A stretch of DNA of 64,000 nt from Saccharothrix deserti (GTDB taxonomy: Bacteria; Actinomycetota; Actinomycetes; Mycobacteriales; Pseudonocardiaceae): positions 368,842 to 432,841 of the forward strand of contig NZ_ML775960.1 of the NCBI RefSeq assembly GCF_009769385.1, in the 5' to 3' direction. Each line of letters opens with the position of its first letter. Position 1 is the first letter of the stretch. Position numbers and translations under genes: made by a program. Positions 1-64,000 of the stretch are shown here, one piece after another. The notes beneath the pieces were generated by a model. The model did not search any database, was not told the DNA's origin, and saw only the letters and a program-made list of their open reading frames with translations.

Positions 1-1152
1 CAGCACCAGCAACGCGTCCAGGATCTCGTGCACGACCCGGTCGGTGACCAGCATGGTCGTCAGCCAGGCGTGCGCGGCCAGGTCGAACAGCGAGCCGCCG
101 TGCGCCGGAATCCGGAGCTCCGGGTGTTCGCAGCCGCCGTGGATGGCGCTGAACGTCGCCAGCAGCCGGAACCAGGCGGCTTCGCGCCGGTCGATGACCT
201 CCTCGCCGAGCCGGTCACGATCCTCGGTCAGCTGCTGGTACAGCTCGGTGACGGCATACCCGCCCGCGTACACCGGGTCCTTGACGGGCAGCAGCTCGCG
301 CTGCTCGGCGTAGAGCAGGAACACCAGGCGCATCAACGTGGTCAGGGCGGCCCGGTAGATCTCCCGCTCCTCCACGTCGGCCAGCAGCGCGCCGCCCGCC
401 TCGCGGTCGAGCCGGGCGAACTCGCCGACCAGCAGTTCCACCGCCTGCCGAACCTGGTTGCCCAACGTGTCGGTGACCTGGGACTGCTCGTCCTCGGTGC
501 GGGCGAACAACGCGGCCAGCGTGTCCGGCCGGTCCGAGGGCGCGAGCACGCGTTGGGCCGACAACAGGGACGCGAAGGCGCGCAGCAGCAGCGGCTCCTC
601 CGACCACAGGTCGGCGTCGAACACGGCCGTGCTCGTCGGGCCGCCGGGGCGGGCGTGCACCAGAGTCCAGAAACGGCCGTCGGTGAGCAGCGCCAGCGGC
701 GTGCCGGTGTCACGACACACCCGCGCGGCCAGCTCGGGCTCGACCTCGTGCCGGTAGACGTGCAGCTTCGCCGCCCGGCCGCCGGGTGCCTGCGGATCGG
801 GGCCGATCGCCACCTGGTCGGGCTTGACCGGGCCTTCGATCTCGAACTCGGCCAACGCGGTGTCGCGCAGCACGGACGGCGGGTAGCGCAGCAGGTCACC
901 GAACACGAAGTCCTGCCACAGCACGCGCAGTCGGTCGGGGTCGGCGTCGAACTCGGCCCACGCCTGCCGCACCCGTTCCCGCAGCGGCTGGGGCAACGCC
1001 TCGACGCCGTTCGGGAACGCGGAGGTGAGCACGGGCAGGCCGATGAACGGGCCGTCCGGGCGCAGCAGCGCGATCCACTCGGCGTGCTGCTCCACCGCGC
1101 TGGGCGCCTTGGGACGTCGCGTCCCGGGCGACTTGGCCGACGCGGCGGTCAT
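1..1152 (-). CDS. drmMI: DISARM adenine methyltransferase DrmMI, N-terminal part (cut by left edge)
   Basis: The 384 visible codons (starting MTAASAKSPGTRRP) read without a stop to base 1, so the C-terminal part is missing. In class 1 DISARM, drmMI follows drmD and encodes an Eco57I/PglX-type N6-adenine DNA methylase that marks host DNA as self. Only the domain ahead of the catalytic core is visible; the SAM-binding and NPPY motifs would lie off the edge. The visible part looks like the N-terminal region of such large methylases, with segments such as FIGLPVLTSAFPNG and LMRLVFLLYAEQRELLP. The ATG overlaps the drmD stop as ATGA (1149-1152), so the two are translationally coupled. The assignment rests mainly on its drmD neighbour and N-terminal resemblance. 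A methylase of another defence system is the alternative. Confidence 0.72.
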   Translation of the reverse strand, partial: MTAASAKSPGTRRPKAPSAVEQHAEWIALLRPDGPFIGLPVLTSAFPNGVEALPQPLRERVRQAWAEFDADPDRLRVLWQDFVFGDLLRYPPSVLRDTALAEFEIEGPVKPDQVAIGPDPQAPGGRAAKLHVYRHEVEPELAARVCRDTGTPLALLTDGRFWTLVHARPGGPTSTAVFDADLWSEEPLLLRAFASLLSAQRVLAPSDRPDTLAALFARTEDEQSQVTDTLGNQVRQAVELLVGEFARLDREAGGALLADVEEREIYRAALTTLMRLVFLLYAEQRELLPVKDPVYAGGYAVTELYQQLTEDRDRLGEEVIDRREAAWFRLLATFSAIHGGCEHPELRIPAHGGSLFDLAAHAWLTTMLVTDRVVHEILDALLVL

Positions 1153-4100
1153 CGGGTTGCTCCTCGTGCGATCGCGGACGGCACCAGCAGCGTCACGGCC
1201 ACCGGGAACCACCGGGTCGTGGGGTCGGCGTAGCGGCGGCGCAACGCCTTCTCCTCCCGCTCCCGCTGTTCGGGGATCGCCTCCAGCCGGGCCCGCAGCG
1301 CATCGCGGTCGGCGTTGAGCTGGTCGCGCTCGTCGATCTCGAACAGGCTCGGCTGCCACACGTCCTGGTCGTCCAGCGCGATCTCGATGGACTTCGCCAG
1401 TTCCTCCAGCACCTTGCCGATGCCCTCGACCTCCTCGTCGCACCGGTCGCGCAGCATCGCCCGCATACTGCGCAGCCGCTGGTCGGCGCGGGTGTTCAGG
1501 GCCTTGGCCAGCGGGTCGGACAGCGTCGGCCACAGCTCGGTGAACTTGTCGCGCATGGCGTCGGCCGGCTCCTCCGACGCGGCGGCCAGCAGGGCGTCCA
1601 CCTCGTCGACCTTGCGGATGAGCGAGAACTTGCCCTGCTCGATCAGACCACCCGCGGACACGATCTCCTCGTGGAGTCGACTGCCGTCCGCACCCGTGAC
1701 GACGACGCGGCCGTGCGCGATCACCGCGGGCACGCGCAACGTGTCACCGCGGACGACCCGCGTGGTGATGCGGCGCAGCTTCCCGCCCGCACCGGCCTTC
1801 GTCTGCGCCCACAGCTCGGCGCGCAGCAGCCTCATGCACATCTGCACCAGCCGGTGCCCCAAGTGCAGCAGCACCACGTCGGTGCGTCCGCCGACAGCCT
1901 CCTGGTCGAAGCTGACCGGCCGCTCCTCACCGGTGACCGGGTGGCGCAGGCCCTCGTTGCGGGCCGAAGCCCAGGCGCCCGGCAACTCGGGCAGCCGGAA
2001 CACCTCGCCGCCGAACCCCGGCGGCGGTGTCGCGGGCCGCAGGTCCTGGCGGTGTGCCAGCCGCAGGGCGGTGCTCACCACCCGGCGCACCGTCTCCGGG
2101 TTCAGGTTGAGCTTGGCACGGCTGGAGCGCAGCTCCTCGGTCAGCCGTTCCAGGTCACGGGCGAGGTCGCGCTCCACCTTCAGGCGTGCGCGGCCGGAGC
2201 GTTGGACGATCTCCCGGTCCGCGGTCTGCCAGTCACCGCGCTCACCGACCATCTTCTGCTCGATCTGCGCGGCGATCACCTCACCCGCGCTGCCGAGGTC
2301 CTCGCGGATCTGGTGCACCTTGCGGACGGCGACCTCCAGGAAGGCCAACTCGTCCTCCAGCGATCCCTCGGCGAAGTCCTCCTTCTCCCAGCCCTTCGGC
2401 ACGAAGTGGTGCACCTTCACCACCTCCGCGGGCTGCCCGTGCCGGTCGACGCGACCGTTGCGCTGCTCCAGCCGGTTCGGGTTCCACGGGATCTCCCAGT
2501 GCAGCACGCGGTGGCAGTGGCGTTGCAGGTTGATGCCCTCGCTGGCCGCGTCCGTCGCCAGCAGGATGCGCATCTCGTCCAGCCGCGGATCCTCGGTGAA
2601 GACGTTCTTGATGCGTTCCCGCTCGTCGACGTCCTGGCCGCCGTAGAGCAGGGCGATCTTCTCCGGCCGGTAGCCCGCGTTCAGCAGCCGCTCGTGCAGC
2701 CAGCGCTGGGTGTCCCGGTACTCGGTGAAAATGATGATCCGCTCGTCGTCCCGGTCCACGATCGGCCGGAGGTGCGCCAGCAGCGCGGCGACCTTGCGGT
2801 CCGCGCGGTTCTGCGCGTCCCGTGCCCAGTCGCGCAGCTGCTCCAGCAGCGCCTTCTCCCGAGCCGACAACGGGGGTGCGCCGCGGCGGGCCACGCGCAG
2901 GGCGTCCGCCTCGGCTTCCCGGTAGCGGCTGCTGTCGGCGTCGTCCTCGTCCGCGGCCTCGGTGACCCGGTCGATCAACACGGGCAACGCGTGTGCGAGA
3001 GGTCGGCCGTCGGTGTCGCGTTCGCGCTCCGCCATCGTCGTCAGGTGCACGTCGACCGTCTCGGCGAACGCCTTGGGCGAGGAGAACAGCCGGCGCTTGA
3101 GCAGGGTGGTGACGAAGTCCGCGGCCGTCTTGGAGCCGGTGCCGCGTCGGCTCTCGCTGTACTGGCGCAGCAGGTCGTGGGCGTGGCGCTCCTCGGCGGA
3201 GTGATCCACCTCCAGGTAGTCCAGCTCACGGGTGCCGAAGTACGACGAGCCGTCCCACTTCTTCGGCAACTCGCTCTTGAGCCTGCGCACCATCGCCCGC
3301 TTGAGCTGCGCCTCGCTCGGCCTGACGTTGCGCGCGAAACGCTGGTCGTCCAGCAGCTCCAGCAGCGCGGTGAAGGACTCCAGGTATCCGTTGTGCGGAG
3401 TCGCCGACAGGAACAGGCGGTGCTCGCAGTGCGGGGCCAGGGTGCGGACGGCCTTGGTCCGAAGCGAGTCGACCGCGTACCTGCCGCGACCGGACGGCGC
3501 GCACGTGTGCACCTCGTCCACGACGAGCAGGTCGAACTTCCTCGGGTACTCCGGGGTGCTCGGCAGGACCTGGTCGAGCAGGCGCATGGGGCGGGTCCGC
3601 TTGAGCCAGTCGATGCTGACGATGAGCCTCGGGTAGTGCGTCCACGGGTTGGTGTGCGGGCCGCGTGCCCGGCGCAACTGCTTGAGCAGGTCGGAGTCGA
3701 CGATGCGGAAGTCCAGGCCGAACTTGTCCCGCATCTCGTCACGCCACTGCAGGGTCAACCCGGCCGGGCACACGATCAGCATCGTGCGGGCGCGGTGGCG
3801 CAGCGCCAGTTCCTGCATGACCAGACCCGCTTCGATGGTCTTGCCCATGCCGACGTCGTCCGCGATCAGCAAGTTCGTGCGCGGCATCGACAGGGCCCGC
3901 ACCACCGGGTCGAGCTGGTAGTCCTCGATCTGGATGCCCGAGCGGAACGGGGCCTGGAGCGCGGTGGTGTCCGCCGAGGCGATGGCGCCCCAGCGCACCG
4001 CGTCGAGGAAGGCGTCCAGCTCGGCCGGGTCGTCGAAGCCGTGCTCGGGGCCGGGCAGCACGGCCGTCTCGTGGACCACCGCGCCGATCTCCAGCTCCCA

Positions 4101-4298
4101 GACGACCTGGAGCGTCTCCTCCCGGGCGTCGTCCTCGATGCTGACCAGCGTCACGAGGTGCGTCGGCGGGGTGGAGAAGAAGTGCGGGTCGCTGCTCGCG
4201 ATCTCACTGCGCACGACGTCCGACGTGACCCACTGGCGATTACGCACCGTGACGAGCTGTCCCTGAACGGGCACCACCGAAGCTTCGACTGTCGTCAC
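1149..4298 (-). CDS. drmD: DISARM SNF2-like helicase DrmD
   Basis: Large SNF2-family ATPase of 1049 aa, the usual size for DrmD, the helicase that defines class 1 DISARM. The helicase N-lobe carries Walker A DDVGMGKT (residues about 147-154) and the DEAH-box variant VVDEVHT (about 259-265). The C-lobe carries TEYRDTQRWLHERL, then EGINLQRHCHRVLHWEIPW and the arginine-rich motif VI NRLEQRNGRVDRHGQ. A long helical C-terminal region follows. The start is taken at GTG 4298 because GAGGGAG lies 5-6 bases upstream; the frame stays open 11 codons further. It overlaps drmMI by 4 bases. In DISARM it is thought to act on incoming phage DNA with DrmA, DrmB and DrmC, none of which lies in the window. A hairpin separates it from the carbonic anhydrase operon upstream. 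Confidence 0.82.
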   Translation of the reverse strand: MTTVEASVVPVQGQLVTVRNRQWVTSDVVRSEIASSDPHFFSTPPTHLVTLVSIEDDAREETLQVVWELEIGAVVHETAVLPGPEHGFDDPAELDAFLDAVRWGAIASADTTALQAPFRSGIQIEDYQLDPVVRALSMPRTNLLIADDVGMGKTIEAGLVMQELALRHRARTMLIVCPAGLTLQWRDEMRDKFGLDFRIVDSDLLKQLRRARGPHTNPWTHYPRLIVSIDWLKRTRPMRLLDQVLPSTPEYPRKFDLLVVDEVHTCAPSGRGRYAVDSLRTKAVRTLAPHCEHRLFLSATPHNGYLESFTALLELLDDQRFARNVRPSEAQLKRAMVRRLKSELPKKWDGSSYFGTRELDYLEVDHSAEERHAHDLLRQYSESRRGTGSKTAADFVTTLLKRRLFSSPKAFAETVDVHLTTMAERERDTDGRPLAHALPVLIDRVTEAADEDDADSSRYREAEADALRVARRGAPPLSAREKALLEQLRDWARDAQNRADRKVAALLAHLRPIVDRDDERIIIFTEYRDTQRWLHERLLNAGYRPEKIALLYGGQDVDERERIKNVFTEDPRLDEMRILLATDAASEGINLQRHCHRVLHWEIPWNPNRLEQRNGRVDRHGQPAEVVKVHHFVPKGWEKEDFAEGSLEDELAFLEVAVRKVHQIREDLGSAGEVIAAQIEQKMVGERGDWQTADREIVQRSGRARLKVERDLARDLERLTEELRSSRAKLNLNPETVRRVVSTALRLAHRQDLRPATPPPGFGGEVFRLPELPGAWASARNEGLRHPVTGEERPVSFDQEAVGGRTDVVLLHLGHRLVQMCMRLLRAELWAQTKAGAGGKLRRITTRVVRGDTLRVPAVIAHGRVVVTGADGSRLHEEIVSAGGLIEQGKFSLIRKVDEVDALLAAASEEPADAMRDKFTELWPTLSDPLAKALNTRADQRLRSMRAMLRDRCDEEVEGIGKVLEELAKSIEIALDDQDVWQPSLFEIDERDQLNADRDALRARLEAIPEQREREEKALRRRYADPTTRWFPVAVTLLVPSAIARGATR

Positions 4299-4417
4299 GT
4301 CACTCCCTCGATCCGGACGAGCACCGGACAACTTACTCGGCGCTACGGTCCGTGGTCACCGAGATCGGAGGGTGACGACAAGGTGTCGCCACTGCGTGGC
4401 CTTGGTCGACGTGGAGC

Positions 4418-4460
4418 AGGGCGTCGTGCCCCTGCGCGACGCACAGGGGCACGACACCCT
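4418..4460 (-). terminator. GC-rich hairpin downstream of sulP
   Basis: GTCGTGCCCCTG (4423-4434) and CAGGGGCACGAC (4444-4455) form a perfect 12-bp stem with a 9-base loop. AGGG/CCCT extends it beyond one mismatch. It lies between the sulP stop and the drmD start on the same strand, so it probably ends the carbonic anhydrase / sulP transcript. There is no U-tract, which is common for actinobacterial terminators. A second, weaker dyad, GTGACGACA-AGG-TGTCGCCAC, lies at 4372-4392 and could be an operator for drmD. Confidence 0.55.
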
Positions 4461-4496
4461 TCGAGAACGCTTCCGGTCGGTCCGTTCCCGGATTGA

Positions 4497-5942
4497 TCAG
4501 TCGGCGGACACCGGGTGGATCAGTTCCACGCCGGCGCGCCGCGCGGCCCAGTGGTCGATCGCCTGGCCGCACGCCTGGTCGAGGTGGTGGACGCCGGTCA
4601 GGTCCACCCGGACCCTGCTGTCGGGCAGGGCTTCCAGGGTTTCCAGGAGTCCGGGCAGCTTGAGGAACGTCGCGTTGCCGCGCACCGCCACGTGGTGGTG
4701 GTCCTCGCCGTGCGCGGTCACCGTGACGGTCAGGCGGGACATGTCCCAGGCCGTCTTGACCACCGCCGCCAGCAGGCCGACGAGGGTGCCGGTGAGCAGG
4801 TCCGTCAGCACGATCAGACCGGCGGTGAGCACCAGCACGGCGGCTTCCGCGCGGTCGGCGCGGGCCAGGTCCAGGACTTGCCTGGGCGCCAGGAGTTTCC
4901 AGCCCGCCTGCACGAGCAGCGCGGCCAGGACCGCCAGCGGGACGTACGACAGCACGTCCGGCAGCAGCACCACGAACACCAGCAGCCACGCGCCGTGCAG
5001 CACGCGGGACAGGCGGGTGCGGGCGCCGGCGTCCACATTGGACGCGCTGCGCACGATCACGGCGGTCATCGGCAACGCGCCGAGCACACCGCACACCGTG
5101 TTGCCGACGCCCTGCGCGACGAGTTCCTTGTCGTACCTCGTCCGGGGACCGCTGTGCATCCGGTCCACGGCCGCCGCGCTGAACAGGCTCTCCGCCGACG
5201 CCACCAGGGCGAACGTCAGCATCGCGCCCAGCACACCGGCGTCCAGCAGGGAGAAGTCGACCAGCGACACCACCTCGGTCAGCGGGCCGACCGAGATGCG
5301 CGGCAACGGCAGCAGCACCCCGACCGCGGAGGCGACCACGACGGCCACCAGCATGCCCGGCACCGCGCGCCACGGCGTGCGCTTCCACAGCCACGCCACC
5401 ACCAGCGTCAGCACGCCGACGGCCAGGCCGCTCAAGCCGACCGACGTCGTCACCGCCGCACGGGCGAGGTCGAGCAGCCCGGAGATCTTGTCACCGGTCG
5501 TCGCGGGCTGGTCCTGCCCGGCGAACGGGTAGAGCTGGCCCAGCACGAGCACCAGGCCGATGCCCGCGAGCATGCCCTGGACCACGGCGGGCGAGATGGC
5601 GCGGAACCAGCGGCCCAGCCGCAGCAGGCCCATCGACACCTGGAGCAGGCCCGCCCCGAGGACGATGAGGCCGAGCGCGCCCAGGCCGTGCGCCGCGACG
5701 GTGTCCGCGACCAGCACGGTCAGGCCCGCCGCCGGTCCGCTGACCTGCATGGTGCTGCCGGGCAGCAGGCCGACCACGAGGCCGCCCACCACACCGGTGA
5801 TGATGCCCAGTTCCGCCGGGACGCCGGAGGCCACGGCGATGCCCACGCACAGCGGGAGCGCCACCAGGAACACCACCAGCGACGCGCCGACGTCGGGCCA
5901 GAAGGACGGCCGCCCCGGCGGGGCGGAACGTTCGGTTTTCAT
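4497..5942 (-). CDS. SulP (SLC26) family anion transporter, probable bicarbonate importer
   Basis: Integral membrane transporter of 481 aa. Roughly 10-14 hydrophobic segments fill residues 15-400, beginning with the SulP signature around GIAVASGVPAELGIITG and the proline-rich PGSTMQVSGPAAG motif. A C-terminal STAS-like domain (about 400-475) contains DLTGVHHLDQAC. SulP proteins move sulfate, bicarbonate or dicarboxylates. The beta-carbonic anhydrase gene 37 bases upstream on the same strand points to bicarbonate, as in BicA-type systems; this is inference. The start is ATG 5942 (MKTERSAPP). The frame is open further upstream but that part lacks membrane character. The sulfur operon is 25 kb away, which weakens a sulfate role. 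Confidence 0.85.
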   Translation of the reverse strand: MKTERSAPPGRPSFWPDVGASLVVFLVALPLCVGIAVASGVPAELGIITGVVGGLVVGLLPGSTMQVSGPAAGLTVLVADTVAAHGLGALGLIVLGAGLLQVSMGLLRLGRWFRAISPAVVQGMLAGIGLVLVLGQLYPFAGQDQPATTGDKISGLLDLARAAVTTSVGLSGLAVGVLTLVVAWLWKRTPWRAVPGMLVAVVVASAVGVLLPLPRISVGPLTEVVSLVDFSLLDAGVLGAMLTFALVASAESLFSAAAVDRMHSGPRTRYDKELVAQGVGNTVCGVLGALPMTAVIVRSASNVDAGARTRLSRVLHGAWLLVFVVLLPDVLSYVPLAVLAALLVQAGWKLLAPRQVLDLARADRAEAAVLVLTAGLIVLTDLLTGTLVGLLAAVVKTAWDMSRLTVTVTAHGEDHHHVAVRGNATFLKLPGLLETLEALPDSRVRVDLTGVHHLDQACGQAIDHWAARRAGVELIHPVSAD

Positions 5943-5979
5943 GCTCACTCGATGACTCCGCGGAAGTCGGGGCAGCCGC

Positions 5980-6570
5980 TCACAGCGGCTGGAACAGGTC
6001 CGAGCGGTGGGCGAAGACCTCACCGGACTCGATGTCGTAGAACCACCCGTGCACGCGCAGGTCGCCGGATTCGACGCGCTCCCGCACGAACGGGTAGTCG
6101 CCCAGCTCGTCGAGCTGGGCGAGGACGTGCTGTTGGCCCTCCGCGCGCAGCGCCTCGTCCGGCCGCGCGGTGCCCGATCGGAACCGGGCGTGCGAGGCGA
6201 GCCAGCGCCGCATGTTGGGCAGGTGGTCGAGCGCGGGCCGGCCCGCGTGGAGGGCCTTGACCGCGCCGCAGTGCGAGTGCCCGCACACCACGATCTCGGT
6301 GACGCCCAGCTGCACGACCGCGAACTCGATGGTCGCGATCTCGCTGGACGCGGACTCGGGGTGGTAGGCGGGGATGACGTTGCCCGCCGTGCGCAGTTCG
6401 AACAGGCTGCCCGGCTCGGCGCCGGTGATGTCGGCGGTCACGATGCGTGAGTCTGCGCAGGTGATGAACAGTGCGGTCGGTGATTGGCCGGCGGCGAGCC
6501 TGCGCCCCGTTTCGGGGGATCTGCGCAGCGAATGCGTGCGGGCGTGCTGGACCAGTTGACGGAATTCCAT
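5980..6570 (-). CDS. beta-class carbonic anhydrase
   Basis: Cytoplasmic zinc enzyme interconverting CO2 and bicarbonate, 196 aa, normal for the beta class. The zinc ligands are all present: Cys38 and Asp40 in CADSR, His98 and Cys101 in CGHSHCGAVK, with the RTAGN loop at 60-64. The start is ATG 6570 (MEFRQLVQH), preceded by GGGGA at a good distance; the open frame continues 86 codons upstream but is arginine/proline-rich and not protein-like. It is followed by a SulP transporter in the same direction, so the two likely form a bicarbonate uptake and hydration unit. A small secreted protein gene lies just upstream on the same strand and may be co-transcribed. Confidence 0.93.
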   Translation of the reverse strand: MEFRQLVQHARTHSLRRSPETGRRLAAGQSPTALFITCADSRIVTADITGAEPGSLFELRTAGNVIPAYHPESASSEIATIEFAVVQLGVTEIVVCGHSHCGAVKALHAGRPALDHLPNMRRWLASHARFRSGTARPDEALRAEGQQHVLAQLDELGDYPFVRERVESGDLRVHGWFYDIESGEVFAHRSDLFQPL

Positions 6571-6629
6571 CGGATTTTCCCCACTCGTCGGTGGTCGGAC
6601 GATGCGATCGACTGGCGGTGGGGCGCCGA

Positions 6630-6971
6630 TCAGTGCCGGAACACCTGTAAGGCCGATGGGGTCGACCAGGTGCGGAGGTGTTCCTGCCGTCCTCGTCCGG
6701 TGGTCGGGGCGACGCACGCCGCGGCGTCGCGGCGCTTCGTGCCGACGACCTGGCGCGAGGCGTTCTCGGCGGGTCTGGCCGGCGACGATCGGGTGGACCA
6801 AGATCGCGGCTCGGGACCGTTGCGGCACTCCCGGACGGGTTCCTCTTCGGACCCGGCCGCCGTCGCGTGCACGGCGGGAGCGACCCGCACGACCTGGGCG
6901 TGACCGAACGGTGATGGGGCCAGCACGGCGAGGAGCGCCAATGCGACCATTGTTACGACAACACGCGCCAT
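6630..6971 (-). CDS. small secreted protein of unknown function
   Basis: A 113-aa open frame opening with a clear export signal: MARVVVTMVALALLAVLAPS followed by a small-residue region, with cleavage likely near residue 25-40. The remainder is polar, rich in Arg, Pro and Ala, with two cysteines, and no family is recognised. The start at ATG 6971 is supported by a GGGGGG ribosome-binding site 5 bases upstream. It sits 59 bases ahead of the carbonic anhydrase gene, so it could be the first gene of that operon. The C-terminal half has unremarkable composition, so the true end of selection is uncertain. Confidence 0.55.
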   Translation of the reverse strand: MARVVVTMVALALLAVLAPSPFGHAQVVRVAPAVHATAAGSEEEPVRECRNGPEPRSWSTRSSPARPAENASRQVVGTKRRDAAACVAPTTGRGRQEHLRTWSTPSALQVFRH

Positions 6972-7125
6972 GACACCCCCCGATGAGCTGCGACTGACTC
7001 CAGTGTCACAAAGCAGGGTGACGTGAGGGTTAATGCGGAAGCTTCTTCGTGCACTCACCTGGATATTCACTCGATGGTTCGTGACGCAGATCATCAAACG
7101 GGTGAACGATCACCCACCGTGACGA

Positions 7126-7557
7126 CTAGTGGAGGGCGGCCAGCACGAACGACGCACCGGCGGCGAGCGACAGGAGCGCCCGGACGTGGTTCGCGGGCAC
7201 CCACTCGCGGAGGTAGCGCTCCCAGTACTCGGGCGTGCCGAGCCGTTCCAGCTCGTTGTTGCGCGGGACGTGGAAGGCGGCCGTGAACACGATCCCGCCC
7301 AGGACGTAGAGGGCCGCGCCCGCCCACGCCCACGGGTCGCCCTCGAACGCCGCGACCACGCCGACGACCGCCGTGCCGAGGAAGAGCCCGAGGAACGCCG
7401 GGTTCACCAGGGCGGTGTTGATCGACCGCATGGCGGCGATGCCCTCCGCCGGCTCGGCCCGCCGCAGACCGGGCATGACCATCGCGGAGAACGCGAAGAA
7501 GACTCCTGCCATCATCCCGCAGCCGAGGGCCGCGATGATCGTCACCGTGGGGAACAT
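7126..7557 (-). CDS. DUF1772 (anthrone oxygenase-like) membrane protein
   Basis: A 143-aa protein with four predicted membrane helices (about 4-27, 48-66, 72-93 and 122-142). It has the DUF1772 pattern: a first helix containing GVFFAFSAMVMPGL, the motif SINTALVNPAF, and the conserved FHVPRNNELERL stretch ahead of the last helix. The family includes non-haem anthrone oxygenases of polyketide pathways, but most actinobacterial members are uncharacterised. The start is taken at ATG 7557 (MFPTVTIIA). It is divergent from an AraC regulator 83 bases away, a common pairing that suggests the regulator controls it. Confidence 0.8.
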   Translation of the reverse strand: MFPTVTIIAALGCGMMAGVFFAFSAMVMPGLRRAEPAEGIAAMRSINTALVNPAFLGLFLGTAVVGVVAAFEGDPWAWAGAALYVLGGIVFTAAFHVPRNNELERLGTPEYWERYLREWVPANHVRALLSLAAGASFVLAALH

Positions 7558-7640
7558 GCGGTCAGTCAAGTCGACGGGTCCTGGACTTTCCATCGCCTGA
7601 GAGCTCGAACGCATACGCGGGCGTCTCTAGGCTTGCGCAC

Positions 7641-8567
7641 GTGGACGCTCTCGCCGGGCTGCTGGACGGGCCGCGCGCTCGTGGCGCGTTCCTCATGCGC
7701 ACCGTCCTCGACCCGCCGTGGTCGCTGCGCATCGAGGACCGCGCGCCGTTGTCCGTGGTGGCGCTGGTGCGCGGCTCCGGGTGGCTGGTGGCCGGTGACG
7801 GCGTTCCCGTGCCGCTGCACGCCGGTGACGTGGCGGTGCTGCGCGGGCCCGACCCGTACACGTTGGCCGACGACCCGGCCACGCCGGTGCAGGCGGTGAT
7901 CCACCCCGGCGAGATCAGCACCACCCCGGACGGCGCGGAGCTGTGCGAGCAGTGGGGGCTGGGCGTGCGGACTTGGGGCGCGAGCCCCGACGGGTCCGTG
8001 GTGATGCTCAGCGGCACGTACCAGCTGGACGGCGAGGTGAGCCGGCGGCTGCTGTCGGTGCTGCCGCCGTCCCTCGTGGCGCCGAGCTCGGAACTGCCCC
8101 TGGTGCCGCTGCTGGCCGCGGAGATCGCACGCGACGAGCCGGGCCAGGAGGCGGTGCTGGACCGGTTGCTGGACCTGCTGCTGATCTCCGTGCTGCGGTC
8201 GTGGTTCTGCCGTCCGGAGGCCAACGCGCCGACGTGGTACTCGGCGCACGCCGACCCGGTGGTGGGGCGTGCGCTGCGGCTCCTGCACGGCGACCCGGCC
8301 CGTCCGTGGACGGTCGCCGCGCTGGCCGAGGCGGTCGGCGTGTCGCGGGCGGCGTTGGCCAGGCGGTTCACCGAACTGGTCGGCGAACCGCCGATGGCCT
8401 ACCTGACCGACTGGCGGCTCACCCTGGCCGCCGACCTGCTGCGCGAGCCGTCCGCCACCCTCGCCGCGGTGGCCCGCCGGGTCGGCTACAGCACCGCGTT
8501 CGCGCTCAGCACGGCGTTCAAACGGGAACGCGGTATCAGCCCATCCGAACACCGCGCCAACGCCTGA
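7641..8567 (+). CDS. AraC family transcriptional regulator (cupin sensor + HTH)
   Basis: A 308-aa regulator. Residues 1-160 form a cupin-type sensor domain, with the recognisable opening MDALAGLLDGPRARGAF and the LRGPDPYTLAD segment. Residues 205-305 form the double helix-turn-helix with PWTVAALAEAVGVSRAALAR, the linker PMAYLTDWRL and the signature RVGYSTAFALSTAFKRERG. The start is GTG 7641, close behind the divergent DUF1772 gene. No strong ribosome-binding site is visible, so the mRNA may be nearly leaderless. Cupin-type AraC regulators next to small redox or membrane enzymes usually respond to a small molecule; the ligand cannot be read from the sequence. Confidence 0.9.
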   Translation: MDALAGLLDGPRARGAFLMRTVLDPPWSLRIEDRAPLSVVALVRGSGWLVAGDGVPVPLHAGDVAVLRGPDPYTLADDPATPVQAVIHPGEISTTPDGAELCEQWGLGVRTWGASPDGSVVMLSGTYQLDGEVSRRLLSVLPPSLVAPSSELPLVPLLAAEIARDEPGQEAVLDRLLDLLLISVLRSWFCRPEANAPTWYSAHADPVVGRALRLLHGDPARPWTVAALAEAVGVSRAALARRFTELVGEPPMAYLTDWRLTLAADLLREPSATLAAVARRVGYSTAFALSTAFKRERGISPSEHRANA

Positions 8568-8704
8568 ACGCCGCCCGGTCGACACATCCCCGTGGTTATC
8601 CCGTCCAGCCGCACAAGATGCACGGCTTCATCCCCGTGGGTGACGTCGCAGAGCGTCCGGCGAGTCGGCAGCTCAAGCTGGGTTGACGGGCGCGACGTGG
8701 CGTT

Positions 8705-8721
8705 TTCCGGATGATCCGGAA
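8705..8721. promoter_or_regulatory. 17-bp palindrome upstream of the beta-propeller gene
   Basis: TTCCGGATGATCCGGAA is a perfect inverted repeat with 8-bp arms and a single central base. It lies 50 bases ahead of the secreted beta-propeller start, in the 204-base gap after the AraC gene. Position and symmetry fit an operator for a dimeric regulator; the regulator is unknown. The rest of this gap shows nothing clear besides the AGGAG site at 8758-8762. Confidence 0.45.
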
Positions 8722-8771
8722 TTCCCCGTGGCCCCGACCACCCACTGGGGACACGACAGGAGTCCAATCAC

Positions 8772-9722
8772 ATGATCCCCCGAAACCACCCGTTCTCCCG
8801 GGTCCTGCGGCGCGCGGCCGTGCCGCTGCTGACGCTGGGACTGCTGGTCGGCTCCGTCACGCCGGCCACCGCAACCGGCACCGCCACCAGACCGGACCAG
8901 GTCATCGTGCTGCCGGGCGCCACGTCCGCCGAGGGCATCGCCGCCGGCATCGGGTCGACCTTCTACGCCGGTGACCTCTTCACCGGCGACATCTTCCGCG
9001 GTGACATCCGACGCGGCACCGCGACGCTGTTCATCGACGCACCCGACGGTCGGATGGCGGCCGGGATGAAGGTCGACGTGCGGCACGGCCTGCTCTTCGT
9101 CGCCGGCGGACCGACCGGCCAGGCATACGTCTACAACATCCACACCCGCGCGCCCGTCGCCACCCTCCAGCTCACCGCCGCCGGCCTCATCAACGACGTG
9201 GTCATCACCCGCCGCGGCGCCTGGTTCACCGACTCCACGCAGGCGAAGCTCTTCTTCGTGCCGATCGCCGTGCACGGCGCGCTGGGGGCGGTCCACACGC
9301 TCGACCTCACCGGCCCGGCCGCCGACATCAGCGGCGACTTCAACCTCAACGGGATCCAGGCCACCGCCGGCGGCCGGACCCTGATCGTCGCCCACACCGC
9401 GAACGCACGGCTCTACACCGTCGACCCCGCCACCGGTGCCTCCGCGCTCATCGAGGGTGTCGAGGTGCCCAACGTCGACGGCATCGTGCTCCAGGGCCGG
9501 CGGCTGTGGGCGGTGCGGAACTTCGACAACCGGATCGACCGCTTCCAGCTGAGCGGTGACCTGGGTCACGGCACGCTGGAGAAGGTGATCACCAGTCCGT
9601 TCTTCGGCGTCCCGGCCACGGCGGCGTTGTTCGGCAGCCGGCTCGCCGCGGTGAACGCGCACTTCGACACCGGTTTCCCGCCCACCTCACCCACTTACGA
9701 AGTGGTCGTCGTCGACGCCTGA
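8772..9722 (+). CDS. secreted SMP-30/NHL-type beta-propeller protein
   Basis: A 316-aa exported protein. Residues 1-35 form a signal peptide: RRAAVPLLTLGLLVG core, then small residues up to about TATATG. The mature part is a chain of repeating beta-strand blades, for example VDVRHGLLFVAGG, VFTDST-like segments and GIVLQGRRLWAVRNFDNRI, typical of the SMP-30/gluconolactonase-like fold. Close homologues in actinobacteria are often labelled 'superoxide dismutase', but no metal-binding motif of that enzyme is present, so that label should not be used. The start at ATG 8772 has AGGAG nine bases upstream. A perfect 13-bp hairpin follows the stop. Substrate and role are unknown. Confidence 0.8.
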   Translation: MIPRNHPFSRVLRRAAVPLLTLGLLVGSVTPATATGTATRPDQVIVLPGATSAEGIAAGIGSTFYAGDLFTGDIFRGDIRRGTATLFIDAPDGRMAAGMKVDVRHGLLFVAGGPTGQAYVYNIHTRAPVATLQLTAAGLINDVVITRRGAWFTDSTQAKLFFVPIAVHGALGAVHTLDLTGPAADISGDFNLNGIQATAGGRTLIVAHTANARLYTVDPATGASALIEGVEVPNVDGIVLQGRRLWAVRNFDNRIDRFQLSGDLGHGTLEKVITSPFFGVPATAALFGSRLAAVNAHFDTGFPPTSPTYEVVVVDA

Positions 9723-9761
9723 CCAGCGTCGTGCGGGCAGACCCGTCGGCCGTTGAACCGG

Positions 9762-9798
9762 GAGCTGCCCGGTCACCCCGAGGGCGACCGGGCAGCTC
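9762..9798. terminator. bidirectional hairpin between the propeller gene and glyS
   Basis: GAGCTGCCCGGTC (9762-9774) pairs perfectly with GACCGGGCAGCTC (9786-9798) around an 11-base loop. It lies in the 111-base gap between two convergent genes, so it can terminate both. No U-tract follows on either strand. Confidence 0.75.
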
Positions 9799-9833
9799 GA
9801 CGTCCACCGGTGAATCCGTCGCGGACCGTGTGC

Positions 9834-11219
9834 TCAGGCGCCGATCAGGCGGGCCGCCAGGTAGCCCTCGAGCTGGTCCATCGACACGCGCTCCTGCGAC
9901 ATCGTGTCCCGCTCCCGCACCGTCACCGCGTGGTCGGTGAGGGTGTCGAAGTCGACCGTCACGCAGAACGGCGTGCCGATCTCGTCCTGCCTGCGGTAGC
10001 GGCGGCCGATGGCGCCCGCGTCGTCGAACTCGATGTTCCAGTGCTTGCGCAGGGAGTTGGCCAGGTCCTTCGCCTTCGGCGACAGGTCGGCGTTGCGCGA
10101 CAGCGGCAGCACCGCGGCCTTGACCGGGGCCAGCCTGCGGTCCAGGCGCAGCACGACCCGCTTGTCCACGCCGCCCTTGGCGTTCGGCGCCTCGTCCTCG
10201 GTGTAGGCCTCCAGCAGGAACGCCATCATCGGCCGGCCGACACCCGCGGCGGGCTCGATCACGAACGGCCGGTAGCGCGAGTTGGTGGCCTGGTCGAAGT
10301 ACGACAGGTCGACGCCCGAGTGGTTCGAGTGCGTGTTCAGGTCGAAATCGGTGCGGTTCGCGATGCCTTCCAGCTCGCCCCACTCCTGACCGCCGAACTG
10401 GAAGCGGTACTCGATGTCGACGGTGCGCTTCGAGTAGTGCGAGAGCTTTTCCTTCGGGTGCTCGTAATGCCGCAGGTTCTCCTTGGAGATGCCCAGCTCG
10501 GTGTACCAGCGCGAGCGCTCGTCGATCCAGTACTGGTGCCATTCCTCGTCGGTGCCCGGCTCGACGAAGAACTCCATCTCCATCTGCTCGAACTCGCGCG
10601 TGCGGAAGATGAAGTTGCCCGGCGTGATCTCGTTGCGGAAGCTCTTGCCGATCTGGCCGATGCCGAACGGCGGCTTGCGACGCGACGTGGTCTGCACGTT
10701 CAGGAAGTTCGTGAAGATGCCCTGCGCGGTCTCCGGGCGCAGGTAGTGCAGGCCCTCGTCGGTCTCGACCGGGCCGAGGTGGGTCTTGAGCAGGCCGTTG
10801 AACATCTTCGGCTCGGTGTACTGACCGCGGGTGCCGCAGTTCGGGCACGGCACGTCGGAGACGTCACCCTCGGCGACGTCCTTGCCGGTGCGCTCGGCGT
10901 ACTCCTCGACCAACGTGTCCTGCCGGAACCGCTTGTGGCACGAGTTGCACTCGATCAGCGGGTCGACGAACGCCTCGACGTGACCGGACGCCACCCACAC
11001 CTCGCGCGGCAGGATCACCGACGAGTCCAGGCCGACGACGTCCTCACGGCCCCGCACCATGTAGTTCCACCACTGGCGCTTGATGTTGTCCTTCAGCTCG
11101 ACACCGAGCGGACCGTAGTCCCAGGCCGACCTTGTGCCGCCGTAGATCTCGCCGCACGGGTACACGAACCCGCGACGCTTGCACAGGCTGACGACGGTCT
11201 CGATGCGATCGGCTGCCAC
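9834..11219 (-). CDS. glyS: glycyl-tRNA synthetase
   Basis: Class II aminoacyl-tRNA synthetase of the dimeric bacterial/eukaryotic type, charging tRNA-Gly. The 461-aa length fits actinobacterial GlyRS. Signatures are [15 protein letters not shown] near the N-terminus, [11 protein letters not shown], the motif 2 region [20 protein letters not shown], and the anticodon-binding domain in the last 100 residues. Two cysteine pairs (CNSC and CPNC) suggest a zinc knuckle in the insertion. GTG 11219 is chosen because GGAG lies five bases upstream; an in-frame GTG at 11225 would add two residues. It is a single housekeeping gene, with the zinc-regulator pair downstream in the same relative order as in mycobacteria. 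Confidence 0.96.
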
Positions 11220-11331
11220 GGACACTCCATCGGGAGATGCAGAAAGGGATGGTAAACGGGCTTGCCAGGGTAGTCCTTGCGGTCGGGCCGCCATCGGGCG
11301 ACCACGGCACACCTGTGCTTACGCTGCCGGG

Positions 11332-11421
11332 ATGGCGGACAAGTCGCGCGTGATGTGGGACTTCGCCGACCTGACGGCGACCGAGGGACGCCTGCGGGCC
11401 GTGAGCGCCTGCGGGCCGTGA
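11332..11421 (+). pseudogene. 29-codon 5' gene remnant
   Basis: ATG 11332 opens MADKSRVMWDFADLTATEGR and stops after 29 codons. The beginning looks like the start of a real protein, resembling tetratricopeptide proteins that begin with such a phrase; that comparison is from memory. A TACGCT -10-like hexamer lies about 10 bases upstream. The end falls in a perfect 17-bp tandem duplication (11389-11405 and 11406-11422). The downstream sequence is occupied by the antisense ABM gene, so the rest of the original gene appears deleted. A genuine small peptide cannot be ruled out. Confidence 0.35.
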
Positions 11422-11422
11422 G
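11389..11422. repeat. 17-bp perfect tandem duplication
   Basis: CGCCTGCGGGCCGTGAG occurs twice without a spacer. The unit length is not a multiple of three, so it shifts the frame of the small open frame it lies in. It looks like a slippage product. Confidence 0.8.
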
Positions 11423-11434
11423 TTGTCGCCGGAA

Positions 11435-11815
11435 CTAGCGCGGGGTGGTCGGGCCGGCGGCCTCACCCAGGCGGACGGTGCCGGCGTCGTGGGCCAGCAG
11501 GCTCACCTCGCGGCGAACGGCTCCGTCCACCGCGACCAGCAGCGGCTCGTAGGCGGCCGGTTCGTCGGTGTTCGCCTCCGACAGGAGCGGGATGACGTGC
11601 TCGCGCACCTCAAACGGCGACATCGCCCTCCGGTACGCCACCACCGAGTCGAACTCGACCGTCAGCACGAACCGGTCCGCCTCGTCGGTCGACCGGGACA
11701 GCTGGGCCCGCCGACAACCGGGCTGGGCCGTGAGCAGCACCAACGCCCGGTCGACACGCTCGGTGAACGCCTCGACACCACTTTCCGCCACGGTGAAGCG
11801 GCACACGAGCAGCAC
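11435..11815 (-). CDS. antibiotic biosynthesis monooxygenase (ABM) domain protein
   Basis: A 126-aa protein with the ABM ferredoxin-like fold pattern. The first strand LLVCRFTV is followed by a helix (GVEAFTERVDRALVLLTAQP), the strand pair GCRRAQLSRSTDEADRFVL, and VEFDSVVAYRRAMSPFEVRE. ABM domains are found in small cofactor-free monooxygenases and haem-degrading enzymes, but many are uncharacterised. GTG 11815 is chosen because homologues begin at this strand; the open frame upstream is low-complexity Pro/Arg/Ala. It starts only 14 bases from a divergent small membrane protein gene, so both mRNAs are probably leaderless or nearly so. Confidence 0.72.
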   Translation of the reverse strand: MLLVCRFTVAESGVEAFTERVDRALVLLTAQPGCRRAQLSRSTDEADRFVLTVEFDSVVAYRRAMSPFEVREHVIPLLSEANTDEPAAYEPLLVAVDGAVRREVSLLAHDAGTVRLGEAAGPTTPR

Positions 11816-11829
11816 GGTGCAAGGATGCC

Positions 11830-12099
11830 ATGGTGGCTGGTGACTCGAAGCGGACCCTGATCCCCGGTGCTGGACCGCTCTCGCGGGTGCCCGCGCCGGC
11901 GGCGTTCCTGCTGGTCCTCGCGCTGTTCGGGCTGGGCGTGTGGTTGCAGGGCACGGTGGGCGCCCTGCTGCTGGGCCTGTTGGTGCTCGGTGTGGCGGCA
12001 CTTCTGGCGACAACCTGGCCCCTGCTCACCCCGAGCGCGCGCCTCCTGAGGGTGCTCGTACTCGCCGTGTTGGTGCTCATCACGGTGTCCGTGCTCTAG
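11830..12099 (+). CDS. small three-helix membrane protein (DUF6703-like)
   Basis: An 89-aa protein made almost wholly of membrane segments: about 20-38 (APAAFLLVLALFGLGVWL), 41-62 and 69-88. It starts with a short basic segment, DSKRTLIPGAGPLSRVP, the form seen in small actinobacterial proteins encoded near glyS. No catalytic residue is apparent. It lies divergently from the ABM gene and upstream of the zinc regulator pair. Function unknown. Confidence 0.65.
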   Translation: MVAGDSKRTLIPGAGPLSRVPAPAAFLLVLALFGLGVWLQGTVGALLLGLLVLGVAALLATTWPLLTPSARLLRVLVLAVLVLITVSVL

Positions 12100-12112
12100 C
12101 GCCGTAGTATCG

Positions 12113-12132
12113 GTGGTGAAAATCCATACCAC
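12113..12132 (+). promoter_or_regulatory. candidate operator of the smtB-like/zur operon
   Basis: GTGGT (12113-12117) and ACCAC (12128-12132) form an inverted repeat around GAAAATCCAT, just ahead of the arsR-family start. The overlapping TGAAAATCCATACCA matches the mycobacterial Zur box TGAAAATCATTTTCA at 11 of 15 positions, including the first eight. The site could bind SmtB, Zur or both. This is a pattern match only. Confidence 0.4.
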
Positions 12133-12144
12133 GTGGGAGGCGCC

Positions 12145-12546
12145 GTGACGGTCGGAGTGCGGGGCGAGCACGTGCACTCCCCGGAACGCCACGTACCCCC
12201 GCCCGCGCCGCCGAAGCCGACCCGGACCCTGTCCGCGGCCGGTGAGCTGCTGCGTGCGCTCGCCGCGCCGGTGCGGATCGCGATCGTGCTGCAACTGCGC
12301 GAGGCGGACCGGTGCGTGCACGAGCTGGTCGAGGCGCTGGGCGTGGCCCAGCCGCTGATCAGCCAGCACCTGCGGGTGCTCAAGGCCGCGGGCGTGGTGC
12401 ACGGCGAGCGGCACGGCCGCGAGGTCGTCTACCGGCTCGTCGACGAGCACTTGGCGCACATCGTGGTGGACGCGGTCACTCACGTGGACGAGGGGCCGCG
12501 TGGTATCAACCAGACCGACCGGACCCCCCGGACGGAGGAGATGTGA
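12145..12546 (+). CDS. ArsR/SmtB family metal-sensing repressor
   Basis: A 133-aa winged-helix repressor. After a histidine-containing N-terminal tail (EHVHSPERH), residues 35-115 form the ArsR domain, with ELLRALAAPVRIAIVLQL, the recognition helix region AQPLISQHLRVLKAAGVV and the wing ERHGREVVYRL. It is the positional counterpart of mycobacterial SmtB (Rv2358), a zinc-responsive repressor that controls zur expression. GTG 12145 is chosen because GGGAGG lies four bases upstream. Its stop overlaps the zur start by four bases, so the two are co-translated. Zinc as ligand is inferred from context and from the C-terminal helix HLAHIVVDAVTH, which fits the alpha-5 zinc site of SmtB. Confidence 0.88.
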   Translation: MTVGVRGEHVHSPERHVPPPAPPKPTRTLSAAGELLRALAAPVRIAIVLQLREADRCVHELVEALGVAQPLISQHLRVLKAAGVVHGERHGREVVYRLVDEHLAHIVVDAVTHVDEGPRGINQTDRTPRTEEM

Positions 12547-12974
12547 CCACTAGCGAGCGCCCGACCACCGCGGTGCCAGGGCTGCGTTCGACCAAGCAGC
12601 GCACCGCCGTGTCCAAGCTGCTCGACTCGCTCGACGAGTTCCGCTCGGCCCAGGAGCTGCACGAGGAGCTGCGCAAGCGCGGCGAGGGCATCGGCCTGAC
12701 CACGGTCTACCGCACGCTCCAGTCGCTGGCCGACGCCGGCGAGGTGGACGTGCTGCGCACCGACACCGGTGAGGCGATCTACCGCCGCTGCTCGCAGCAC
12801 CACCATCACCACCTGGTGTGCCGCAGCTGCGGCCGCACGGTGGAGGTCGAGGGCCCGGCCGTGGAGAAGTGGGCCGACCGGATCGCGGCGGAGAACGGGT
12901 TCGTCGAGGTCAGCCACACCGTGGAGATCTTCGGCACGTGCCAGGACTGCTCCGGCAAGGTTCAGCCCTCGTAG
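12543..12974 (+). CDS. zur: Zur, Fur-family zinc uptake regulator
   Basis: A 143-aa Fur-family repressor. The N-terminal winged helix spans 14-80 (RSTKQRTAVSKLLDSLDEF and GLTTVYRTLQSLADAGEV). The metal region has five consecutive histidines (86-90), the structural zinc cysteines C93/C96 and C133/C136, and His125. It follows the SmtB-like gene with a 4-base GTGA overlap, as in mycobacteria where SmtB and Zur form one operon. Zur represses zinc uptake and zinc-independent ribosomal protein genes when zinc is sufficient. Its 3' end overlaps the convergent TIGR03943 gene by 13 bases. Confidence 0.93.
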   Translation: MTTSERPTTAVPGLRSTKQRTAVSKLLDSLDEFRSAQELHEELRKRGEGIGLTTVYRTLQSLADAGEVDVLRTDTGEAIYRRCSQHHHHHLVCRSCGRTVEVEGPAVEKWADRIAAENGFVEVSHTVEIFGTCQDCSGKVQPS

Positions 12975-13696
12975 GTGTCCTCCGGCGTGACGATCGGCAC
13001 GACCTGCGAGACGGTGAACGTCGGCACGAACGCGGTCTCCTTGGTCGCCGAGCCGGGCACCACCCGGCCGGTGGCCTCGATCCACTGGTCGGTCGGCAGC
13101 GCGTCGAAGTTCTGACCCACCATCTTCGCCTTGACCGGCGAGGCGTCGGCGGCGCAGCACGAGATGGTCAGCCGGGCGACGAACACGTCACCGTCCTTGC
13201 GCACCACGAACCCGGTGAGCTTGACCGTGCGGTCGTTCAGCGAGCCGGAGTCGTCCCACGCGGTGCGGGTGACGAACTCGCCGATGCTGAGCGGGACGAC
13301 CTCGTCGGACGGCAGCGCCGCGAACCCGTTCGACGCGTTGGCCTCCTGGGCGGCGTTGCGGTCGGACCGGTTGACCGTGTCCGCGCCGAGCGCCGGCGGG
13401 CTGATCAGGAACACCGCGAGCACCGGCAGCAGGAGCATCCACGGGCTGCGCGACGTGCCGTGCTCGTGCCCGGCGTGCTCGATCGCGCTGTGCTCGACCC
13501 CGTTGGGGTCCCCCTGGCCGCCGCGGATGTCGCGCACGATCGACACCAGGGCCAGCACGACCATGGTGGCGCCGGTGACGACCAGCCACGGCTGCAACGA
13601 CTCCTTGACGTACCGCAGGTACGTGCCGGTCAGCGCCAGCTTCAGCAGCGCGCCGCCGAGCAGGACCAACAGGATGTTCTGGGTCTCGCGCCTCAC
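12962..13696 (-). CDS. TIGR03943 family membrane protein
   Basis: A 244-aa protein with two N-terminal hydrophobic segments (about 6-25 and 35-52), a third around 86-105 (MLLLPVLAVFLISPPALG), and an extracytoplasmic C-terminal domain with LTGFVVRKDGDVFVARLTI and SCCAADASPVK. This is the arrangement of TIGR03943, a family regularly paired with a DUF318-type permease and often next to Zur. The GTG start overlaps the permease stop by four bases. A histidine cluster (HSAIEHAGHEHG) in the loop before the third helix could bind metal. The pair is predicted to move a metal or metal complex, possibly under zinc control; this is inference. Confidence 0.8.
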   Translation of the reverse strand: MRRETQNILLVLLGGALLKLALTGTYLRYVKESLQPWLVVTGATMVVLALVSIVRDIRGGQGDPNGVEHSAIEHAGHEHGTSRSPWMLLLPVLAVFLISPPALGADTVNRSDRNAAQEANASNGFAALPSDEVVPLSIGEFVTRTAWDDSGSLNDRTVKLTGFVVRKDGDVFVARLTISCCAADASPVKAKMVGQNFDALPTDQWIEATGRVVPGSATKETAFVPTFTVSQVVPIVTPEDTYEG

Positions 13697-14703
13697 AGGA
13701 ACACCGCTCCCGCCGCCAGTGCGGACGCGATCGCCACCACGAACGTGGCCGGGGCGAAGCGCGCCGCGAACTTTTTGCCGAACGCGCCCGCCTGCAGCGC
13801 GATGAGCTTGACGTCGACCGCCGGGCCGACCACCAGGAACACCAGCCGCGGCAGCAGCGGCAGCGCCGACATCGAGGCCGCGACGAACGCGTCGGCCTCG
13901 CTGCACAGCGCCAGCACCACGGCCAGCAGCGACAGCACCACCACGGCCAGCACGATCTGGCCGCCCAGCGTCTCCAGCCACGCCTGCGGCACGAGGACGT
14001 TGAACGCCGCCGCGAACACGCCGCCGAGCACGAGGAACCCGCCCGCGTCGACCAGGTCGTGCCGCGCGGTCTCGGCGAACACCACCCAGCGGGACGTGCC
14101 GTCGTGGTCGGGCAGCCGGCGCAGCGCGCGTTCGGCGATCCACTCGGCCTTGCCGAACCGGGTCCACAGCCAGCCCATGACGATGGCGGTGAGCAGCGCC
14201 CCGACGAACCGGGCGGGCACCATCATCGGCGCGTTGGGGAACGCCACCGCCGTGGCGACCAGCACGATCGGGTTCACCGCGGGTGCGGCGAGCAGGAACG
14301 TCAGCGCCACGGCGGGTGCGACGCCCTGCTGCATCAGGCGGCGGGAGACGGGCACGGACGCGCACTCGCAGCCCGGCAACGCCACCCCGGCGACGCCCGC
14401 GACGGGCACCGCCAGCGCGGTCCTCTTCGGCAACGCCCGGCGCAGCGCGCTGGCCGGGATGAACGCCGCGATCGCGCCGCTGATCAGGACACCGAGCACG
14501 AGGAACGGCAGTGCCTGCACGCAGACCGCGACGAACACCGTGGACGCGGTACGCAGGACCGGCACGTCGAGCACGCCGACCAACCAGTCCTGCAACACCA
14601 GCGCCAGCACGAGCAGCACGCAGAGCACTTCGAGCGAAGTGATCTTCCAGCGCGGCGGCGTGGGGCGCGGGCGTGATCCGCGGATCTCGCCAGTGATTGT
14701 CAC
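13693..14703 (-). CDS. DUF318/YraQ-type permease
   Basis: A 336-aa permease with about eight membrane helices. It carries the family's twin motifs: LPGCECASVPVSRRLMQQG (residues about 110-128) with the following FLLAAPAVNPIVL, and a second repeat at LCSEADAFVAASM and FLVVGPAVDVKLIAL. Related permeases export arsenicals (ArsP) or unknown substrates. The cysteine pair CEC and the Zur neighbourhood suggest metal or metalloid transport. The start is GTG 14703, directly followed by TIGR03943. A 14-bp palindrome lies 37 bases upstream. Confidence 0.83.
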   Translation of the reverse strand: MTITGEIRGSRPRPTPPRWKITSLEVLCVLLVLALVLQDWLVGVLDVPVLRTASTVFVAVCVQALPFLVLGVLISGAIAAFIPASALRRALPKRTALAVPVAGVAGVALPGCECASVPVSRRLMQQGVAPAVALTFLLAAPAVNPIVLVATAVAFPNAPMMVPARFVGALLTAIVMGWLWTRFGKAEWIAERALRRLPDHDGTSRWVVFAETARHDLVDAGGFLVLGGVFAAAFNVLVPQAWLETLGGQIVLAVVVLSLLAVVLALCSEADAFVAASMSALPLLPRLVFLVVGPAVDVKLIALQAGAFGKKFAARFAPATFVVAIASALAAGAVFL

Positions 14704-14739
14704 TTCCGAGATGATGCCAGACCACCCGCCCGCACCTCA

Positions 14740-14753
14740 CCGACGTACGTCGG
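14740..14753 (-). promoter_or_regulatory. 14-bp palindrome upstream of the permease pair
   Basis: CCGACGTACGTCGG is a perfect palindrome 37 bases ahead of the permease start. It does not resemble the AT-rich Zur box. It may be an operator for another regulator. Confidence 0.35.
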
Positions 14754-14850
14754 GTTTTCCGCCACACTCCAGGACCGAGACCACCACCGTCACCCGGCCG
14801 ACGCCTGCGAGCCCGACCGAGAATCCCGACCGAGATCTGACCACGCTTCG

Positions 14851-14880
14851 CAGGGGTCCTCGCCAGGGGACCCCTGTCTT
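14851..14880. terminator. hairpin with T-rich tail between divergent-facing units
   Basis: CAGGGGTCC (14851-14859) pairs with GGACCCCTG (14868-14876) around an 8-base loop, and TCTTTATT follows on the + strand. It lies downstream of the minus-strand gene ending at 14973, whose transcript it probably ends, although the T-rich side is on the opposite strand. The rest of the 269-base gap shows only the palindrome at 14740. Confidence 0.5.
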
Positions 14881-14972
14881 TATTCTGCCGGTGGGGTCCG
14901 ACAAATTCGCGACGTCGGCCCCTGCCTGTGGACAACTGCGAAAGCGCCGGCCGGAGACGACCCCCGACGCCG

Positions 14973-15245
14973 CTACTCGGTCTCTTCTTCCTCGTCACGC
15001 AGCTCGGCGATGGTCGCCAGGACGTCCGCCGCCTCCGTCACCGGCAACAGCGGTTCGACGACCGCCGTAACGCCGCGACTGGCGGTGAGCACCTCCTCGG
15101 CCAGCTTCACCGCGTCGTCCCGCTCGTAAGGGCCGCACACGAACGAAGCCCACTCCTCCCCCGCCGACGCCTCGAACGTGACGGCCCAGGGCAGGCCCTC
15201 CACGTCCGTCTCGTCGTCGGGCTCGTACACGATCACACCAGCCAT
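14973..15245 (-). CDS. hypothetical protein, last gene of the uppS operon
   Basis: A 90-aa acidic soluble protein beginning [17 protein letters not shown] and ending in a glutamate run (LRDEEEETE). The pattern WAVTFEASAGEEWASFVCGPYERDDAVKL reads as strands followed by a helix, but no family is recognised. Its ATG shares one base with the stop of the preceding gene, so it is translationally coupled. The tight packing suggests a role linked to its neighbours; none can be stated. Confidence 0.7.
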   Translation of the reverse strand: MAGVIVYEPDDETDVEGLPWAVTFEASAGEEWASFVCGPYERDDAVKLAEEVLTASRGVTAVVEPLLPVTEAADVLATIAELRDEEEETE

Positions 15246-15673
15246 CAGGCACCGTCCCCGGTTCCGGCCAGCAGCTCGTTGCGCAGCTGCGAGGCAGTGG
15301 ACACGACCAACATCAGCAGCGTGCTCAACGGTTCCGGCTTGAGCCCTTCGGCCGGGAACGCGTAGCGCAACGTCACATCCATCCCACGCTCGGTGCGGAC
15401 CACGCCGAGCGTGCCGAACAGGCCCTGCCCGGCGCGCTCGGCGGCGGACACCGCCAGGTTCCGGTCGTCCGGCAGGTCCCACGCCACCACGCAGGTCAGG
15501 CTGAGCACGGTCAGGCCCTCGGCCAGCCGCATCGCCTGCACCGCGCACGGCACTTCCGCGTGCTGGAAGCTCAGCGCGCCGTCGTCGTCGACGTGCACGT
15601 CGTGGAACATCTCCAACGCCTCACGGGCCGCGGTGAGCAGTTCCGCGGTCACCGCGGCGTCCTCGTCGGTCAC
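15245..15673 (-). CDS. YbjN-like hypothetical protein downstream of uppS
   Basis: A 142-aa protein with alternating helices and strands: [28 protein letters not shown], then [12 protein letters not shown] and [15 protein letters not shown]. It resembles the YbjN/type III chaperone-like fold used in many actinobacterial proteins of unknown function. It is the positional counterpart of Rv2360c in M. tuberculosis. The GTG start overlaps the uppS stop by four bases (GTGA at 15670-15673), and the next gene overlaps its own stop, so three genes form one coupled unit. Confidence 0.72.
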
Positions 15674-16491
15674 TCCGAATCCTCCACGTCGGGTTTGTCC
15701 ACGGCGCCACCGAAGCGCCGGTCGCGCATGGCGAACGCCTCACAGGCGCGCCACAGGTCCAGCCGGTTGAAATCCGGCCACAGGATGTCCTGGAACACCA
15801 GCTCCGCGTACGCCGACTGCCACAGCAGGAAGTTCGACGTGCGCTGCTCGCCGGACGGCCGGATGAACAGGTCCACGTCCGGCATGTCGGGCTGGTACAT
15901 GTACTTGGCGACGGTGCGCTCGTCCACCTTCTCCGGGTTGATCTTCCCGGCGGCGGCCAGCCTGGCGATCTCCCGCGCCGCGTCGCCGACCTCGGCTCGC
16001 CCGCCGTAGTTGATGCACATCGCGAGGTTCAGCACGTCGTTGTCCTTCGTGCGCTCCTCGGCGACCTCGAGCTCCTTGATGACGCTGCGCCACAGTCTCG
16101 GCCGGCGGCCCGCCCAGCGCACCCGCACACCGAGTTCGTCCAGCTCGTCGGTGCGGTGGTGGATCACGTCGCGGCTGAAGCCCATCAGGAAGCGGACCTC
16201 CTCCGGGCTGCGCCGCCAGTTCTCGGTGGAGAACGCGTACAGCGACAGCCACTTCACGCCCAGCTCGATGGCGCCCTTGGCCGCCTCGACCACGACGGCC
16301 TCGCCGCGCTTGTGCCCCTCGATGCGGGACAGGCCGCGCTGGTTGGCCCAGCGGCCGTTGCCGTCCATCACGATCGCGATGTGCTTGGGCACGAGGTCCG
16401 CGGGCAGCACCGGCGGCGTCGCGCCGGTCGGGTGCGGTTCCGGGGGTCGGGGAACGCGCTGGACGCGCTCAACCCGCCGTCGGCGGAGCAT
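15670..16491 (-). CDS. uppS: (di)trans,poly-cis-decaprenylcistransferase (undecaprenyl/decaprenyl diphosphate synthase)
   Basis: Cis-prenyltransferase that condenses isopentenyl diphosphate units into the long-chain polyprenyl diphosphate carrying cell wall precursors; 273 aa. The catalytic Asp43 lies in [11 protein letters not shown], followed by [23 protein letters not shown] and, near the C-terminus, [19 protein letters not shown]. It matches the position and family of mycobacterial Rv2361c, which makes decaprenyl diphosphate. The start is ATG 16491 with AGGACA upstream. It lies downstream of recO in the same direction and overlaps the next gene by four bases. Confidence 0.95.
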
Positions 16492-16553
16492 GACTGTCCT
16501 CTCGGGTGACTGCGGGGGAGTTTTCGGGAGGGTGTTCGTGCGGCAGGCGGACT

Positions 16554-17306
16554 CTAACCGTCGGTCGGCTGCGCCTTTCGCTCGACCAAGGGCAGCGAGC
16601 GCAGCTGCCGTTCCAGGTGCCACTGGAGGTGCGCGGCGACCAGGCCGCTGGCGTCGCGACGTGCCCCGGTCGGAATGCCGTCCACCACGTCCCACTGGCC
16701 GTGCAGCAGGGCGGCGAGCAGGCGCAGCGTGTCGGCGGACGGCGTGGCGCTGCCCGGCGGACGGCACCGCGGGCACACCATGCCGCCCGCGTGCACGTTG
16801 AACGCCTTGTGCGGCCCCGGGTCACCGCAGCGCGCGCACTCGTCCACCGCCGGCGCCCAGCCCGCGAACGCCATGGCGCGCATCAGGTAGGCGTCGAGGA
16901 TGAGCGAGGCGTCCCGTTCCTTGGCCGCGAGCGCCCGGAGCGCGCCGGTGACCAGCAGGTACAGCCGGAGGACGGGTTCGCCCTCCTCGGAGGTGAGCCG
17001 GTCGGCGGTCTCCAGCACCGCGCACGCCGCCGTGTAGCGCTGGTAGTCGTCCACCAGGACCACGCCGAACGCGTCCAGCGTCTCCACCTGGGTGATCACG
17101 TCGAGCGACCGTCCGGGGTAGAACTGCACGTCGACGTGCCCGAACGGCTCCAGCCGGGCGCCGAACCGGGACGACGTGCGGCGCACGCCCTTGGCCACCG
17201 CGCGCACCTTGCCGTGCTTCTGGGTGAGCAGCGTGATGATGCGGTCGGCCTCGCCGAGCTTCTGCACCCGCAGGACCACCCCGGTGTCCCGGTAGAGGTT
17301 CGCCAC
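16554..17306 (-). CDS. recO: DNA repair protein RecO
   Basis: Recombination mediator of the RecFOR pathway that loads RecA onto gapped DNA; 250 aa. The N-terminal OB fold begins [21 protein letters not shown]. The characteristic [17 protein letters not shown] segment, a central helical domain and a zinc finger with Cys157, Cys160, Cys178 and Cys181 follow. The start is GTG 17306. It follows era with an 18-base gap and precedes uppS, the standard actinobacterial order. Confidence 0.96.
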
Positions 17307-17324
17307 CTGGAAACCCCAGTCTGC

Positions 17325-18221
17325 CTAGAAGCCCAGCCTGCGCAACTGCTTCGGGTCGCGCTGCCAGTCTTTGGCGATCTTGATGTGCAGGTCGAGGTAG
17401 ACGCGGGTGCCGAGCAGCTTCTCGATGTGCCTGCGGGACGTGATGCCGACCTGTTTCAGGCGTTCACCCCGGTGCCCCAGGATGATCGCCTTCTGGCTGG
17501 GGCGTTCGACGAACACGTTGGCGTGGATGTCCACCAGGTCGTCGCGGCCCTCGCGGGGCAGCATCTCCTCGACCACGACGGCGATCGAGTGCGGCAGCTC
17601 GTCCCGCACGCCCTCCAGCGCGGCCTCGCGGATCAGCTCGGCGATCAGGGTCAGCTCCGGCTCGTCGGTCAGCTCGCCGTCCGGGTAGAGCGGCGGGCCC
17701 TCGGGGAGCTTGCCCAGCACCAGGTCGGCGAGGGCGTCGACCTGGTAGCCGTCCACGGCGGAGACCGGGATCAGCTCGGCGAAGTCCATCACCTTCTGCA
17801 GCGCCAGCAGCTGCTCGGCGACCTGCTGCTGGCTCACCAGGTCGGTCTTGGTGACGATGCCGATGACCGGGGTGCGCTTGGCGATCTTCTCCAGCTCGGC
17901 GGCGATGAACTTGTCGCCGGGGCCGACCTTCTGGTCGGCGGGCACGCAGAACCCGACCACGTCCACCTCGGTCCACGTCTCCCGGACCAGGTCGTTGAGG
18001 CGCTGGCCGAGGAGGGTGCGCGGGCGGTGCAGGCCGGGGGTGTCCACGAGGACCAGCTGGCCGTCCTCGCGGTGCACGATGCCCCGGATGGTGTGGCGGG
18101 TGGTCTGCGGCTTGCTCGACGTGATCGCGACCTTGGTCCCGACCAGCGCGTTGGTCAACGTCGACTTGCCTGCGTTGGGGCGGCCGACGAAGCACGCGAA
18201 CCCGGAACGGTAACCATCCAT
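17325..18221 (-). CDS. era: GTPase Era
   Basis: Essential GTPase that binds the 3' end of 16S rRNA during 30S subunit maturation; 298 aa. G1 is GRPNAGKS (13-20), G3 is DTPGLHR, G4 is TKTD and G5 is PVSAVDGYQ. The C-terminal KH domain contains KAIILGHRGERLKQVGITSR. The start is ATG 18221. The order era, recO, uppS follows the M. tuberculosis arrangement but lacks the amiA2 amidase found between recO and era there. A GC-rich 36-base gap separates it from an unrelated gene upstream. Confidence 0.97.
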   Translation of the reverse strand: MDGYRSGFACFVGRPNAGKSTLTNALVGTKVAITSSKPQTTRHTIRGIVHREDGQLVLVDTPGLHRPRTLLGQRLNDLVRETWTEVDVVGFCVPADQKVGPGDKFIAAELEKIAKRTPVIGIVTKTDLVSQQQVAEQLLALQKVMDFAELIPVSAVDGYQVDALADLVLGKLPEGPPLYPDGELTDEPELTLIAELIREAALEGVRDELPHSIAVVVEEMLPREGRDDLVDIHANVFVERPSQKAIILGHRGERLKQVGITSRRHIEKLLGTRVYLDLHIKIAKDWQRDPKQLRRLGF

Positions 18222-18257
18222 CCGTCCATTGTCCCCGCACCCTCCGGCCGCTCCCCG

Positions 18258-19343
18258 TCAGCCCTCGTCAGCCGTTGTCAACCCCTCGAACGCCCGCAAC
18301 CCGAGCTTCGGCGCGATCTCCCGGCGAAACCACGGCAGGTAGTGGTCGTCGGGATCCTCGGAGGCCTCTCGGACCACGGCGCACCACTCGTCCCGGTCGA
18401 GCACGGCCCGGTAGCGGTCGACCAGCCGCGCTCGTCGCTCGGCCGTGGCGACCTCCATGGTGCCCAGGCGGTGGGCGATGGTGGCCGCCACGAGGTACCG
18501 GCGCAGGGTCGGCTGTTGGCGGTCCAGGTGGCCGACGTGTGCGCCCACGACCGCGTGCGCGGGTGGGTAGTGCTCAAGGGTCATGCCCATGCCGCCACAG
18601 TCGGCCATCGTCAGCAGGAGACGCCCGGTGTGATCCACGAGGTCGTCATCGGACTTGGCGGTGATGGCTTCGTGCAGGTGGGCGGCTGTCGCCACCTTGC
18701 CCGCGTAGTAGCCGTTGAGGAAATCGCCGTCGCACGCCCGCCGCAGCAGCCAATCCCGTGCGGCTCGACCACCGACCAGGCACAGGGCTTCCACCACGTA
18801 GACCCGTCCCCAGCCGGCGACCCGGTCGCCCAGCCACAACAGGGCGTCGGCGCCGCCCCGGCGGCGTTTCAGCGCCTCGGCGGCGAGCGGGCCGAACGAG
18901 TCGGACAGCAGGCCGATCGTGCGGATCAGCGGGATGTCGTCCTCGTCCCAGCCGGACGCGAGGAGCGCCAGGCCCACCGCGACCGCCTGACGATCCGTGC
19001 CGTGCCTGACCAGCCACCGCCCCGTCGTGCGGACGCGCTCCCGGTCCCACCGCAGGGCCGCGGCGGCGATGTGGTCGTTGCGGTGCATCGGCACGTAGAG
19101 GTCTCGGACGGCCTCGGCCAGGGCTTGCGGAGGCGCGTCACCGCCGAAGTGGCGGTCCAGGGCCTCGGCGACGTCAGCGCCGACCAGCCGCTGGTCGGCC
19201 TCAGGGCGGCGACGTCGTGGGCGTGGCTCGTCGGGTAGCGGTCTGCCGTCCCTCGGCAGCGGCCCGTCGGGGTGCTGCCGGTGCAGGCGCACGGCGTGGT
19301 CGTAGAGGCTGGTCCGGGGGCTTGCCCCGGTCGTCTCGCTCAC
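18258..19343 (-). CDS. hypothetical alpha-helical protein
   Basis: A 361-aa soluble protein with no recognised family. It opens SLYDHAVRLHRQHPDGPLPRDG with a proline/arginine-rich segment, then consists mostly of short helices such as EALDRHFGGDAPPQALAEAV and GRWLVRHGTDRQAVAVGLAL, a pattern that fits HEAT-like repeats. There is no signal peptide, membrane segment or catalytic motif. It is inserted between era and a SnoaL-like cluster, where the mycobacterial backbone has no counterpart, so it is probably an accessory gene. The start is GTG 19343, and base composition matches the neighbours. Confidence 0.6.
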   Translation of the reverse strand: MSETTGASPRTSLYDHAVRLHRQHPDGPLPRDGRPLPDEPRPRRRRPEADQRLVGADVAEALDRHFGGDAPPQALAEAVRDLYVPMHRNDHIAAAALRWDRERVRTTGRWLVRHGTDRQAVAVGLALLASGWDEDDIPLIRTIGLLSDSFGPLAAEALKRRRGGADALLWLGDRVAGWGRVYVVEALCLVGGRAARDWLLRRACDGDFLNGYYAGKVATAAHLHEAITAKSDDDLVDHTGRLLLTMADCGGMGMTLEHYPPAHAVVGAHVGHLDRQQPTLRRYLVAATIAHRLGTMEVATAERRARLVDRYRAVLDRDEWCAVVREASEDPDDHYLPWFRREIAPKLGLRAFEGLTTADEG

Positions 19344-19586
19344 CGGTGGGCGGGAGACTCGATTCTCTCGGTCATGATCGCGATGCTACCGGCCGCCGTC
19401 GGTCGCACGCGGCCCAATCGGTGTTCATGGTCGAGGCGAGGCACCCTTTCAGGCGTAGGCACTACTCCGTTTGGCTGGGCGACACCCCCGGCCCGGACAC
19501 ATGTGACCTACGGCACTAGTGCGAATGGCCTACGAGGCAGAGCCTTGTGGGCGCAATCGAGTGACCTAGCCCGACAAGGAGGCGAG

Positions 19587-20027
19587 ATGGCGAAGAACGA
19601 CCTCACACGCCTGGAAGAGGCGTGCGTCAAAGCCTGGGACCAGCACGACGCGGACTCCTTCGTGAACCTGCTCACGGAGGACTGCGTGCTGACCGACGAC
19701 CTGGAACCGAAGCCCATGCGCTCGCGTGACGCGGCACGCCAGTACTTCGAGTCGTGGTCCTCCGCGTTCCCGGACATGCGGGTCAAGGAGAAGAACCGGG
19801 TGATCGGCGACGACTCGATCGCCGTCGAGCTGCAGATGAGCGGGACCAACACCGGGCCGCTCAACGTGGGCGGCAACCGGGTGGCGCCGACCGGCAAGAA
19901 GGTCAGCGCGGGTCTCAACATCTTCATGAAGGCCCAGGGCGGCAAGATCAAGGAGATCCACAGCCACTCCGACAACCTGACCATGATGAGCCAGCTCGGC
20001 CTGGCGAGCGCGTCCACACGAGCCTGA
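19587..20027 (+). CDS. SnoaL/NTF2-like protein (copy 1 of a tandem family)
   Basis: A 146-aa single-domain protein of the SnoaL-like NTF2 superfamily: helix TRLEEACVKAWDQHDADSFV, then LLTEDCVLTDDLEP, YFESWSSAFPDMRVKEKNRV, VELQMSGTNTGPLNVGG and a last strand GGKIKEIHSHSDNLTMM. Such folds include polyketide cyclases, ketosteroid isomerases and uncharacterised binding proteins. The ribosome-binding site AAGGAGG is strong. It is 19 bases from a second gene holding two more copies of the same domain, so the three domains arose by tandem duplication. The 243-base gap upstream holds a GCACTAGTGC palindrome (19513-19522) between two CCTACG repeats, possibly the promoter region. Confidence 0.82.
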   Translation: MAKNDLTRLEEACVKAWDQHDADSFVNLLTEDCVLTDDLEPKPMRSRDAARQYFESWSSAFPDMRVKEKNRVIGDDSIAVELQMSGTNTGPLNVGGNRVAPTGKKVSAGLNIFMKAQGGKIKEIHSHSDNLTMMSQLGLASASTRA

Positions 20028-20046
20028 CCGTCGACAAGGAGGGAAC

Positions 20047-20943
20047 ATGACGACGAAAGAAGAACTCCGGCGCCTGGACGATGTGGGTATCGCGTCGTGG
20101 GACCGACACGACCCGGATGCGTTCGTCAACCTGTTCGCGGACAACTTCGAGTGGGTCGACGACTCCCTGCCGGCGCCGATGCGCAGCCGTGAGGAGGCGC
20201 GCCGGTTCACCGAGTCGTGGTTCACCGCGTTCCCGGACATGCACCTGCGTGAGATCAACCGGGTCGTCGGGGACGACTCGGTCGCCTCGGAAGTCGAGTT
20301 CACCGGCACGAACCAGGGCCCGCTGAACTTCGGCGACCGGCAGATCCCCCCGACCGGCAAGAAGGTCTCGAGCCGCAGCACGGTGTTCGCCCGGATCGAG
20401 AACGGCAAGATCAAAGAGTTCCACACCCACCCCGACGCCATAGGCCTGATGGCCCAGCTCGGCGTGGTGGACTCCTCGCTGAGCCCCTCGCGCGCGGAGT
20501 CCGCCATGTCCAGGGAAGACCTCATCCGCCTGGACGACCAGCAGACCGAGGCGTTCAACCGGGGCGACGCCGACGCCTTCATCAACACGCTGGCGGACGA
20601 CTTCGTGTGGATCGACGACGTCGCGCCGGAGCCGATCCGCGACCGCGACTCGGCGCGCCGGTACGTCCAGACCTGGATGACCGCGTTCCCGGACATGCGG
20701 GTGCGCGTGACCAACCGGGTCGTCGGCGACGACTCGGTGGCCGACGAGCTGGAGCTCACCGGCACCAACAGCGGTGAGCTGGACCTCGGCGGCGGCAACC
20801 GCGTGCCCGCGACCAGGCGGAAGGTCGCCGTCCGGGGCTCGTCCTTCATCAGGGCCCGCAACGGCAAGATCACCGAGTTCCACAGCTACAGCGACAACAT
20901 GAGCATGCTCACGCAGCTCGGCCTGGCCGAAGCACCCGCCTGA
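20047..20943 (+). CDS. two-domain SnoaL/NTF2-like fusion protein
   Basis: A 298-aa protein made of two full SnoaL-like domains (about 1-142 and 154-298), each similar to the 146-aa product just upstream. Domain 1 contains FTAFPDMHLREINRVVGDDS, domain 2 contains MTAFPDMRVRVTNRVVGDDS. The domain boundary reads AQLGVVDSSLSPSRAESAMS. Copy 1 and domain 2 both end soon after the equivalent QLGL, so the fusion looks like loss of a stop between neighbouring genes, with an internal ATG at 20506 marking the old start. A GGAGGG site precedes ATG 20047. It may form a pseudo-dimer by itself. No substrate is known. Confidence 0.83.
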   Translation: MTTKEELRRLDDVGIASWDRHDPDAFVNLFADNFEWVDDSLPAPMRSREEARRFTESWFTAFPDMHLREINRVVGDDSVASEVEFTGTNQGPLNFGDRQIPPTGKKVSSRSTVFARIENGKIKEFHTHPDAIGLMAQLGVVDSSLSPSRAESAMSREDLIRLDDQQTEAFNRGDADAFINTLADDFVWIDDVAPEPIRDRDSARRYVQTWMTAFPDMRVRVTNRVVGDDSVADELELTGTNSGELDLGGGNRVPATRRKVAVRGSSFIRARNGKITEFHSYSDNMSMLTQLGLAEAPA

Positions 20944-21022
20944 CCGTGTTGGATTGCCGACGCGACCTCGCGTGGTGGTTGGCCGTGTTGATGGCCGCGC
21001 CTCCGGCACGACCTCCAACGCG

Positions 21023-21361
21023 TCAGTCCAACACCGTTTCGAGCAACGCTCCCGAGGCGTCGGCGCGCAGGACCGGAGCGCCGGCGGTGAGGTCGCGGAC
21101 GGCGGCCAGGGACTCCTGGTCCACGGCGTCGGCGGCGGTGACGACGGCGGCTGCCTCCAGGCCCTCGGCGCCGCTGGACACGGCTGCCGCCACCGCCGCC
21201 TGGAGCGCGGTCAGCTCGAGCGAGGGCAGCGCCACGGTGGTGGCCGTGTAGGTGCGGCCGTCGGTATCCCGGACGGCCGCACCTTCCGACGCGCCCGTGC
21301 GGGCCTTCGCCGAACGCGCCAGCGTGATGATCTTCTGGTCCTCGGGGTCGAGGTCAGTCAC
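21023..21361 (-). CDS. cytidine deaminase-like protein lacking the active site
   Basis: A 112-aa protein at the position of mycobacterial Rv2365c, next to the CorC-like gene. It keeps parts of a cytidine deaminase fold, such as ITLARSAKARTGASEGAAVRD, GRTYTATTVALPSLELTALQ and the helix ELTALQAAVAAAVSSG. The zinc-binding motifs HAE/CAE and PCxxC are absent, and there are no cysteines or histidines at all. It is therefore unlikely to be a deaminase and may be a structural or regulatory relative. The GTG start lies inside the corC-like gene (8-base overlap), so it is the last gene of the phoH-ybeY operon. Confidence 0.72.
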   Translation of the reverse strand: MTDLDPEDQKIITLARSAKARTGASEGAAVRDTDGRTYTATTVALPSLELTALQAAVAAAVSSGAEGLEAAAVVTAADAVDQESLAAVRDLTAGAPVLRADASGALLETVLD

Positions 21362-22652
21362 CGGGGTTCCCCTCGCCGTTGTCGCTGTTCACCGGCCGGA
21401 CGAGCACCGTCGTGATGCGCATCCGCCCGCGTTCGTCCTTACCGCCCTCGGCCCGCATCCGCAGGCCCGCGATCTCCGCTTCCGTACCCGGCAGCGGCAC
21501 GCGGCCCAGGCGCTGGGCCAGCAGACCGCCGACGGTCTCCACCTCGTGGTCGTCCAGTTCCGTGCCGAACAACGCGTCCAGGTCGTCCACCGGCAACCGC
21601 GCGCTGACCCGCACCGAGCCGTCGGTCAGGTGCTCCACCGGCGGCCGGTCGTCGGTGTCCGACTCGTCGGTGATCTCGCCGACGATCTCCTCGAGGATGT
21701 CCTCGATGGTGAGCAGCCCCGCCGTGCCGCCGTACTCGTCGACCACGATCGCCAGGTGGTTGCGCGACAGCTGCATCTCCCGCAGCAGGTCCGCGATCGG
21801 CTTCGAGTCCGGGATGAACGACGCGGGTTTCATCACGTCCGCCACGGACGTGCCGTTCGGCTCGTCGGCCAACGTCAGCCGCACCAGGTCCTTGAGGTTC
21901 ACCACGCCGACGATGTCGTCGACGCTCTCCCCGATCACCGGCACCCGCGTGTAGCCGGTACGCAGGGACAGGGCCAGCGCCTGGCGGATCGACTTGGTCT
22001 GCTCGATCCACACGATCTCGGTGCGCGGCACCATCACCTCGCGCGCGATCGTGTCGCCCAGCTCGAAGACCGAGTGGATCATCTCCCGCTCGCCCTCGTC
22101 CACGACGCCGCGTTCCTGCGCCATGTCGACCAGCTCGCGCAACTCGACCTCGGACGAGAACGGCCCCTCGCGGAAGCCCTTGCCGGGGGTGATCGCGTTG
22201 CCGAACAGGATCAGCAGCCTGCTCAACGGCCCCAGCACGCGCCCGAGCACCCGGATCGGGCCCGCCGCGAGCAGGCTCACCGCATACGGGTGCTGCCTGC
22301 CGAGCGTCCGCGGACCCACGCCGACCAGCACGTACGACACCACGAGCATGCTCAGCCCGGCGACCAGCATGGCGACCCAGTCGGTGGCGATGAGCTCGAA
22401 GCACACCACCGTCACCAGCACGGTCGCCGCCAGCTCGCAGCCCAGCCGCAGCAACAGCAGCAGGTTCACGTGCCGCGGCCGGTCGGCCAGCAGCTGGATC
22501 AACTGCCCGGTGCCCGCCCGACCCTGCCGCTGCAACGCCTCGACCCGCGCCCGCGACACCGTGCCCAGCGCGGCGTCCGCACCCGCGAACGCACCGGCCG
22601 TCAACACCAACACCACGGCCAGCACCAGCAAGCCGGCGGAACTGCCTATCAC
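21354..22652 (-). CDS. hemolysin/CorC family CBS-domain membrane protein
   Basis: A 432-aa protein with the classical three-part layout. An N-terminal DUF21/CNNM membrane domain has about four helices (residues 5-140). Tandem CBS domains occupy about 200-330, with PRTEIVWIEQTKSIRQALAL and IVVDEYGGTAGLLTIEDILE. A C-terminal CorC_HlyC transporter-associated domain follows (VSARLPVDDLDALFGTELDD). Members bind magnesium-ATP and affect Mg2+ or Co2+ export; 'hemolysin' is a historical name. It is the counterpart of Rv2366c. The start is GTG 22652, ten bases behind ybeY in the same operon. Confidence 0.93.
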   Translation of the reverse strand: MIGSSAGLLVLAVVLVLTAGAFAGADAALGTVSRARVEALQRQGRAGTGQLIQLLADRPRHVNLLLLLRLGCELAATVLVTVVCFELIATDWVAMLVAGLSMLVVSYVLVGVGPRTLGRQHPYAVSLLAAGPIRVLGRVLGPLSRLLILFGNAITPGKGFREGPFSSEVELRELVDMAQERGVVDEGEREMIHSVFELGDTIAREVMVPRTEIVWIEQTKSIRQALALSLRTGYTRVPVIGESVDDIVGVVNLKDLVRLTLADEPNGTSVADVMKPASFIPDSKPIADLLREMQLSRNHLAIVVDEYGGTAGLLTIEDILEEIVGEITDESDTDDRPPVEHLTDGSVRVSARLPVDDLDALFGTELDDHEVETVGGLLAQRLGRVPLPGTEAEIAGLRMRAEGGKDERGRMRITTVLVRPVNSDNGEGNPGD

Positions 22653-22662
22653 CTCGGCCGCC

Positions 22663-23217
22663 TCAGGGTGTCGGCTCGGGCCGGTCCGCGTCTTCCAGGC
22701 CGACCGCCCCGAGGAGCTTCGAGTCGGCCTCGCGCTGCGCCGACTTGCGCTCCGCCTCGGCCGCCGCGGTGCGGAAGTCGCCCAGGATGCGGTTCTGCAG
22801 CGTGAACATCTCCCGCTCCTCGGCGGGCTCGGCGTGGTCGTAGCCGAGCAGGTGCAGCACGCCGTGCACGGTCAGCAGGTGCAGTTCGTCCAGCAGGCTG
22901 TGGCCCGCCTTCTTGGCCTGGTCCTTGGCGAAGTCCGGGCACAGCACGATGTCCCCGAGCAGCGCCGGGCCGAGGCCCGCCGCGTCGGGACGGCGCGCCG
23001 AGTCCAGCTCGTCCATCGGGAACGCCATCACGTCCGTCGGGCCCGGCAGGTCCATCCAGCGCTGGTGCAGGTCCGCCATCACGTCCAGCTCCACCAGCAG
23101 GACGGACAACTCGGCCAACGGGCTGACGCCCATCCGGTCCAGGGCGAACCGGGCGGCGGAGACGATGGACGGCTCGTCCACGTTCACGCCCGACTCGTTC
23201 GCGATCTCGATGCTCAC
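22663..23217 (-). CDS. ybeY: endoribonuclease YbeY
   Basis: Zinc endoribonuclease involved in 16S rRNA 3' maturation and ribosome quality control; 184 aa. The metal triad is His118, His122 and His128 in [11 protein letters not shown], with the upstream [11 protein letters not shown] strand typical of the family. A longer C-terminal tail (about 155-184) is charged and probably flexible. GTG 23217 starts five bases after the phoH stop. The order phoH-ybeY-corC is the conserved actinobacterial one, and Era, with a related role in rRNA maturation, is encoded nearby on the same strand. Confidence 0.96.
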
Positions 23218-23222
23218 GGCGC

Positions 23223-24299
<1,077 letters not shown>

Positions 24300-24448
24300 G
24301 TGGCCTCGGGCCCTCTTCCTGCGCGTTCGCGCCGTGCTCGGACAATCTGCGTGTGAATTCGACCTACCCGGTCGATGCTAGCCGTCCCCACCGACACTCC
24401 GCACCGGAGTAAGGAACGGGTTGGACACGGCCTGATCTACTCGAGGCC

Positions 24449-24562
24449 GTGGAGGAGTTGCGCCTGCCCACCTCCGACGACCTGCCCGCCTGCCTCCGCC
24501 TGGCACGGGACCGGCAGTGGCCCGAGGAACCGGACAAGTGGGCGTTCCTGCTCCGGGTGCGT
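24449..24562 (+). pseudogene. truncated 5' fragment of a GNAT acetyltransferase gene
   Basis: From GTG 24449 about 38 codons read like the start of a GNAT enzyme: LRLPTSDDLPACLRLARDRQ followed by WPEEPDKWAFLL, a typical first strand-helix of the fold. The similarity stops where the antisense HIT gene ends (its stop is at 24569); beyond it the frame is only the reverse of HIT. The acetyl-CoA binding part is therefore missing. It is read as a deletion remnant. The 149 bases between it and the phoH start show no other feature. Confidence 0.5.
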
Positions 24563-24568
24563 CAGGCC

Positions 24569-24910
24569 TCAGGCCAGCGGGCCGAGCCGTCGTCCGCCGA
24601 GGACGTGCAGGTGGGCGTGGAAGACGGTCTGGCCCGCGTCCGCACCGGTGTTGAACAGCAGTCGGTAGCCGCTGCCGGCGACGCCCTCGGACTTCGCCAC
24701 CTCGCCGGCGGCCAGGAACAGGTCGTCCAGCACGGTGGGCGCGGCGGCGGCCAGGGTCACGGCGTCCGGGGCGTGCACCTTGGGCACCAGGACCACGTGT
24801 GTCGGCGCTTGCGGTGAGATGTCGCGGAACGCCAGCGTGGTGTCGGTCTCGTGCACCACGGTGGCCGGGATCTCGCGGGCGACGATGCGGCAGAACAGGC
24901 AGTCGGACAT
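24569..24910 (-). CDS. HIT family (histidine triad) protein
   Basis: A 113-aa histidine triad nucleotide-binding protein. CLFCRIVAREIPATVV at the N-terminus carries a Cys pair (4 and 7), PQAPTHVVLVPKVH the central strand, and the catalytic triad lies in HAHLHV near the C-terminus. HIT proteins hydrolyse AMP-lysine and related phosphoramidates, and their natural substrates in bacteria are uncertain. Length and motifs are complete. It lies upstream of the phoH operon on the same strand but about 270 bases away. The repeat array at 24947-25026 lies upstream of its start. Confidence 0.93.
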   Translation of the reverse strand: MSDCLFCRIVAREIPATVVHETDTTLAFRDISPQAPTHVVLVPKVHAPDAVTLAAAAPTVLDDLFLAAGEVAKSEGVAGSGYRLLFNTGADAGQTVFHAHLHVLGGRRLGPLA

Positions 24911-24946
24911 GGCTCCGCAGGCTACTCACCACCCGCCATCCCAGCC

Positions 24947-25026
24947 GTAGGACTCACGCGCTCCGAACGTAGGACACACGCGTTCTGGACGTAGGACACA
25001 CGCGTTCTGGAGGTAGGACTCACGGG
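24947..25026. repeat. four-unit tandem repeat, 22-bp period, core GTAGGACACACGCG
   Basis: Cores start at 24947, 24969, 24991 and 25013, exactly 22 bases apart. Units 2 and 3 are GTAGGACACACGCG, unit 1 is GTAGGACTCACGCG and unit 4 GTAGGACTCACGGG. The last unit contains the stop codon of the hydrolase ending at 25020. Related units occur at 39545-39690. The array is too short and lacks the long unique spacers of a CRISPR. Confidence 0.9.
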
Positions 25027-25697
25027 TGGGCTAGGCGGAGGGCGGCGGTGCGGGAGGCGGTCCAGGCGGCGGTGCCGGGGGTGATCAGGGACATGTGGTC
25101 GGTGGCGGGCAGGGCGATCAGTTCGGCGCCGGAGGCGCGGGCGAAGGCCTCGCTCTGGGCGAACGGGACGTCCTCGTCGGCCTCGCCGTGGACCAGGATC
25201 ATCGGCTTGTCGATCGGCAGGAGGGCGGCTGGGGAGGCGTCGGCGTAGAGGGTCGGGACTTCCTGAGGGGTGCCGCCCAGCAGTTCGGCCGCGCGGCGGG
25301 TGATCTGGGGGTGTTGGAGGAAGTCCAAGACCCCTGCTTGGGCCACTGCACCGATCACGCGGGGGTGGCGGGCGGCGGCCCACACGGCCAGATGACCACC
25401 GGCGGAGTGACCCAGCGTGACAACGGGGCCGAGGGCCGGGTCCAGGGCGTCGATCGCGGCGAGCACGTCGTTCCCGGTCTCGGGCCACCCGCCGCCGCCG
25501 TCCACCCGCCGGTACTCGATGTTGTACGCGGCCACGCCGTGGGCGACGAGGTCGGCGGCCAGGGGCCTGCCCAGTTCCAGCCCATAACGCTGATGCCAAA
25601 AACCACCATGGATTACCACGATGACGGGAAACAATTCACCAGCAGGCGAGTAAAACTCACCGAACTGACTCGGGTGCCCGCCGTAGACGATGCGCAA
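25020..25697 (-). CDS. alpha/beta hydrolase, esterase / kynurenine formamidase-like
   Basis: A 225-aa alpha/beta hydrolase. The oxyanion motif is HGGFWHQRY (30-38), the nucleophile serine is in GHSAGGH (about 94-100), and the acid/base pair is probably Asp in GEADEDVPF and His in ATDHMSLI. The HGGFW form is typical of BD-FAE and kynurenine formamidase-like esterases. The start is a TTG at 25697 with GGGGG upstream; no ATG or GTG fits the conserved N-terminus. The final codons and stop lie within an intergenic repeat unit, so the C-terminus was shaped by repeat insertion. The substrate is unknown. Confidence 0.85.
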   Translation of the reverse strand: MRIVYGGHPSQFGEFYSPAGELFPVIVVIHGGFWHQRYGLELGRPLAADLVAHGVAAYNIEYRRVDGGGGWPETGNDVLAAIDALDPALGPVVTLGHSAGGHLAVWAAARHPRVIGAVAQAGVLDFLQHPQITRRAAELLGGTPQEVPTLYADASPAALLPIDKPMILVHGEADEDVPFAQSEAFARASGAELIALPATDHMSLITPGTAAWTASRTAALRLAHP

Positions 25698-25715
25698 TCA
25701 AAACCCCCGCACGCA

Positions 25716-25767
25716 AAAGAGGGCCGCGTCGCGGTGGGACCTGGGGGTCGTCCCACCGCGACGCGGC
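25716..25767 (-). terminator. intrinsic terminator of the hrcA-dnaJ-rsmE unit
   Basis: An 18-bp perfect stem: GCCGCGTCGCGGTGGGAC (25723-25740) pairs with GTCCCACCGCGACGCGGC (25750-25767), with a 9-base loop. On the minus strand it is followed by CCTCTTTT, so it is a canonical terminator downstream of rsmE. A second small hairpin, GCCGGAC/GTCCGGC (25771-25797), lies just upstream of it. Confidence 0.88.
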
Positions 25768-25897
25768 AGCGCCGGACCGAGGGGGGAGGTGTCCGGCGAG
25801 TCTGGTGTGAAGGGCTGATCGCGTTTAGACCAATGCAACCCCTCGGCCATGAGCGTAACCCCTATGTCTGGCATTCGCCAGAAGGGAGCAAGGCCAA

Positions 25898-26632
25898 TTA
25901 CCGCCAGCGATCGGTCAGCACACCCAGCGCACCCAAGGCCACGGCTGCGGCGGTCGACGCTCGCAGAACGGTCGGACCCAGTCGCACTACGTGCGCACCG
26001 ACCCCGGTCAACGCCGACAATTCCTCGTCGGTGATGCCGCCTTCCGGTCCGACCACCAGCAGCACATCACCTGAAGAGGGCAGCTGAACCGATCCAATGC
26101 CCACTGACGACGATTCGTGCAATACCAGGGTGACCGCCGACGACTCCGCCAACCGCACGAGGCCGGACGTCGAAACGGGTTCCGCGACCGTCGGCACGCG
26201 CGCCCGACGGGCCTGCTTGGCCGCCTCACGCGCGGTGCTGCGCCAGCGTTCGAGGGCCTTCGCCCCGCGCGGACCGTCCTCCCACTTCGTCACGCAGCGC
26301 GAGGCGCGCCACGGCACGACGCGGTCCACGCCCACCTCGGTGGCCAGCTCCACGGCCAGCTCACCGCGATCACCCTTCACCAGCGCCTGCGCCACGACCA
26401 CGCGCACCGCGGGCTCCGGCACGACCCACCGTTCGACGACCCGCAGCCGAAGGGAGTCCTTCAACGCCTCCTCGACCACGCACCGCACCTGGGCGCCCGT
26501 GCCGTCGGAGAGCACCAGCTCCTCCCCCGCGCGCAACCGGCGCACGGTGGCCGCGTGCCGCCCCTCGGGACCGTCCAGGACCGCCGCGTCGCCCGAGGGC
26601 AACGCGGCGACCAGGAAGACCGGCAGCGTCAC
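25898..26632 (-). CDS. rsmE: 16S rRNA m3U1498 methyltransferase RsmE
   Basis: SPOUT-type RNA methyltransferase, 244 aa. The N-terminal PUA-like domain has [19 protein letters not shown], and the C-terminal knot domain has the SAM-binding signatures [14 protein letters not shown] and [13 protein letters not shown]. It methylates N3 of U1498 in 16S rRNA. Its ATG overlaps the dnaJ stop by four bases, so it is the last gene of the hrcA-dnaJ2-rsmE operon, the same order as Rv2374c-Rv2372c. A strong intrinsic terminator follows about 130 bases downstream. Confidence 0.96.
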
Positions 26633-27780
26633 CGGTGGCTGCGGCCGGACCTCAGCCGCGAGAACAGCCCGCCGCCGCCCTTGCCGTTGTGCGCGAGCGT
26701 CGGCTCGTCCTCACCCCGCGACACGGCCAGTTCGCGCAGCAGTTCGGCCTGCCGGGCGTCCAGCTTGGTCGGCGTCACGACTTCGAGGTGCACGTGCAGG
26801 TCGCCGCGGCCGTCGATGCGCCCGCTGGACCGCAGCCTGGGCATACCGCGCCCGGTGAGCACCAGCTCGGTGTTCGGCTGGGTGCCGGGCTCGATCTCCA
26901 GCTCCTCCTCGCCGTCCAGCGTCTGCAACGGCAGCACCGCGCCCAGGGCCGCGGTCGTCATCGGGATGCGCACGGAGCAGTGCAGGTTCGCGCCGTCACG
27001 CTCGAAGACCTCGTGCGGCACCTCCTCGACCTCGACGTACAGGTCGCCGGCCGGTCCGCCGCCGGGGCCGACCTCGCCCTGGCCCGCGAGCCGCACCCGC
27101 ATGCCCTCGGCCACACCGGCCGGGATCTGCACCGAGATGGTGCGCCGCGAGCGCACCCGTCCCTCGCCCGCGCACTGCTGGCACGGGTCCGGGATGACCT
27201 CGCCGAGACCGCGGCACACCGGGCACGGCCGCGCGGTCACGACCTGGCCCAGGAACGAGCGCTGCACCGACTGCACCTCGCCCCGCCCGCCGCACGTGTC
27301 GCAGCGCACCGGGGACGAGCCGTCCGCGCAGCCGCTGCCCACGCACCGGTCGCACAGGATCGCCGTGTCCACGGTCAGCTCGCGCGAAGCGCCCGCCGCG
27401 CACTCCTCCAGCGTCATCGACAGCCGGATCAGCGCGTCCGAACCGGGCTGCACCCGGCTGCGCGGACCACGTCCGCCACCGCCGCCCGCGCCGAAGAACG
27501 CGTCCATGATGTCGCCGAGACCGAATCCCGCGAACGGGTCGCGCATGCCGCCGCCACCGCCGCCGCCCGGCTCCAACGGGTCGCCGCCCAGGTCGACGAC
27601 CTGCCGCTTCTTCGGGTCCGACAGGACCTCGTAGGCGGCGGTCACCTCCTTGAAGCGCGCTTCCTCGTTGGGGTTGATGTCGGGGTGCAGCTGCCGCGCG
27701 AGCTTGCGGTAGGCGCGCTTGATCTCGTCGGGAGTCGCGTTCTTGGAGACCCCGAGCGTGCCGTAGTAGTCCCTCGCCAC
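26629..27780 (-). CDS. dnaJ: chaperone DnaJ (DnaJ2 type)
   Basis: Hsp40 co-chaperone of DnaK, 383 aa. The J-domain with HPD (32-34) is followed by a glycine/phenylalanine-rich linker ([18 protein letters not shown]) and the zinc domain with four CxxCxGxG repeats ([32 protein letters not shown]). The substrate-binding C-terminal domains and a basic tail complete it. It is the second DnaJ of actinobacteria, encoded with the repressor HrcA rather than with dnaK. The start is ATG 27780, 82 bases from the hrcA stop. Confidence 0.97.
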
Positions 27781-27862
27781 CGTGTTTCCTCCTGCGAACG
27801 CGCTTCGACACGCGCTCGCTCGCTTGCGAAACGTCCTCCGGGACCGCGGTGTTCCCCCGCCG

Positions 27863-28885
27863 TCACCGTCCGGTCAAGATCTCCCCCACGTAGTTGGCGA
27901 CCGCTCGCACGGCCGCCATCGTGCCGGGGTAGTCCATGCGGGTCGGTCCCACCACGCCCATCCCGCCGAGCAGGTTGTCCCGACTGCCGTAGCCGATGGA
28001 CACGATCGAGGTGCTGCGCATCTCGGCCGCTTCGTTCTCCTCGCCGATGTGCACCAGGATCCTGCCGGGGTCACGGGCGGCGGCGAGCAGCTTGAGCACC
28101 ACGACCTGTTCCTCCAGCGCCTCCAGCACCTGGCGCAGCGAACCGGGGAAGTCTGCCACGTTGCGGGTGAGGTTCGCCGTGCCACCCAGGACCAGGCGCT
28201 CTTCCGGGTGTTCCACCAGCGACTCGATGAGCACGGTGCTGACCCGCAGCACGACGTCGCGCAGGTCGCCCGGCGCCTCGTCGGGCAGCTTCGCGACCTC
28301 GGCGGAGGCGTCGGACAGGCGCTTGCCGACCATGGCCCCGTTGAGCATGGAACGCACCCGGGCGACGTTGTCCTCGGTGATCACGTCGCCGAGGTCGACC
28401 GACCGCTGGTCGACCCGGCCGGTGTCGGTGATCAGCACCAGCATCAGCCGGGCGGGTGTGATCGCGAGCACTTCGATGTGGCGGACGGTGGAGCGGCTGA
28501 GCGTCGGGTACTGGATGACGGCGACCTGGCGGGTCAGCTGGGCCAGCAGCCGGACGCTGCGGCGCAGCACGTCGTCGAGGTCGTAGGCGCCTTCGAGGAA
28601 GCTCTGGATGGCCTTGCGCTCGGGCGAGGACAGCGGCTTGACCTCGCTCAGCCGGTCCACGAACAGGCGGTAGCCCTTGTCCGTCGGCACGCGGCCCGCG
28701 CTGGTGTGCGGCTGGGTGATGTAGCCGTCCTCCTCCAGCGAGGCCATGTCGTTGCGCACGGTGGCGCTCGAAACACCCAGGTTGTGCCGCTCGACCAGGG
28801 CTTTCGACCCGACGGGCTCCTGGTTCGACACGTAGTCGGCGACGATCGCGCGCAGCACTTCGAACCGGCGCTCATCGGCGTTCAC
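27863..28885 (-). CDS. hrcA: heat-inducible transcription repressor HrcA
   Basis: Repressor of class I heat shock genes that binds the CIRCE element and needs GroEL for activity; 340 aa. The N-terminal winged helix has [19 protein letters not shown] and [18 protein letters not shown]. The GAF-like central and C-terminal domains include [20 protein letters not shown]. The start is GTG 28885. No canonical CIRCE (TTAGCACTC-N9-GAGTGCTAA) is visible upstream, so autoregulation through CIRCE is not supported here. First gene of the operon with dnaJ2 and rsmE. Confidence 0.97.
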
Positions 28886-29008
28886 CGCGCGTCACCTCCA
28901 CGAAGACGGACTGCTTCACCTTGAGTTTACGGAGCTTCGGGCGGGTATCGGGAAACTCGGTCGACGGACTTCGGCACACGTGGGTGGCGCAGGTGGATAA
29001 CGTCCGAT

Positions 29009-29743
29009 GTGCTCACCCGCATCCAGTCCGCCCTGCGTGACGCCATCAGGGCCGACGGCGAACGCATCGGCCCCTTCCTGGTCCGCTTCGACGCGCACAG
29101 CGACAACCCGTTCATGAACTACGCCGTGCCCGACGAGGGCGTCGCGCCGACTCCCGCCGAGGTGAACGCCCTGGTCACGGCGTTCCGCCAGCGTTCGCGC
29201 ACGCCGAGGCTGGAGTACCTGCGGCCGTCGCCGCTGGTCGACGCGGTGCTGGAGGCGGCCGGGTTCACGGTCGACCGGCTGCTGCCGATGATGGTGGTCG
29301 ACGAGCTGACCACGCCGCCGCGGCCGGTCGGGCTGACGGTGGAGGCGGTGACGTCGGACGCGGACCTGCTCGCGGTGTCAGTGGTGCAGAACACAGCGTT
29401 CGGCGTCGGCGGGACGGCGGGTGCGGAGGACGTGGCGCGGCAGCGGTCGCTGTTGCGCGACGACGGGGTGATCGTGCTGGCCCGCCTGGACGGCGAACCG
29501 GCGGGTGCGGGCGCGTACACGGCGCCGCGCCGCGGTATGTCGCAGGTGGCGGGTATCGCGGTGCTGCCGTCGTTCCGGCGGCGTGGCGTCGCGTCGGCGG
29601 TGTGCGCCGACCTCACCGCACGGGTCTTCGACTCGGGCTGCACGCCGTTCCTGGAGACCGAGCCGGACGGGAAGGTGACCCGCCTCTACGGGCCGCTGGG
29701 GTACCGGACCATCGGCGAGTCGGCGTCGATCACCCTGAAGTGA
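29009..29743 (+). CDS. GNAT family N-acetyltransferase
   Basis: A 244-aa protein with a C-terminal GNAT domain: MSQVAGIAVLPSFRRRGVAS is motif A with the acetyl-CoA pyrophosphate loop, followed by CTPFLETEPDGKVTRLYGPLGYRTIGES. The N-terminal 100 residues, including NPFMNYAVPDEG, form a degenerate first GNAT-like half seen in many actinobacterial acetyltransferases. The start is GTG 29009, divergent from hrcA with 123 bases between. It converges with hemW across 12 bases. The acceptor substrate is unknown. Confidence 0.88.
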   Translation: MLTRIQSALRDAIRADGERIGPFLVRFDAHSDNPFMNYAVPDEGVAPTPAEVNALVTAFRQRSRTPRLEYLRPSPLVDAVLEAAGFTVDRLLPMMVVDELTTPPRPVGLTVEAVTSDADLLAVSVVQNTAFGVGGTAGAEDVARQRSLLRDDGVIVLARLDGEPAGAGAYTAPRRGMSQVAGIAVLPSFRRRGVASAVCADLTARVFDSGCTPFLETEPDGKVTRLYGPLGYRTIGESASITLK

Positions 29744-29755
29744 TCAGAGGCGAGA

Positions 29756-30970
29756 TCAGGTGAGTCGGCGCACGACGGCGTCGGCGAGCAGCCTGCCCCG
29801 GTCGGTGAGGACGCATCGGCCCTGGTCGAGGGCGGTCTGGTCGAGCAGGCCGTCCGCCGCGGCCGTCTTGGCCTCCGCCTGTGCGCCGGCGTCGAGGACG
29901 TCGAGCGGCAGGCCGGTGGCCAGGCGCAGCTCCAGCAGCACGCGTTCCACCCGGCGGTCGTCCTCGGTCAGGACCTCGCGCCCGGCGGCCGGGGACGCGC
30001 CGGTGGCGAGCAGCTCGGCGTACTTCGCCGGGTGCTTGACGTTCCACCAGCGCACGCCGCCCACGTGGCTGTGCGCGCCGGGACCCGCGCCCCACCAGTC
30101 GGCGCCCTGCCAGTACAGGAGGTTGTGCCGGCACGCGGCCTCCGCCGACGCGGCCCAGTTCGACACCTCGTACCAGCGCAGGCCCTGCGCGGTCATGGCG
30201 GCGTCGATCAGCTCGTACTTGTCCGCCAGCACGTCGTCGTCCGGCATCGGCAGCTCGCCGCGGCGCACCCGGCGGGCCAGCGCCGTGCCCTCCTCCACGA
30301 TCAGCGCGTACGCCGACACGTGGTCCACGCCCGCGCTGTGGACGGCGTCCAGCGACGACTGCAGGTCGGCGATCGTCTCGCCCGGCGTGCCGTAGATGAG
30401 GTCGAGGTTCACGTGCTCGAACCCCGCCGCGCGGGCCTCCTGGGCGGCGGCCACCGGACGGCCCGGCGTGTGCACCCGGTCGAGCACCGCGAGCACGTGC
30501 CGTGCGGCGGACTGCATGCCGAGCGACACGCGCGTGTAACCAGCATCACGAATAGCGGAAAAGAACTCGGGTGACGTCGACTCCGGGTTCGACTCCGTGG
30601 TGACCTCCGCCTCGGGCGCGAGGCCGAACGACGACCGGACCGCGTCCAGGACTTCGCCCAATCCGGTGGCGCCGAGCAGCGACGGTGTGCCACCGCCGAC
30701 GAACACCGTGTCGACCGCCGGAGGGGCGCCCAGCACGGACGCCGCCAGGTCCAACTCCCGCCGCAGACCCTCCAGCCAGGACGCCGGCGAGGCGGAAGTG
30801 CCCAGCTCACCGGCGGTGTAGGTGTTGAAGTCGCAGTAGCCGCACCGGGTCGCGCAGAACGGGACGTGCACGTAGATCCCGAACGGGCGGTCACCCAGAC
30901 CGGCGAGTGCGGGGGCGGGCAGTGAGCCGTCGGAAGGCGCGGGATCACCGATCGGCAGAGCGGAGGGCAT
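29756..30970 (-). CDS. hemW: radical SAM haem chaperone HemW
   Basis: A 404-aa radical SAM protein of the HemN-like HemW subgroup. The 4Fe-4S cluster motif is Cys39, Cys43 and Cys46 in CATRCGYC. VFVGGGTPSLL and the central TTESNPES follow, with a C-terminal HemN-type domain starting near YELIDAAMTAQGLRWYE. HemW binds haem and is a haem chaperone; it is often misannotated as coproporphyrinogen dehydrogenase. ATG 30970 is chosen because GGGGACC lies directly upstream, and an in-frame ATG at 30979 is an alternative. It is divergent from the sulfur operon, with the leader peptide between. Confidence 0.95.
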   Translation of the reverse strand: MPSALPIGDPAPSDGSLPAPALAGLGDRPFGIYVHVPFCATRCGYCDFNTYTAGELGTSASPASWLEGLRRELDLAASVLGAPPAVDTVFVGGGTPSLLGATGLGEVLDAVRSSFGLAPEAEVTTESNPESTSPEFFSAIRDAGYTRVSLGMQSAARHVLAVLDRVHTPGRPVAAAQEARAAGFEHVNLDLIYGTPGETIADLQSSLDAVHSAGVDHVSAYALIVEEGTALARRVRRGELPMPDDDVLADKYELIDAAMTAQGLRWYEVSNWAASAEAACRHNLLYWQGADWWGAGPGAHSHVGGVRWWNVKHPAKYAELLATGASPAAGREVLTEDDRRVERVLLELRLATGLPLDVLDAGAQAEAKTAAADGLLDQTALDQGRCVLTDRGRLLADAVVRRLT

Positions 30971-31064
30971 GGTCCCCATTGTCCCATTTACCAGGCCCAG
31001 GACCGTCGTCCCACGATGCGGATGGCGGTGGACCACGGGATGGACGCGTGGCACGCTGACCGAC

Positions 31065-31151
31065 ATGACATCAACCGGAGTCCGCCTGGTGGTCCGCCGC
31101 CACGTCGACTTCCGTCGTGTCTCCAGCGCGATGTGCCGTCGTTCGGCATAA
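31065..31151 (+). CDS. cysteine-containing leader peptide of the sulfur operon
   Basis: A 28-codon open frame 112 bases ahead of sulfite reductase. It contains RRHVDFRRVSSAMCRRSA, the RxHVDxxR...S..C pattern of the short leader peptides found upstream of actinobacterial sulfur genes. The single cysteine codon (TGC 31134-31136) lies five codons from the end. By analogy with cysteine-responsive attenuation described in mycobacteria, stalling at this codon when charged tRNA-Cys is scarce would change leader mRNA structure and raise downstream translation. A GGTGCGC/GCGCACC long-range pairing (31185-31191 with 31230-31236) exists, but no convincing terminator-antiterminator pair is visible. No strong ribosome-binding site precedes the ATG, so it may be leaderless. 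Confidence 0.75.
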   Translation: MTSTGVRLVVRRHVDFRRVSSAMCRRSA

Positions 31152-31263
31152 CCCGCGCCTGCCTTTTTGTTCCCGTCGGCGCCGGGTGCGCTGACGAGAC
31201 CCCCACCACGGAACCACCGGGACTCGCACGCGCACCAGCGCCCCGAATCCCCGGAGGACGAGG

Positions 31264-32946
31264 ATGGTCCCCCCGACGACGACGCCTCAGCGCACCAAGC
31301 AGCGCCGAGGTGAGGGGCAGTGGGCGCTGGGCTACCGCGAGCCGCTGAACCCGAACGAGCGGAGCAAGAAAGACGACAACCCGCTCAACGTCCGGGCGCG
31401 GATCGAGAACATCTACGCCCACGGTGGCTTCGACTCGATCGACCCGGCCGACCTGCGTGGACGTTTCCGCTGGTACGGGCTCTACACCCAGCGCAAGCCC
31501 GGTATCGACGGCGGTCGCACCGCGACGTTGGAGCCGGAGGAGCTGGACGACGAGTACTTCATGCTGCGCGTCCGCATCGACGGCGGCAGGCTCACCACGC
31601 AGCAGCTCGCGCTGCTCGGCGAGCTGTCCCAGACCTACGCGCGTGACACGGCCGACATCACCGACCGGCAGAACATCCAGTACCACTGGATCCGCATCGA
31701 GGACGTCCCGACCATCTGGCAGAAGCTGGAGGACGCGGGCCTGACCACGATGGAGGCCTGCGGCGACAGCCCGCGCGTGGTGCTCGGCTCGCCGGTCGCG
31801 GGCATCGCCGAGGACGAGCTGATCGACGGCACGCCCGCGATCGACGAGATCCTGCGCCGCTACATCGGCGACCCGCGCTTCTCGAACCTGCCGCGCAAGT
31901 TCAAGACGGCGATCTCGGGCCTGCCGGACGTGGCGCACGAGATCCACGACGTGGCGTTCGTCGGCGTGGACCACCCCGAGCACGGCCCCGGCTTCGACCT
32001 GTGGGTCGGCGGCGGCCTGTCCACCAACCCGATGATCGGCAAGCGGCTGGGCACGTGGGTGCCGCTGGACGAGGTGCCGGACGTGTGGGAGGGCGTGATC
32101 AGCGTCTTCCGCGACTACGGCTACCGCAGGCTCCGGCACCGGGCGCGGATCAAGTTCCTGGTCGCCGACTGGGGTCCCGAGAAGTTCCGCGAGATCCTCG
32201 AAACCGAGTACCTGAAGCGCAAGCTGGTCGACGGCCCCGCTCCGGAGACCCCGGCGATCCCGCGTGACCACGTGGGCGTGCACCGGCAGAAGGACGGCAA
32301 GTACTACATCGGCGCGGCGCCCATCGCGGGCCGGGTGTCCGGTTCCACGCTGGTCGAGGTGGCCAAGGTGGTGGAGCGGGCGGGCTCGACCAAGGTGCGG
32401 TTGACGCCGCAGCAGAAGCTGGTCGTGCTGGACGTGCCGGAGGCCGAGGTCAAGAACCTCCAGGCCGATCTGGCGAAGCTGGGACTGCAGACCGAGCCGT
32501 CGCCGTGGCGGCGCGGTGTGATGGCGTGCACCGGCATCGAGTTCTGCAAGCTCGCCATCGTCGAGACCAAGGCCCGCGCGGTGGAGTTGGTCTCCACGCT
32601 GGAATCGCGGTTGGCCGACATCGTGGCGGGCGTCACCGAGCCGGTGTCCGTGCACATCAACGGCTGCCCGAACTCGTGCGCCCGCATCCAGACCGCGGAC
32701 ATCGGCCTCAAGGGCCAGATCGTGACGGACGCGGACGGCAGGCAGGTCGAGGGCTTCCAGGTGCACCTGGGCGGCGGTCTCGGGCTGGACGCCGGGTTCG
32801 GCCGGAAGCTGCGCGGCCACAAGGTGACGGCCGCCGAGCTGTCGGACTACGTCGAGCGCGTGGTGCGGAACTTCGTGGCCAAGCGCGAGGACGGCGAGCG
32901 GTTCGCGCAGTGGGTCGCCCGTGCCGACGAGGGTGACTTGAAGTGA
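31264..32946 (+). CDS. sir: assimilatory sulfite reductase (ferredoxin), siroheme-dependent
   Basis: Reduces sulfite to sulfide with six electrons from ferredoxin; 560 aa, a full-length single-chain enzyme. Two ferredoxin-like half domains each precede a nitrite/sulfite reductase domain. The siroheme-4Fe-4S ligands are the two cysteine pairs in ACTGIEFCKLAI and NGCPNSCARI. Siroheme-binding basic residues are seen in RITDRQNIQ-like and RLTPQQKLVVLD segments. It corresponds to mycobacterial NirA/SirA (Rv2391). The start is ATG 31264 with GGAGGACGAGG upstream. Its stop overlaps a small zinc-ribbon gene by four bases. Siroheme would be supplied partly by the CbiX chelatase at the end of this operon. 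Confidence 0.95.
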   Translation: MVPPTTTPQRTKQRRGEGQWALGYREPLNPNERSKKDDNPLNVRARIENIYAHGGFDSIDPADLRGRFRWYGLYTQRKPGIDGGRTATLEPEELDDEYFMLRVRIDGGRLTTQQLALLGELSQTYARDTADITDRQNIQYHWIRIEDVPTIWQKLEDAGLTTMEACGDSPRVVLGSPVAGIAEDELIDGTPAIDEILRRYIGDPRFSNLPRKFKTAISGLPDVAHEIHDVAFVGVDHPEHGPGFDLWVGGGLSTNPMIGKRLGTWVPLDEVPDVWEGVISVFRDYGYRRLRHRARIKFLVADWGPEKFREILETEYLKRKLVDGPAPETPAIPRDHVGVHRQKDGKYYIGAAPIAGRVSGSTLVEVAKVVERAGSTKVRLTPQQKLVVLDVPEAEVKNLQADLAKLGLQTEPSPWRRGVMACTGIEFCKLAIVETKARAVELVSTLESRLADIVAGVTEPVSVHINGCPNSCARIQTADIGLKGQIVTDADGRQVEGFQVHLGGGLGLDAGFGRKLRGHKVTAAELSDYVERVVRNFVAKREDGERFAQWVARADEGDLK

Positions 32947-33101
32947 GCGAGAGAGCGACTCCTTTCTACTGCCCCTATTGCGGCGACGAGGACCTCCGTC
33001 CGCAGGAGGAGCCCAGCTATTCGTGGCTGTGCGCCTCCTGCCGCCGCGTGTTCACCGTGAAGTTCGTTGGTCTCAACCTTCCTCAGGAGGTGCAGCGATG
33101 A
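32943..33101 (+). CDS. 52-aa zinc-ribbon protein between sir and cysH
   Basis: A short gene starting at GTG 32943. It encodes MSERATPFYCPYCGDEDLRP at its N-terminus and a second cysteine pair in WLCASCRRVFTVKF, so CPYC and CASC can bind one zinc. The start overlaps the sir stop (GTGA) and its stop overlaps the cysH start (ATGA), and GAGG inside it is the cysH ribosome-binding site. The double overlap and intact zinc ribbon argue strongly that it is real, although it is below the usual length cut-off. Its role is unknown. Position suggests an accessory to sulfite or APS reductase, for example in electron transfer or cofactor handling. Confidence 0.85.
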   Translation: MSERATPFYCPYCGDEDLRPQEEPSYSWLCASCRRVFTVKFVGLNLPQEVQR

Positions 33102-33799
33102 CCGCCCCCACCAGGGTCGAGGAACTGAAGGTGATCGCAGAGGCCGCTTCGGTCGAGCTGGCGCAGGCCAGTGCCGAAGAGGCGCTCGCGTGGACCGCCC
33201 GGACGTTCGGCGAGAGCTGGATCGTCGCGTCGAACATGCAGGACGCCGTCCTGATCGACCTGGCGACCAAGGTCAAGCCGGACGTGGACGTGCTGTTCCT
33301 GGAGACCGGCTACCACTTCGCCGAGACCATCGGCACGCGGGACGCGGTCGACCTGGTCTACCCCGGCGTGCACATCGTCAACGCCGCGGCCGAGCAGTCG
33401 GTGGCCGACCAGGAGGCCCAGTTCGGCCTGCTGAACAAGACCGACCCGACCCGGTGCTGCAACCTGCGCAAGGTCATCCCGTTGCAGCGCACGCTGAAGA
33501 ACTACGACGCGTGGGTCACCGGCGTGCGCCGGGTGGACGCGCCGACCCGCGCGAACACGCCGATCGTGCAGTGGGACGAGCGCAACGGGCTGGTGAAGAT
33601 CAACCCGATCGCGCCGTGGTCCGACGACGAGTTCAACGCCTACATCGCCGAGCACGGGATCCTCGAGAACCCGCTGGTGCAGGCGGGTTATCCCTCCATC
33701 GGCTGCGCGCCGTGCACCGCGAAGCCGCTGCCGGGCTCCGACCCGCGCAGCGGCCGGTGGGCGGGCCAGGCCAAGACCGAATGCGGGTTGCACGGATGA
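33098..33799 (+). CDS. cysH: assimilatory adenylyl-sulfate (APS) reductase, Fe-S type
   Basis: Reduces adenylyl sulfate to sulfite using thioredoxin; 233 aa. The PAPS reductase-like nucleotide fold shows SNMQDAVLIDL and LFLETGYHFAET. The cysteine set Cys120-Cys121, Cys203 and Cys206 (RCCNLRK, GCAPCTA) binds a 4Fe-4S cluster, which marks the APS-using type rather than the PAPS-using one. The catalytic cysteine is Cys229 in the C-terminal ECGLHG. No APS kinase (CysC) is encoded in this operon, which fits direct APS reduction. CAGGAGG precedes the ATG. It overlaps its neighbours by four bases on both sides. Confidence 0.95.
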   Translation: MTAPTRVEELKVIAEAASVELAQASAEEALAWTARTFGESWIVASNMQDAVLIDLATKVKPDVDVLFLETGYHFAETIGTRDAVDLVYPGVHIVNAAAEQSVADQEAQFGLLNKTDPTRCCNLRKVIPLQRTLKNYDAWVTGVRRVDAPTRANTPIVQWDERNGLVKINPIAPWSDDEFNAYIAEHGILENPLVQAGYPSIGCAPCTAKPLPGSDPRSGRWAGQAKTECGLHG

Positions 33800-34698
33800 C
33801 CACGACAGCTCTGGACACGTTGGGCCGCCTGGAATCCGAGGCGATCCACATCTTCCGCGAGGTGGCGGGCGAGTTCGACCGGCCGGTGATCCTGTTCTCC
33901 GGCGGCAAGGACTCGACCCTCCTGCTGCACCTGGCGGTGAAGGCGTTCTGGCCCGCGCCGGTGCCGTTCCCGCTGCTGCACGTGGACACCGGGCACAACT
34001 TCGACGAGGTCATCGAGTTCCGCGACCGGGTGGTGGCCCAGCACGGGCTGCGCCTGGAGGTCGCCAAGGTGCAGGACTACATCGACGACGGCCGGCTGAC
34101 CGAGCGCCCCGACGGCACCCGCAACCCGTTGCAGACCGTGCCGCTGCTGGACGCGATCACGAACTACAAGTTCGACGCCGTGTTCGGCGGCGGTCGCCGG
34201 GACGAGGAGCGGGCCCGCGCCAAGGAGCGGATCTTCAGCCTGCGCAACTCCTTCGGCCAGTGGGAGCCGCGCCGGCAGCGCCCGGAGCTGTGGAACCTCT
34301 ACAACGGCAGGCACCGTCCAGGTGAGCACGTGCGGGTGTTCCCGCTGTCCAACTGGACCGAGCTGGACGTGTGGCACTACATCGCCCGCGAGGGCATCGA
34401 GCTGCCGTCGATCTACTACGCCCACCAGCGCGAGGTGTACCTGCGCGACGGGATGTGGCTGGCCGAAGGCCCGTGGGGCGGTCCGCGCGAGAACGAGGCG
34501 CTGGTCGAGAAGACCGTCCGCTACCGGACCGTCGGCGACGGGTCGTGCACCGGCGCGGTCGAGTCCGACGCGTCCGACATCGAGACCGTCATCGCCGAGG
34601 TGGCGGCCAGCAGGCTCACCGAGCGCGGCGCGACCCGCGCGGACGACCGGCTGTCCGAGGCCGCCATGGAAGACCGCAAGCGGGAGGGCTACTTCTAA
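33796..34698 (+). CDS. cysD: sulfate adenylyltransferase subunit 2
   Basis: Small subunit of ATP sulfurylase, which makes APS from ATP and sulfate; 300 aa. The PP-loop SGGKDS is at 35-40. VDTGHNFDEVIEFRDR, the GGRRDEERARAKER segment and the C-terminal REGYF typical of CysD follow. The ATG overlaps the cysH stop (ATGA), and the TAA is immediately followed by the cysN ATG. It works as a heterodimer with CysN, whose GTP hydrolysis drives the unfavourable adenylation. Confidence 0.97.
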   Translation: MTTTALDTLGRLESEAIHIFREVAGEFDRPVILFSGGKDSTLLLHLAVKAFWPAPVPFPLLHVDTGHNFDEVIEFRDRVVAQHGLRLEVAKVQDYIDDGRLTERPDGTRNPLQTVPLLDAITNYKFDAVFGGGRRDEERARAKERIFSLRNSFGQWEPRRQRPELWNLYNGRHRPGEHVRVFPLSNWTELDVWHYIAREGIELPSIYYAHQREVYLRDGMWLAEGPWGGPRENEALVEKTVRYRTVGDGSCTGAVESDASDIETVIAEVAASRLTERGATRADDRLSEAAMEDRKREGYF

Positions 34699-36042
34699 AT
34701 GAGCGACCTGTTGAGGCTGGCGACGGCGGGCAGCGTGGACGACGGCAAGTCCACGCTGGTCGGCAGGTTGCTGTACGACACCAAGTCGGTGCTGGCCGAC
34801 ACGCTCGACGCGGTGCACCGCGCCAGCGCCGACCGCGGCCTGACCACCCCCGACCTGTCGCTGCTGGTGGACGGCCTGCGCTCGGAACGCGAGCAGGGCA
34901 TCACCATCGACGTGGCCTACCGCTACTTCGCCACGCCGAAGCGCTCGTTCGTGCTGGCCGACACCCCCGGCCACGTGCAGTACACCCGCAACACGGTGAC
35001 CGGCGCGTCCACCGCGCAGCTCGGCGTGCTGCTGGTGGACGCGCGCAAGGGCGTCATCGAGCAGACCCGGCGGCACGCGGCCGTGCTCGCGCTGCTGGGC
35101 GTGCCGCGCCTGGTGCTGGCGGTCAACAAGATCGACCTGGTCGACTTCGACGAGGTGACGTTCTCCCGCATCGCCAAGGAGTTCACCGCGCACGCCACCG
35201 CCCTCGGGTACGCGGAGGACGCCGTGGTGCAGATCCCGGTGTCCGCGCTGGCCGGTGACAACGTGGTCGAGCGCTCCGAGCGGACGCCCTGGTACGAGGG
35301 CCCGACGCTGCTGGAGCACCTGGAGACGGTGCCGGTCGAGCCGGACCCGCACGACGCGCCGTTCCGGTTCCCGGTGCAGTACGTGATCCGCCCGCGCACC
35401 GCCGAGCACCCGGACTACCGCGGTTACGCGGGCCAGGTCGCGGCGGGCACGGTGCGGGTCGGCGACGAGATCGCCGTGCTGCCCGGCGGGCTGCGCTCCA
35501 CCGTGACCGGTATCGACACCGCGGACGGCCCGCTGCAGGAGGCCGCGGCGGGTCAGTCGGTGACCCTGCTGCTGGCGAACGACGTGGACATCTCGCGGGG
35601 CGACCTGATCGCCGCCGCGGCCGTGCCGCCGAAGGTGACCGACGAGTTCGACGCGACCGTGTGCTGGCTGTCGGACAAGGCGTTGACGCCCGGCGCCCGC
35701 GTCCTGGTCAAGCACGGCACGCGGACCGTGCAGGCGATCGTCACCGAGCTGCGCACCCGGTTCGACGAGCAGAAGCTCGGCAGCACCGACGCGCCGGAAT
35801 CGCTGACGCTCAACGAGATCGGTCAGGTCTCGCTGCGCACCGCCGAACCGATCCCGGTCGACGACTACACGCGGAGCCGCCGCACGGGCGCGTTCCTGGT
35901 CATCGACGCCGCCGACGGCAGCACGCTGGCCGCCGGGCTCGTGGGTGCTCCGCTGCCGGAACTGGACGACGTGGAGAGCTGTACCGACGGCGGCGACGCC
36001 GCCGAGCCGGACAGCCACGCCCTCGTCTCCCCCGGTCCCTGA
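34699..36042 (+). CDS. cysN: sulfate adenylyltransferase subunit 1 (GTPase)
   Basis: GTPase subunit of ATP sulfurylase, 447 aa. The EF-Tu-like G domain has GSVDDGKST (11-19), DTPGHVQYTRN (G3) and NKID (G4). Beta-barrel domains follow (RGYAGQVAAGTVRVGDEI and ALTPGARVLVKHGTRTV). Many mycobacterial homologues are fused to the APS kinase CysC; here the protein ends without it, with a short acidic tail. ATG 34699 follows the cysD stop with no gap. Sulfate activation here therefore feeds APS directly to CysH. Confidence 0.96.
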   Translation: MSDLLRLATAGSVDDGKSTLVGRLLYDTKSVLADTLDAVHRASADRGLTTPDLSLLVDGLRSEREQGITIDVAYRYFATPKRSFVLADTPGHVQYTRNTVTGASTAQLGVLLVDARKGVIEQTRRHAAVLALLGVPRLVLAVNKIDLVDFDEVTFSRIAKEFTAHATALGYAEDAVVQIPVSALAGDNVVERSERTPWYEGPTLLEHLETVPVEPDPHDAPFRFPVQYVIRPRTAEHPDYRGYAGQVAAGTVRVGDEIAVLPGGLRSTVTGIDTADGPLQEAAAGQSVTLLLANDVDISRGDLIAAAAVPPKVTDEFDATVCWLSDKALTPGARVLVKHGTRTVQAIVTELRTRFDEQKLGSTDAPESLTLNEIGQVSLRTAEPIPVDDYTRSRRTGAFLVIDAADGSTLAAGLVGAPLPELDDVESCTDGGDAAEPDSHALVSPGP

Positions 36043-36056
36043 AAGGTCTCGCGATC

Positions 36057-37136
36057 GTGAGCACCCAGCGCCGCATCCTGGCCACGTCACTGGCACTACT
36101 GACCGCACTCACGGCACTGTCCGGGTGCTCCCGGATCGACCGCGGCGACGACGCGGCCACGGCCCAGGACAAGGGCGCGGCGGCGGAGGTCCGCCTCGGC
36201 TACATCCCGAACGTCACCCACGCCGCCGCCCTGATCGGCGTGGACAAGGGCTTCTTCGCCAAGGAACTCGGCGACACCAAGCTCACCACCCAGACCTTCA
36301 ACGCCGGCCCCGAAGCGGTGAACGCGCTGCTCGGCGAGTCGATGGACGTGTCGTTCATCGGCTCCGGCCCCGCCATCAACGCCTACGCCAAGTCCAACGG
36401 CGAGGCGATCAAGCTCATCTCCGGCGCCACGTCGGGCGGCGCGCAGTTGGTCGTCAAGCCGGAGATCAACTCGCCCGCCGACCTCAAGGGCAAGGTCATC
36501 GCGACCCCGCAGCTCGGCAACACGCAGGACGTGGCGCTGAAGAAGTGGCTCTCGGACGAGAAGTTCGCGATCGGCGCGGGCGCGGACCAGGTCAACGTCA
36601 CCAACACGGAGAACTCGCAGTCGCTCGACCTGTTCCGCAAGGGCGACGTGCAGGGCGCGTGGGCGCCGGAACCGTGGTCGTCGCGGCTCGTGCTGGACGC
36701 GGGCGCGAAGGTGCTGCTGGACGAGAAGTCGCTGTGGGACGGCGGGAAGTTCCCGACCACGGTGATCATCGTGCGGTCGCAGTTCCTGCGGGAGCACCCG
36801 CAGACGGTCGAGGCGCTGCTCCGCGGCCACCTCGCGGCCACCGACTTCGCGCTGAACAACAAGGTCGAGGCCAAGCAGATCGTCAACAACGCGTTGAAGC
36901 AGCTCATCGGCAAGGCGCTGGGCGAACCGGTGCTGGACCGGGCGTTCGACAACATCGAGCTGACGTTGGACCCGCAGGCCAAGAGCTTCCCGCGGCTGGC
37001 CGAGGACGCGGTGACCGCGGGCGTGGCGAAACAGGCCGCCGATGTGGCCGGTCTCGCCGATTTCACGCTGCTGAACAAGGTGCTCTCGGCGGCCGGCAAG
37101 CCGACCGTGGACACCGCCGGGCTGGACAAGAAGTAA
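36057..37136 (+). CDS. ABC transporter substrate-binding lipoprotein (sulfonate/nitrate/taurine type)
   Basis: A 359-aa exported lipoprotein with lipobox LSGC (Cys24) after a hydrophobic signal. The mature part is an NMT1/SsuA-like binding protein: LGYIPNVTHAAALIGVDKGF at the start, FIGSGPAINAYAKSNG, LKGKVIATPQLGNTQDVALK and WAPEPWSSRLV. Within a sulfur operon the ligand is probably an aliphatic sulfonate, a sulfate ester or sulfate itself. Nitrate or taurine cannot be excluded from sequence alone. No sulfonate monooxygenase gene is present in the window. GTG 36057 has AAAGG upstream and is 14 bases from the cysN stop. Confidence 0.9.
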   Translation: MSTQRRILATSLALLTALTALSGCSRIDRGDDAATAQDKGAAAEVRLGYIPNVTHAAALIGVDKGFFAKELGDTKLTTQTFNAGPEAVNALLGESMDVSFIGSGPAINAYAKSNGEAIKLISGATSGGAQLVVKPEINSPADLKGKVIATPQLGNTQDVALKKWLSDEKFAIGAGADQVNVTNTENSQSLDLFRKGDVQGAWAPEPWSSRLVLDAGAKVLLDEKSLWDGGKFPTTVIIVRSQFLREHPQTVEALLRGHLAATDFALNNKVEAKQIVNNALKQLIGKALGEPVLDRAFDNIELTLDPQAKSFPRLAEDAVTAGVAKQAADVAGLADFTLLNKVLSAAGKPTVDTAGLDKK

Positions 37137-37157
37137 CCCGAGGAAGGCAGGCACACC

Positions 37158-37946
37158 ATGACCGCCACGCTTGAGACCCCGACGGCCTTGTCCGACGTGG
37201 ACGCCGCGGTGACCTTGTCCGGGGTGCGGAAGGTCTTCGGCCACGGCCCGGCCGGCGTCGTCGCGCTCGACGGCGTCGACCTGACGGTCGCGCCGGGCGA
37301 GTTCGTGTGCCTGCTGGGCGCGTCCGGCTGCGGCAAGTCGACCTTGCTCAACCTGGTCGCCGGGCTGGACGCGCCGACCTCGGGTCGCATCGAGCTGACC
37401 ACGTCACGGCCCGCCGTGATGTTCCAGGAGGCCGCCCTGATGCCGTGGCTGACCGCCGCGCGCAACGTCGAGCTGCCGTTGCGGCTGGCCGGTGTCAAGC
37501 GCGGTGCGCGCCGGGAGAAGGCCAGCGAGCTGCTGTCCCTGGTGCGGCTGGTCGGCGCGGGCCACAAACGGCCGCACGAGCTGTCCGGCGGTATGCGGCA
37601 GCGCGTGGCGTTGGCGCGCGCCCTGGCGTCCACGCTGGGGGCCGCCGAGGAGGGCACGCCCGGTCTGCTGCTGATGGACGAGCCGTTCGCCGCGCTGGAC
37701 GCCATCACCCGCGACGTGCTGCAGGCGGAGCTGGTGCGGGTGTGGCGGGAGACCTCGACGGCGATCGTGTTCGTCACGCACGACGTGCGCGAGGCCGTGC
37801 GGCTGGGTCAGCGGGTCGTGCTGCTGTCCTCCCGTCCGGGCCGCGTGGTGCGCGAGTGGTCCACCGTGGACTGCGACGAGCCTGTTGTCATCGACGAGAT
37901 CACGACCCACCTGCGAGAGGTGATCAGCGGACATGCCGCAGCTTGA
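37158..37946 (+). CDS. ABC transporter ATPase (SsuB/TauB/NrtD type)
   Basis: Cytoplasmic ATPase energising the importer, 262 aa. Walker A is GASGCGKST (54-62), the Q-loop lies in VMFQEAALMPWL, the signature is LSGGMRQR (142-149) and Walker B is LLLMDEP (170-176), followed by the switch histidine in VFVTHDVREA. Length and the VRKVFGHGP opening fit the nitrate/sulfonate/taurine subfamily. It overlaps the permease gene by 14 bases. AGGAAGG precedes the ATG. Confidence 0.94.
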   Translation: MTATLETPTALSDVDAAVTLSGVRKVFGHGPAGVVALDGVDLTVAPGEFVCLLGASGCGKSTLLNLVAGLDAPTSGRIELTTSRPAVMFQEAALMPWLTAARNVELPLRLAGVKRGARREKASELLSLVRLVGAGHKRPHELSGGMRQRVALARALASTLGAAEEGTPGLLLMDEPFAALDAITRDVLQAELVRVWRETSTAIVFVTHDVREAVRLGQRVVLLSSRPGRVVREWSTVDCDEPVVIDEITTHLREVISGHAAA

Positions 37947-38805
37947 CACGGACCTCTCCGCCGTCGGCGCCGGTCTGGACGCGCTGGACGCGCCGTCGCA
38001 GGAGCAGCGCCCGTCGCTGTGGAAGCGGTTCGTCCGCACCACGGTGCCGCCGCTGATCGCGTTCGCGTTGCTGCTCGGCGCGTGGCAGGCGTTGTGGGCC
38101 CTGGCGTTCTGGCCGGAGTACCAGCTGCCGTCGCCGGGTTCGGTGTGGGCGGCGGTGGCCGAGGCGGTCGAGACCGGCCGGGCGTTCGAGGTGCTGTGGA
38201 CCTCCGTCAGCCGCGCCGTCCTCGGGTTCCTCACCGCCGTGGTGATCGCCACCCCGCTCGGGTTGCTGATCGCCAAGGTGCGGGTGGTGCGGGCGGCCAT
38301 CGGGTCGCTGCTGACCGGCTTGCAGTCGCTGCCGTCGGTGGCGTGGGTGCCAGCGGGCATCCTGTGGTTCGGCGCGACGCCGTCGACCATCTACTTCGTG
38401 GTGCTGATGGGTTCGGTGCCGTCGATCGCCAACGGGTTGGTGTCCGGTGTCGACCAGATCCCGCCGTTGCTGCCGAGGGTCGGCCAGGCCTTGGGCGCCG
38501 GTCGGATGGCGGCGGCGCGGCACATCCTGCTGCCGGCGGCCCTGCCGGGGTACCTGGCCGGGTTGAAGCAGGGGTGGGCGTTCTCGTGGCGGTCGCTGAT
38601 GGCGGCGGAGATCATCGCGACCTCACCGCAGCTCGGTGAGGGGCTGGGGCAGTACCTGCACAACGGGTCGGCGTTGAACGACATCTCGATGGTGATCGCG
38701 GCGATCTTCCTGATCCTGCTGGTGGGTGTGGGGATCGAGCTGCTGGTGTTCCGGCCGTTGGAGCGGGCGGTGCTGCGGGCGCGCGGGTTGACGGGCGCGC
38801 TGTGA
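37933..38805 (+). CDS. ABC transporter permease (SsuC/TauC type)
   Basis: A 290-aa inner membrane permease with about six helices. The N-terminal 35 residues are cytoplasmic, and helices begin at VPPLIAFALLLGAWQALW. The binding-protein-dependent transport domain has an EAA-type coupling loop GAGRMAAARHILLPAALPG and the helix FSWRSLMAAEIIA. It forms the channel with the ATPase and lipoprotein encoded immediately upstream. The gene starts inside the ATPase gene and itself overlaps cbiX by four bases. Confidence 0.94.
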   Translation: MPQLDTDLSAVGAGLDALDAPSQEQRPSLWKRFVRTTVPPLIAFALLLGAWQALWALAFWPEYQLPSPGSVWAAVAEAVETGRAFEVLWTSVSRAVLGFLTAVVIATPLGLLIAKVRVVRAAIGSLLTGLQSLPSVAWVPAGILWFGATPSTIYFVVLMGSVPSIANGLVSGVDQIPPLLPRVGQALGAGRMAAARHILLPAALPGYLAGLKQGWAFSWRSLMAAEIIATSPQLGEGLGQYLHNGSALNDISMVIAAIFLILLVGVGIELLVFRPLERAVLRARGLTGAL

Positions 38806-39533
38806 CCGCGCTGGTGGCCGTGGCGCACGGCAGTCGTGATCCGCGTTCAGCGGCTACCGTGCACGCGTTGTTGGACGTGGTGCGGGCGTTGCGGCCGTCG
38901 TTGGACGTTCGCGGGTCCTTTTTGGACCTCTCGGTGCCGCTGCTGGGTGACGTGCTGCGCGGTGTGGCGGCGGACGGTCACCGTTCGGCCGTGGTGGTGC
39001 CGTTGTTGCTGGGGAAGGCTTTCCACGCGCGGGTCGACGTGCCCGGTGCGGTGGCGGAGGCCCGGCTGCCGTCTTTGGACGTCACGATCGCCGACGTGCT
39101 CGGGCCGGACCCGCGGTTGGAGTCGGCGGCGCTGCGTCGCCTGGCTTCGGTCGGCGTCCGTTCCCGTGACCGGTCGTTGGGCGTGATCCTGGCCGGTGCG
39201 GGCTCGTCCCACGCCCCGGCCAACGCGTTGGTGTCGTCGATCGCCGCCCGGTGGGCCGCCGGCTCGGGCTGGGCAGGCGTAGAGGCGGCCTTCGCCTCCG
39301 CCGCAGATCCGGACGTGCCCACGGCCGTCGCCCGCCTCCGTGCCCGAGGAGCCCGCCGCATCGCCGTGGCCTCCTGGTTCCTGGCCCCCGGCTTCCTACC
39401 GGACCGCGTGACCCGCCTGGCGGGCGAGGGCGCGATCATCGCCCCGCCACTAGGCCCGGACCCGGAAGTGGCGGAACTGATCCTGCACCGCTACTGCTCC
39501 GCGCTGACCACGCAGCTAGCCCACTCCGCCTGA
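38802..39533 (+). CDS. sirohydrochlorin chelatase (CbiX/SirB family)
   Basis: A 243-aa class II chelatase with two CbiX domains. The metal/tetrapyrrole motif HGSRDPRS is near the N-terminus (9-16), followed by VVVPLLLGKAFHARVDVPGA, and the second half has ILAGAGSSHAPAN and VASWFLAPGFLPDRV. It probably inserts iron into sirohydrochlorin to complete siroheme for the sulfite reductase encoded at the other end of this operon; cobalt for cobalamin is the alternative. It is the counterpart of Rv2393. The GTG overlaps the permease stop (GTGA). It is the last gene of the operon. Confidence 0.9.
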   Translation: MTALVAVAHGSRDPRSAATVHALLDVVRALRPSLDVRGSFLDLSVPLLGDVLRGVAADGHRSAVVVPLLLGKAFHARVDVPGAVAEARLPSLDVTIADVLGPDPRLESAALRRLASVGVRSRDRSLGVILAGAGSSHAPANALVSSIAARWAAGSGWAGVEAAFASAADPDVPTAVARLRARGARRIAVASWFLAPGFLPDRVTRLAGEGAIIAPPLGPDPEVAELILHRYCSALTTQLAHSA

Positions 39534-39544
39534 CCCGAACGTTC

Positions 39545-39690
39545 AACTCGGGGGTCCCGAACGTAGGACACACGCATTCCGAACGTAGGACACACGCGTC
39601 CTGAATGTAGGACACACGCGAGAGTCCTACGTTCAGGTCGCGTGTGTCGAACACTCAGGTACCCCGAGTTCTACGTTCAGGGTCCCGAGT
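39545..39690. repeat. intergenic repeat cluster with direct and inverted GTAGGACACACGCG units
   Basis: Direct cores begin at 39563, 39585 and 39607, again 22 bases apart. They are followed by inverted pieces: GTCCTACGTTCA at 39624-39635, CGCGTGTGTC at 39639-39648, and CTACGTTCAGGGTCCCGAGT at 39671-39690, which mirrors ACTCGGGGGTCCCGAACGTAG at the left end. The third direct unit and the first inverted one can pair over 12 bp with one mismatch. It occupies the whole gap between two convergent genes and may also act as a terminator. Confidence 0.88.
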
Positions 39691-39714
39691 CCAGCAGTCG
39701 TGACGGCCTCGGCG

Positions 39715-40536
39715 TCAGGTTGACACCCTGGTCAGCCAGGAGCGCAGTTGTGTCGCCAGGGCGACTGGAGCGTCGAGGTGGATCAGGTGGCCCGCCTGGT
39801 CGACCGGGGTGAAGGTGGCGCCGGGGATGCCCGCGGTGAGGCGTTCGCCGGTCGCCAGGGGGATCCAGGTGTCGTCGGTGCCCCAGAGGACGGTCACCGG
39901 GATGTCGATGCGGTCCAGCAGTGCCTCGTTCTCGGTGAGGTAGCGCTCGTCGTACGCGGCGATCTGGCGGTAGAACGCCGGTTGGCCTTCCTCACCCAGC
40001 CAAGGTGCGGTGAGTTCGGCCAGGTCGTCGGCGCGTAGTCCGCGGTGGCTCGCACCTCCGATATAGGCCTTGACCAGTGCCTCGTGGATGTACGGCGGTA
40101 CTTGGGCGAGGACGTCCGGGTGCTGTTGGACGAGCCGGAAGAACGGTGAGCCCGACGGCGGGATCGCCACCACGTCCGCCATCAGCAGCGACGCGAGCGG
40201 CACCTCGTGCACCAGGTGGGCGCGCAGCGAGACGGCACCGCCGTAGTCGTGCGCCACGACGTGCGGCCGGTCCAGACCCCAGTGCGCCAGTAACGCCGTG
40301 AACACTTCCGCCTGGACACCGAAGTCGACCGGGTGGTCGGCGTCCTTGGACGACCGGCCGTAGCCCGGCATGTCCCACAGGTACACGGTGAAGTCGCTGC
40401 TCAACGCTTCGGCGAACGGGCGCCACAGCCACGACGACCACGGCGTTCCGTGGCAGAACACCACCGCCGGTCCGGAACCGGCGCGGCCCCAAGCGATTCG
40501 ACGTCCCTCCCACGTGAAGGTCTCGTTGAGATCCAT
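39715..40536 (-). CDS. alpha/beta hydrolase with aspartate nucleophile (haloalkane dehalogenase / epoxide hydrolase-like)
   Basis: A 273-aa alpha/beta hydrolase. The oxyanion-hole motif is FCHGTPWSSWLW. The nucleophile elbow reads VVAHDYGGAVS, with aspartate where esterases have serine; this is the hallmark of haloalkane dehalogenases, fluoroacetate dehalogenases and epoxide hydrolases. LWGTDDTWIPL carries a candidate acid, and the catalytic histidine is in AGHLIHLDAP. The start is ATG 40536 (MDLNETFTWEG). The open frame runs 56 codons further upstream but shows no homologous character. It converges with the sulfur operon across the repeat cluster. The substrate is not predictable. Confidence 0.87.
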   Translation of the reverse strand: MDLNETFTWEGRRIAWGRAGSGPAVVFCHGTPWSSWLWRPFAEALSSDFTVYLWDMPGYGRSSKDADHPVDFGVQAEVFTALLAHWGLDRPHVVAHDYGGAVSLRAHLVHEVPLASLLMADVVAIPPSGSPFFRLVQQHPDVLAQVPPYIHEALVKAYIGGASHRGLRADDLAELTAPWLGEEGQPAFYRQIAAYDERYLTENEALLDRIDIPVTVLWGTDDTWIPLATGERLTAGIPGATFTPVDQAGHLIHLDAPVALATQLRSWLTRVST

Positions 40537-40647
40537 GTGCCCACCGTAAGCGGTCACATCGAGGCCGGGGCGTTCACCGACTTGAGCTTCCAGCGGCTGG
40601 AGTTCGTATGTTGGTGGCGCATCACCGCGTCCTGAGAGGAAAGGAAC

Positions 40648-40680
40648 ATGGCCGTGCCAAGCAATGGGCGGTGCTCGTGA
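40648..40680 (+). other. 10-codon upstream ORF coupled to the DUF5946 gene
   Basis: GAGAGGAAAGGAAC is the only strong ribosome-binding site in this region, and it serves ATG 40648. That ATG opens a 10-codon frame (MAVPSNGRCS) whose TGA overlaps the GTG of the DUF5946 gene (GTGA, 40677-40680). This is either a coupling leader or a chance frame preceding a mis-chosen start. Confidence 0.4.
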
Positions 40681-41132
40681 CTGGCTGCCCCGAGTGCGGA
40701 GCACCCGCAGAACCCCACTCGTGCGAGGAGCTCTTCCACGTCGTGCTGGCGCTCGACCACTCCCGGCGCCCGCCTCGGGGGCCGTTGCACGGCGTCACCG
40801 TTTCCTGCTTCCTGCTCCAGCACCCCAGCCGCCTGCCGGCGCCGGACAGGGCCCGCACTTGGGCGATCCTGCACGCTTACGTCAACGAAGGCCTCACCGC
40901 GGTCACACGTCTCACCGAAGGGATGCGGCGCGCGAACTCCCACCAGAACCGCGCCGCCGCACTCCCGGACATCGTGACCGGCGTGCCGACCCCACCCCTC
41001 GGGCCGACACCCACGGCCTTCAGCGTCACCATCAACGACGTCGCCCAAGACGGCACGTTCCCCGCCGTCGGCTTTCCGGAACGCGTCAACGCCTGGGCAA
41101 CGGCCACCGTTGCCGGCTGGCGCTCTCAGTAA
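40677..41132 (+). CDS. DUF5946 family protein
   Basis: A 151-aa protein with an N-terminal cysteine cluster (TGCPECGAPAEPHSCEELFH) that may bind zinc, followed by the conserved LALDHSRRPPRGPLHGVTVS and LLQHPSRLPAPDRARTWAIL. These are features of the uncharacterised DUF5946 family. GTG 40677 overlaps the stop of a 10-codon frame that has the good ribosome-binding site; GTG 40671 is an alternative start. It is divergent from the hydrolase (140 bases) and converges with the marR gene. Function unknown. Confidence 0.68.
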   Translation: MTGCPECGAPAEPHSCEELFHVVLALDHSRRPPRGPLHGVTVSCFLLQHPSRLPAPDRARTWAILHAYVNEGLTAVTRLTEGMRRANSHQNRAAALPDIVTGVPTPPLGPTPTAFSVTINDVAQDGTFPAVGFPERVNAWATATVAGWRSQ

Positions 41133-41156
41133 TGCCCCAGCGGAACGGCAGTCCGG

Positions 41157-41648
41157 TCAGGTGCCCGGAGTCGGCCACTCGTCCGCATCCAGCGCCTTCA
41201 CCAGGCGTTCCATCACTGTGAGGGTCGTGCGCAGGTCTTCGATGTCCACCTGGGCCGAGATGCGGTTGGTGAACGCGTGTTGCGCCTGCGCCAGCCGGGA
41301 GACCGCCTCGTAACCGGCCGCCGTGGGGCGGAACAGCTTGGCGCGTTTGTGGGCCGGGTTGGGCAGGTACTCGGCCAAGCCCTTCTCGACCAGCAGGTCC
41401 GCGATCCGCTGCACGCTCTGCCGGGTCAGGCTCATCTCGCGGGCGATACCGGAGACCGGCAGCGGCTCCCGCAGCACCGCACCCAGCACCTGCCACCACG
41501 CCGCGGTGAGGCCGACGGGTTTCGTCATCAGCTCGGCGGCCTCCAGGAAGCCGCCGTAGAGGCGGAACGTGCGCATGATGACCTCGGTCAGCACGTCCCC
41601 CGCCTCCGTCCGGGGCTCTACCTCGGCGCGGGGCTCCACCTCGCTCAT
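41157..41648 (-). CDS. MarR family transcriptional regulator
   Basis: A 163-aa MarR-type regulator with the winged helix at about 55-125: PLPVSGIAREMSLTRQSVQRIADLLVEKGL is the helix-turn-helix and NPAHKRAKLFRPTAAGYEAV the wing. The acidic N-terminal tail contains the direct repeat PRAEVEPRTE. Its ATG overlaps the stop of the DJ-1 gene (ATGA), so it is the second gene of that operon. The two perfect palindromes overlapping the DJ-1 start are the obvious autoregulatory sites. The ligand is unknown. Confidence 0.92.
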   Translation of the reverse strand: MSEVEPRAEVEPRTEAGDVLTEVIMRTFRLYGGFLEAAELMTKPVGLTAAWWQVLGAVLREPLPVSGIAREMSLTRQSVQRIADLLVEKGLAEYLPNPAHKRAKLFRPTAAGYEAVSRLAQAQHAFTNRISAQVDIEDLRTTLTVMERLVKALDADEWPTPGT

Positions 41649-42268
41649 GACACCGCCGCGACGAGCTTGCCGAACCACACCGGGTCGGCCGTCCGGTACA
41701 GCCCGTACCACGCCTCCAGCACGGCCGGCTCGTACAGATCCAGCTCGGCGAAGATCTCCCGCGCGAACTCCAGCGCCGGCGCCGCACCGGCCGTGATCAG
41801 GCCGTCCGCCCGCACCGCCCGCTCGGAACTGAACAGCGACGCACCGGTGTACTGCGGCACGGACGACAACTGCTCGACCGCGTTGCCGCCGTGCGCACGC
41901 GTGTTCAGCAGCCCCTCGGCCGCCAGCCCGATCGTCGCACCGCAGATCGCCGCCACCGGCACGCCCGCGTCCAGCCAACGCCGGGCCGCCGCGCCGAACG
42001 CCGCGTTGTCACCGCTCTCCCAGGTGTCCGCGCCGGGCAGGATCAGCATCGCGCTGTCCGCCGGGTCGATGTCGGCCAACGCCAGGTCGGGCGTGATGCG
42101 CAGGCCGCCGATGGACGTCACCGGGTCGAGCGTCGCACCGACCGTCCGCACCCGGTAGCGGCCGGGCACCTTCTGGAACTGCGGGTTGTTGATGTGCGCC
42201 GTGGCGTACCCGAACTCCCAGTCGGCCAGCGTGTCGTAGAGAGCGAGGTGGACCGTCTTCGTCGTCAT
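41645..42268 (-). CDS. DJ-1/PfpI family protein (type 1 glutamine amidotransferase-like)
   Basis: A 207-aa DJ-1/PfpI superfamily protein. The fold opens with VHLALYDTLADWEFGYATAH, has LILPGADTWE, and the nucleophile cysteine sits in the elbow VAAICGATIGLA (about residues 118-129). Members include glyoxalase-type deglycases, proteases and uncharacterised stress proteins. The start is ATG 42268; the first palindrome overlaps this codon, so the transcript is probably leaderless or tightly repressed. It is co-transcribed with a MarR regulator. Confidence 0.9.
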   Translation of the reverse strand: MTTKTVHLALYDTLADWEFGYATAHINNPQFQKVPGRYRVRTVGATLDPVTSIGGLRITPDLALADIDPADSAMLILPGADTWESGDNAAFGAAARRWLDAGVPVAAICGATIGLAAEGLLNTRAHGGNAVEQLSSVPQYTGASLFSSERAVRADGLITAGAAPALEFAREIFAELDLYEPAVLEAWYGLYRTADPVWFGKLVAAVS

Positions 42269-42303
42269 GACAGTATTCTGTCATCTTGACAGCACGCTGT
42301 CAA
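42267..42303. promoter_or_regulatory. twin MarR-type operators
   Basis: ATGACAGTATTCTGTCAT (42267-42284) and TTGACAGCACGCTGTCAA (42286-42303) are perfect inverted repeats with 7-bp arms and 4-base centres, spaced 19 bp centre to centre. Both share the half-site TGACAG. They lie between the DJ-1/marR operon and the divergent enoyl-CoA hydratase start at 42331, so both could be controlled. Confidence 0.85.
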
Positions 42304-42330
42304 CCATCGCGGGATCGTAGAGTGCGGCAC

Positions 42331-43122
42331 ATGGCAGACGAGCTGGTCCACTACGAGGTGCGGCGTGGCATCGCGACGATCACGCTGGACTCCCCCCACA
42401 ACCGCAACGCCCTGTCCGCACGGCTGCGCTCCGAGCTGATCGGACACCTGAAGGACGCCACGGCCGACGACGCCGTGCGCGTGATCGTGCTGAGCCACAC
42501 CGGACCGGTGTTCTGCTCGGGCATGGACCTCAAGGAGGCGGGCGGCGCGAGCGCCGACGAGCAGGGGGTCAACGAGTTCCCCGCGATCCTGGAACAGCTG
42601 TGGACCAGCCCGAAGCCGGTCGTCGCACGGCTGGCCGGCCCGGCACGCGCGGGCGGTGTCGGGATGGTCGCGGCGTGCGACATCGCGGTCGCGGTGGACA
42701 CGGCCACGTTCGCGTTCAGCGAGGTCCGCATCGGCGTCGTGCCCGCCGTCATCTCGGTGACCGTGCTGCCCCGCCTGCTGCCGCGCGCCGCGCACGAGCT
42801 GTTCCTGACCGGCGAGACGTTCGCCGCGCCGAAGGCCGTCGCCATCGGCCTGATCAACTCGGCCGTGCCCGCCGACCAGTTGGACGCCGAGGTCACCCGC
42901 TACACCGACATGCTCGCGTTGGGCGCGCCGAACGCGCTCGCCGCCACCAAGCGGATGCTCCAGGAACCCCGGTCGAACGACCTCGGCCAGGTGTTCGCGG
43001 ACATGCTGGCCCTGTCCGCCCGGCACTTCGGCGGTCCCGAGGGCCAGGAGGGCATCGCCGCGTTCGTCGGCAAGCGCAAGCCGTCGTGGGTACCGACGGA
43101 CGACCAGGCGACGAACGGCTAG
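42331..43122 (+). CDS. enoyl-CoA hydratase/isomerase family protein
   Basis: A 263-aa crotonase-fold protein. The oxyanion-hole segments are SGMDLKEAGG and the LAGPARAGGVGMVAACDIAV region, where the usual GG is AGG. FSEVRIGVVPAVISVTVL carries the glutamate position typical of hydratases. It may catalyse hydration in fatty acid or branched acid degradation, but the crotonase fold covers many reactions. The start is ATG 42331, 28 bases from the second MarR operator, so it may be co-regulated with DJ-1/MarR. Its end overlaps the convergent secreted protein by four bases. Confidence 0.9.
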   Translation: MADELVHYEVRRGIATITLDSPHNRNALSARLRSELIGHLKDATADDAVRVIVLSHTGPVFCSGMDLKEAGGASADEQGVNEFPAILEQLWTSPKPVVARLAGPARAGGVGMVAACDIAVAVDTATFAFSEVRIGVVPAVISVTVLPRLLPRAAHELFLTGETFAAPKAVAIGLINSAVPADQLDAEVTRYTDMLALGAPNALAATKRMLQEPRSNDLGQVFADMLALSARHFGGPEGQEGIAAFVGKRKPSWVPTDDQATNG

Positions 43123-43523
43123 AACCAGCCCGTGCACTCGATGCGACGCTCCGCCGAGGCGCACGCCCGCATCAGCCTGCGGTCGTTGCCGAACGCCTCG
43201 GTGTGCGCGCCGTTGCCGGACTCGATCCGGGTGTGGCCGAGGAACCCCTGGTAGTCGGACCCGTCGAGGTTCTTGCGGTCGGTCCAGATCTCCTCGCCGG
43301 GCTTGCCCTCGGACAGGCGTCCCCAGGCGCAGCGGGTGCGGTTGGACGCGCGGAGTTCGACGACCCGGCTGTTCGCCATGACGACCGGGTTGTCCCCGCC
43401 GACCACGTCGAACGGCGTGAACGGCTCCGTGTAGTCGCAGCCCGACTCCTCGGCGCGGGCGGGGACGGCGCAGACCAGCGCGAGCGCCGTGACGGCGACC
43501 AGGCGCAGTACCGGGTGTTTCAT
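43119..43523 (-). CDS. secreted DUF2690-like protein
   Basis: A 134-aa exported protein with a signal peptide (MKHPVLRLVAVTALALVCAV, cleavage after ARA). The mature part has the DUF2690 pattern SRVVELRASNRTRCAWGRL, in which the ELR and CAWGR elements surround a cysteine, plus other cysteines that could form disulfides. The family occurs in actinobacteria as small exported proteins or attached to helix-turn-helix membrane proteins, and its function is unknown. The start is ATG 43523. A gap of 55 bases separates it from the barstar stop on the same strand. Confidence 0.75.
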   Translation of the reverse strand: MKHPVLRLVAVTALALVCAVPARAEESGCDYTEPFTPFDVVGGDNPVVMANSRVVELRASNRTRCAWGRLSEGKPGEEIWTDRKNLDGSDYQGFLGHTRIESGNGAHTEAFGNDRRLMRACASAERRIECTGWF

Positions 43524-43578
43524 GGCTGGACTGTCCCGGTTGTGAGCAATCCTCGCAGCGCGAGCGGGCCGGGATAAC

Positions 43579-43848
43579 TCAGTCGGTGTACACGACGGTG
43601 AGGACGCGGTCGCCCAGTTCGGCGGTGCGGGCTGCCGCGTCGGCCAGCACGGACTCGACGTCGGCGTTCCCGCCCTCCCACTCCAGCACGTGCTCGCCGG
43701 CGGGCAGCCAGGACAGGTCGGTCAGGCAGTCGTACAGGGCGTCCAGGTTGTGCCCGAACCAGTCCGGGAAGCTCAACGCCTCCGCGATGGCCCCGATGGC
43801 GTCCTTCTTGGAGTGCGCGCCCCGGCGCACCACGTGTCGGTAGGTCAT
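43579..43848 (-). CDS. barstar family ribonuclease inhibitor
   Basis: An 89-aa barstar-like protein that would bind and inhibit its partner RNase in the cytoplasm. The signature is KDAIGAIAEALSFPDWFGHN followed by LDALYDCLTDLSW, where the helix and Asp residues plug the barnase active site, and the end LTVVYTD fits the last strand. Its ATG overlaps the stop of the upstream ribonuclease gene by four bases, so toxin and inhibitor are translationally coupled. Confidence 0.92.
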   Translation of the reverse strand: MTYRHVVRRGAHSKKDAIGAIAEALSFPDWFGHNLDALYDCLTDLSWLPAGEHVLEWEGGNADVESVLADAAARTAELGDRVLTVVYTD

Positions 43849-44288
43849 TTGCTCACATCCACGACGACGAACGACTCGTAGTGGTCACCGGTGTAGTACA
43901 CCTCGTCGGACGACCCGGTCACGATCCGCCGGGCGCCGCGGTCGTCGCTGCCGGGCGTCGGCACGGTGTACTCGCGGTAGTAGTCGCCGGGTTTGGCGGG
44001 CAGCCGCTTCTCGCGGTTCTGGAACGTCACGCCGTCGTTGCGCGGGAACGGGAACGGTCCGCCCTTCCCGATCAGCTCCCACGTGGTCTTGACCTGCTCG
44101 GGCAGGCTCGACAGCGCCTTGACCGGCAACCCGGAGTCCGCACCGGGCACCGCCACCGACGCCGCCGAGCCGGACGACGGCGGAGCGGAGGTCGGCGAGG
44201 AGCCGGTGATGTCTTTGGCGAAGTAGCCGACCACGACCAGCGCGATCAGGCCGAGCAGTGCGACGGAGAGCCGCCGAGCGGGAGTCAC
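43845..44288 (-). CDS. barnase-like extracellular ribonuclease (N1/T1 family)
   Basis: A 147-aa ribonuclease with an N-terminal membrane segment (8-24, VALLGLIALVVVGYFA), a Ser/Pro linker to about 50, and a microbial RNase domain. The domain shows barnase landmarks: TFQNREKRLPAKPGDYYREY with the general base glutamate in NRE, the arginine in RRIVTG, and the catalytic histidine in TGDHYESF. The N-terminal segment may be a signal anchor or cleavable signal, so the enzyme is exported or surface-held. The start is GTG 44288. It is paired with a barstar inhibitor, as in a secreted nuclease or interbacterial toxin with immunity. Confidence 0.92.
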   Translation of the reverse strand: MTPARRLSVALLGLIALVVVGYFAKDITGSSPTSAPPSSGSAASVAVPGADSGLPVKALSSLPEQVKTTWELIGKGGPFPFPRNDGVTFQNREKRLPAKPGDYYREYTVPTPGSDDRGARRIVTGSSDEVYYTGDHYESFVVVDVSK

Positions 44289-44299
44289 GGTTCCAGAGC

Positions 44300-44536
44300 C
44301 TACGAAGGACGGGCCGCGTCCACCTTCTCGGGCTTCGACTCGTCACCGGCGGGCGGGACCTTGGGCACCGGGTTGAACCTGGTCGAGGCGTTGTCCACGA
44401 CCCGGTCGATCAGCCGCGCCACACCCAGGCTCAACGGCAGCAGCACGCCCATGAGCAGCGCGAACTGGAACGGGAACGCCAGCTGCGCCAGCCACAGCTC
44501 GACCCCGTCCCACCACTGCTCGAAAGCGTCCACCAC
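44300..44536 (-). CDS. small membrane protein of unknown function
   Basis: A 78-aa protein with one hydrophobic hairpin region (about 16-38, AFPFQFALLMGVLLPLSLGV) between an aromatic N-terminus (DAFEQWWDGVELWL) and a charged proline-containing tail. GTG 44536 or 44533 are both possible starts. It lies 11 bases upstream of the ribonuclease gene on the same strand, so it is probably co-transcribed with the RNase/barstar pair. Whether it helps export or anchoring is unknown. Confidence 0.6.
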   Translation of the reverse strand: MVDAFEQWWDGVELWLAQLAFPFQFALLMGVLLPLSLGVARLIDRVVDNASTRFNPVPKVPPAGDESKPEKVDAARPS

Positions 44537-44604
44537 GCCACCGAGCCTAGCCTCGTGACGCGCTTCACCGCACACGGAGTACTACCTCTGGTTAAGTTGC
44601 CCGC

Positions 44605-45573
44605 ATGTTCGCCGTCTACGCAGCCGAGCCGAGCCCGCAAGACCCGATCGCCGCCCTGCGCGTGGGCGAACGACCGGATCCCGAAGTTCCGCAGGGCTGG
44701 GTGAAGGTGGCCGTGAAAGCGGCGAGCCTGAACATGCACGACCTGTGGACGCTGCGCGGCGTGGGGATCAAGCCGGACAAGTTCCCGATGATCCTGGGCT
44801 GCGACGGCGCGGGCGTGCTGGAGGACGGCACCGAAGTCGTGCTGCACTCCGTGATCGGCGACCCGGACTGGTCCGGTGACGAGACGCTGGACCCCGGCCG
44901 CACGCTGCTCACCGAGAAGCACCAGGGCACGTTCGCCGACCACGTCGTCGTCCCGGCGCGCAACGTGCTGCCCAAGCCGACGGGGTTGAGCTTCGCCGAG
45001 GCGGCGTGCATGGGGACGGCGTGGCTGACCGCGTACCGGATGCTGTTCGTGAAGTCGGGTCTGCGGCCGGGTCAGACGATGCTCGTGCAGGGCGCGTCCG
45101 GTGGCGTGTCGACGGCGTTGGTGCAGTTGGGCCGCGCGGCGGGTTTCCGGGTGTGGGTGACCGGCCGCACGGAGGAGAAGCGCGCGTTGGCCGAGAGCCT
45201 GGGCGCGCACCAGGTGTTCGAATCGGGCGCACGCCTGCCGGAACGCGTGGACGCGGTGTTCGAGACGGTCGGCAAGGCCACCTGGTCGCACTCGATGAAA
45301 TCGCTCAAGCCGGGCGGGATCGTGGTGATCTCCGGCGCGACGAGCGGTGACGCGACGGCGGCCGAGTTGCAGCGGCTGTTCTTCCTCCAGCTGCGGGTGG
45401 TCGGCTCGACCATGGGCACGCGGGAGGAGCTGGGCGACCTGCTGGCGTTCTGCGAGCTGAACGGCCTGCGCCCGCAGATCGGCGCGGAGCTGCCGTTCGA
45501 GCGGGCCGAGGAGGGCCTGCGCGCCATGCTCGACGGCGAGACGGCGGGCAAGATCGTTCTCGCGAGGAATTGA
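44605..45573 (+). CDS. zinc-type alcohol dehydrogenase-like / quinone oxidoreductase (MDR family)
   Basis: A 322-aa medium-chain dehydrogenase/reductase. The GroES-like N-terminal domain shows VKAASLNMHDLWTLRG and ILGCDGAGVLE. The Rossmann domain has the nucleotide motif VQGASGGVSTALVQLGRAAG and EKRALAESLGAHQVF. Structural zinc cysteines are absent, so it is of the zinc-free quinone oxidoreductase-like group and most likely NADPH-dependent. The substrate is unknown. It is divergent from the small membrane protein, 68 bases apart. Confidence 0.9.
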   Translation: MFAVYAAEPSPQDPIAALRVGERPDPEVPQGWVKVAVKAASLNMHDLWTLRGVGIKPDKFPMILGCDGAGVLEDGTEVVLHSVIGDPDWSGDETLDPGRTLLTEKHQGTFADHVVVPARNVLPKPTGLSFAEAACMGTAWLTAYRMLFVKSGLRPGQTMLVQGASGGVSTALVQLGRAAGFRVWVTGRTEEKRALAESLGAHQVFESGARLPERVDAVFETVGKATWSHSMKSLKPGGIVVISGATSGDATAAELQRLFFLQLRVVGSTMGTREELGDLLAFCELNGLRPQIGAELPFERAEEGLRAMLDGETAGKIVLARN

Positions 45574-45641
45574 GACGCTCGGCTGAACCACCCTGCAGCA
45601 ACTCAATCGTCCATCCGAACAAAAAGCGCTTCCCCCAGTGG

Positions 45642-45665
45642 TGTCATCGGACAAACCCGATAACA
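45642..45665. promoter_or_regulatory. imperfect dyad upstream of the APC permease
   Basis: TGTCATCGG and CCGATAACA form an inverted repeat with one mismatch around ACAAAC, ending 49 bases ahead of the permease start. TTGACC (45667-45672), a possible -35, follows immediately. It may be the operator of a GntR- or Lrp-like regulator not encoded next to it. Confidence 0.4.
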
Positions 45666-45714
45666 GTTGACCGGCGTACGGTTCGCCGCAACCAACACCG
45701 AGGGAGCTGGGCGA

Positions 45715-47172
45715 ATGACGGTGCAGGAAGGATTCGGCCGAGGCAGCGGGGTGTTCCGCCGCAAGCCGATCGAGCAGATCAGTGACGAGAAAACGGCTCT
45801 GACGCGCACTTTGGGCCTGTGGCAGCTCACCGCCATCGGCATCGGCGGCATCATCGGCGCGGGCATCTTCTCCCTGGCGGGCGCGGTGGCCAACAAGACC
45901 GCCGGCCCCGCCGTGCTCATCTCGTTCCTCGTCGCGGGCATCGCCAGCGCCGCCGCGGCGTTCTCCTACGCGGAGTTCGCGGGCCTGATCCCCAAGGCGG
46001 GCTCCGCCTACACCTACGGCTACGCCGTGCTCGGCGAGATCGTCGGCTGGTTCATCGGCTGGGACCTGCTGCTGGAGTACACCGCGATCGTGGCGGTGGT
46101 GGCGATCGGCATCAGCGGCTACTTCAACGAGTTGCTGAACCTGCTCGGCCTCGACCTGCCGGTGTGGATGCTCGGCGCGCCCGGCACGGAGGGCGGTGAC
46201 GTCGCGGCGGGCAGCTACAAGGTCAACCTGTTCGCCGTGCTGCTGTGCCTGCTCATCGCGTTCGTGCTCAACATGGGCATGAAGAACGCGGCCCGGTTCG
46301 AGACGACCCTGGTGTACCTGAAGGTCGCCGTGGTGCTGCTGGTGATCGTGGTCGGCGCGTTCCACATCAACACCGGCAACTACAACCCGTTCTTCCCGTT
46401 CGGACTGTCCGGTGCGCTGACCGGTGCGGCCACGGTGTTCTTCGCGGTGTTCGGCTACGACGCGATGAGCACGGCCGCCGAGGAGTCCAAGGACTCCCAG
46501 AAGCACATGCCGAAGGCGATCATCTACTCGCTGGCCATCTCGATGGTGCTGTACGTGCTGGCCTGCCTCGTGCTGACCGGCATGGTCAACTACACCGACG
46601 TCGACGCGGAGAGCGCGTTCGCCTCGGCGTTCGCGGACGTCGGCCTGCCCGCGTTGGGCATCATCATCTCCGTCGGCGCGGTGCTCGGCATCACGACCGT
46701 GCTGTTCACGTTCCTCATGGGCGCGACCCGGGTCGGCTACTCGATGTCGCGTGACGGCCTGCTGCCGAAGTGGTTCGCCAAGGCGCACCCGGTCAAGCAC
46801 GTGCCGACGCGGATCACGTGGGTGCTCGGCATCGCGTCCGCCGTCATCGCCGGTTTCCTGCCGATCGCCGAGGCCGCCGAGCTGACCAACATCGGCATCC
46901 TGCTGGCGTTCGTGGTCGTCTGCATCGCGGTGATCGTGCTGCGGTACAAGCAGCCCGACCTGCCGCGCACGTTCAAGACGCCGGGTATGCCGGTCGTGCC
47001 GATCGTCGGCGTGGTGTTCTCGCTCTGGCTGATCACGTTCCTGGCGCCGGAGACGTGGCTCCGCTTCGCCGTCTGGTTCGGCATCGGCCTGGTCGTCTAC
47101 TTCGCCTACAGCAGGCGGAGGTCCGTGCTCAACAACCCGGCGCGCAGCTCATCGGCCGACGTCGAGGACTGA
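45715..47172 (+). CDS. APC superfamily amino acid permease (cationic amino acid transporter type)
   Basis: A 485-aa secondary transporter with about 12 membrane helices. The cytoplasmic N-terminus RKPIEQISDEKTALTRTLG leads into the first helix with the unwound IGIGGIIGAGIFSLAG motif that binds substrate in the APC family. FFAVFGYDAMSTAAEESKDS, MPKAIIYSLAISMVLYVL and MGATRVGYSMSRDGLLPKW follow. These features point to the YfnA/CAT-type subgroup. ATG 45715 has AGGGAG upstream. The frame is open for 16 further codons without protein character. It converges with the DUF885 gene, overlapping it by 24 bases. Confidence 0.92.
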   Translation: MTVQEGFGRGSGVFRRKPIEQISDEKTALTRTLGLWQLTAIGIGGIIGAGIFSLAGAVANKTAGPAVLISFLVAGIASAAAAFSYAEFAGLIPKAGSAYTYGYAVLGEIVGWFIGWDLLLEYTAIVAVVAIGISGYFNELLNLLGLDLPVWMLGAPGTEGGDVAAGSYKVNLFAVLLCLLIAFVLNMGMKNAARFETTLVYLKVAVVLLVIVVGAFHINTGNYNPFFPFGLSGALTGAATVFFAVFGYDAMSTAAEESKDSQKHMPKAIIYSLAISMVLYVLACLVLTGMVNYTDVDAESAFASAFADVGLPALGIIISVGAVLGITTVLFTFLMGATRVGYSMSRDGLLPKWFAKAHPVKHVPTRITWVLGIASAVIAGFLPIAEAAELTNIGILLAFVVVCIAVIVLRYKQPDLPRTFKTPGMPVVPIVGVVFSLWLITFLAPETWLRFAVWFGIGLVVYFAYSRRRSVLNNPARSSSADVED

Positions 47173-48786
47173 GTCGCACCAGTCGTCGACCACGTCGGCG
47201 AGCACGGCCATCGGCAGCGGTCCGCCGCACAGCACGAGGTCGTGGAAGGCCTTGATGTCGAAGCGGTCGCCCAGCCTCCGCTCGACCTCACCGCGCAGGC
47301 GCTGGATCTCCAGCCGCCCCACCATGTAGGACAGCGCCTGCGCGGGGACCTCGATGTACCGGTCGACCTCGGCGAAGATGTCGACGTCCGGCATGACCGC
47401 GTTGGCGCGCAAGTAGTCGACAGCCTGCTGCCTGGTCCAGCGCAACGCGTGCAGACCGGTGTCGACCACCAGGCGCGCGGCGCGCAGCGAGTCGCCCGCG
47501 AGCATGCCGAGCCGCGCCACGTCGTCGCTGTACAGGCCCATCTCGTCGGCCAACCGCTCGGTGTAGAGCGCCCACCCCTCCAGGTAGGCCTCGATGGACG
47601 CGAACCGGCGCAGCAGCGGCAGGTCGTCGAGCTGTTGGGCGAACGCGGTCTGGAAGTGGTGCCCCGGCACGCCCTCGTGGAACGCGGTGGACTCGGCGCT
47701 GAACCGCTCGCGCAGCTCGGCCTGGTGGGTGTTGACGAAGTAGGTGCCGGGACGGGAGCCGTCCAGCGCCGGGTCCATGTAGTAGGCCAGCGGCGCGTTC
47801 GGGGCCTCCGACTCCGGCACCGCCTCGACCGCGCACCTCGCCTCCGGGACGGTGCCGAACCAGTCGCCCGCGACCTGTTCGGCACGGGCGATGGAATCCT
47901 TGGCCAGCACCACCATGTCGTCGGCGTTCGCCCAGCGCAGTGCCGGGTCGGCGAGCAGCCGGGCGCGCACGCCGGCGGCCGTGGTCGGGCCGAACACTCG
48001 CCCGCCGATCTCCTCGTACTCCCGGTCCAGTTCCTCGATGAGGTTCAAGCCGATCCGGTGCAGCTCCTCGGGTGTGTGGCCGGTCGTCGTGCACACGCGG
48101 ACCAGGTCCGCGTAGATCAGGTCGCCGTCGGGCAGCCAGCACAGGCCCGGCTGGTCGTCACCGCGACCCCGGCCGACCATCTCGGTGCGCAGGAAATCGC
48201 GGTAGCGGGCGAAGGCGGGGTGCACGGTCTCGTTCAGCAGCTGAGCGCAGACGTTGGCGAACGGGGTGTCCCGCAGCGGCGTGCACAGCGGGTCGTCGTT
48301 CTCGGCCAGGTAGCGGTCGATCCGGGCGATCGCGGCTTCCACCAGGTGTCTCAGCGGTCGGCGGGCGGAGTCGCGCTGCCGTCCGGTGAGGACATCCAGG
48401 TAGTCGGGTAACGACGCCAGCCGGGTCAGGTAGGCCCGGCACGCCCGGTCGTCGCCGGGGCGGACCAGCGGCAGCGCGCCGAGCAGCGTGACCACCGGTC
48501 CGGCCAGCCCGTCGGAGTGGGTGTGCTCGACCAGGTTCGCGTCGAGGTGGCGCACCAGGCTCCACGCCTCGTGCGCGACCACCGCCCGCGTCACCGGGTC
48601 GTCGTCCCCGCTGTCCGCACGCCGCGCTATGTCCTCGGCACGGGCGCGCAACGCGCGTCCACCGTCGGTGCTCACGTCCGGCAGCCGGTCGTCCCAGCCG
48701 GGGATGCCGCGCAGGGTCGCCGTGACGGGATCGGCGTCCAGCACCAGGGTCAACAACTCGTCGGCGAGCTCACGCGCGGTGGTCAC
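47149..48786 (-). CDS. DUF885 family metallopeptidase-like protein
   Basis: A 545-aa soluble protein of the DUF885 family, predicted zinc peptidases. The metal motif is HEGVPGHHFQ (about residue 370), with ESTAF just before it and IEAYLEGWALYTERLADEMG after it supplying the third ligand. There is no signal peptide, so it is probably cytoplasmic. The start is GTG 48786; the reading frame continues far upstream through the reverse of the neighbouring gene, which is not real coding. It ends within the convergent permease gene. Confidence 0.86.
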   Translation of the reverse strand: MTTARELADELLTLVLDADPVTATLRGIPGWDDRLPDVSTDGGRALRARAEDIARRADSGDDDPVTRAVVAHEAWSLVRHLDANLVEHTHSDGLAGPVVTLLGALPLVRPGDDRACRAYLTRLASLPDYLDVLTGRQRDSARRPLRHLVEAAIARIDRYLAENDDPLCTPLRDTPFANVCAQLLNETVHPAFARYRDFLRTEMVGRGRGDDQPGLCWLPDGDLIYADLVRVCTTTGHTPEELHRIGLNLIEELDREYEEIGGRVFGPTTAAGVRARLLADPALRWANADDMVVLAKDSIARAEQVAGDWFGTVPEARCAVEAVPESEAPNAPLAYYMDPALDGSRPGTYFVNTHQAELRERFSAESTAFHEGVPGHHFQTAFAQQLDDLPLLRRFASIEAYLEGWALYTERLADEMGLYSDDVARLGMLAGDSLRAARLVVDTGLHALRWTRQQAVDYLRANAVMPDVDIFAEVDRYIEVPAQALSYMVGRLEIQRLRGEVERRLGDRFDIKAFHDLVLCGGPLPMAVLADVVDDWCDSVLDVGR

Positions 48787-48803
48787 GGAGCCATTCTGTG
48801 GCA

Positions 48804-49841
48804 CTACTCCGGCGGAATGCGCGTGATCGCGACGGAAAGGGCTTGGCGCGCCTCGGAAAGCAGCCTGGCCACGATCTCGGCGGCCGGGGCCGGTCGGACC
48901 AGCGCGTAGGTCTGCCCGGCCCACAACGACATCAGCTCCGGGTCGCCGGTCGCGCGCACAGGTTTGGTCAGGTGGTGCACCTCCGGGTACGCGGCGGGCG
49001 CCTGCTCCTGGTTCTCGACCAGGAACCGGTTCACCAGGCCGCGCGCCGGACGTCCGCTGAACGCCCTGGTCAACGCGGTGCGGCGGGTGCCTTCGGCGAG
49101 GGCTTGGCGGTGCGCGGCGGACGTGCCCGCCTCCGGTGTGGGCAGGAACGCGGTGCCGAGCTGCGCCGCGACCGCCCCCGCGGTGATGACGGCGGCGACG
49201 TCCGCGCCGTGCACCAGACCGCCGGCGGCGATCAGCGGCAGGTCCACCCGGGCGCGGACCAGGCGGATCGCGGCCAGTACGCCGAACAGCTCGCCACCAC
49301 CGGGCGAGACGCCGTCGTCGGCGAACGTGCCGCGGTGCCCGCCCGCGTCGCTGCCCTGCACGCACAGCGCGTCGGCGCCGACCTGGGCCGCCTGCGCGGC
49401 TTCCTGCGGTGTCGTGACCGTGACGACGACCGTGGAGCCGGCCGCGTGCAGGCGGTGCACGTCCTGCGGATCGGGCAGCCCGAAGGTGAAGGAGACGACC
49501 GGGACGCGCATCGCCATGACCAGTTCCAGCTTGGCCGCGTAGGAGTCGTCGTCCCACCGCGGTTCGCCCGGCTCGGTCGGCGACTGCGCCCTGATCCGGT
49601 CGCGGTAGCGGGAGAGGTCGGCCGTGGAACGGGGACCCGGCACGAAGAGGTTGACGCCGAACGGCCGGTCGGTGAGCGCCGTCGTGGCGGTGATCTGGTC
49701 GGCGACCGCCTCGACGGAGAGGTAGCCGGCGGCCAGGAATCCGAGGCCGCCGGCCCGGCCGACCTCGGCCACGAGTTCGGGTGTGGACGCCCCACCGGCC
49801 ATCGGCGCGGCGATGACGGGCACTTCGAGTCGGTCGAGCAT
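48804..49841 (-). CDS. nitronate monooxygenase family (NPD/2-nitropropane dioxygenase-like) flavoprotein
   Basis: A 345-aa FMN-dependent TIM-barrel protein. It opens VPVIAAPMAGGASTPELVAE, has LGFLAAGYLSVEAV, FGVNLFVPGP, CVQGSDAGGHRGTF (phosphate and catalytic region, His in GGHRG) and PLIAAGGLVHGADVAAVI, followed by GTAFLPTPEAG. Nitronate monooxygenases detoxify propionate-3-nitronate, but many relatives are uncharacterised flavin oxidoreductases. The start is ATG 49841, and the gene is 17 bases upstream of the DUF885 gene on the same strand. Confidence 0.9.
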   Translation of the reverse strand: MLDRLEVPVIAAPMAGGASTPELVAEVGRAGGLGFLAAGYLSVEAVADQITATTALTDRPFGVNLFVPGPRSTADLSRYRDRIRAQSPTEPGEPRWDDDSYAAKLELVMAMRVPVVSFTFGLPDPQDVHRLHAAGSTVVVTVTTPQEAAQAAQVGADALCVQGSDAGGHRGTFADDGVSPGGGELFGVLAAIRLVRARVDLPLIAAGGLVHGADVAAVITAGAVAAQLGTAFLPTPEAGTSAAHRQALAEGTRRTALTRAFSGRPARGLVNRFLVENQEQAPAAYPEVHHLTKPVRATGDPELMSLWAGQTYALVRPAPAAEIVARLLSEARQALSVAITRIPPE

Positions 49842-49952
49842 GACCGAGCCTAACCCGCGACACCGCCGAACAGCTCAGACCGACCCGCCGATCACGCGCC
49901 CGCCCGGCGGGACAGCCGGCAACTCCGGCGGCACCCGCACCGTTGCACAGAT

Positions 49953-51518
49953 ATGCCCCACACCCACCCGCGGCGGGACGCGCTGCGCCTCGGCGCGTTC
50001 GCCGGCGTCGCCTTGCTGGCGCCCGCCCTGTCCGCCGAAGCCTCGACCGCGGAAGCCTCGACCTCGCACTTCCGGCACGGCGTCGCGTCCGGCGACCCGT
50101 TACCGGACCGGGTCGTGCTGTGGACCCGCGTCACGCCCACCGAGGACAGCGCACCGGGTTCCGGCGTCGGCCCGACCGTCGCGATCACCTACGAGGTGGC
50201 CAAGGACGCGCAGTTCCGCCAGGTCGTGCGGCGGGGTGGCGTGACCACCGGTCCCGATCGCGACCACACGGTCAAGCTGGACGTCGGCGGGCTGCGCCCC
50301 GGCTGCTGGTACTTCTACCGCTTCACGTTCGACGGTCGGCACTCCCCCATCGGCCGCACCCGCACCGCTCCCGCGCACCACGCCGACGTCGACCAGCTGC
50401 GGTTCGGCGTCGTCTCGTGCTCCAGCTGGGTCGCGGGCCACTTCGCCGCCTACCGGCACCTCGCCGAACGCGGCGACCTCGACGCCGTCGTCCACCTCGG
50501 CGACTACCTGTACGAGGACTACATCGGCACGCAGTTCCGCACCCACCAACCGCCCGGTGAGGTGGTGTCGCTGACCGACTACCGGATCCGCCACGCCCAG
50601 TACAAGACCGACCCGGATCTCCAACGCCTGCACGCCACCTACCCGTGGATCATCACCTGGGACGACCACGAGTGGGCGGACAACGCCTGGTCCGACGGCT
50701 CCCCCAGCCACGACGAGACCACCGAGGGCACGTGGGCGCAACGCCGTGCCGCCGCGATGCGCGCCTACCACGAGTGGATGCCCGTGCGCCTCGACGGCGA
50801 CCGCGTCTACCGCCGCCTCCGCTTCGGCACGCTCGCCGAGCTGACCATGCTCGACCTGCGCTCCTACCGCAGCCGACAGGTCGACCCGGGTCAGGTTGAC
50901 GACCCCGGCCGCACCCTCACCGGGCCGGAGCAGATGGCGTTCCTGCGCGACGGCCTGCTGAACACCGACGCGCAGTGGAAGCTGATCGGCAACCCGGTGA
51001 TCTTCTCGCCGCTGCTCGTCCCGCAGGTGCCGCAGGCGGCGGCGGTGACCCAACTCGTCGGGACGACGATCAACAACGACCAGTGGGACGGCTACCCGCA
51101 CGACCGCGACGCGCTGATCAGGCTGCTGGCCGAGCACGACGTGCGCGACACCGTCTTCCTCACCGGTGACGTGCACAGCTCGTGGGCGTTCGAGGTGCCG
51201 GTGGACGAGGCGCTGTACCCGTTGACGGAGGTCGTCGCCACCGAGCTGGTCGTCCCGTCGGTCACCTCGGACAACATCGACGAGCTCACCGGCTCGCCGC
51301 CGCGGACCACGTCGTTGGCGCTGGAGGCCGCGCTGGTCGGGCTCAACCGGCACCTGAAGTGGGTGGAGCTGGACTCGCACGGCTACACCGTGCTGGACGT
51401 GCGGCGCGAGCACGTGCGGATGAACTGGTACTTCCTCGCCGAGCGGACCGATCCGAACTCGGCCGCCGCGTTGGCGAAGACGGTCACGGTCCTGTCCGGC
51501 ACGCAGCGGATCGGTTAG
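49953..51518 (+). CDS. phoD: alkaline phosphatase D (PhoD) family phosphodiesterase/phosphatase
   Basis: A 521-aa exported phosphatase. The N-terminus HPRRDALRLGAFAGVALLAP looks like a twin-arginine (Tat) signal. A beta-sandwich PhoD N-terminal domain follows (FRHGVASGDPLPDRVVLWTR), then the metallophosphatase core with FGVVSCSSW, VHLGDYLYED, ITWDDHEWADN and FLTGDVHSSWAFE. These bind the Fe/Ca cluster of PhoD enzymes, which release phosphate from phosphodiesters and monoesters outside the cell. It is usually Pho-regulated; no clear Pho box was identified in the 111 bases upstream. The start is ATG 49953. Confidence 0.93.
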   Translation: MPHTHPRRDALRLGAFAGVALLAPALSAEASTAEASTSHFRHGVASGDPLPDRVVLWTRVTPTEDSAPGSGVGPTVAITYEVAKDAQFRQVVRRGGVTTGPDRDHTVKLDVGGLRPGCWYFYRFTFDGRHSPIGRTRTAPAHHADVDQLRFGVVSCSSWVAGHFAAYRHLAERGDLDAVVHLGDYLYEDYIGTQFRTHQPPGEVVSLTDYRIRHAQYKTDPDLQRLHATYPWIITWDDHEWADNAWSDGSPSHDETTEGTWAQRRAAAMRAYHEWMPVRLDGDRVYRRLRFGTLAELTMLDLRSYRSRQVDPGQVDDPGRTLTGPEQMAFLRDGLLNTDAQWKLIGNPVIFSPLLVPQVPQAAAVTQLVGTTINNDQWDGYPHDRDALIRLLAEHDVRDTVFLTGDVHSSWAFEVPVDEALYPLTEVVATELVVPSVTSDNIDELTGSPPRTTSLALEAALVGLNRHLKWVELDSHGYTVLDVRREHVRMNWYFLAERTDPNSAAALAKTVTVLSGTQRIG

Positions 51519-51599
51519 CAGCGATCGGTTAGCGGCGGATCGGTTCAGCGGTAGGGCCGTCCCTCCCACGGCGCGGCGGGAGGGACGGCTTCCGCCGCC

Positions 51600-53063
51600 C
51601 TACGGCAGCGTGTCCAGGTGCGGGGCCACCGTGTTGGCGAACTGCCAGTTGTTGGAGGCGTCCCAGTTGATCGACCACGTCATCGCGCCGCGGATGCCCG
51701 GCCACGTCTGCGCGGGCTTGAACGAACCGCAGTTCGTGCCCCTGGCCAGGCAGTTCAGCGCCGCGTTGACGTTGGCGGGCGACTGGTAGCCGCCGCCGGC
51801 ACCGGACGGCGAGGCGGGCAGACCGAGGCCGACCTGGTCCGGTCGCAGGCCGTTCCGGAGTTGGATGCAGGCCAGCGCGACGAGGAAGTCCACCGTGCCC
51901 TGGGCGTAGACCTTCTGGTCGCAGCCCAACATCGAGCCGGAGTTGTAGTACTGCGTGTTGACCACGGTGAGGATGTCCTTCACCGCCAACGCCAGCTTGA
52001 AGTACTCCTGGCCGGTGGACTGCATGTCGATGGTCTGCGGCGCCATCGCGATGACCCGGCCGCCACCCGCGTGGATGGCCCGCAGCGCCTGCGCCATGTA
52101 CGTGGCGTTGACGCCGTTCTCCAGGTCGATGTCCACGCCGTCGAACCCGTAGTTCGCGATCAGGGTCTTGACGCTGTTGGCGAAGTTGGTCGCGGCGGTG
52201 GAGTTGCCGACGCTGATCGTGCCCCTCTCGCCGCCGACCGAGATGACCACCTTCTGGCCGCGGTTCTGGAGGGTGCGCACGTCGGCCTTGAACTGGGCGT
52301 CGGTGTAGCCGCCGAGCTTGCCCGACAACGTCGGGTCGAGGTTGAACGCGACCGCGCCGGGTGTGGTGGTGGCGTCGGCGAACGCGATGGCGACGATGTC
52401 GTAGGTGGTGGGCACGTCGGCGAGCTTGAGCACCCGTGCGCCGTTGTCGAAGTTGTGCCAGTAGCCGGTCAGGGCGTGCTTGGGCAGCGTCGGGTTCGGG
52501 TTGCCGGTCGTGGTCGTTGTCGTGGTGGTTGTCGTCGTGCGGCCGGTGGTGGTCGTGCTGGTCGGCGGGGTGCCCGGACCGTCGAGGCTCACGTCGTCCA
52601 CGTAGAACGTCGGCTGGCCGTACCAGCCGTGCACGTAGATCGTGACGCTGCCGGTCGCGCCGGTGGTGAAGTCGACGGCGAGTTGGCTGAAGCCCGTCGA
52701 GCCCGGCGTCCAGGTGCTCTTGTCGCCGCTGCCGGTGCCCGTCACGCCGAGGTACACGTAACTGCCCTGCACCCAGGCGGACAGCTTGTACGCGGTGTTG
52801 GCCTGCACGGCGATCGTCTGCGAGCAGCGGGCGTTGTCCTGACCGGCGGGAGTGCCCGCCATGGCGTGCGTGCCGCTGCGCTTGGGCGTGGTCACCGCGG
52901 TCGCCGCGGCGGTGCACGTCCACCCGCTGGTGCCGCCCTCGAAACCGGGGTTGACCACCAGGTTGGCGGCCGACGCGCTGCCCGCGACCACCAGGGTCAG
53001 GCCCGCGATCGCCAGCAGGCCCGCCAGCGCCGCGCCTAATGCTCGTCTCGTCCTCGGAACCAC
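51600..53063 (-). CDS. secreted GH18 chitinase with carbohydrate-binding module
   Basis: A 487-aa exported enzyme. The signal peptide covers about 1-33 (ALAGLLAIAGLTLVVAGS). A CBM4/9-like beta-sandwich follows at about 34-172 (NLVVNPGFEGGTSGWTC at its start, VDDVSLDGPG at its end). A threonine-rich linker (about 173-200) leads to a GH18 catalytic domain with the motif FDGVDIDLENG, whose glutamate is the catalytic acid, and AMTWSINWDASN near the end. It hydrolyses chitin or related N-acetylglucosamine polymers. GTG 53063 is chosen because GGAGG lies five bases upstream; in-frame GTGs at 53069 and 53075 are alternatives. Confidence 0.93.
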   Translation of the reverse strand: MVPRTRRALGAALAGLLAIAGLTLVVAGSASAANLVVNPGFEGGTSGWTCTAAATAVTTPKRSGTHAMAGTPAGQDNARCSQTIAVQANTAYKLSAWVQGSYVYLGVTGTGSGDKSTWTPGSTGFSQLAVDFTTGATGSVTIYVHGWYGQPTFYVDDVSLDGPGTPPTSTTTTGRTTTTTTTTTTTGNPNPTLPKHALTGYWHNFDNGARVLKLADVPTTYDIVAIAFADATTTPGAVAFNLDPTLSGKLGGYTDAQFKADVRTLQNRGQKVVISVGGERGTISVGNSTAATNFANSVKTLIANYGFDGVDIDLENGVNATYMAQALRAIHAGGGRVIAMAPQTIDMQSTGQEYFKLALAVKDILTVVNTQYYNSGSMLGCDQKVYAQGTVDFLVALACIQLRNGLRPDQVGLGLPASPSGAGGGYQSPANVNAALNCLARGTNCGSFKPAQTWPGIRGAMTWSINWDASNNWQFANTVAPHLDTLP

Positions 53064-53171
53064 GTCCACCTCCACGTTGTCCTCGGCGGCCAAGCCCAGC
53101 ACGGGTGACGTGGGCCACTCGAAAAATGGACTAGACCACTGTGGCTTGTCAAGAGGTGTGACCATGGGCGG

Positions 53172-53597
53172 ATGACGTTCACCGTTGATGACGCGATCCG
53201 GATCGCACGTGCGGCCCACGACGGGCAGGTCGACAAGTCCGGCAAGCCCTACATCGGCCACCCGCTGCGGGTGATGGGCCGGGTGTCCGGTGAGCACGCG
53301 CGCATGGCGGCCGTGCTGCACGACGTGGTCGAGGACACTTCCGTCACGGGTGACGACCTGCTGGCCGCCGGGTGCCCGCCGGAGGTGGTGGCGACCGTGC
53401 TCGCGTTGAGCCACCGGGACGGCGAGGCGCAGGAGGACTACCTCGCGCGGGTGCGGGCCGACCCGGTCGCGGTGGAGGTGAAGCGGGCGGACATCGCCGA
53501 CAACATGTCGCCGCCCCGGCTGGCACTGCTCGACGTCGCCACCCAGGACCGGCTGCGGGCGAAGTACGCGCGGGCGCTGGACATCCTCGGGCGGTGA
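53172..53597 (+). CDS. small HD-domain protein (SpoT/MESH1-like hydrolase domain)
   Basis: A 141-aa stand-alone HD hydrolase domain. DAIRIARAAHDGQVDKSGKP with the first histidine, YIGHPLRVMGRV, the HD motif AVLHDVVEDTSVT and KRADIADNMSPPR match the (p)ppGpp hydrolase part of SpoT/Rel proteins. No synthetase or TGS domain is present, so it resembles small alarmone hydrolases (MESH1/SAH). It may hydrolyse (p)ppGpp or a related nucleotide; activity is inferred from motifs only. The start is ATG 53172, divergent from the chitinase by 108 bases. Confidence 0.85.
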   Translation: MTFTVDDAIRIARAAHDGQVDKSGKPYIGHPLRVMGRVSGEHARMAAVLHDVVEDTSVTGDDLLAAGCPPEVVATVLALSHRDGEAQEDYLARVRADPVAVEVKRADIADNMSPPRLALLDVATQDRLRAKYARALDILGR

Positions 53598-53770
53598 GGT
53601 CGGGTTCGCCTCGCCGTTACCCGGCCGACGTCTGCGGCGGGGTGCCCCGGTCGGGCGCTGACGCGGTCGTAACAGTTGCGAGGGAGATCACGCCTCATTT
53701 GGCGGCACAAGCCTCTGACGTGCGGCATCATAGTAGGTGAACCGATACAGAGAGACCACCGAAAGGCGAC

Positions 53771-53992
53771 ATGACCAACCCTCTGAAGACCGTTCGCACG
53801 TACCTCGCCACCCGGCGGCAGATCCGCAAGCGGGAAGCGGACCTCAACCGCGAGCTGGCCGACTACAACACCCCGAGCGCTCGGATGGACATGGAAGCGA
53901 TCCTCGCTCGCCACTCCACCCACGAGGCGCGAGAGATCGAAGCGATCCTCCGCCGCCACGCCGTGAACGGCATGCTCCGCAACTACAGCTGA
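53771..53992 (+). CDS. short helical hypothetical protein
   Basis: A 73-aa highly charged helical protein (TVRTYLATRRQIRKREADLN, ILARHSTHEAREIEAIL) with no cysteine, signal or known domain. GAAAGG (53760-53765) precedes the ATG by five bases, and a hairpin terminator follows 18 bases after the stop, so it is a self-contained transcription unit. The 173-base gap upstream contains CATAGT as a possible -10. The two HxxHExRE-like segments are suggestive but not a recognised motif. Confidence 0.62.
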   Translation: MTNPLKTVRTYLATRRQIRKREADLNRELADYNTPSARMDMEAILARHSTHEAREIEAILRRHAVNGMLRNYS

Positions 53993-54010
53993 GCCGCCGC
54001 ACCCTTTCGA

Positions 54011-54045
54011 GGGCCTTCAGGACAGGGGCGTCCTGAGGGCCCTTT
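54011..54045 (+). terminator. terminator of the short hypothetical gene
   Basis: GGGCCTTCAGGAC (54011-54023) pairs with GTCCTGAGGGCCC (54030-54042) with one G-U wobble around AGGGGC, followed by TTT. It lies between the helical small gene and the convergent Uma2 remnant. Confidence 0.8.
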
Positions 54046-54047
54046 CG

Positions 54048-54498
54048 TCATCCCCGGGGCCTTTCACACAGGGTGTCGAGCAGTTCGGCGGGCACGATCC
54101 GCACCGGGTACGGCAGGGTCGCGTCGAACGGATCCTCGCCTGGATCGACCACCCAGTAGCTGCGAACCCCGATGCGCTCATACATCGCCTTCTTGAGGGT
54201 GAGGTCGTACAGCTCTGTTTCCGGCGACAACACCTCGACCGCCAACAGCGGTGCGACCGGCAGCAACTCCTCGGTGAAATCCTCGACGCGGGCCACCAGG
54301 AAGTCAGGCTGCACCTCGGTCGACTCGGACGGCCGCACCGCGAGCGGACCCGGAAGCGCGTGCAGTGTGTCGGGGCATTCGGCGTGCAAGAGGACGATGA
54401 GCATCATGACGGCCATCTGATGCCGAAGGCCAGGCACCGGGCTGACGTGCAGCATCCCCGTCGATGAGTTCGTAACGACGGCCGTCATCAAGGATCAT
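54048..54498 (-). pseudogene. Uma2 family endonuclease-like gene with frameshift
   Basis: The two halves of a Uma2 (PD-(D/E)XK restriction endonuclease-like) protein lie in different frames. ATG 54498, with a strong AGGAGGGG site, opens MILDDGRRYELIDG. The continuation MLHVSPVPGLRHQMAVMMLI, then EVQPDFLVARVEDF, LLAVEVLSPETELYDL and KKAMYERIGVRSYWVVDP, is in the next frame. Deleting one G from the GGGG run at 54456-54459 joins them exactly. The usual N-terminal 25-30 residues are also missing. The catalytic Asp/Glu-x-Lys elements are intact in the second half. It is either a pseudogene or a homopolymer sequencing error. Confidence 0.75.
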
Positions 54499-54617
54499 CG
54501 TGGTCCCCTCCTTCCGGTTGGTGCGCCAACCATGGCGGAGAGAACCCGAGGAAACAGCGATCCGCGCCGACCGGTCACCCGAAGATGTGCCGGTCGGCGC
54601 GGATTTGGCCGGTGGTC

Positions 54618-56462
<1,845 letters not shown>

Positions 56463-56600
56463 TCAGGTTCCTCGCACAGGAAGGACGGGGGCCTATTTCA
56501 ACTGGACAGGGACGGGGCCCATTTCAACTAGACACAGCATCTCACGTCACGCCGCCGTGGCGTTCCACGTGGGCGTGACCGAGGCCATAAGCTGCCCGCC

Positions 56601-57035
56601 GTGTACGCGAACGGTGAGGACGCCCGCCCGGTCAGGGGCGCGGTGCGAGAGGTCCACACGGCCGCGGTGGCGGCCACCCTGGAGTACTCCCCCGACCTGG
56701 ACGGCCTGGCCGATCCGGGCGAGGTGGTGTGGGCCTGGGTGCCCTTCGAGGAGGACGCGAGCCGCGGCAAGGACCGGCCGCTGCTGGTCGTCGGCCGCCA
56801 CCGGCGGGCCCTGCTCGCCCTGATGCTGACCAGCAAGACGCCCGACCGGCACGAGGAGGACGACAGCCTCGACCTGGGCTCGGGCCGCTGGGACCGCGAC
56901 GGCCGGCGCTCCTACCTGCGGTTGGACCGGGTGTTCGAGCTGGACGAGGACGACATCCGGCGTGAGGGCTCGGTGCTGGAGCCGGAGCGGTTCTCGCTGG
57001 TCGTGGACGCGCTGCGGCGGATGGGCTGGCGCTGA
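56601..57035 (+). CDS. PemK/MazF-like protein divergent from lepA
   Basis: A 144-aa protein of the PemK/MazF-like superfamily found next to lepA in many actinobacteria (Rv2405 position). PGEVVWAWVPFEEDASRGKD is the characteristic first strand, followed by RPLLVVGRHRRALLALMLTS and the late VLEPERFSLVVDALRRMGW. No antitoxin gene is adjacent, and the conserved location suggests a housekeeping role rather than a mobile toxin. The start is GTG 56601. A 24-bp hairpin lies directly after the stop. Confidence 0.85.
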   Translation: MYANGEDARPVRGAVREVHTAAVAATLEYSPDLDGLADPGEVVWAWVPFEEDASRGKDRPLLVVGRHRRALLALMLTSKTPDRHEEDDSLDLGSGRWDRDGRRSYLRLDRVFELDEDDIRREGSVLEPERFSLVVDALRRMGWR

Positions 57036-57041
57036 GAGGCG

Positions 57042-57091
57042 GCCCTCCAGGAGTGCTTACCGGACTCGTCCGGTAAGCACTCCTGGAGGGC
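57042..57091. terminator. very long perfect hairpin between convergent genes
   Basis: Bases 57042-57065 and 57068-57091 are perfectly complementary over 24 bp with only TC between. The left arm begins GCCCTCCAGGAGTGC and the right arm ends GCACTCCTGGAGGGC. It sits six bases after the PemK-like stop and 17 before the end of the transglutaminase gene, so it can terminate both transcripts. There is no U-tract. Such length is unusual for a simple terminator. Confidence 0.85.
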
Positions 57092-57108
57092 TTCAGGTAG
57101 CCGACGGA

Positions 57109-57951
57109 CTAGGCGAGCCTGGTCACCTCCACCGTGACGTCCAGCGCCGACGACGCGCCGCCCGAGTAGATGCCCTTCAACGGCGCGACGTCGGCGTAGT
57201 CACGGCCGTGCGCGACCCAGATGTGCCTCGGCCCGACCGGGATGCCGTTGGTCGGGTCGTACCCCCACCAGCCGCCGGTCCACGCCTCGATCCACGCGTG
57301 GCTCTCGCCGCGCACGGTCTCCCGGATGGCGCCGTTCGGCTTGGTGTGCAGGTACCCGGACACGTACCGGGCCGGGATGCCCATCGCGCGCAGCAGCACC
57401 AGCGTGACGTGCGCGAAGTCCTGGCAGACGCCCTCACGGGCCTGCCACGCGTCGGTGGCCGAGCTGTGCACGCCGGTGGTGCCGGACTGGTAGGTCAACT
57501 GCTCGTGCACCCAGTTCGACGCGGCCAGCACCGCGTCCGCCGGTCCCAGTCCCCGCTTGAGCCCGCGCGCCACGGCTGCCAGCTCGCGGTCCCGCGGCAC
57601 GTACCCCGTCCAGTCGAGGAACTCGGTGTACCGGTCGAGCAGCGCGTCCGCGCGCAGGTCGGTCCAGGAGGCGGTGCGCACCGGCTCCTCCTCCGCGCCG
57701 GTCTCCACCACGGACGACGCCACGACCTTCAGCTCCACGTGCGGCGCGTGCAGGTCGAACGACGTGACCTCGGTGCCCCAGTAGTCGGTGTACCGATAGG
57801 CACGGGTCGCGGGCGTCGTCTCGACCCGGCTGACCACCACGTTCTGCCGCCGGTCGGCGCGCGGGGTCATCCGCGCCTCGTTGTAGGACTGGGTCACCGG
57901 CAGCTCGTACCGGTACCCGGTGGTGTGCACGATCCGCACCCGCCACGACAT
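57109..57951 (-). CDS. transglutaminase-like cysteine peptidase of the ATP-grasp/alpha-E triad
   Basis: A 280-aa protein with an N-terminal beta domain (MSWRVRIVHTTGYRYELPVT) and a transglutaminase-like peptidase domain. The catalytic cysteine is in GVCQDFAHVT, the histidine in ESHAWIEAW and the aspartate in GYDPTNG. Together with the alpha-E and circularly permuted ATP-grasp proteins upstream it forms a conserved trio (Rv2409c-Rv2411c position) predicted to make and process a peptide or peptide tag. The ATG lies one base from the alpha-E stop. Confidence 0.92.
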   Translation of the reverse strand: MSWRVRIVHTTGYRYELPVTQSYNEARMTPRADRRQNVVVSRVETTPATRAYRYTDYWGTEVTSFDLHAPHVELKVVASSVVETGAEEEPVRTASWTDLRADALLDRYTEFLDWTGYVPRDRELAAVARGLKRGLGPADAVLAASNWVHEQLTYQSGTTGVHSSATDAWQAREGVCQDFAHVTLVLLRAMGIPARYVSGYLHTKPNGAIRETVRGESHAWIEAWTGGWWGYDPTNGIPVGPRHIWVAHGRDYADVAPLKGIYSGGASSALDVTVEVTRLA

Positions 57952-57952
57952 G

Positions 57953-58897
57953 TCAGATCACCTCGGCGTTCGTCCAGGCGACCCAGGGCGCGGTGTGGAA
58001 GTACTGCTGGGACACCGCCTCGCCGACGTCGCGCACGGTGCCCTGCAACGCCTTGAGCCGACGTGGCAGGTCGTCCAGCAGGTCGTGCGGGCGCAGGAAC
58101 TCCAGGTCGCTGCGCGCCCGGCCGAGCAGCCGCAGCGCCTCGGCCCGTGCGCCGACGCGCACGTGCGGCTGGTGGTCGAGCTGTTCCAGACAGGCTTCGG
58201 CCTGGCGGAGCGCGTGGAACACCGAACGCGGGAACAGCCGGTCGAGCAGCAGGAACTGCACCACCCGCGAGGCGTCCATCGCGCCCCGGTACGTGCGCAG
58301 GTACGTGTCGTGCGCGCCGGCCGACCGGAGCACGGTCACCCAGCCCGGCGACGACGCCTTGTCGCCCACGCGGGACAGCAGCAGCCGCACGATCATGTCG
58401 ACCCGCTCGACCGACCGGCCGAGCACCAGGAACCGCCAGCCGTCGTCGCGGCTCATGGTGGAGTCCGCGAGCCCGGCGAACATCGCCGCCCGCTCCTCCA
58501 CGAACGCGAAGAACGCGTGCGGCCCCATGGCGCGGGCGTACGCCTGCCGTTCCTCCACCGCGTTGTACATCGCGTTGAGGCATTCCCACATCTCGGTGGA
58601 GACGACCTCGCGCGCACCGCGCGTGTTCTCGCGGGCGCTGTTGATCGACGCGACGATCGACCCTGCGTGATCGGACGCGTACGCGACCAGTTCGGTGAGC
58701 GACCACACGTCGAACGACGCGTCCTTCGGTGCGTCGATGCCGAGCACGGCGAGCAGTTGGCGGCTGGTGGCGTCCGGGTCGACGGTGGCGTCCTCCAGCA
58801 GTTGGTGCACCGAGACGTCCAGGATGCGCGCCGTGTCGTCGGCGCGTTCGACGTACCGGCCGATCCAGTACAGGGACTCCGCGTTGCGAGCCAGCAT
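57953..58897 (-). CDS. alpha-E domain protein
   Basis: A 314-aa all-helical alpha-E protein. It opens with the family signature MLARNAESLYWIGRYVERAD and contains ENTRGAREVVSTEMWECLNA, FLVLGRSVERVDMIVRLLL and VVQFLLLDRLFPRSVFHAL. The helical bundle is rich in conserved Glu and Arg. Its biochemical role is unknown, but it always accompanies the ATP-grasp and transglutaminase partners. The start is ATG 58897, sharing one base with the ATP-grasp stop, so the three genes are coupled. Confidence 0.93.
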   Translation of the reverse strand: MLARNAESLYWIGRYVERADDTARILDVSVHQLLEDATVDPDATSRQLLAVLGIDAPKDASFDVWSLTELVAYASDHAGSIVASINSARENTRGAREVVSTEMWECLNAMYNAVEERQAYARAMGPHAFFAFVEERAAMFAGLADSTMSRDDGWRFLVLGRSVERVDMIVRLLLSRVGDKASSPGWVTVLRSAGAHDTYLRTYRGAMDASRVVQFLLLDRLFPRSVFHALRQAEACLEQLDHQPHVRVGARAEALRLLGRARSDLEFLRPHDLLDDLPRRLKALQGTVRDVGEAVSQQYFHTAPWVAWTNAEVI

Positions 58898-60546
58898 CAC
58901 GCCCCCTTCCCTGACTGTTGTTGCTGCTGTTGTTGCTGTTGGGACGTGGTCAGCTCCGGTCCCTGCTCGGCGGCGGGCGATTCCACCGCGGCCATCTTCA
59001 GGCCCGGTTCGGCCAGCTCCCGGTCCACCGTGGACGACCGGGGCGCGAGCACCCACGTGTCCTTCGAGCCGCCGCCCTGCGAGGAGTTGACGACCAGGCT
59101 GCCCTCGGGCAGCGCGACCCTGGTCAGGCCGCCGGGCAGGACGAAGATCGAGTTGCCGTCGTTGACCGCGAACGGACGCAGGTCGACGTGCCGGGGCGCG
59201 AGCCGGTCGCCGACCTTGGTCGGCACGGTGGACAGCTGCACGACGGGCTGCGCGATCCAGCCGCGCGGGTTGGCCTTGATGGTCCGGCGCAGCCCGTTCA
59301 GCTCGCGCACGGAGGCCTGCGGGCCGAACACGATGCCGTAGCCGCCGGAGCCCTCCACCGGCTTGACCACCAGTTCGTCCAGGTGGTCGAGCACGTGCGC
59401 GCATTCCTCGGGCAGCCAGCAGCGGAACGTGTCCACGTTGGGCAGCAGGGGCTTCTCGCCGAGGTAGTACTGCACGATCTCGGGCATGTACGTGTAGACG
59501 AGCTTGTCGTCGGCCAGGCCGTTGCCGACCGCGTTGGCGATGACGACGTTGCCCGCGCGGGCCGCGTTGAGCAGCCCGGCCACGCCGAGCACCGAGTCCG
59601 GGCGGAAGTGCACCGGGTCGAGGAAGTCGTCGTCGATGCGCCGGTAGATGACGTCGACCTGCCGTTCGCCCTCGGTGGTGCGCAGGTAGACGAGGTTGTC
59701 GCGGCAGAACAGGTCACGGCCCTCGACCAGCTCCACGCCCATCTGCCTGGCCAGCAGCGAGTGCTCGAAGTACGCCGAGTTGGCCACGCCGGGCGTGAGC
59801 ACGACGACGTTCGGGTCGGCCGCGTTGGGCGCGGCGGCGTTGCGGAGCGCGCGCAGCAGGTGCACGGCGTAGTCGCCGACGGACCGCACCCGGTGCCGGG
59901 CGAACAGGTCCGGGAACACCCGCGCCATCGTGCGCCGGTTCTCCATCACGTACGACACACCGGACGGGCAGCGCAGGTTGTCCTCCAGGACGCGGAACGT
60001 GCCCACCTCGTCACGCACGAGGTCGACGCCCGCGACGTGGATGCGCACGCCGTTGGGCGGGTTGATCAGCGCGGCCTCGCGGTGGAAGTGCTCGCACGAG
60101 GTGATCAGCCGGCGCGGCAGCACGCCGTCGCGCACGATCTGGGCGTCGCCGTAGATGTCGGCCAGGAACATCTCCAGCGCCCGGACCCGCTGGACGATGC
60201 CGCGTTCCAGCTTCGACCACTCCGACGCGGTGAGCACCCTCGGGATCAGGTCCAGCGGGAACGGCCGCTCCTGGCCGGACAGCGAGAACGTGATGCCCTG
60301 GTCCACGAACGCCCGGTCCAGCGCCTCGGCACGCGCGGTCAGGTCGGCCACCCTGGACGGCGCGATCGACTCGTACAGCGTCCGGTACGCGGAGCGGACC
60401 GAAGAGTCCTCTTCGAACATCTCGTCGTAGGCGTCGGCGTGCGGCCGGGTCGGCTCCAGATAGCCGTCGAACAGCTCACCGAGGCGTGCGACGGCGCGGG
60501 CCGGCGTTCGGCGCAGTCCTGACGTGCGTGCTCGGATGTGCGTCAT
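58897..60546 (-). CDS. circularly permuted ATP-grasp protein
   Basis: A protein of about 549 aa of the CP-ATP-grasp family, predicted to form amide bonds between amino acids or onto a protein. AYDEMFEEDSSVRSAYRTLY is near the start. The permuted ATP-grasp core includes VLEDNLRCPSGVSYVMENR, VIANAVGNGLADDKLVYTYM, LVVKPVEGSGGYGIVFGP and SSQGGGSKDTWVL. A tail of nine glutamines (58915-58941) lies six residues before the end. ATG 60546 is used; an in-frame ATG at 60555 is equally possible, and no ribosome-binding site decides. First gene of the triad. Confidence 0.93.
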   Translation of the reverse strand: MTHIRARTSGLRRTPARAVARLGELFDGYLEPTRPHADAYDEMFEEDSSVRSAYRTLYESIAPSRVADLTARAEALDRAFVDQGITFSLSGQERPFPLDLIPRVLTASEWSKLERGIVQRVRALEMFLADIYGDAQIVRDGVLPRRLITSCEHFHREAALINPPNGVRIHVAGVDLVRDEVGTFRVLEDNLRCPSGVSYVMENRRTMARVFPDLFARHRVRSVGDYAVHLLRALRNAAAPNAADPNVVVLTPGVANSAYFEHSLLARQMGVELVEGRDLFCRDNLVYLRTTEGERQVDVIYRRIDDDFLDPVHFRPDSVLGVAGLLNAARAGNVVIANAVGNGLADDKLVYTYMPEIVQYYLGEKPLLPNVDTFRCWLPEECAHVLDHLDELVVKPVEGSGGYGIVFGPQASVRELNGLRRTIKANPRGWIAQPVVQLSTVPTKVGDRLAPRHVDLRPFAVNDGNSIFVLPGGLTRVALPEGSLVVNSSQGGGSKDTWVLAPRSSTVDRELAEPGLKMAAVESPAAEQGPELTTSQQQQQQQQQSGKGA

Positions 60547-60609
60547 GTGCAACATCTTGACTGTGCAAATGCCCCGAACGCACTACCCGGACGCCGGGAA
60601 GTCCAGGAC

Positions 60610-60631
60610 GGAAACATCCCGGAAACATCCC
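60610..60631. repeat. 11-bp perfect tandem repeat
   Basis: GGAAACATCCC occurs twice in direct succession, followed by GGAAC. It lies in the gap between the divergent ATP-grasp and methyltransferase genes, where a regulator or chance duplication may explain it. Confidence 0.6.
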
Positions 60632-60702
60632 GGAACGCGCCCCCGAACCATCTCGGGGCGATCCCGGATGCGTTCGGAGTGCACTGTCGCGACCCTGGAC
60701 AC

Positions 60703-61299
60703 ATGGCGAACAACCTGATGAAGGCCCTCGACGCGGCGTTCGGCCACCCGCGCGGCAAGGTCGGCGAGCTGGGTGGCCGGGTGATGGCCGTGGTCAACGC
60801 GAAGGTGGAGGAACACGTCATCGAGGTGGCCGCGCCGACGCCCGAGGAGGTCGTGCTGGTGCTCGGCCCCGGTCCGGGCGTGGGGCTCAAGCTGGCCGGT
60901 GAACGTGCGCTCAAGGCGATCGGCGTCGACCCGTCGCAGGTCATGCTGGACGAGGCGCGCCAGCGGTGCGCGGAGCTGATCGTGTCCGGTCGGGTCGAGT
61001 TGCGCGAGGGCGCGGCGACGCGGACCGGGCAGCCCGAGGACTCGGTCGACGTGGTGATCTCGGTGAACAACCTCCAGCTGTGGGGCAACCGGCCGGCCGC
61101 GTTCCACGAGCTGTTCCGGGTGCTGCGGCCGGGCGGTCGGCTGGTGGTGTCGGTGCACCGGCGGGTGCTGGACGTCTCCGAGTACGACCTGATGCGGGAG
61201 GCCGAGGCGGCGGGGTTCACCGGGGTGCGCACGTCGTTGCACCAGTACGGCGGCGTGGTGGGGCCGGCGGTGCAGCTACTCGCGGACGTCCCGGCGTAG
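60703..61299 (+). CDS. class I SAM-dependent methyltransferase
   Basis: A 198-aa methyltransferase of the Methyltransf_11 type. Motif I is VLVLGPGPGVGLKLAG (usually E/DxGxGxG, here LGPGPG), motif II ends at IGVDPSQVMLDEA, and motif IV is SVDVVISVNNLQLW followed by FRVLRPGGRLVVSVH. The substrate is unknown. The start is ATG 60703, divergent from the ATP-grasp gene with about 150 bases between. Its 3' end overlaps the convergent VOC gene by 24 bases. Confidence 0.88.
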   Translation: MANNLMKALDAAFGHPRGKVGELGGRVMAVVNAKVEEHVIEVAAPTPEEVVLVLGPGPGVGLKLAGERALKAIGVDPSQVMLDEARQRCAELIVSGRVELREGAATRTGQPEDSVDVVISVNNLQLWGNRPAAFHELFRVLRPGGRLVVSVHRRVLDVSEYDLMREAEAAGFTGVRTSLHQYGGVVGPAVQLLADVPA

Positions 61300-61644
61300 C
61301 GGGTGGTCGGCGGGGATCTCGACCAGCACGATCCGCCGGCCGTCCGGGTCGGCGATCCACATCTCGTCCAGGCCCCACGGCTCGCGCCGGGCGGGCCGGA
61401 CGACGTGCTCGGAGAGCTCCCCGGCGGCTTCGGCCAGGTCGCGCACCTGCAGCCACAGCTGCGTGCCGCCGGTGGGGTCCTCGGTCGTGCTCCCGGAGAC
61501 CTCCAGGAACCCCTGGCCGAGGAAGAACACCGTGCCGCCGGGGAACTCGCGGTACACGGCCAGGCCCAGCACGTCCCGGTAGAACGTCCGGGCGCGCTCC
61601 GGGTCGCGGGAGCGGACGAGGATTCGGCTGCTCAGGATCTCCAC
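61276..61644 (-). CDS. VOC (glyoxalase/bleomycin resistance) superfamily protein
   Basis: A 122-aa single-domain VOC protein: SSRILVRSRDPERARTFYRD and VLGLAVYREFPGGTVFFL form the first beta-alpha-beta-beta module, WIADPDGRRIVLVEIPADHP the second. A glutamate in LVEI is in the usual metal position; the N-terminal position is not histidine, so activity is uncertain. The start is GTG 61644, 13 bases after the stop of the AlkZ-GNAT gene on the same strand, so it is probably co-transcribed. Confidence 0.83.
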   Translation of the reverse strand: MEILSSRILVRSRDPERARTFYRDVLGLAVYREFPGGTVFFLGQGFLEVSGSTTEDPTGGTQLWLQVRDLAEAAGELSEHVVRPARREPWGLDEMWIADPDGRRIVLVEIPADHPLRRDVRE

Positions 61645-61657
61645 GCCGTCAAGGCGA

Positions 61658-63244
61658 TCACACGTCGAGGCCCAGCGCCATTCGCACGTGGTCGTCGTTT
61701 CGGGCGACCTCACGCCAGCCCCGGTCGGTGTAGAAGCGCCGCGCGCGGTGGTTCTCCTTGAACACTTCGAGGTGCGCGGTGGTGACGCCGTGGTCGCGCA
61801 GGGTGTCCATGGCGGCGGCGTGCAGCGCGAGGCCGACGCCGTTGCCCCAACGCGCCGGGTCGACCTGGAGCTGCAACAGCTCGCCGTCCGGCGTGACCAG
61901 CGCGAACCCGGCGAACTCGCGGTCCAGTTCGGCGCACAGCCACACCCGGCCCGGCTTCTCGAAGTCGTAGCCGCCCGCCCGCGCCGACCGCTCCCACTCG
62001 GCCAGCTCCGACTCGGGCAGGTGTCCGTCGTAGTAGCTCCGCCGGGCCTTCACGTACACGTCGACGAGCTGCGTCATGTCGTCTTGGCGCGGCGTGCGCA
62101 CGGTGATCGTCCCCATGTTCCAGGGACGCGACAGCGTTGGCGAGGTTGTCCGGATCTCGTGCTTCGGCACGTCCGGCGCGAGGAACGCCAGCAGCCGCTC
62201 ACCTTCGCGTTCCACCTCGTCCATTGTGGACAAGCGGTGGAACGGTCGCAGCTCCAGCGTGGCGACCTCCTTGGTGCGGTGCAGTTTCCAGTCGCCCGCC
62301 GTGAGGCCGTCGACCAGGAAGAACTGCGGCACCGGGCCGTGCGGGTCGTAGTTCCGCGCGCGCACGTCATCGGTGACGACCCGGCGTCGGTCGGCGTGCG
62401 AGAGCAGGATGTTGTCGAAGTCGTAGAGGAACCGCGCCGGCGCGGGCACGTCCTCGGCCGGCCTGGGCGCGTCGGGCAGGTCGAACAGCTCCTGGCCGTC
62501 CTCGTCGCGCAGCCGCAGCAGGGGCAGCCGTTCGACCACCTCGCGCAGCCTGGTCAGGCCGGACCAGGTCTGGACGTCCTTCACCGTCGCCGGACCGAAC
62601 GCGGCCAGGTACCGCAGCACCATGTCGTCCACCGACGGCTCATCTACAGAGAACTTGTCCATTGGGGAGGCGCCCAGCCACGTCTCCACACTCGTGTGCG
62701 CGATGGCGCCGCTGCGACCCCACACGCCACGCGGCGGCACCTGCACCAACGGCACCAGGCAGCGGATCGCGTAGGCCAGCGCGGCGGGCTCGCGGTCCGG
62801 CCACTGCTCGTGCAGCAGGGTGCCCAACTCCTTGTTGGTGCGCGGCTTCTCGGCCAGCAGCACACGGCCGGCGGCCACCACGGCGTCCACGTCCAGACCC
62901 CGCATGTCGCGGCCGTGGGTGGAGTTGCGGAACAGGTCCCGTTCGAGCACGGGCTGGACCAGCGGACGCAGCTTCAGGGCGTCCTCGGCGGTGACCAGGT
63001 GGATCGTGGAACGCATCACCGCGATGCGCACGAGCGCGCGGTCCACCAGCAGGTCGGCGGCCTGGTCGGGGGTGAACCCGGCGATGCGCGACCACAGGCC
63101 CGTGTACCAGGTGTGCGGGGTCTGGGCCTGCAGTCCGACCAGGTGCGTGACGACCTCCGGCACGGTCCGGTCCGTGCGGCTCAGCAGGAACTGGCGGGCC
63201 AGGGTGGCTCGACCGAGGGCGCGACGGGTCAGTACCGGGGTCAT
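61658..63244 (-). CDS. AlkZ-like winged-helix protein fused to a GNAT acetyltransferase domain
   Basis: One open frame of 528 codons joins two families. Residues 1-360 match the winged-helix DNA-binding (AlkZ/DUF1006) family of DNA glycosylases: LTRRALGRATLARQFLLSRT, VTHLVGLQAQTPHTWYTGLW, SRIAGF, and QFFLVDGLTAGDWKL with the QxQ-like catalytic segment (GLQAQTP). Residues 377-528 form a complete GNAT domain (MGTITVRTPRQDDMTQLVDV, ELLQLQVDPARWGNGVGLAL, VFKENHRARRFYTDRGWREV). A linker of about 15 residues connects them with no stop. The internal ATG 62116 could start the GNAT part separately. Fusion is the simplest reading of this sequence; a missing stop by sequencing error is possible. Confidence 0.78.
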   Translation of the reverse strand: MTPVLTRRALGRATLARQFLLSRTDRTVPEVVTHLVGLQAQTPHTWYTGLWSRIAGFTPDQAADLLVDRALVRIAVMRSTIHLVTAEDALKLRPLVQPVLERDLFRNSTHGRDMRGLDVDAVVAAGRVLLAEKPRTNKELGTLLHEQWPDREPAALAYAIRCLVPLVQVPPRGVWGRSGAIAHTSVETWLGASPMDKFSVDEPSVDDMVLRYLAAFGPATVKDVQTWSGLTRLREVVERLPLLRLRDEDGQELFDLPDAPRPAEDVPAPARFLYDFDNILLSHADRRRVVTDDVRARNYDPHGPVPQFFLVDGLTAGDWKLHRTKEVATLELRPFHRLSTMDEVEREGERLLAFLAPDVPKHEIRTTSPTLSRPWNMGTITVRTPRQDDMTQLVDVYVKARRSYYDGHLPESELAEWERSARAGGYDFEKPGRVWLCAELDREFAGFALVTPDGELLQLQVDPARWGNGVGLALHAAAMDTLRDHGVTTAHLEVFKENHRARRFYTDRGWREVARNDDHVRMALGLDV

Positions 63245-63316
63245 GCACCCACGGTAGAACCCATTGCGGACAACTTCAGTCCTCGTATCGGGTGCGAGTT
63301 GCCCCTCCGGCCGAAA

Positions 63317-63343
63317 AAGTGATATCACTTTGCTAAGCAAGCG
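63317..63343. promoter_or_regulatory. palindromes upstream of the SPFH gene
   Basis: AAGTGATATCACTT (63317-63330) is a perfect 14-bp palindrome, and TTGCTAAGCAA (63330-63340) is a perfect 11-bp one directly after it. The AT-rich block continues to GCGATATGAC. The block also forms a larger imperfect dyad, ATATCACTTTGCT against AGCAAGCGATAT. It is the most AT-rich site in this stretch and lies 35-50 bases ahead of the SPFH start, so it is a strong operator or promoter candidate. Confidence 0.6.
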
Positions 63344-63365
63344 ATATGACATCAAGGGGTGGAAC

Positions 63366-64000
63366 ATGGACGCGACGACGACGGACGTGGCGGCGCGGAT
63401 GCCCGCTCCCGCGGTGCGGGAGAAGGAAGCCAACGCCGTGCCGGGGATCCTGGCGTTCCTCATCGGGCTGCTGGTGATCGCGATCGGCGCGCTGCTGGTG
63501 GTCGTGGGCGTGGCGCCGGACGAGGGCCCCAACGTGCCGGTGGTGATCACCGGCGTGCTGGTGCTCACCGGCGGCGGCATCGCGATGCGGGGGCTGTTCA
63601 CCGTGGCGCCGGGCGAGGCGCGGGTGCTGCAGTTCCTCGGCCGCTACATCGGCACGGTCCGCCAGGACGGCCTGCGCTGGGCGAACCCGTTCAGCACGCG
63701 GGTCAAGGTCTCCACCCGGATCCGCAACCACGAGACCGCCACGCTCAAGGTCAACGACGCGGACGGCAACCCGATCGAGATCGCCGCCGTGGTGGTGTGG
63801 CAGGTGGACGACACCGCGCGGGCGATGTTCGAGGTGGACGACTTCGTGCGGTTCGTCGGCATCCAGACCGAGACCGCGGTGCGGCACATCGCCACCAGCT
63901 ACCCGTACGACAACCACGACGAGACCGGGCTGTCGCTGCGGGAGAACGCGGACGAGATCACCGAGACGCTGTCGCTGGAGATCGCGGCACGGGTGCAGGC
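63366..64000 (+). CDS. SPFH/Band 7 (flotillin-like) membrane protein, N-terminal part (cut by right edge)
   Basis: The visible 211 codons begin MDATTTDVAARMPAPAVREK. Two closely spaced hydrophobic segments follow (about 27-50 and 56-74), then the SPFH domain with FTVAPGEARVLQFLGRYIGT, VRQDGLRWANPFSTRVKVST and RNHETATLKVNDADGNPIEI. It continues through VVVWQVDDTARAMFEVDDFV beyond the window. SPFH proteins form membrane microdomain scaffolds, and actinobacterial members of this type are uncharacterised. ATG 63366 has GGGGTGGA upstream. The preceding 121-base gap holds the palindromes. Confidence 0.9.
   Translation, partial: MDATTTDVAARMPAPAVREKEANAVPGILAFLIGLLVIAIGALLVVVGVAPDEGPNVPVVITGVLVLTGGGIAMRGLFTVAPGEARVLQFLGRYIGTVRQDGLRWANPFSTRVKVSTRIRNHETATLKVNDADGNPIEIAAVVVWQVDDTARAMFEVDDFVRFVGIQTETAVRHIATSYPYDNHDETGLSLRENADEITETLSLEIAARVQ

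Follow-up and report, generated by a model that had tools for sequence, protein, structure and literature searches.

At its left edge the window (the whole stretch of 64,000 nucleotides analyzed here, positions 368842-432841 of its parent contig, C4) runs into a complete class 1 DISARM system with two drmMI methylase genes, and sister loci appear to carry invertible, multi-site switching of the target-recognition domain (TRD) in the same slot; we put the probability of this reading, under which the window's own locus is a fixed counterpart, at about 80%.

Class 1 DISARM at the window edge

drmD, a class 1 DISARM marker encoding a SNF2-type helicase, was located at 1149-4331 on the reverse strand (1060 aa from a TTG start) by PADLOC, Pfam and a codon check. 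The PADLOC DrmD profile covered residues 14-1053 with E=0, and the Pfam domains SNF2-rel_dom and Helicase_C were present. A GTG at 4298, the 12th codon of this frame and the end coordinate of the original prediction, is an alternative and perhaps the true start. The 5' part of drmMI-a, an MmeI/Eco57I-like adenine methylase gene, occupies positions 1-1152 on the reverse strand, starting at an ATG at 1152 in an ATGA overlap with the drmD stop, and continues past the left edge to C4:366070. The 384 codons inside the window matched PADLOC DrmMI at 3.4e-109, and the whole gene on the parent contig (C4:366070-369993, 1307 aa) matched at E=0, which confirms the complete drmD and coupled drmMI start that had been predicted.

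The remaining core genes, expected off the left edge on the same strand, were found there by profile search of the parent contig, all three within 15 kb: drmA at C4:358561-362091 (PADLOC DrmA, E=0), drmB at C4:356720-358627 (PADLOC DrmB, 6.2e-79; Pfam MZB) and drmC at about C4:355935-356720 (PADLOC DrmC, 2.8e-90; Pfam PLDc_2), each on the reverse strand. The island reads drmC-drmB-drmA (-), drmMI-b (+), drmMI-a (-), drmD (-). Ofir and colleagues are said to have defined class 1 DISARM in 2018 as drmD-drmMI-drmA-drmB-drmC; all five marker genes were detected by PADLOC, supporting the class 1 call, and the window's left edge is one end of a complete class 1 system. It shares with class 1 DISARM these five genes and an MmeI/Eco57I-type adenine methylase, and departs from it in having two full-length facing drmMI genes, where relatives have an inverted TRD copy and a recombinase of their own.

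On the other side of drmD, the 4.3-9.8 kb interval encodes a SulP transporter, a carbonic anhydrase, an anthrone-oxygenase-like protein, a cupin/AraC regulator and a fifth protein whose SMP-30-like match was weak and below cut-off; none of the five had a PADLOC match at 0.001. The reverse-strand frame at 9834-11312, earlier called glyS, was matched in 25/25 genomes of the genus. Measured from an S51 peptidase gene to glyS, the interval spans 1.6-9.3 kb in the 23 genomes of the genus that lack a full DrmMI; in the two that have one it spans 24.2 and 36.9 kb. DISARM occupies one common site in these two carriers. The suggestion of an integration hotspot left of glyS thus holds weakly: the interval is lengthened at the shared DISARM site in 2/25 genomes, and varied islands were neither seen nor excluded.

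The paired drmMI genes

Unforeseen by the original prediction was a second full-length gene, drmMI-b, on the forward strand between drmMI-a and drmA, which likewise matched PADLOC DrmMI at E=0. The two genes lie tail to tail, their convergent frames 38 bp apart, and have different TRDs. The pair recurs, at an identical site, in a congener. Across the two species, identity in the N-terminal part was 80% for a/a, 82% for b/b and 73-75% for a/b, and in the TRD it was only 40% for a/a and 69% for b/b; N-terminal parts and TRDs show no a/b swap but a replaced TRD in the a copy.

Near-identical inverted repeats were not found in the two specificity genes of the window locus, where the six arm pairs were 72-84% alike and the longest exact match between the copies was 27 bases. 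The window genome had no recombinase match at E<=1e-60 among the best 4 of 29 first-look candidates that were scored, and a Pfam scan of 8 proteins of the adjoining stretch identified no recombinase. The pair was therefore rejected as a working inversion switch; as judged from these comparisons, the locus is a fixed two-methylase version, a duplicated and diverged counterpart in the same slot, and not a shown switch. Same-strand drmMI pairs were present in two genomes (G105 and G254), and the drmMI-drmA region of three (G376, G144 and G211) contained no inverted repeats of at least 40 bases.

Recombinase-bearing relatives

It was the drmMI pair of the window locus that exposed a recombinase-bearing DISARM variant in relatives. 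In whole-genome searches, which scored the best 2 DrmMI and best 4 recombinase candidates per genome and may miss further copies, a large serine recombinase was present in 4/390 genomes of the family, each of which belonged to the 41 with DrmMI; weaker relatives occurred in G545 and G555, genomes not listed with DrmMI. A pattern scan in which each species was represented by one genome gave 28 related recombinase loci, with DISARM genes adjacent in 26/28 and the other two (L090 and L093) away from DISARM. The two proteins scanned contained the Pfam domains Resolvase and Recombinase. The DrmMI profile aligned with MmeI (PDB 5hr4) at 6.5e-19 over both the methylase end and the TRD, and methylase motifs in DrmMI were recognized by eye.

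Wherever enough upstream sequence was available (16/16 loci), the order was drmMI TRD, headless TRD in inverted orientation, recombinase gene. In the other 12/28 loci the contig ended first, 8 of them still carrying part of the inverted TRD at the edge. A contig edge lay within 500 bp of the recombinase gene upstream in 12/26 loci and downstream in 1/26, against 0.48 expected. The gap from recombinase to drmA was below 500 bp in 19/25 loci and 0.9-2.4 kb in 6/25. No recombinase match at 1e-30 was found in 72,556 plasmid records, and DrmMI matched 103 of them, with identity below 60% at the best place in each; plasmids were accordingly rejected as a place to look for variation between strains at the same locus. 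Among the papers listed by literature searches naming DISARM, we found no description of a variant with a recombinase and an inverted TRD.

The window's drmMI copies could be independent and constitutively used, and the inverted TRD cassettes found in other species could be nothing more than an unrelated archive of fragments that arose by duplication. The first half of this proposal is the favored reading of the window's own locus, where two species retain the copies as ortholog pairs and no recombinase was matched, and it fits the same-strand pairs noted above; the proposal is a rival only in its half on the relatives. There it is unlikely, since in 16/16 readable loci an inverted cassette without the methylase part begins close to one of the recurring sites, and the adjoining recombinase gene sits at DISARM in 26/28.

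Expressed and silent TRDs

The silent TRD frames, which lack a methylase part, reached a TRD-like C-terminus in 16/16 loci, and the one that was scanned contained Pfam MmeI_TRD. Each begins close to one of a small number of recurring sites that are conserved as DNA. A scan of codon choice gave 7 separate scan windows exceeding the 99th percentile (of 2897); three of these were sites I, III and IV, and site II fell between the 95th and 99th percentiles. The four other scan windows above the 99th percentile (DrmA 1257, DrmMI 729, DrmMI 1031 and DrmD 955) were not sites. One exact crossover word was present only in two Lentzea loci.

Identity between expressed and silent copies in codon alignments changed blockwise (94/59/98/69% in G157; 100% then 67% in L086). 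A whole module at least 90% identical was seen in only 6/16 loci, with shorter identical runs in others and no long one in L075. A repeat search returned inverted repeats in G157, G250 (the same as L069) and G151; blastn comparison of each locus with itself returned none in 6/16 loci, and the codon alignments were used in its place. High-identity blocks reached 374 bp at 97%, and over 100 bp at 100%; such long blocks would need gene conversion or another process beyond simple inversion.

Between species, expressed and silent lineages were swapped in 80 and in the same state in 71 of 439 comparisons, the pairs not being independent. In one swap, between L079 and L091, the expressed/expressed and silent/silent values were 56 and 54, and the expressed/silent and silent/expressed values 81 and 75. 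After in silico inversion drmMI stayed open in 11/11 testable loci (12 tried of 16); L079 fell outside this test, its expressed TRD being unmatched by the site pattern. The residue pair equivalent to MmeI E806/R808 was of opposite types in expressed and silent copies in 11/16 loci, and the contrast of E.R with R.D/K.D was weak (P=0.07 under random pairing). The expressed copy in G151 was broken by an insertion sequence. In the metagenome assembly L084 the expressed gene ran from the left half of site I directly into the right half of site II and was out of frame; this may reflect either an assembly error or an OFF state. These comparisons used one assembly per species and no reads, and inversion was unobserved within one strain, the contig breaks and the swaps between species being only indirect signs that both orientations occur.

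Inversion may be real and proceed by RecA-dependent homologous recombination between the identical blocks, with the presence of a recombinase gene being incidental. The long expressed/silent blocks, up to 374 bp at 97% and suggestive of gene conversion, speak for this; the block starts match short DNA stretches conserved at the codon level across genera, and the recombinase gene is retained at DISARM in 26/28 loci, which make it improbable. Least credible is that cassette and recombinase are the remnant of a mobile element integrating into drmMI through a serine integrase, with the inverted repeat as a by-product: large serine recombinases are often integrases, the nearest solved structures include integrases, L090 and L093 lie outside DISARM and 0.9-2.4 kb separate recombinase from drmA in 6/25 loci, but this gap is below 500 bp in 19/25, what is carried is a TRD of drmMI itself in 16/16 readable loci, and expressed and silent lineages trade places between species.

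Proposed mechanism and comparison with known systems

DISARM is thought to separate self from non-self by methylation. As full-length adenine methylases of MmeI/Eco57I type, DrmMI-a and DrmMI-b would each mark host DNA at a different sequence, and DrmA, DrmB and DrmC with DrmD would attack DNA without these marks, as is established for DISARM. In sister class 1 systems, with the inverted headless TRD cassette and the large serine recombinase in the drmMI-drmA slot, recombination at several conserved DNA sites in the TRD region of drmMI would exchange expressed and silent TRD pieces by inversion, switching the methylation target and thus the mark of self. We infer that the recombinase catalyzes the inversion, that switching occurs in living cultures and that the methylated motif changes. 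On this evidence from assembled genomes, the relatives quite probably form an actinobacterial, multi-genus DISARM sub-type in which a dedicated recombinase shuffles expressed and silent TRD modules at up to four sites (I, III, II and IV), giving combinatorial target switching, in many loci at the base read by the E806/R808-equivalent pair, with an occasional OFF state; the facing drmMI genes of the window's genus would occupy the same slot as a fixed counterpart, duplicated in full.

Inverting type I restriction-modification systems with duplicated hsdS are described as having a silent inverted specificity gene, with inverted repeats before and between the TRD parts, and in the examples given a recombinase is also encoded at the locus and several specificities are possible (PMC7394358). 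The DISARM relatives resemble these descriptions in their inverted silent specificity copy and locus-encoded recombinase, and differ in being DISARM systems, with a single-chain MmeI-like methylase instead of HsdS and a large serine recombinase, where PsrA of S. pneumoniae is described as a tyrosine recombinase. DrmMI can be aligned with MmeI-family type IIG enzymes (PDB 5hr4; PMC4081073), including the equivalent specificity pair, but is part of DISARM, and inversion-driven TRD switching is absent from the excerpted MmeI account (PMC4081073). Serratia DISARM is described with one adenine and one cytosine methylase (PMC9142583). In the methylome reported for Cutibacterium acnes DISARM, one motif was detected at only 24.1% (PMC7365801); that locus lies outside this analysis, and we therefore claim no link to the motif and rejected it as proof of switching.

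If the proposed switching is correct, it supplies a serine recombinase together with its candidate sites and a natural set of TRD modules, explains the frequent assembly breaks at one place in these loci, and brings DISARM into the phase-variable epigenetic systems. Phage progeny with the old mark would lose their protection, and a system that changes its own target must avoid attacking its freshly unmethylated chromosome, a question of self-attack that an invertible DISARM would make testable.

Gene content and order of the DISARM locus

Genes were named with PADLOC, and Pfam matches (Eco57I, MmeI_Mtase, MZB, PLDc_2) were consistent with this naming. The window covers bases 368842-432841 of contig 4 (genome 10.8 Mb, 162 contigs). 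As originally noted at the left edge, an SNF2 helicase frame (window 1149-4331, reverse strand) matched DrmD (E=0) and a DrmMI frame, also matched by PADLOC, begins at window 1152 on the same strand, overlapping drmD by ATGA. The core genes, expected off the left edge on that strand, were found there on contig 4: drmC at about 355935-356720 (2.8e-90), drmB at 356720-358627 (6.2e-79) and drmA at 358561-362091 (E=0), all reverse. The class 1 call was upheld, because the predicted core was found on the predicted strand. A second methylase gene was unforeseen. This gene, drmMI-b (362132-366031, forward strand; DrmMI E=0), faces drmMI-a (366070-369993, reverse strand; DrmMI E=0), which enters the window. 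The order on contig 4 is drmC, drmB, drmA, drmMI-b, drmMI-a, drmD, with drmMI-b alone on the forward strand. The two drmMI frames lie tail to tail, 38 bp apart, and drmMI-b and drmA point away from each other, their first start codons lying 40 bp apart. In kind this is an ordinary, complete class 1 DISARM; its layout, in which two methylase genes face each other, is slightly unusual.

The island is flanked by an S51 peptidase gene and glyS. The interval between these flanks measured 1.6-9.3 kb in 23 genomes of the genus without full DrmMI, versus 24.2 kb in the window's genome and 36.9 kb in its congener G004, both with full DrmMI. Between DISARM and glyS, a SulP-family transporter gene overlaps one for a Pro_CA-type carbonic anhydrase (window 4497-6828, reverse strand; Pfam), perhaps a bicarbonate transport pair. 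ARAGORN reported an 88-nt tRNA-Ala (anticodon CGC; window 35409-35496, forward strand), unusually long for tRNA-Ala.

Paired DrmMI in the window's genome and a congener

The two DrmMI of the window's genome (1307 and 1299 aa) are each open throughout, with methylase motifs DPTMGSG and NPPF (by eye). In codon-aligned DNA, drmMI-a and drmMI-b were 66-87% identical per 60-codon block to about column 840, and 48-60% identical across the target-recognition domain (TRD) and C-terminal part, the last four codons excepted. Their longest identical stretch is 27 bases, and their six inverted arm pairs are 72-84% alike.

DrmMI matches at 1e-30 were obtained in 3/25 genomes of the genus, one of them (G019) a 120-residue piece only. 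G004, the other genome with full-length DrmMI, carries two drmMI on opposite strands, with other genes filling the roughly 7 kb between them. Between the two genomes, N parts were 80% (a/a), 82% (b/b) and 73-75% (a/b) identical, and because they pair a/a and b/b the duplication is read as probably predating the divergence of the two species. TRDs were 40% (a/a) and 69% (b/b) identical; copy a has had its TRD replaced. We infer that the window's genome keeps two predicted methylases with different targets.

The G004 cargo between the drmMI copies (loci L012/L013; G004:C3:324581-331285 and 338531-340576) encodes HNH/DUF222, NucA/NucB-like and HTH/DUF5753 proteins, and drmD is followed by a gene for a UvrD-like helicase (all Pfam); these are possible further defence genes. 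Pfam named DUF6194 in a neighbour protein from the window's genome and gave no match for 2/7 neighbouring proteins scanned from the two genomes. Another way to carry two DrmMI is the same-strand pair in class 1 DISARM, adjacent in G105 (L045) and about 8.5 kb apart in G254 (L046).

DISARM loci with an inverted TRD and a recombinase

DrmMI was found at 1e-60 in 41/390 family genomes, with at most the two best candidates scored per genome. In G157, G250 and G151 (drmMI interrupted), a C-terminal-only DrmMI piece lies on the opposite strand directly after full drmMI. These loci read drmD, drmMI, inverted TRD-only frame (about 400-450 aa), 440-456-aa frame, drmA; drmB is next in the two whose stretch extends that far. 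The G157 TRD-only frame matched Pfam MmeI_TRD (2.9e-7). Pfam identified the 440-456-aa frame as a large serine recombinase (Resolvase 6.5e-33, Recombinase 2.2e-9); its structurally solved relatives include integrases and invertases. In G151, an apparent insertion sequence (L044:9784-11226), with 29-bp inverted ends (97%) and a 393-aa frame that looks transposase-like by eye, lies within drmMI ahead of the TRD; the silent TRD and recombinase frames are both open.

The recombinase was found at 1e-60 in 4/390 family genomes (at most four candidates scored per genome), 4/4 among the 41 with DrmMI. A class sample of 394 genomes gave DrmMI at 1e-50 in 31 and recombinase at 1e-60 in five: three strong matches (77-78% identity), all in DrmMI genomes, and two weaker ones (46-52%) outside the 31. 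Opposite-strand DrmMI pieces shared a contig in G742, G714 and the window's genome, and in G434 DrmMI matches on two contigs each stop at query residue 1072, adjoining site III (below). Pattern-based scanning of 84,980 species, each represented by one genome, returned at least 29 loci, a lower bound since the patterns restrict it: one unrelated (23%) and 28 recombinase relatives at 51-81%, all of which we take to be actinobacterial. DISARM genes adjoin the relative in 26/28 loci. The exceptions are L090, a partial recombinase match where DISARM genes were not found, and L093 (51% identity), with other genes beside it.

Architecture was read in the 16 loci with enough sequence upstream of the recombinase, G157 and G151 included. 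A TRD on the drmMI strand, an inverted TRD and then the recombinase were present in 16/16, and the full order drmD, drmMI, TRD, inverted TRD, recombinase, drmA, drmB was readable in 12/16 (drmD partial in L085); G151, L087, L088 and L091 are truncated by the end of the stretch or contig. Facing TRD stop codons lie 8-129 bp apart, and every silent frame extends to a TRD-like C-terminus. G151 has a broken expressed drmMI copy; in L084 the expressed copy is out of frame and drmA is split in two pieces. L085 contains N runs, the recombinase match of L088 is interrupted by about 5.7 kb, and the contig of L091 ends within it. The distance from recombinase to drmA is <500 bp in 19/25 loci and 0.9-2.4 kb in the other six. 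The drmMI-drmA slot also measures 1.8-4 kb, with frames inside, in G376, G144 and G211; that of G144 (L048:4777-8565) holds, by eye, a gene pair resembling an AbiE-type toxin-antitoxin and a 775-aa DUF262-like frame.

Conserved DNA sites in the TRD region

In loci with repeats reported by blastn, the outer repeat ends are abrupt, unrelated flanks giving way to identity or near-identity in most and to weaker similarity in L075 and L084. Silent frames start at or near one of three proposed recombination sites: I (ATSLLQ), III (AQEWIAAD) or II (VLVIARVSK). A fourth block, site IV (QAVLSS), is conserved as DNA. Codon choice was scanned against the loci's own usage over all amino-acid-conserved DrmMI, DrmA and DrmD columns, and seven separate windows of 2897 exceeded the 99th percentile (0.76): site IV (1.17), site III (0.96), site I (0.91), and, away from the sites, DrmA near its end (1.09), DrmMI 729 (0.90), DrmD 955 (0.80) and DrmMI 1031 (0.77). 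Site II (0.72) fell between the 95th and 99th percentiles. Single codons, chosen post hoc unlike the scan, were TCA at site IV (25/30 vs 80/646 elsewhere in the TRD), CAA at site III (19/22 vs 87/291) and ATT (20/26 vs 82/466). For DrmMI from loci lacking this recombinase, the corresponding counts were 2/22, 1/6 and 5/19. These controls comprised 26 tracks from 25 DrmMI loci of the genus and family searches. They include the window's own locus but not the recombinase loci L030 and L032, the partial L016, or L038 and L040, which have internal stops.

Exchange between expressed and silent TRDs

Identity between expressed (E) and silent (S) TRDs shifts at the sites. In G157 it was 94% (I-III), 59% (III-II), 98% (II-IV) and 69% (IV-end), in G151 92, 59, 66 and 73% by module, and in L086 100% (II-IV), then 67%. 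A whole module at ≥90% was present in 6/16 loci (G151, G157, L069, L072, L086, and L085 over 45 comparable bases only); the others have shorter identity runs near sites, L075 none of note. Because identity changes blockwise at the sites, separate exchanges of TRD pieces have taken place. The silent copy of L086 begins with the site III left half joined to the site II right half, and in the expressed copy of L084 site I is fused to site II, out of frame; such junctions are the products expected if a single enzyme acts at several sites.

Identities of TRD modules were compared between locus pairs in the same (EE, SS) and crossed (ES, SE) positions. In 439 comparisons, which are not independent, both crossed values exceeded both same-position values in 80, and the reverse held in 71. 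Clear reciprocal swaps (EE, SS, ES, SE) are L079/L091 (56, 54, 81, 75), L072/L086 (60, 63, 76, 74) and G151/G157 in III-II (56, 60, 70, 73); clear same-state pairs are L084/L094 (72, 70, 53, 58), L069/L086 (72, 71, 60, 59) and G151/L069 (75, 75, 64, 58). With swapped and same-state counts so close, TRD lineages are found in E and S with similar frequency among species, which is what changing places would produce.

A contig end lies <500 bp upstream of the recombinase in 12/26 loci and downstream in 1/26 (0.48 expected under even placement; the two non-DISARM loci left out), with an inverted TRD piece at the contig edge in 8 of those 12. The two contig ends of Lentzea albidocapillata (G232) align in inverted orientation along 103 bp (99%). 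These breaks show a repeat that assemblies did not pass and do not alone prove mixed orientation. When the segment between matching sites was inverted in silico, drmMI acquired the other TRD and stayed open in 11/11 testable loci (12/16 tried).

Predicted change of specificity

The DrmMI profile matched MmeI (5hr4) at 6.5e-19 (stretches 302-429 and 466-825). The last base recognized by MmeI is C with E806/R808 and G with K806/D808 (PMC4081073). At the aligned pair, counted by hand on the printed alignment, one TRD has E.R and the other R.D or K.D in 11/16 loci; both have R.D or K.D in 5/16, and E.R in both was seen in 0/16. Because P=0.07 under random pairing, the contrast between E and S TRDs is suggestive only. 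Both DrmMI of the window's genome have R.D, and their TRDs differ elsewhere.

Relation to known systems

DISARM and its MmeI-like DrmMI are already known. PMC9142583 reports an adenine and a cytosine methylase in Serratia DISARM and a DrmAB ATPase that is less active when the DNA is methylated. Inverted duplicate hsdS genes, some with a recombinase, are known in type I systems (PMC7394358). Invertible or phase-variable DISARM was not found in open full-text literature on DISARM, BREX pglX inversion, type IIG inversion and MmeI residues (titles and abstract starts of part of the matches), nor in passages of PMC12003011, PMC7365801, PMC12707154 and PMC5903667. In a 2025 preprint on DrmA-family helicases (PMC12458937), 'phase', 'invertible' and 'DrmMI' gave no hits and the four recombinase mentions concern other matters. 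Several sequence signals support reading DISARM with an inverted TRD and recombinase as a sub-type with an apparently built-in TRD switch, and the value of the window locus is as a lead to it.
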